In this document: positions 1-11,044 of the stretch, piece after piece | How positions within the stretch are numbered: the stretch's first letter is position 1 | Layout of the letters: each line of letters opens with the position of its first letter | From: Bacteroidota bacterium | Lineage (GTDB): Bacteria > Bacteroidota > Bacteroidia > Chitinophagales > Saprospiraceae | Reading direction: 5' to 3' | Assembly: GCA_024280135.1 (NCBI GenBank) | Contig: JAJRQS010000129.1 | Location: forward strand, 1 to 11,044 | DNA: 11,044 nt | Program-made: the position numbers and the translations under genes | Notes under the pieces: model-generated | The model's database searches: none | What the model was told of the DNA's origin: nothing | The model's input: only the letters and a program-made list of their open reading frames with translations

Positions 1-537
1 ATTAATAATATTAAAAAGGCGAATTTAGTTGATTCGGGTTTGCCTGAATATGATTTTATGTCAAGTACCCAATTAGACTGGGCTGAACAATTTGAAAATT
101 CTGCTCGAAAGGCAGGTTCTTCAATCCTTAGAAAGGAAGAAGTATCCTTTCTAGACGGAGAAAAAATAATTAATTTATCTAAAGAAATTTCCAGACAATC
201 ATCTGATTTACAACATGTTAAGTCGCCCTATGAGTTGACGGATATTGATGTGTTGATTTTGGATGGAGAGATAGGTGTAGCAGAAAATGCGGCTATTTGG
301 GTAACCTCAAGAAACTGGCCTTTTCGTGTTTTACCTTTTATTACCGAGCATTTAGTGATTTGTATAAAGAAGGATAAAATAGTAGGAAATATGCATGATG
401 CGTACGAACTCATTGGAGCATCTGATTATGATTTTGGTGTTTTTATTGCTGGGCCATCCAAAACTGCTGATATCGAACAGAGTTTGGTGATAGGTGCACA
501 GGGGGCGATGAGTTTACGTATTGTTTGGATTGATTAA
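1..537 (+). CDS. LUD domain protein (LutC/YkgG-like), 5' end outside the window
   Basis: The last 178 codons are visible and end at TAA 535-537. The frame is open to base 1, and the residues before the first possible start (reading INNIKKANLVDSG) look like the usual N-terminal helix of the family. The true start is therefore probably just upstream, and TTG 40 or ATG 58 are unlikely starts. Family marks are an LDGEIGVAENAAIWVT stretch (the nucleotide/anion-pocket region of LUD proteins) and the C-terminal signature AGPSKTADIEQSLVIGAQG followed by a hydrophobic strand at the very C-terminus. Known of the family: LutC acts with LutA and LutB in oxidising L-lactate to pyruvate in the cytoplasm, but many LUD proteins stand alone with unknown roles. 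No lutA or lutB is visible, so lactate use is only a possibility. About 180-200 residues is normal for short LUD proteins. The gene converges on tamB with 5 bases between the stops. Confidence 0.88.
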   Translation: MNNIKKANLVDSGLPEYDFMSSTQLDWAEQFENSARKAGSSILRKEEVSFLDGEKIINLSKEISRQSSDLQHVKSPYELTDIDVLILDGEIGVAENAAIWVTSRNWPFRVLPFITEHLVICIKKDKIVGNMHDAYELIGASDYDFGVFIAGPSKTADIEQSLVIGAQGAMSLRIVWID

Positions 538-542
538 AAGCG

Positions 543-3500
543 TTATTGCTCTATATCGCCGACGGCCTCTTTCATTCCTTTGAATAAATCTGAAAGGGAA
601 TTAAACTCCTTCTTGTAGCTAAGACCAAAGCCAGTTTTTCTACGATTTTTGGAACCAGTAGTATAATCGGGTTCAAAACGATTATAGACTTGCATTCTAT
701 ATCGCCTGTTTTTGGAAAGTATGATCTCCACTAAAATATCTCCGGCAAAATCAGAAGTAGCAGTCGTATTTAGTGGGTTGTTGGAACTAAAATTCCCACC
801 TAGTTGCACCGTCACTCGATTATTGAAAAAGTGGTTTTTCAAATTAATATTAAAGACTCTCGAAGTGATCGCATTTTCACCGACTGCAGCATCTTCTTGA
901 TAGATGTTTACACCTAAATCAACTTCCATTCCGGAGTAGATTTTTCCAGTACCTACAACATCTGCCAACAATGAATTGATGTGTCGAGCAAACTGACTGG
1001 ATAGCAATTCTGATAAAGTACTAGTTAATCCTGTTCCCACATTACTTTCTATTCCAAGGGAGTTTCCAGGAGGTAAGAATGTACCAAATACTAACAGACC
1101 AAAAACTTGGCGATTGAGTTCATTTGGATCGTTCTGGATGTTGCTTAATTTGCTACTAACGTAATTTTTATTATTCCCAATTAAATTGGGGATATCTAAA
1201 GAGAATTCAATATTGGGTTGCATCATTGGGCCTGACAGGAGTAGGCCTAAGTCAATGCTCGTTGGCCTTTGAGCCTCCGTAACATCACTTTTACTCCCAA
1301 AAGATTTTAGTTCTTCTTTAATTAAATTTTGGATGGGCGCTTTTAAGCCTTGATATACTGCTTGGATATCTAAAATGGCTCCCATAGGATCCTTACTCCA
1401 AGTAATCGTACCACCCGGTTCAATAACAAAAGGTTTATTAATAAAATTAAGTAAAGTGAAGAGATATTCCCCTTTCGAAATAACATATTGACCGTTGATG
1501 AAAAACTCACCGGATCGTTTATATTGTAGATTGAATTCTCCAGAACCACGACTTTGAATGACATCGCCGGCAGTTTCATCAAAAATTAATTTCATGTCAG
1601 CGTCTTCTGTAAAATTGAAAGTCATATCAATATTTAACCCCGTTGCATCAGTTGAAACCTCCTCTGCTTGATACTTCTTTTTTTCTGCCTCTTCCGCAAA
1701 TGAAACGAATTGGACAAAATTTGTTTCACCGACTTGTTCTTCATCAGAGAATACTAAATTTAATTTGGTGCCTCGTAAAGTAGTACCGACAATACGTAAG
1801 GCAGGCTGTTCAAAGTCGCCACTAAATTTGGCTGAAAGATCTGCAATGGCAGTGCCATAGTACAATGGATTATCACCTTTTTTGGTGTCTAAGACCAAGA
1901 ATTTATTCGAAGACATGACCACATCTAAACTAAAAGCATGAAAACGACGGTGTCGTAATCCCCCAACGATGCTGGCAGTGTTGCCTAGTCTGTCTGTTAT
2001 TTTTGCACCCGTCGCATTAAACTGCGTAGTGTTAATAATTAATTTTTGGTTATTAATAAAATAGTGGGTCTTTAAATAATCAATGGTCATTTCTCCATTG
2101 AGGATATTGGCATATCCATCAAATTCTGGACTCGTAAGAGGTCCTTTTATGGCAATATGTCCATCAAATTTACCTGCGGTCTCTGAGATGCCATTTGGAA
2201 TAATTTCTTCAATTATTTCGAAAGGAAAACTTTTTAGATTACCATCGAGAAAAATAGAGTTAGCTGGAACATTTTTCCCCTTCCAACTAGAAGGACTTTT
2301 TGCAAAATGAACATATCCAGCTGTAGTCAATAAGCCTTTACCAATATTTAGATCTACATCAACAGGGCTATTGAAATCCGGCATGTTTGCTTTTAGAGAG
2401 AAAGAGCCATAGGGTTTCTTGTTGAAATTGATAGTGTCAGCTTCCATTTCTAGGCGAATATCCTTACGTTCTTGAATGTTGTTAAATTGAATATTCGCGA
2501 TAAATGGACCAGTGTATTGTAAATTGTCATAATTGTATAATGAGTTGATAAAAGACAAGTCGAAATGCTTTAGATCTAAGCGAAGACTATTACGGGTAGG
2601 GGTAGTAAGCTCAAATTGTTTCTCTTTTGAGGTGAAACTAATGTTTTTAGCCTCTAAAAAATCTTTACTAAAACGCAAATAATTATTAGAAGAAATCTGC
2701 CAGTTGTCTTCTGCTAAATGGATATTAGATGGGCTAAATTGTAGTTGGTAATAATCTTTTTTAGGTAAAATAATCCCATTAAAACGTACATTTTTAAGCA
2801 CAGAACTAAAGTTTGATGCTTTTAGCCTAAAGTCTAGTGTGTCTGGAAATACAGAAATATTAATAGCAATCGGGGGGAGGGATTTTTTGTCATTCAGTTG
2901 TATCTCAAAAATATTGGCTCTTGCTTTTAAAATATTGGGTTTCCCGTTTATGGAGACTTCTGTATTGTTTATACTTTTATGACCAAATTGAATGGATTTG
3001 ATGTAGCCATTTATCTTAACTAATTCTGCTTGGTTATTAAAATTGCCTTTTAGTTTTACCCCTGCAATCGTATCTATTTTTAATCCTAGTAATTGAGTGA
3101 TGTTTTGAGAATTGTGTATGGCAAGGTCGAAAGTAAAATCTTGCTTTTTAGATTTGAGTGAATCTGAATTAATGTTTAACTTTTTTGCGAAAGCTGGACT
3201 CCTTGATATAAAAGCGGACTTGAGGGCAATTGGTAAAGATTGTAAATCAAAAATGCCTATCATGTTTGCATTAAGAACACTAGATTGTATTTTTAGATAT
3301 TGATTCTTAGGATCATCTAGTTTTACAGCTATGTGCGCAGAGTCAAGCTGGAATGAGTCTTGTTCATTAAATAATTTTAAATTGTTTAGCTGGGCGTTGC
3401 CGCTAAACTCTTTTAATTCTTTTCCAGAAAGATTTAAATCAAAATCCCCTACTATATTTAATGGCTGTTTAGATAAATGTAACGCATACAAGTTTAAGCT

Positions 3501-5435
3501 TTTTATCTTAGAATCAAAATTATACTTGGCAATGGAATCTGTAAAATCAACTTGCCCGATGAAATCTAAATTGATATTTGGGTCTAAGCTTTTTAAGCTT
3601 CCATCAAAAAAGTTTTGTTCTAGCTTGCCATTTAGTACAATGTCTTGATAAATATATTTTTTATATTCAAATCGTTCAATAGCACCACTCAGTACGGCAT
3701 GAGCTGTATGCAAACGGATACCACCACCTTCCTTGACAACCGCATTAAATGAAATCAAGCCTAGCTCTTCGTTACTCATCCATTTTTTTAAATTAAAATC
3801 AATGACGGATAGTTTTCCAGAATACTTGGCTTTTTCTGTGCCGTTACTGATATCTAAATTCATATCAGCTTTGACTTGTCCGATGTCGGTTGTTAGCTCC
3901 CCATAGGCCACAAATTGATTAATAAAACCTTCAAGTTTTCCTTTAAATACAAGTGCGCCTAGTGAGTTGAGATTTGGTGGAGGGTTAAAACCAGGAATCA
4001 AAAGCTTAAGGGTAGGTATGTCAGTTCGTATTTCTTGCACATCGATATTGACGGAGGCATGGGCTTTATCAGAAAGATTGTTTATTTTTATTTTACCAAT
4101 CATTGCCGTTTTGCCGATAGAGATATTTAGATTATTGGCTCTAGGGTTTTCGAGCTTTCCAGCAAATTTTCCACTGACTTGAATAGACTCTTTAGCATTG
4201 AGTTTGAAGAACTTTTTTGTCTTTAATTTTTTTGCAAAATATAGAATGTCACGCATGGCAATTCTACTTTTTTGCAAATTAAGCTTGACATAGACTTTAT
4301 CTTTAAAAGCACTAAAGTCTTGATAGCTTCTATATTTAAAAGAAAGGTAATCGGTTATGTATGTGCCTTTTTGGCTTTTACTTTCATCGGGTGTCTTAAA
4401 GATAAATTCAGTCAGTTCTGTTTTTCGACTAGAAATAGTTGCTTGCCTCACACTAAGCTTCTCTATCTCAAATCCAGAATTCTCTACTAAGCTAAGATTT
4501 TCTATGCGTCCAGTAAAGGCTTTTTTATCAAATGAAAAATCCTTTATTCTGAAGTTAATAGCACTAACATCTAAATGATTAAAATCAACTAACTGCTCAG
4601 TCGTGTCTCTTGAAAAACTCTTATCATAATTATCACTAGAAAATTGCCCCTTTTGGATTAGGATGTCTTTTATGGTGAAAAGTAATGGAGTCGTATCTTG
4701 GATATCTGAATTTGACGGAAGGATATTTTGAACCAGACTATCTTGTTTATGCTTAAAAAATGAAAACCTGGGATTGCTGACATGTACACTTTTAAGAGCA
4801 AAATAATTGTGCTCAAGATTAAGGGTGTCAACTAGTACCTTGCCTTGAAAAGCATATGCATCAAAATTTTTCTTGCTGATGTCATTTTGACTATGCAGCT
4901 GGACATCATTTAAATTGATGCTTTTTAGCGCAAGCGAAATCTTCTTCTTCTTCTTCTTCTTCTTTGAATCTGTTTTGAAGTAGTCTAGGATAAATTGAGC
5001 ATTATGAGCTGTACTATTTTTTTCTCTTTTGAGTTGTATATTTGCGCCAGTCAATTCTATATCTTTGATGTAAAGATTATTGTAGAATAAAGAAAAAATA
5101 CCTCTATCAAGTGTCACTTGTACTTTCTTTGCTTGTAGCAAGGTGTCCTGCTGTTGATCTTCAAGAATGAGGTCTTTAAGGTAAAAACCATTGAGTAAAC
5201 TAAACTTAAAATCAGAAATGGAGATATGCGTTTGCAAATCTTTTTCCAACTTTGAAATAGTTTTATTTTTGAGGTAATTTTGTGTTGCAGGTAATTGAAG
5301 TGCGGCAAAAATAAAAAGTACTAAGAAAATAAAAAGTATAAGAATCCTTTTTGGCCATCTGACCAAAAATAGATAGAACCTTTCGGACATCGTCCGACTC
5401 TTTTTTTTAGTCTTTTTCTTTGATTCTTTTGGCAT
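543..5435 (-). CDS. tamB: TamB-like translocation/assembly module protein (DUF490 C-terminus)
   Basis: Complete gene of 1630 residues. TamB is an inner-membrane-anchored periplasm-spanning protein of the AsmA/bridge-like lipid-transfer type. It works with an outer-membrane Omp85 partner (TamA, or the lipoprotein TamL in Bacteroidota) in envelope assembly and lipid movement. Seen here: a Lys-rich cytoplasmic tail (residues 2-14), one membrane helix (about 31-48, RILILFIFLVLFIF then AALQLP), an AsmA-like N-terminal region, a Lys8 tract at 158-165, a very long beta-rich middle with repeated 'LNLSG...' style strands typical of the hydrophobic groove, and a C-terminal DUF490 region (about 1195-1625). 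That region includes GSGEFNLQYKRSGEFFINGQ, ISKGEYLFTLLNFINKPF, FVIEPGGTITW and VFGLLVFGTFLPPG. The ATG at 5435-5433 was chosen. A TTG immediately before it would add one Met and has no supporting ribosome site, and an internal ATG at 5390 would remove most of the basic tail. No Shine-Dalgarno sequence is visible, as is usual in the phylum. Length is within the range for Bacteroidota homologues. No omp85/tamL gene lies in the window. Confidence 0.93.
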   Translation of the reverse strand: MPKESKKKTKKKSRTMSERFYLFLVRWPKRILILFIFLVLFIFAALQLPATQNYLKNKTISKLEKDLQTHISISDFKFSLLNGFYLKDLILEDQQQDTLLQAKKVQVTLDRGIFSLFYNNLYIKDIELTGANIQLKREKNSTAHNAQFILDYFKTDSKKKKKKKKISLALKSINLNDVQLHSQNDISKKNFDAYAFQGKVLVDTLNLEHNYFALKSVHVSNPRFSFFKHKQDSLVQNILPSNSDIQDTTPLLFTIKDILIQKGQFSSDNYDKSFSRDTTEQLVDFNHLDVSAINFRIKDFSFDKKAFTGRIENLSLVENSGFEIEKLSVRQATISSRKTELTEFIFKTPDESKSQKGTYITDYLSFKYRSYQDFSAFKDKVYVKLNLQKSRIAMRDILYFAKKLKTKKFFKLNAKESIQVSGKFAGKLENPRANNLNISIGKTAMIGKIKINNLSDKAHASVNIDVQEIRTDIPTLKLLIPGFNPPPNLNSLGALVFKGKLEGFINQFVAYGELTTDIGQVKADMNLDISNGTEKAKYSGKLSVIDFNLKKWMSNEELGLISFNAVVKEGGGIRLHTAHAVLSGAIERFEYKKYIYQDIVLNGKLEQNFFDGSLKSLDPNINLDFIGQVDFTDSIAKYNFDSKIKSLNLYALHLSKQPLNIVGDFDLNLSGKELKEFSGNAQLNNLKLFNEQDSFQLDSAHIAVKLDDPKNQYLKIQSSVLNANMIGIFDLQSLPIALKSAFISRSPAFAKKLNINSDSLKSKKQDFTFDLAIHNSQNITQLLGLKIDTIAGVKLKGNFNNQAELVKINGYIKSIQFGHKSINNTEVSINGKPNILKARANIFEIQLNDKKSLPPIAINISVFPDTLDFRLKASNFSSVLKNVRFNGIILPKKDYYQLQFSPSNIHLAEDNWQISSNNYLRFSKDFLEAKNISFTSKEKQFELTTPTRNSLRLDLKHFDLSFINSLYNYDNLQYTGPFIANIQFNNIQERKDIRLEMEADTINFNKKPYGSFSLKANMPDFNSPVDVDLNIGKGLLTTAGYVHFAKSPSSWKGKNVPANSIFLDGNLKSFPFEIIEEIIPNGISETAGKFDGHIAIKGPLTSPEFDGYANILNGEMTIDYLKTHYFINNQKLIINTTQFNATGAKITDRLGNTASIVGGLRHRRFHAFSLDVVMSSNKFLVLDTKKGDNPLYYGTAIADLSAKFSGDFEQPALRIVGTTLRGTKLNLVFSDEEQVGETNFVQFVSFAEEAEKKKYQAEEVSTDATGLNIDMTFNFTEDADMKLIFDETAGDVIQSRGSGEFNLQYKRSGEFFINGQYVISKGEYLFTLLNFINKPFVIEPGGTITWSKDPMGAILDIQAVYQGLKAPIQNLIKEELKSFGSKSDVTEAQRPTSIDLGLLLSGPMMQPNIEFSLDIPNLIGNNKNYVSSKLSNIQNDPNELNRQVFGLLVFGTFLPPGNSLGIESNVGTGLTSTLSELLSSQFARHINSLLADVVGTGKIYSGMEVDLGVNIYQEDAAVGENAITSRVFNINLKNHFFNNRVTVQLGGNFSSNNPLNTTATSDFAGDILVEIILSKNRRYRMQVYNRFEPDYTTGSKNRRKTGFGLSYKKEFNSLSDLFKGMKEAVGDIEQ
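4941..4964 (-). repeat. (CTT)8 microsatellite, Lys8 tract inside tamB
   Basis: Eight perfect CTT triplets on the plus strand read as eight AAG codons on the coding strand, giving Lys 158-165 of TamB. The unit is three bases, so slippage would change the number of lysines without shifting frame. A short lysine run at about this place is, as far as I recall, common in Bacteroidota TamB/AsmA-like proteins. The tract may therefore be a tolerated linker between the N-terminal AsmA-like part and the following beta-rich region. The use of only AAG, with no AAA, is what makes it a true DNA microsatellite here. Confidence 0.9.
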
Positions 5436-5565
5436 CAATAGTATAACGTAGCGAAACGACTCTAGTTCCCCTATAAATCAATGGTTTAACGCTTTTTTAA
5501 CTTATGTAAGAAAGTGATAAACTAATGATGGTTTAGCGATAAATGGTGGTTTTCTGATAGAAGCT

Positions 5566-5573
5566 CAAAGGTA
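5566..5573 (-). promoter_or_regulatory. Alternative -7 element upstream of tamB
   Basis: The minus strand reads TACCTTTG here, a full match to TAnnTTTG and nearer to the tamB start (leader of about 125 bases). No TTG is found at the expected distance upstream, so it is weaker than the candidate at 5653-5680. It could be a secondary start site or chance. Confidence 0.25.
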
Positions 5574-5652
5574 GTAAGAAATTATGGTTTTGTTGTGGTT
5601 TTAGATAGGGAGGGCTTGAGCTGTAGGTAATATATAACAGTTTGGGATAATA

Positions 5653-5680
5653 CAAAGCTAAAATTATGTTTTTTTATCAA
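5653..5680 (-). promoter_or_regulatory. Candidate promoter for tamB (Bacteroidota type)
   Basis: On the minus strand the sequence reads TTG (5680-5678), a 17-base spacer, then TAGCTTTG (5660-5653). This fits the Bacteroidota primary sigma factor pattern of a -33 TTG and a -7 TAnnTTTG, with a spacer at the short end of the range described for Flavobacterium. Transcription would begin near 5646 and give tamB a leader of about 210 bases. The call rests on motif matching only. Confidence 0.5.
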
Positions 5681-5782
5681 CTTAGATCCCTTAATTTTAG
5701 GGTATATAGCATTTCTAAAAATTCAAGCACAATTGATGTAATACTTTTATAATCAGCTTTATAAACATTATTTATTTAATTA

Positions 5783-5814
5783 TTTGTACCTTTTAGACAG
5801 AAGGATTAGCTTTG
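5783..5814 (+). promoter_or_regulatory. Candidate promoter for the giant secreted-protein gene
   Basis: TTTG (5783-5786), a 20-base spacer and TAGCTTTG (5807-5814) match both elements and the usual 19-21-base spacing of the Bacteroidota housekeeping promoter (-33 TTTG, -7 TAnnTTTG). Transcription would begin near 5820, about 160 bases before the ATG at 5984. This is the best promoter match in the window. It is predicted from motif alone. Confidence 0.6.
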
Positions 5815-5820
5815 TAGTCG

Positions 5821-5983
5821 CTAGGTAATCTTGTATCAAGCAGAACAAACAGAACACAACCCACCTTATTTTAAGCATTTTTATGTAGATTTGCTGTAAG
5901 CTTTTCCCAAGTTTATTAAGTTTTTCCTGTGTCACTAAGCAGCATTGCTAGGATTATACGGGTCTTAACACAAAACAACAAAC
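5821..5983 (+). promoter_or_regulatory. 5' leader of the giant gene, with a small hairpin
   Basis: If the promoter at 5783-5814 is real, the message begins with this leader of about 160 bases. A bulged hairpin can form at 5935-5951 (arms CTA-A-GCA and TGCTAG, loop GCAT), about 32 bases before the start codon. The last 20 bases (ACACAAAACAACAAAC and flanks) are A-rich, unstructured and lack a Shine-Dalgarno sequence, the usual initiation context in this phylum. The leader does not match any riboswitch I recognise. Confidence 0.35.
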
Positions 5984-6040
5984 ATGCGACAAATTTTAAT
6001 CTCGTTAATGCTCGTGCTGAGTATTAATTCTTTACACAGC
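5984..6040 (+). other. Sec signal peptide of the giant protein
   Basis: The start reads MRQILISLMLVLSINSLHS followed by QVV: one Arg near the N-terminus, a hydrophobic core LISLMLVLSI and a polar end. Cleavage is most likely after Ser19 or Gln20, the usual 'S-Q' junction of Bacteroidota signal peptides. No lipobox Cys follows directly (the first Cys is residue 25), so a soluble exported or T9SS-handled protein is favoured over a lipoprotein. Confidence 0.85.
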
Positions 6041-9000
6041 CAAGTGGTGGCTCCTTGTAGTCCTGCTGATGATTTAGCTTATGATTTTTGCACAGATGTA
6101 TGTGCTATTTGTGACATAGGCCTACTAAATGGATATGTGGGTAATACAGGTAATTGGTCAGGTGATGTCTTTTTTGCTGGTGATGTGTTTTGTATGTCAG
6201 GTGGAATAAGTGGAGTTGTCCAGAACAATGGATGGGTGGCTTTTGTCGCTACATCTTCATCCTTAAATTTGCTTTTTACTTATTCGAATTGTACAGGAGG
6301 CGATGCTAATGGTTCGGGTCTTCAAACAGCTCTTTATGAAATGGTGGGAGGATGCCACAAAAATAATGCTGTAAAAGTTGCTTGCCATGCAGAATTATCA
6401 ACTAATAGTTATAACCTTATTGCCAATGGTTTAGTAGTGGGAACGACATATTATCTGATGATGGATGGATGGGCAGATTCAGTTTGCGATTTTGAAATTG
6501 AAGTAATTGAGGGAGCAGGTGACCCTGCAGTGTTGGCTTCTACACCAATAGGAGGTCCACAATCTATTTGCCCGAGTGAGAGTACAGCATTTACTTTTGG
6601 ACCTGTTGCAGGAGCCTATTATTCAACTTGGGTTCTACCTCCTGGTGCTACGATTTTGGGTGAGAACCCTGCAACGGTAACATTAGATGTTGATGCACCT
6701 ACTACTGTTTATATAGATTTTGGTCCTAATCCAGCTAGCGGACAAATTTGTGTCACGCCATATAACGGTTGCCAAATAGGTAGCGAAGAATGTTTGCCCG
6801 TGACAATAGAGCCGATTCCAGATACACAATTAGATCCACTAACGGTTTGTTTTGGAGAAACTTATACTTGGATTGATGGGAATAATTATACCAATAATAA
6901 TACTGCATCTTTCCCTACAACGATTACTAAACAAAAGCTTTTTGGTGGCGGCAGTTCGGGATTTTGTGATAGCACTGTTATTCAAGATATTGTTTATTTA
7001 CCGAATCTAGAAAAAAATCTTCCTGACATCATAGCTTGTCAAGGCGAAACAGTTACGGTTGGGAGTGAAGTCGTGACGACTACACAAGTTGTTTCTACGA
7101 CCGTGACGAATTATGCAGGATGTGATAGCACCATTAATGTTTTTGTCCAATTTATTCCAAATAATGCTGAAGCTAATGGACCATTAGCAATCGGTTGTTC
7201 TGGCAGTAATCCGCAATTAGTCGGTTCTGGAACGACTTCTAATGGCACCTATGCTTGGTATGATCCAAGTGATAATCTTATCAGCAATACTTTAACAGCT
7301 GATCCTACAGTTTCTGGAGATTACTATTTTGTCGTTACGAATGTTAGTGGTGGTACTACTTGTAAAGATACTGCAATAGCTTCTGTTACGGCTGATTTGG
7401 CGCTTCCGCTAAATGTAATGGCTACGGTTTCTGGTACCATCGGTTGTACGGCAAATGCCTCAGCCACTTTGACCGGTACTTCTTCCACACCAGGGGCTAC
7501 TTTTCAATGGCTAGATCCTTCTGCAAATCCGATAGGTGGTTCTTCAGCTACTGCAACGGTCACCCAAACGGGAACTTACCAGTTAGTAGCGACCAATCCG
7601 ACTAGTGGCTGTACAGCGACATTCGATATCGAAGTCATGGGGGATTCTTCCGTTCCAGATATAACAGCAACAGGTGGATCTATCGATTGTAATAATGCTT
7701 CTGCCACAATTTCGGCTGCCTCTACTACAGGTGGAGTCACTTTTGCGTGGACGGGTGCTAGCAATTATGCTTCAGCTATGGCTTCTAATTCAGTTTCTAA
7801 CCCTGGAAATTACACGGTTGTTGTAACAGATCCAAGCAATGGTTGTACCAACTCTACTTCCGTGGAAGTGGAGGATAATACGGCTCAGCCTAGTGTTACA
7901 GCTGCTGGAAATACAGTAGGTTGTGCTTCTGCAGGCGTGACAATTACCGCAGTTTCGGCAGACGCAACTTCTTTTAGTTGGACAGGGCCTAATAATTATG
8001 CTTCAAGTATGCAAAACCCAACGGATGTAACGGATGCGGGAACTTATACAGTAGAAGTAACCAATAGTTTTGGTTGCACCAATACGGCTACTGCAGTAGT
8101 AGATGCCGATGATAATTTACCAACCGTAAACCCTACTGGGGGAACGGTTTCTTGTAATGATATGAATGTGACTGTGGCGGCCAATGCGGTTCCGGCCAAT
8201 TTAGATTATAGCTGGTCAGGTCCGAATAGTTTCTCCAGTTCGGCTCCTAATTTTATGACTAGTGAACCTGGAACTTATAGCGTAACGGTTACGAACATGG
8301 CGAATCAATGTACTGCGGAGGGTACCGTTTTGGTCGGAGAGGATCTAACACAACCTATTCTAAGCTTAACAGCTGATGCAACAGGAATAGATTGTAATAA
8401 TACAGATGTGCTATTGACGGCAACTTCCAATGCAAATGATTTTAGTTGGTCGGGAAATGGTATTAATAATACAACCTCTTCAGTTACCGTATCACAAGGC
8501 GGAGCTTATACCGTTCAAGTAACTGGTGCAAATGGTTGTAACACTTCTGAAAGTATAACCATTGATGAAGATACCGCACAACCTGATGTTACAGCTGCCG
8601 ATGTAGATATTACATGTTTGGTTATGAACCCAACGGTTTCTGCCACTTCAACAGTCGATCCGACCACATCCTATAGCTGGACGGGGCCTAGTTCCTTTTC
8701 AGCAAATACAGCCTCTGCTGAAGTAACTATACCGGGTACTTATACCGTAGTGATTACAAATAATAGTAATGGTTGTACCAACACGACAACAGTTGAAGCC
8801 AATGATTTAGTAGTTGTACCGAATTTGACAACTACAGGAAGTATGTTAGGATGTGGTAGTAATGCAACAATGATTTCGGCTAGCTCAGCTGCAGGCTCTA
8901 CTTATAGCTGGACTGGACCGAATAGTTTTGCGGGTACAGGTAGTTCTGTAAGTGTTCCATCTGTTGGTGTTTACACCGTGATTGCAACAGATGGAAATGG

Positions 9001-11044
9001 ATGTACTGTTGAGGGTACAGCAGAAGTACTACCAGATGTTTCGTTGCCAGAATTGACCACCACTCAATCAGGATTAATTACTTGTGACAATACTTCTTCG
9101 GCAACTTTTACAGCTTCTTCAACCACCCCAGGTGTTACCTATCAATGGACAGGGCCTGGTGTAAATTCAACAGATCTTTCTATAGATGTATCTGATTATC
9201 AAGAATATATCGTCGTGGTGACAGCACCAAATGGTTGTACTAACCAAGCGGCTTTAACGGCAGATGTTGATATGGATCCGCCGGCTTTGACGAATATGAA
9301 TGCATCTAATATTTTAAATTGCACAAATCAAGAAGCAACGCTGTCAGCGACCACTAATGCAATCAACTATCAATGGACAGGTCCTGCTAGCTTTTCAAGC
9401 AATGATCCAATGCCAACGGTCTCTACAGCTGGAACCTATTCCGTTGTGGTCACAGGAGGGAATGGTTGCACAAGTACAGATGATGTATTAGTAGAAGAAG
9501 AGGTTGCGCTTCCTAATGTAACAGTTGCCGATGGAGAAGTCGGATGTACGACACCGTCCACGATTTTAACAGCAACTTCTACAAGTAATATTACAAATTA
9601 TGCTTGGTCTGGTCCAGGTGGCTTTAATGAGTCCACTCAGGCAGTTACGGTTTCCATGGCTGGGGATTATACTGTTGTGGTCACGGGCGAAAATGGTTGT
9701 ACTCAATCAACTACCGCTACGGTTACAGCGTCTTCGGACCTGCCAGAGGTTTCTGCAACAGGTGGAGAATTAACTTGTATGCTTACGGATTTGGATTTGA
9801 TGGGAAGTTCTTCGACATCTGGAGCAACAGGTGTTTGGACGCAAGGCGTTAATCAAGTCGCTACTGATTTTGCATACTCGGCAACGACTCCTGGAGATTA
9901 TACCTTGACTGTTACAGCACCGAACGGATGCACACAAGAATTAACAGTGACGGTTACAGAAAGTATTGACGAACCCAATGTCTCGGCGTTTGCACCAGAA
10001 GAACTAACTTGTCAAGCAACCACGATTTCTCTTGAAGGAAATTCCACAACACAAGATGTAACTTTTGCATGGTCTGGACCTAATGGCTATACTTCTTCTC
10101 TGCAAAACCCAAATGATATTTCTACCGAAGGGACATACACCTTGACGGTTACAGGACTTAACGGTTGTACCCATTCAGCAGATGTCGATGTCGTGACAAA
10201 TGGTGAATTGCCTGATGTAACGGTCACTGGAGCAGACTTAAATTGCGAAATAGTTGAAGTGACCCTATTGGGTGAATCTAGTACGCCTGGCGTTACTTAT
10301 CAATGGTCGGGTACAGGTATTTCAAATCCAACTTTGCAAAATCAAGTGGTTTCGGAGCCAGGGATATATACCGTTGTGGTCACAGCAAATAACGGTTGTA
10401 CAAAAGAAGCAAGTGTTGACATAGCACAAGACTTAACACCTCCAGTTATTACAGATGCTCAAGGTGGAACCATCCTTTGCGGAAGCTCCAGTACAACTTT
10501 GATGGGATCGTCATCAACTGCTGGTGCAACTTATACTTGGGTAGGACCAGGAGGCGTAGAATATAATGAAGCGAATCCAACCGTTGATGAAGTAGGAACT
10601 TATACATTCGTAGTGACTAATCCGACCACACAATGTACAGCTAGCCAAGACGTTGAAGTTCAAGAAGATAACAATGCACCGGACGGACAAGCTTCTGTAG
10701 GAGGAGAAATTACTTGCGTAAATAACGAAGTCCAAATTGCTGGATTTTCCACGACAGATGATGTTACCTATACCTGGACATCTCCTTCTAATCAAACAAT
10801 TGATGGACCAGGTCCTCATGTTGTGACAGAAGAAGGTGATTATAAATTAGTCATTCTTGCCCCTAATGGTTGTGAAACAATTAAAAATTTAGCAATACCC
10901 GTTAATAAAGAAGAGCCAGGAGCAACAATTGATAATATAACTTTGGGATGTGGAGAAGTCGGTACGCTATCTGCTAGCACGAATCCCCAAGGTACAGCCG
11001 CTTATGTTTGGTCAGGACCTAATGGGTATTCAAGCACAATGACA
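5984..11044 (+). CDS. Giant secreted multi-domain Ig-like repeat protein, probable surface adhesin; 3' end outside the window
   Basis: An open frame of 1687 codons runs from ATG 5984 to the last base without a stop. The start is well fixed: an in-frame TAA lies at 5966-5968 and no other start codon lies between. Architecture: signal peptide (1-19), N-terminal beta-rich domain with many Cys (25-181), PKD-like domain (187-279), two Cys modules ending in CDST (280-392), then 17 tandem Ig-like units (393 onward), the last cut by the window. Each complete unit carries two Cys about 51 residues apart, suggesting one disulfide per unit, and a core Trp usually in a W-S/T-G-P motif. Known of the style: such proteins in Bacteroidota are usually exported by Sec and the type IX secretion system and end in a sorting or 'gliding motility-associated' C-terminal domain. 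That end is not visible, so T9SS export is inference. The protein is Ser/Thr/Asn/Val-rich, acidic and nearly free of Lys and Arg. Adhesion, biofilm matrix or surface coat is the likely role. No enzyme motif is seen. Confidence 0.88.
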   Translation, partial: MRQILISLMLVLSINSLHSQVVAPCSPADDLAYDFCTDVCAICDIGLLNGYVGNTGNWSGDVFFAGDVFCMSGGISGVVQNNGWVAFVATSSSLNLLFTYSNCTGGDANGSGLQTALYEMVGGCHKNNAVKVACHAELSTNSYNLIANGLVVGTTYYLMMDGWADSVCDFEIEVIEGAGDPAVLASTPIGGPQSICPSESTAFTFGPVAGAYYSTWVLPPGATILGENPATVTLDVDAPTTVYIDFGPNPASGQICVTPYNGCQIGSEECLPVTIEPIPDTQLDPLTVCFGETYTWIDGNNYTNNNTASFPTTITKQKLFGGGSSGFCDSTVIQDIVYLPNLEKNLPDIIACQGETVTVGSEVVTTTQVVSTTVTNYAGCDSTINVFVQFIPNNAEANGPLAIGCSGSNPQLVGSGTTSNGTYAWYDPSDNLISNTLTADPTVSGDYYFVVTNVSGGTTCKDTAIASVTADLALPLNVMATVSGTIGCTANASATLTGTSSTPGATFQWLDPSANPIGGSSATATVTQTGTYQLVATNPTSGCTATFDIEVMGDSSVPDITATGGSIDCNNASATISAASTTGGVTFAWTGASNYASAMASNSVSNPGNYTVVVTDPSNGCTNSTSVEVEDNTAQPSVTAAGNTVGCASAGVTITAVSADATSFSWTGPNNYASSMQNPTDVTDAGTYTVEVTNSFGCTNTATAVVDADDNLPTVNPTGGTVSCNDMNVTVAANAVPANLDYSWSGPNSFSSSAPNFMTSEPGTYSVTVTNMANQCTAEGTVLVGEDLTQPILSLTADATGIDCNNTDVLLTATSNANDFSWSGNGINNTTSSVTVSQGGAYTVQVTGANGCNTSESITIDEDTAQPDVTAADVDITCLVMNPTVSATSTVDPTTSYSWTGPSSFSANTASAEVTIPGTYTVVITNNSNGCTNTTTVEANDLVVVPNLTTTGSMLGCGSNATMISASSAAGSTYSWTGPNSFAGTGSSVSVPSVGVYTVIATDGNGCTVEGTAEVLPDVSLPELTTTQSGLITCDNTSSATFTASSTTPGVTYQWTGPGVNSTDLSIDVSDYQEYIVVVTAPNGCTNQAALTADVDMDPPALTNMNASNILNCTNQEATLSATTNAINYQWTGPASFSSNDPMPTVSTAGTYSVVVTGGNGCTSTDDVLVEEEVALPNVTVADGEVGCTTPSTILTATSTSNITNYAWSGPGGFNESTQAVTVSMAGDYTVVVTGENGCTQSTTATVTASSDLPEVSATGGELTCMLTDLDLMGSSSTSGATGVWTQGVNQVATDFAYSATTPGDYTLTVTAPNGCTQELTVTVTESIDEPNVSAFAPEELTCQATTISLEGNSTTQDVTFAWSGPNGYTSSLQNPNDISTEGTYTLTVTGLNGCTHSADVDVVTNGELPDVTVTGADLNCEIVEVTLLGESSTPGVTYQWSGTGISNPTLQNQVVSEPGIYTVVVTANNGCTKEASVDIAQDLTPPVITDAQGGTILCGSSSTTLMGSSSTAGATYTWVGPGGVEYNEANPTVDEVGTYTFVVTNPTTQCTASQDVEVQEDNNAPDGQASVGGEITCVNNEVQIAGFSTTDDVTYTWTSPSNQTIDGPGPHVVTEEGDYKLVILAPNGCETIKNLAIPVNKEEPGATIDNITLGCGEVGTLSASTNPQGTAAYVWSGPNGYSSTMT
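6056..6526 (+). other. N-terminal Cys-containing beta-rich domain (residues 25-181)
   Basis: The domain holds ten or more Cys and the pattern NNGWVAF near its middle, then SGLQTALYE, paired Cys and a closing GLVVGTTYYLMMDGWADSVC strand pair. This resembles the PPC/CUB-like beta-sandwich domains that open many Bacteroidota surface proteins and are often followed by a PKD-like domain, as here. I recognise the style but cannot name a family with certainty. A ligand- or glycan-binding role is possible and not shown. Confidence 0.55.
6542..6820 (+). other. PKD-like domain (residues 187-279)
   Basis: The order GGPQSICPSE, then a tyrosine-rich turn, WVLPPGATILG, a strand ending in VYIDFG, and ICVTPYNGC matches the PKD-like domain of Bacteroidota secreted proteins. 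In that domain the layout is 'CPG...Y.W..P.G..I......V.W/F....G.I.V...N.CG'. It is a beta-sandwich spacer, usually in adhesins. This single copy separates the N-terminal domain from the Cys modules and the long array. Confidence 0.7.
6821..7159 (+). other. Two 'C-GET ... CDST' modules (residues 280-392)
   Basis: Module A (about 280-341) runs from VCFGETYTWIDG to FCDSTVIQDIVYLP. Module B (about 342-392) runs from ACQGETVTVGSE to NYAGCDSTINVFVQF. Both share a first Cys followed by G-E-T and a second Cys in C-D-S-T before a final strand. This recurring short module is familiar from large secreted proteins of Saprospiria-like bacteria. Module A has an insertion with a Gly/Ser-rich turn (FGGGSSGF). 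They form the junction to the main array. Confidence 0.6.
7160..11044 (+). repeat. Tandem array of at least 17 Ig-like units of about 78 residues
   Basis: The first Cys codon of each unit begins at 7196, 7445, 7688, 7922, 8153, 8393, 8615, 8852, 9083, 9320, 9545, 9776, 10010, 10244, 10478, 10715 and 10949. Successive spacings are 83, 81, 78, 77, 80, 74, 79, 77, 79, 75, 77, 78, 78, 78, 79 and 78 residues. The pattern is: G-x-(V/I/L)-x-C, two strands rich in Ser/Thr, aromatic-x-W-(S/T)-G-P, a short variable stretch, G-x-Y-T-V-x-V-T, N-G-C-T, a strand, then an acidic linker ending in Pro. Cys to Cys is about 51-52 residues. Units 1 and 2 have W-x-D-P-S instead of W-x-G-P, and unit 12 has W-T-Q-G. 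Unit 17 is cut before its second Cys. DNA identity between units is low apart from short patches, so this is an old array kept at the protein level. Confidence 0.9.

Follow-up and report, generated by a model that had tools for sequence, protein, structure and literature searches.

How can a bacterial protein run for more than a thousand residues without a single lysine or arginine, and what keeps these residues out? The question is raised by a gene at one end of an 11,044-nucleotide stretch of DNA from a member of Saprospiraceae (Bacteroidota), referred to here in its full length as the window. A preliminary description, made from the sequence alone, had reported 1012 consecutive residues free of Lys and Arg and had proposed selection, either for a very acidic fibre resistant to trypsin-like proteases or against charge that would bind the cell's own envelope.

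A Lys/Arg-free run in a truncated, probable adhesin gene

The frame (5984-11044, forward strand) stays open through the window end and encodes 1687 residues. Since the window is the whole of its contig (C179 of genome G000), the gene is truncated at its 3' end; judged from orthologs of 2293-2306 aa, about three quarters of a protein of approximately 2300 residues are visible. The source is a draft genome, 79.7% complete. Translation confirmed the reported counts. The sole Arg is residue 2, and ten Lys occupy residues 126, 131, 316, 318, 344, 461, 1474, 1621, 1634 and 1642. The Lys/Arg-free run comprises residues 462-1473 (7367-10402, forward strand), exactly 1012 aa. It is bordered by K461 (7364-7366), which directly follows the second Cys of its repeat unit, and by K1474 (10403-10405), located two residues past the second Cys of another unit. 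Asp and Glu, said earlier to be frequent, account for 158 of the 1687 residues (9.4%), slightly less than the 11.5% found in a sample of the genome. The protein is thus acidic because bases are lacking and not because acids were added.

GC content of the gene is 42.8% (26.6% at third positions) versus 33.5% for the genome's sampled contigs, a gap that is probably due to amino-acid make-up. The adjoining TamB gene contains a (TCT)8 tract (4940-4964, minus strand) that encodes at least eight consecutive Lys; K+R content of TamB is 12.4%.

The predicted protein starts with a probable Sec signal peptide (5984-6040, forward strand), recognized by eye in the translation, which holds the only Arg. 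It is followed by a Cys-rich, all-beta head (residues 20-388; 6041-7147, forward strand) whose second domain is Ig/PKD-like according to the predicted structure (model m2c32649684b9 of residues 20-399, mean pLDDT 87.2). Many Cys of the head are invariant over 19 aligned sequences, and its match to PF19408 (PKD_6) reaches 22 bits, under the cut-off of 25. Cys spacing, unit alignment and modelling delimit sixteen whole Ig-like units of about 77 aa with two Cys each (residues 389-1639; 7148-10900, forward strand). By Cys spacing and unit alignment, a partial seventeenth unit (10901-11044, forward strand) is cut by the contig end. A model of three units (mean pLDDT 82.5) corresponds to an Ig-like beta-sandwich according to Foldseek and VIA matches, and Pfam search of the adhesin detected the Sp38 Ig domain above its cut-off and Ig_2 below its own. 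Units are 18-48% identical to each other (mean 33%), and Tandem Repeats Finder reported no array inside the gene. The repeats are therefore old, and neither assembly collapse nor recent duplication is likely.

Relation to known surface proteins

The closest solved relative of the repeats is GhpA of Aureispira sp. CCB-QB1 (PDB 9flp, 9fls, 9flu, 9flv, 9flw, 9flx, 9fly and 9g8b), whose Ig-like units are homologous by both sequence and fold search. This grappling hook protein A, a chain of 5898 aa versus about 2300 aa for orthologs of our adhesin, is described as a heptameric hook (PMC11205867). Sequence and models of the adhesin gave no sign of oligomers or of a role in predation. Residues 20-399 (the head) gave no significant sequence match in PDB and none to GhpA. 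In Foldseek, fragments of GhpA were the top hits of the head, though weak ones (3.1e-6 and up, TM to query 0.24-0.27), and its matches in VIA-align mostly cover the second, Ig/Fn3-like domain.

Similarly to SprB and type B adhesins (PF13585/TIGR04131), the adhesin is a long repeated surface protein whose orthologs end in a type B sorting domain. SprB repeats (PF13573) occur in two distant relatives, above the cut-off in P0010 and just below it in P0013. The visible 1687 aa contain none at E<=1e-3; the missing C-terminal part could hold some, as in P0010. Ig-like RTX adhesins of the MpAFP RII type use a different secretion system. The tandem Ig-like stalk of such Ca-stabilised adhesins (MpAFP RII, PDB 4p99 and 5irb) appeared as similar in fold searches; in contrast to it, our adhesin has two Cys per unit, and its three-unit piece is without sequence match to it at E<=1. 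Lysine deserts, i.e. long conserved Lys-free stretches, have been linked to ubiquitin or Pup tagging (PMC10665810, PMC10169902). The adhesin differs from them in that its run is free of Arg too and in that the protein is expected outside the cell.

Four orthologs (P0002-P0005) are 51-53% identical to the visible adhesin over 99-100% of its length. All four carry PF13585, the type B sorting domain of the type IX secretion system (T9SS), in precomputed Pfam annotation, and P0004 matches both Pfam and NCBIfam (TIGR04131) models. The visible adhesin itself stops before any such C-terminal region, as the contig ends there. The T9SS translocon is present in its own genome (SprA_N, 3.1e-147), along with 14 PorP/SprF matches elsewhere in that genome. 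Near the orthologs of G001, G002 and G003, the ten neighbouring ORFs scanned, a subset, contained no PorP/SprF. Several of the relatives bear Saprospiraceae names. We conclude that the gene product is very probably a T9SS type B cell-surface adhesin composed of Cys-rich head, Ig-like stalk and C-terminal sorting domain.

As to genomic context, the ortholog in G001 also adjoins a divergent TamB gene. In two genomes of the same genus, another type B protein, PKD-like and 718 or 726 aa in length, comes after the ortholog (G001 and G002; L046 10533-12686, minus strand, and L094 6725-8902, plus strand). The ortholog in G003 is not directly followed by one. PF13585 proteins are especially numerous in G032, where a genome of 3.4 Mb yielded at least 123 matches versus 14-62 in the other 29 genomes searched.

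The run in its own genome and in relatives

As a background for the run, we took 92 ORFs of at least 100 aa from 20 contigs of the same genome (134,547 of 2,532,008 bases). K+R amount to 10.5% in this sample, and at such frequency the probability of a Lys/Arg-free run of 1012 residues is about 10^-48.9 per start. The run is far from chance. The longest one among the sampled ORFs has 422 residues (median 33.5), far short of 1012. Two longest runs per genome were also recorded in stretches of G001 (763 in the ortholog, then 752) and G002 (694 in the ortholog, then 490), some of these stretches having been picked for holding relatives of the adhesin.

Relatives of the adhesin comprise 120 proteins among the matches listed, out of 2725 matches from 8000 candidates scored; they were retrieved by words shared with a Lys/Arg-free query, which biases the set toward K/R-poor matches. 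Their longest Lys/Arg-free runs have a median of 903 residues (quartiles 557 and 1520, maximum 2132), and 56 of the 120 equal or exceed 1012. Runs of this length are thus shared by related repeat proteins when these are found by similarity, and the refuting observation named in the preliminary description is partly borne out; among 62 proteins chosen by their sorting domain (see below), the longest run has 835 residues and none reaches 1012. The four full orthologs nearest to the window have shorter runs (410-763).

Distribution of basic residues along the chain was followed in 87 listed relatives of 2100-2320 aa, a length range that substitutes here for orthology. Median K+R is 1.87% for the head, 0.28% for the repeat array and 5.14% for the final 350 aa. 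The array is poorer than the head in 80 of the 87 proteins and poorer than the tail in every one of them, and in ten of them arrays of 1393-1552 residues contain no Lys or Arg at all. Asp and Glu do not follow suit. Their median in the same arrays is 4.6%, and in 119 listed relatives (fragment P0001 left out) K+R shows no correlation with D+E (rho -0.02). High acidity, as proposed in the preliminary description, is therefore not the constant feature of these fibres.

K/R depletion is not an absolute rule. Fourteen named loci from genome contigs, found by similarity, range from 0 to 4.9% K+R in the matched frame. A natural Lys-bearing counterpart is a frame of 11186 aa on G022:C29 (L106 5832-20000 and L107 1-19389), which is composed of the same Ig-like repeats. 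K+R is 3.7% in one and 6.3% in the other of two stretches that were read, and the longest Lys/Arg-free run has 115 residues. The frame ends in a weak match to a type A sorting domain, below threshold (22.7 bits, cut-off 27). The fold thus allows Lys.

Selection against Lys and Arg

A single base change would turn 495 of the run's 1012 codons into Lys or Arg codons. The adhesin was compared with its five nearest relatives, each comparison providing 181-489 substituted sites. Lys or Arg was gained at 1, 4, 2, 3 and 5 of these sites, respectively, versus 19, 50, 51, 50 and 54 expected from BLOSUM62. Summed up, 15 gains stand against about 225 expected, with the reservation that the five comparisons are mutually dependent and BLOSUM is not specific to the fold. 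All 15 are Lys and none is Arg. Scaling the expectation by the fold-matched control described below would still leave a large deficit. Selection against Lys and Arg, suggested in the preliminary description, is supported by these counts.

Depletion in T9SS passengers and control families

We wondered if the depletion is peculiar to this family. To reduce the bias of the similarity search, PF13585 matches were collected from 30 related genomes, and 62 proteins with frames of at least 300 aa, taken in the order of listing, were analysed; they represent the best-scoring sorting domains rather than a random draw, and 25 of them are cut at the 5' end. Without the sorting domain, these type B passengers have a K+R median of 1.78% (range 0-5.5%), while their sorting domains have 8.14% (2.3-14.0%). 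The passenger is the poorer part in all 62 proteins. Its K+R content correlates neither with its length (rho 0.01, n=62) nor with D+E (rho -0.05, 60 of the 62). Asp is raised in type B passengers (8.4% versus 5.6% in background) and Glu is lowered (3.7% versus 5.6%).

Three families served as controls; L240 was dropped from the control set for being too short, and L241-L245 and L274-L275 were left unused since their coordinates were lacking. Type A passengers have 4.24% K+R (n=24, 0.2-9.35), TonB barrels exported by Sec 10.0% (n=28, 7.4-13.8) and periplasmic Sec-exported M23 proteins 13.0% (n=30, 9.6-16.5). Over the 500 aa that precede the sorting domain, K+R is 1.6% in type B and 4.2% in type A proteins. 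Of 60 type B proteins, none reaches the lowest value among TonB or M23 proteins, and overlap exists with type A. Depletion is therefore associated with T9SS passengers, and Sec export in itself does not entail it.

A fold-matched control was provided by periplasmic Ig-like PF13715 domains of the same genomes, of which 27 from up to 30 loci were used. Pooled, they contain 6.26% K+R and 0.17% His. The Ig-like fold thus roughly halves K/R and strips most His, and still leaves K/R at about 20 times the array median of the relatives. Fold explains part of the depletion. Low His of the 119 listed relatives (0.05%) was also considered as a proof of charge avoidance and was dropped, since His is low in the fold-matched control too.

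What may keep Lys and Arg out of the stalk

In our best explanation, the protein is a T9SS type B adhesin with Lys and Arg kept off its exposed stalk, a reading in which we place about as much trust as doubt. The Lys/Arg-free run would make up most of the stalk, which would be held at the outer membrane by the sorting domain. Type B proteins attach to PorP-like surface barrels, and the Porphyromonas gingivalis example keeps its sorting domain uncleaved (PMC9143113; also PMC10202324). Stalk and cell surface would thus be permanent neighbours. Positive patches on the stalk would bind the polyanionic surface of the cell itself (LPS, capsule, DNA) or neighbouring stalks. A stalk made of small uncharged Thr, Ser, Gly, Asn and Val with some Asp and Glu would stay extended and non-sticky, and binding would be left to the head.

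As for the cause, positive charge may be selected against where this long and dense fibre is exposed, outside the cell. We hold this with slightly more doubt than the explanation as a whole, and it is reached by exclusion of other causes. Of the ideas in the preliminary description, charge avoidance is in this sense the best one remaining. K/R exclusion is independent of D+E and of loop or strand position, as a general charge rule predicts. In the related genomes sampled, passengers are K/R-poor, while their sorting domains and two Sec-exported families outside T9SS are normal. Against this reading, depletion is stronger in the stalk than in the head, although both are exposed.

Protease proofing, the other idea put forward earlier, would mean that Lys and Arg were removed as sites at which trypsin-like enzymes from prey, predators or neighbours could cleave. 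It is consistent with the fact that, among residues compared with the fold control, K and R fall the most (K from 4.49 to 0.43%, R from 1.77 to 0.21%; E from 8.15 to 1.51%), and that the remaining K/R precede Asp more often than expected (9.6 versus 3.9%) and Pro slightly more often (9.3 versus 7.0%). On the other hand, Glu is depleted too (ratio 0.27 to background). Cleavage sites in loops are not specifically avoided: K/R are equally rare in exposed loops (0.98%) and exposed strands (1.01%; 34 versus 27 proteins, p=0.44), with strands assigned from a single model out of five (mean pLDDT of the remaining four, 42-49). A per-column impression of loop-specific avoidance failed in this comparison. 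The trypsin profile (PF00089) has matches in 20 of 20 genomes; one in G031 is strong and spans the full profile (3.1e-62), and all others stay at or below 78 bits. The two matches in the adhesin's own genome (5.0e-19 and 2.1e-11) are moderate and partial, starting near profile position 26; we take these for HtrA-like proteins. Protease proofing is unlikely to be the main reason.

A cost of outer-membrane passage would arise if the SprA pore or its partners passed positively charged passengers slowly. Depletion indeed tracks the use of T9SS, being strongest in type B, intermediate in type A and missing in the two families exported without it (10-13% K+R). Nevertheless, the sorting domain crosses at the same step with its 8.1% K+R, there is no trend with passenger length, and the 11186-aa frame of G022, with its weak type A match at the end, tolerates 3.7-6.3%. 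We consider such cost rather unlikely.

Inheritance alone, in which K/R-poor Ig-like sandwiches were simply copied as units, is improbable. The PF13715 domains, with their lowered K+R, speak for it. The same value is still far above that of the arrays, the units diverged to 33% mean identity with no gain of K/R, and the same repeats in G022 do carry Lys.

Adaptation to salt has little to recommend it as a cause. Marine bacterial extracellular proteins have less Arg and Lys and more Asp and Glu (PMC11928666), and the raised Asp of type B passengers would fit, though their Glu falls. Two groundwater loci among the 14 named ones are equally K/R-poor (L012 0.95%, L015 1.13%), and D+E is not raised in the arrays.

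Least credible is a cost of Sec export, where positive residues, chiefly Arg, would delay translocation by SecYEG, at the greatest expense to very long chains. Transport of Arg is rate-limiting for Sec in vitro (PMC9110029), and the gains at substituted sites, Lys without any Arg, point the same way. The controls largely refute this: TonB barrels and M23 proteins pass through Sec with normal K+R, type B proteins show no effect of length, K:R in the 119 listed relatives matches a background from which proteins with runs of at least 120 residues were excluded (2.04 versus 1.96), and in 60 type B proteins the loss is greater for Lys than for Arg (ratio 1.05).

Nitrogen saving was rejected as a driver, since the Asn/Gln/Trp part of side-chain nitrogen exceeds the background value of 0.102 (window array 0.119, relatives 0.129), total side-chain nitrogen being 0.126 in the window array versus 0.334 in background. 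D[ST][AILVMT] is the O-glycosylation motif of Bacteroidota. It was rejected as a reason for the composition of the stalk, because the window array has 2 such sequons versus 9.2 in shuffles. In 60 type B passengers (L156-L215), the motif occurs 1238 times, compared with counts of 586 after shuffling and 648 when the motif is reversed; judging by these counts, O-glycosylation of type B passengers in general is possible.

Significance

The protein itself is of an ordinary kind, a T9SS Ig-like adhesin, and the composition rule is the point. The rule is broader than the run of 1012 residues and has been quantified for one set of related genomes. Results of our literature search, to which this statement is limited, contained no account of a K/R ban in T9SS passengers. 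As a tentative generalization, which we would sooner doubt than defend, Bacteroidota might exclude basic residues from T9SS passengers as a general rule. Such a rule would be enforced downstream of Sec, either at the outer membrane or on the cell surface, and would be at its strictest in type B stalks, with stalks of 1000-2100 residues free of Lys and Arg as its extreme products.

Low K+R sets type B passengers apart from other exported proteins and poses a concrete question, namely whether surface electrostatics or outer-membrane transport is responsible. Near invisibility to tryptic proteomics, foreseen in the preliminary description, is a direct consequence of the sequence, and surface proteomics based on trypsin may miss such fibres. 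If the general rule is true, T9SS surface passengers could be recognized by it from their sequence, and standard tryptic proteomics would have systematically missed major surface fibres of Bacteroidota.
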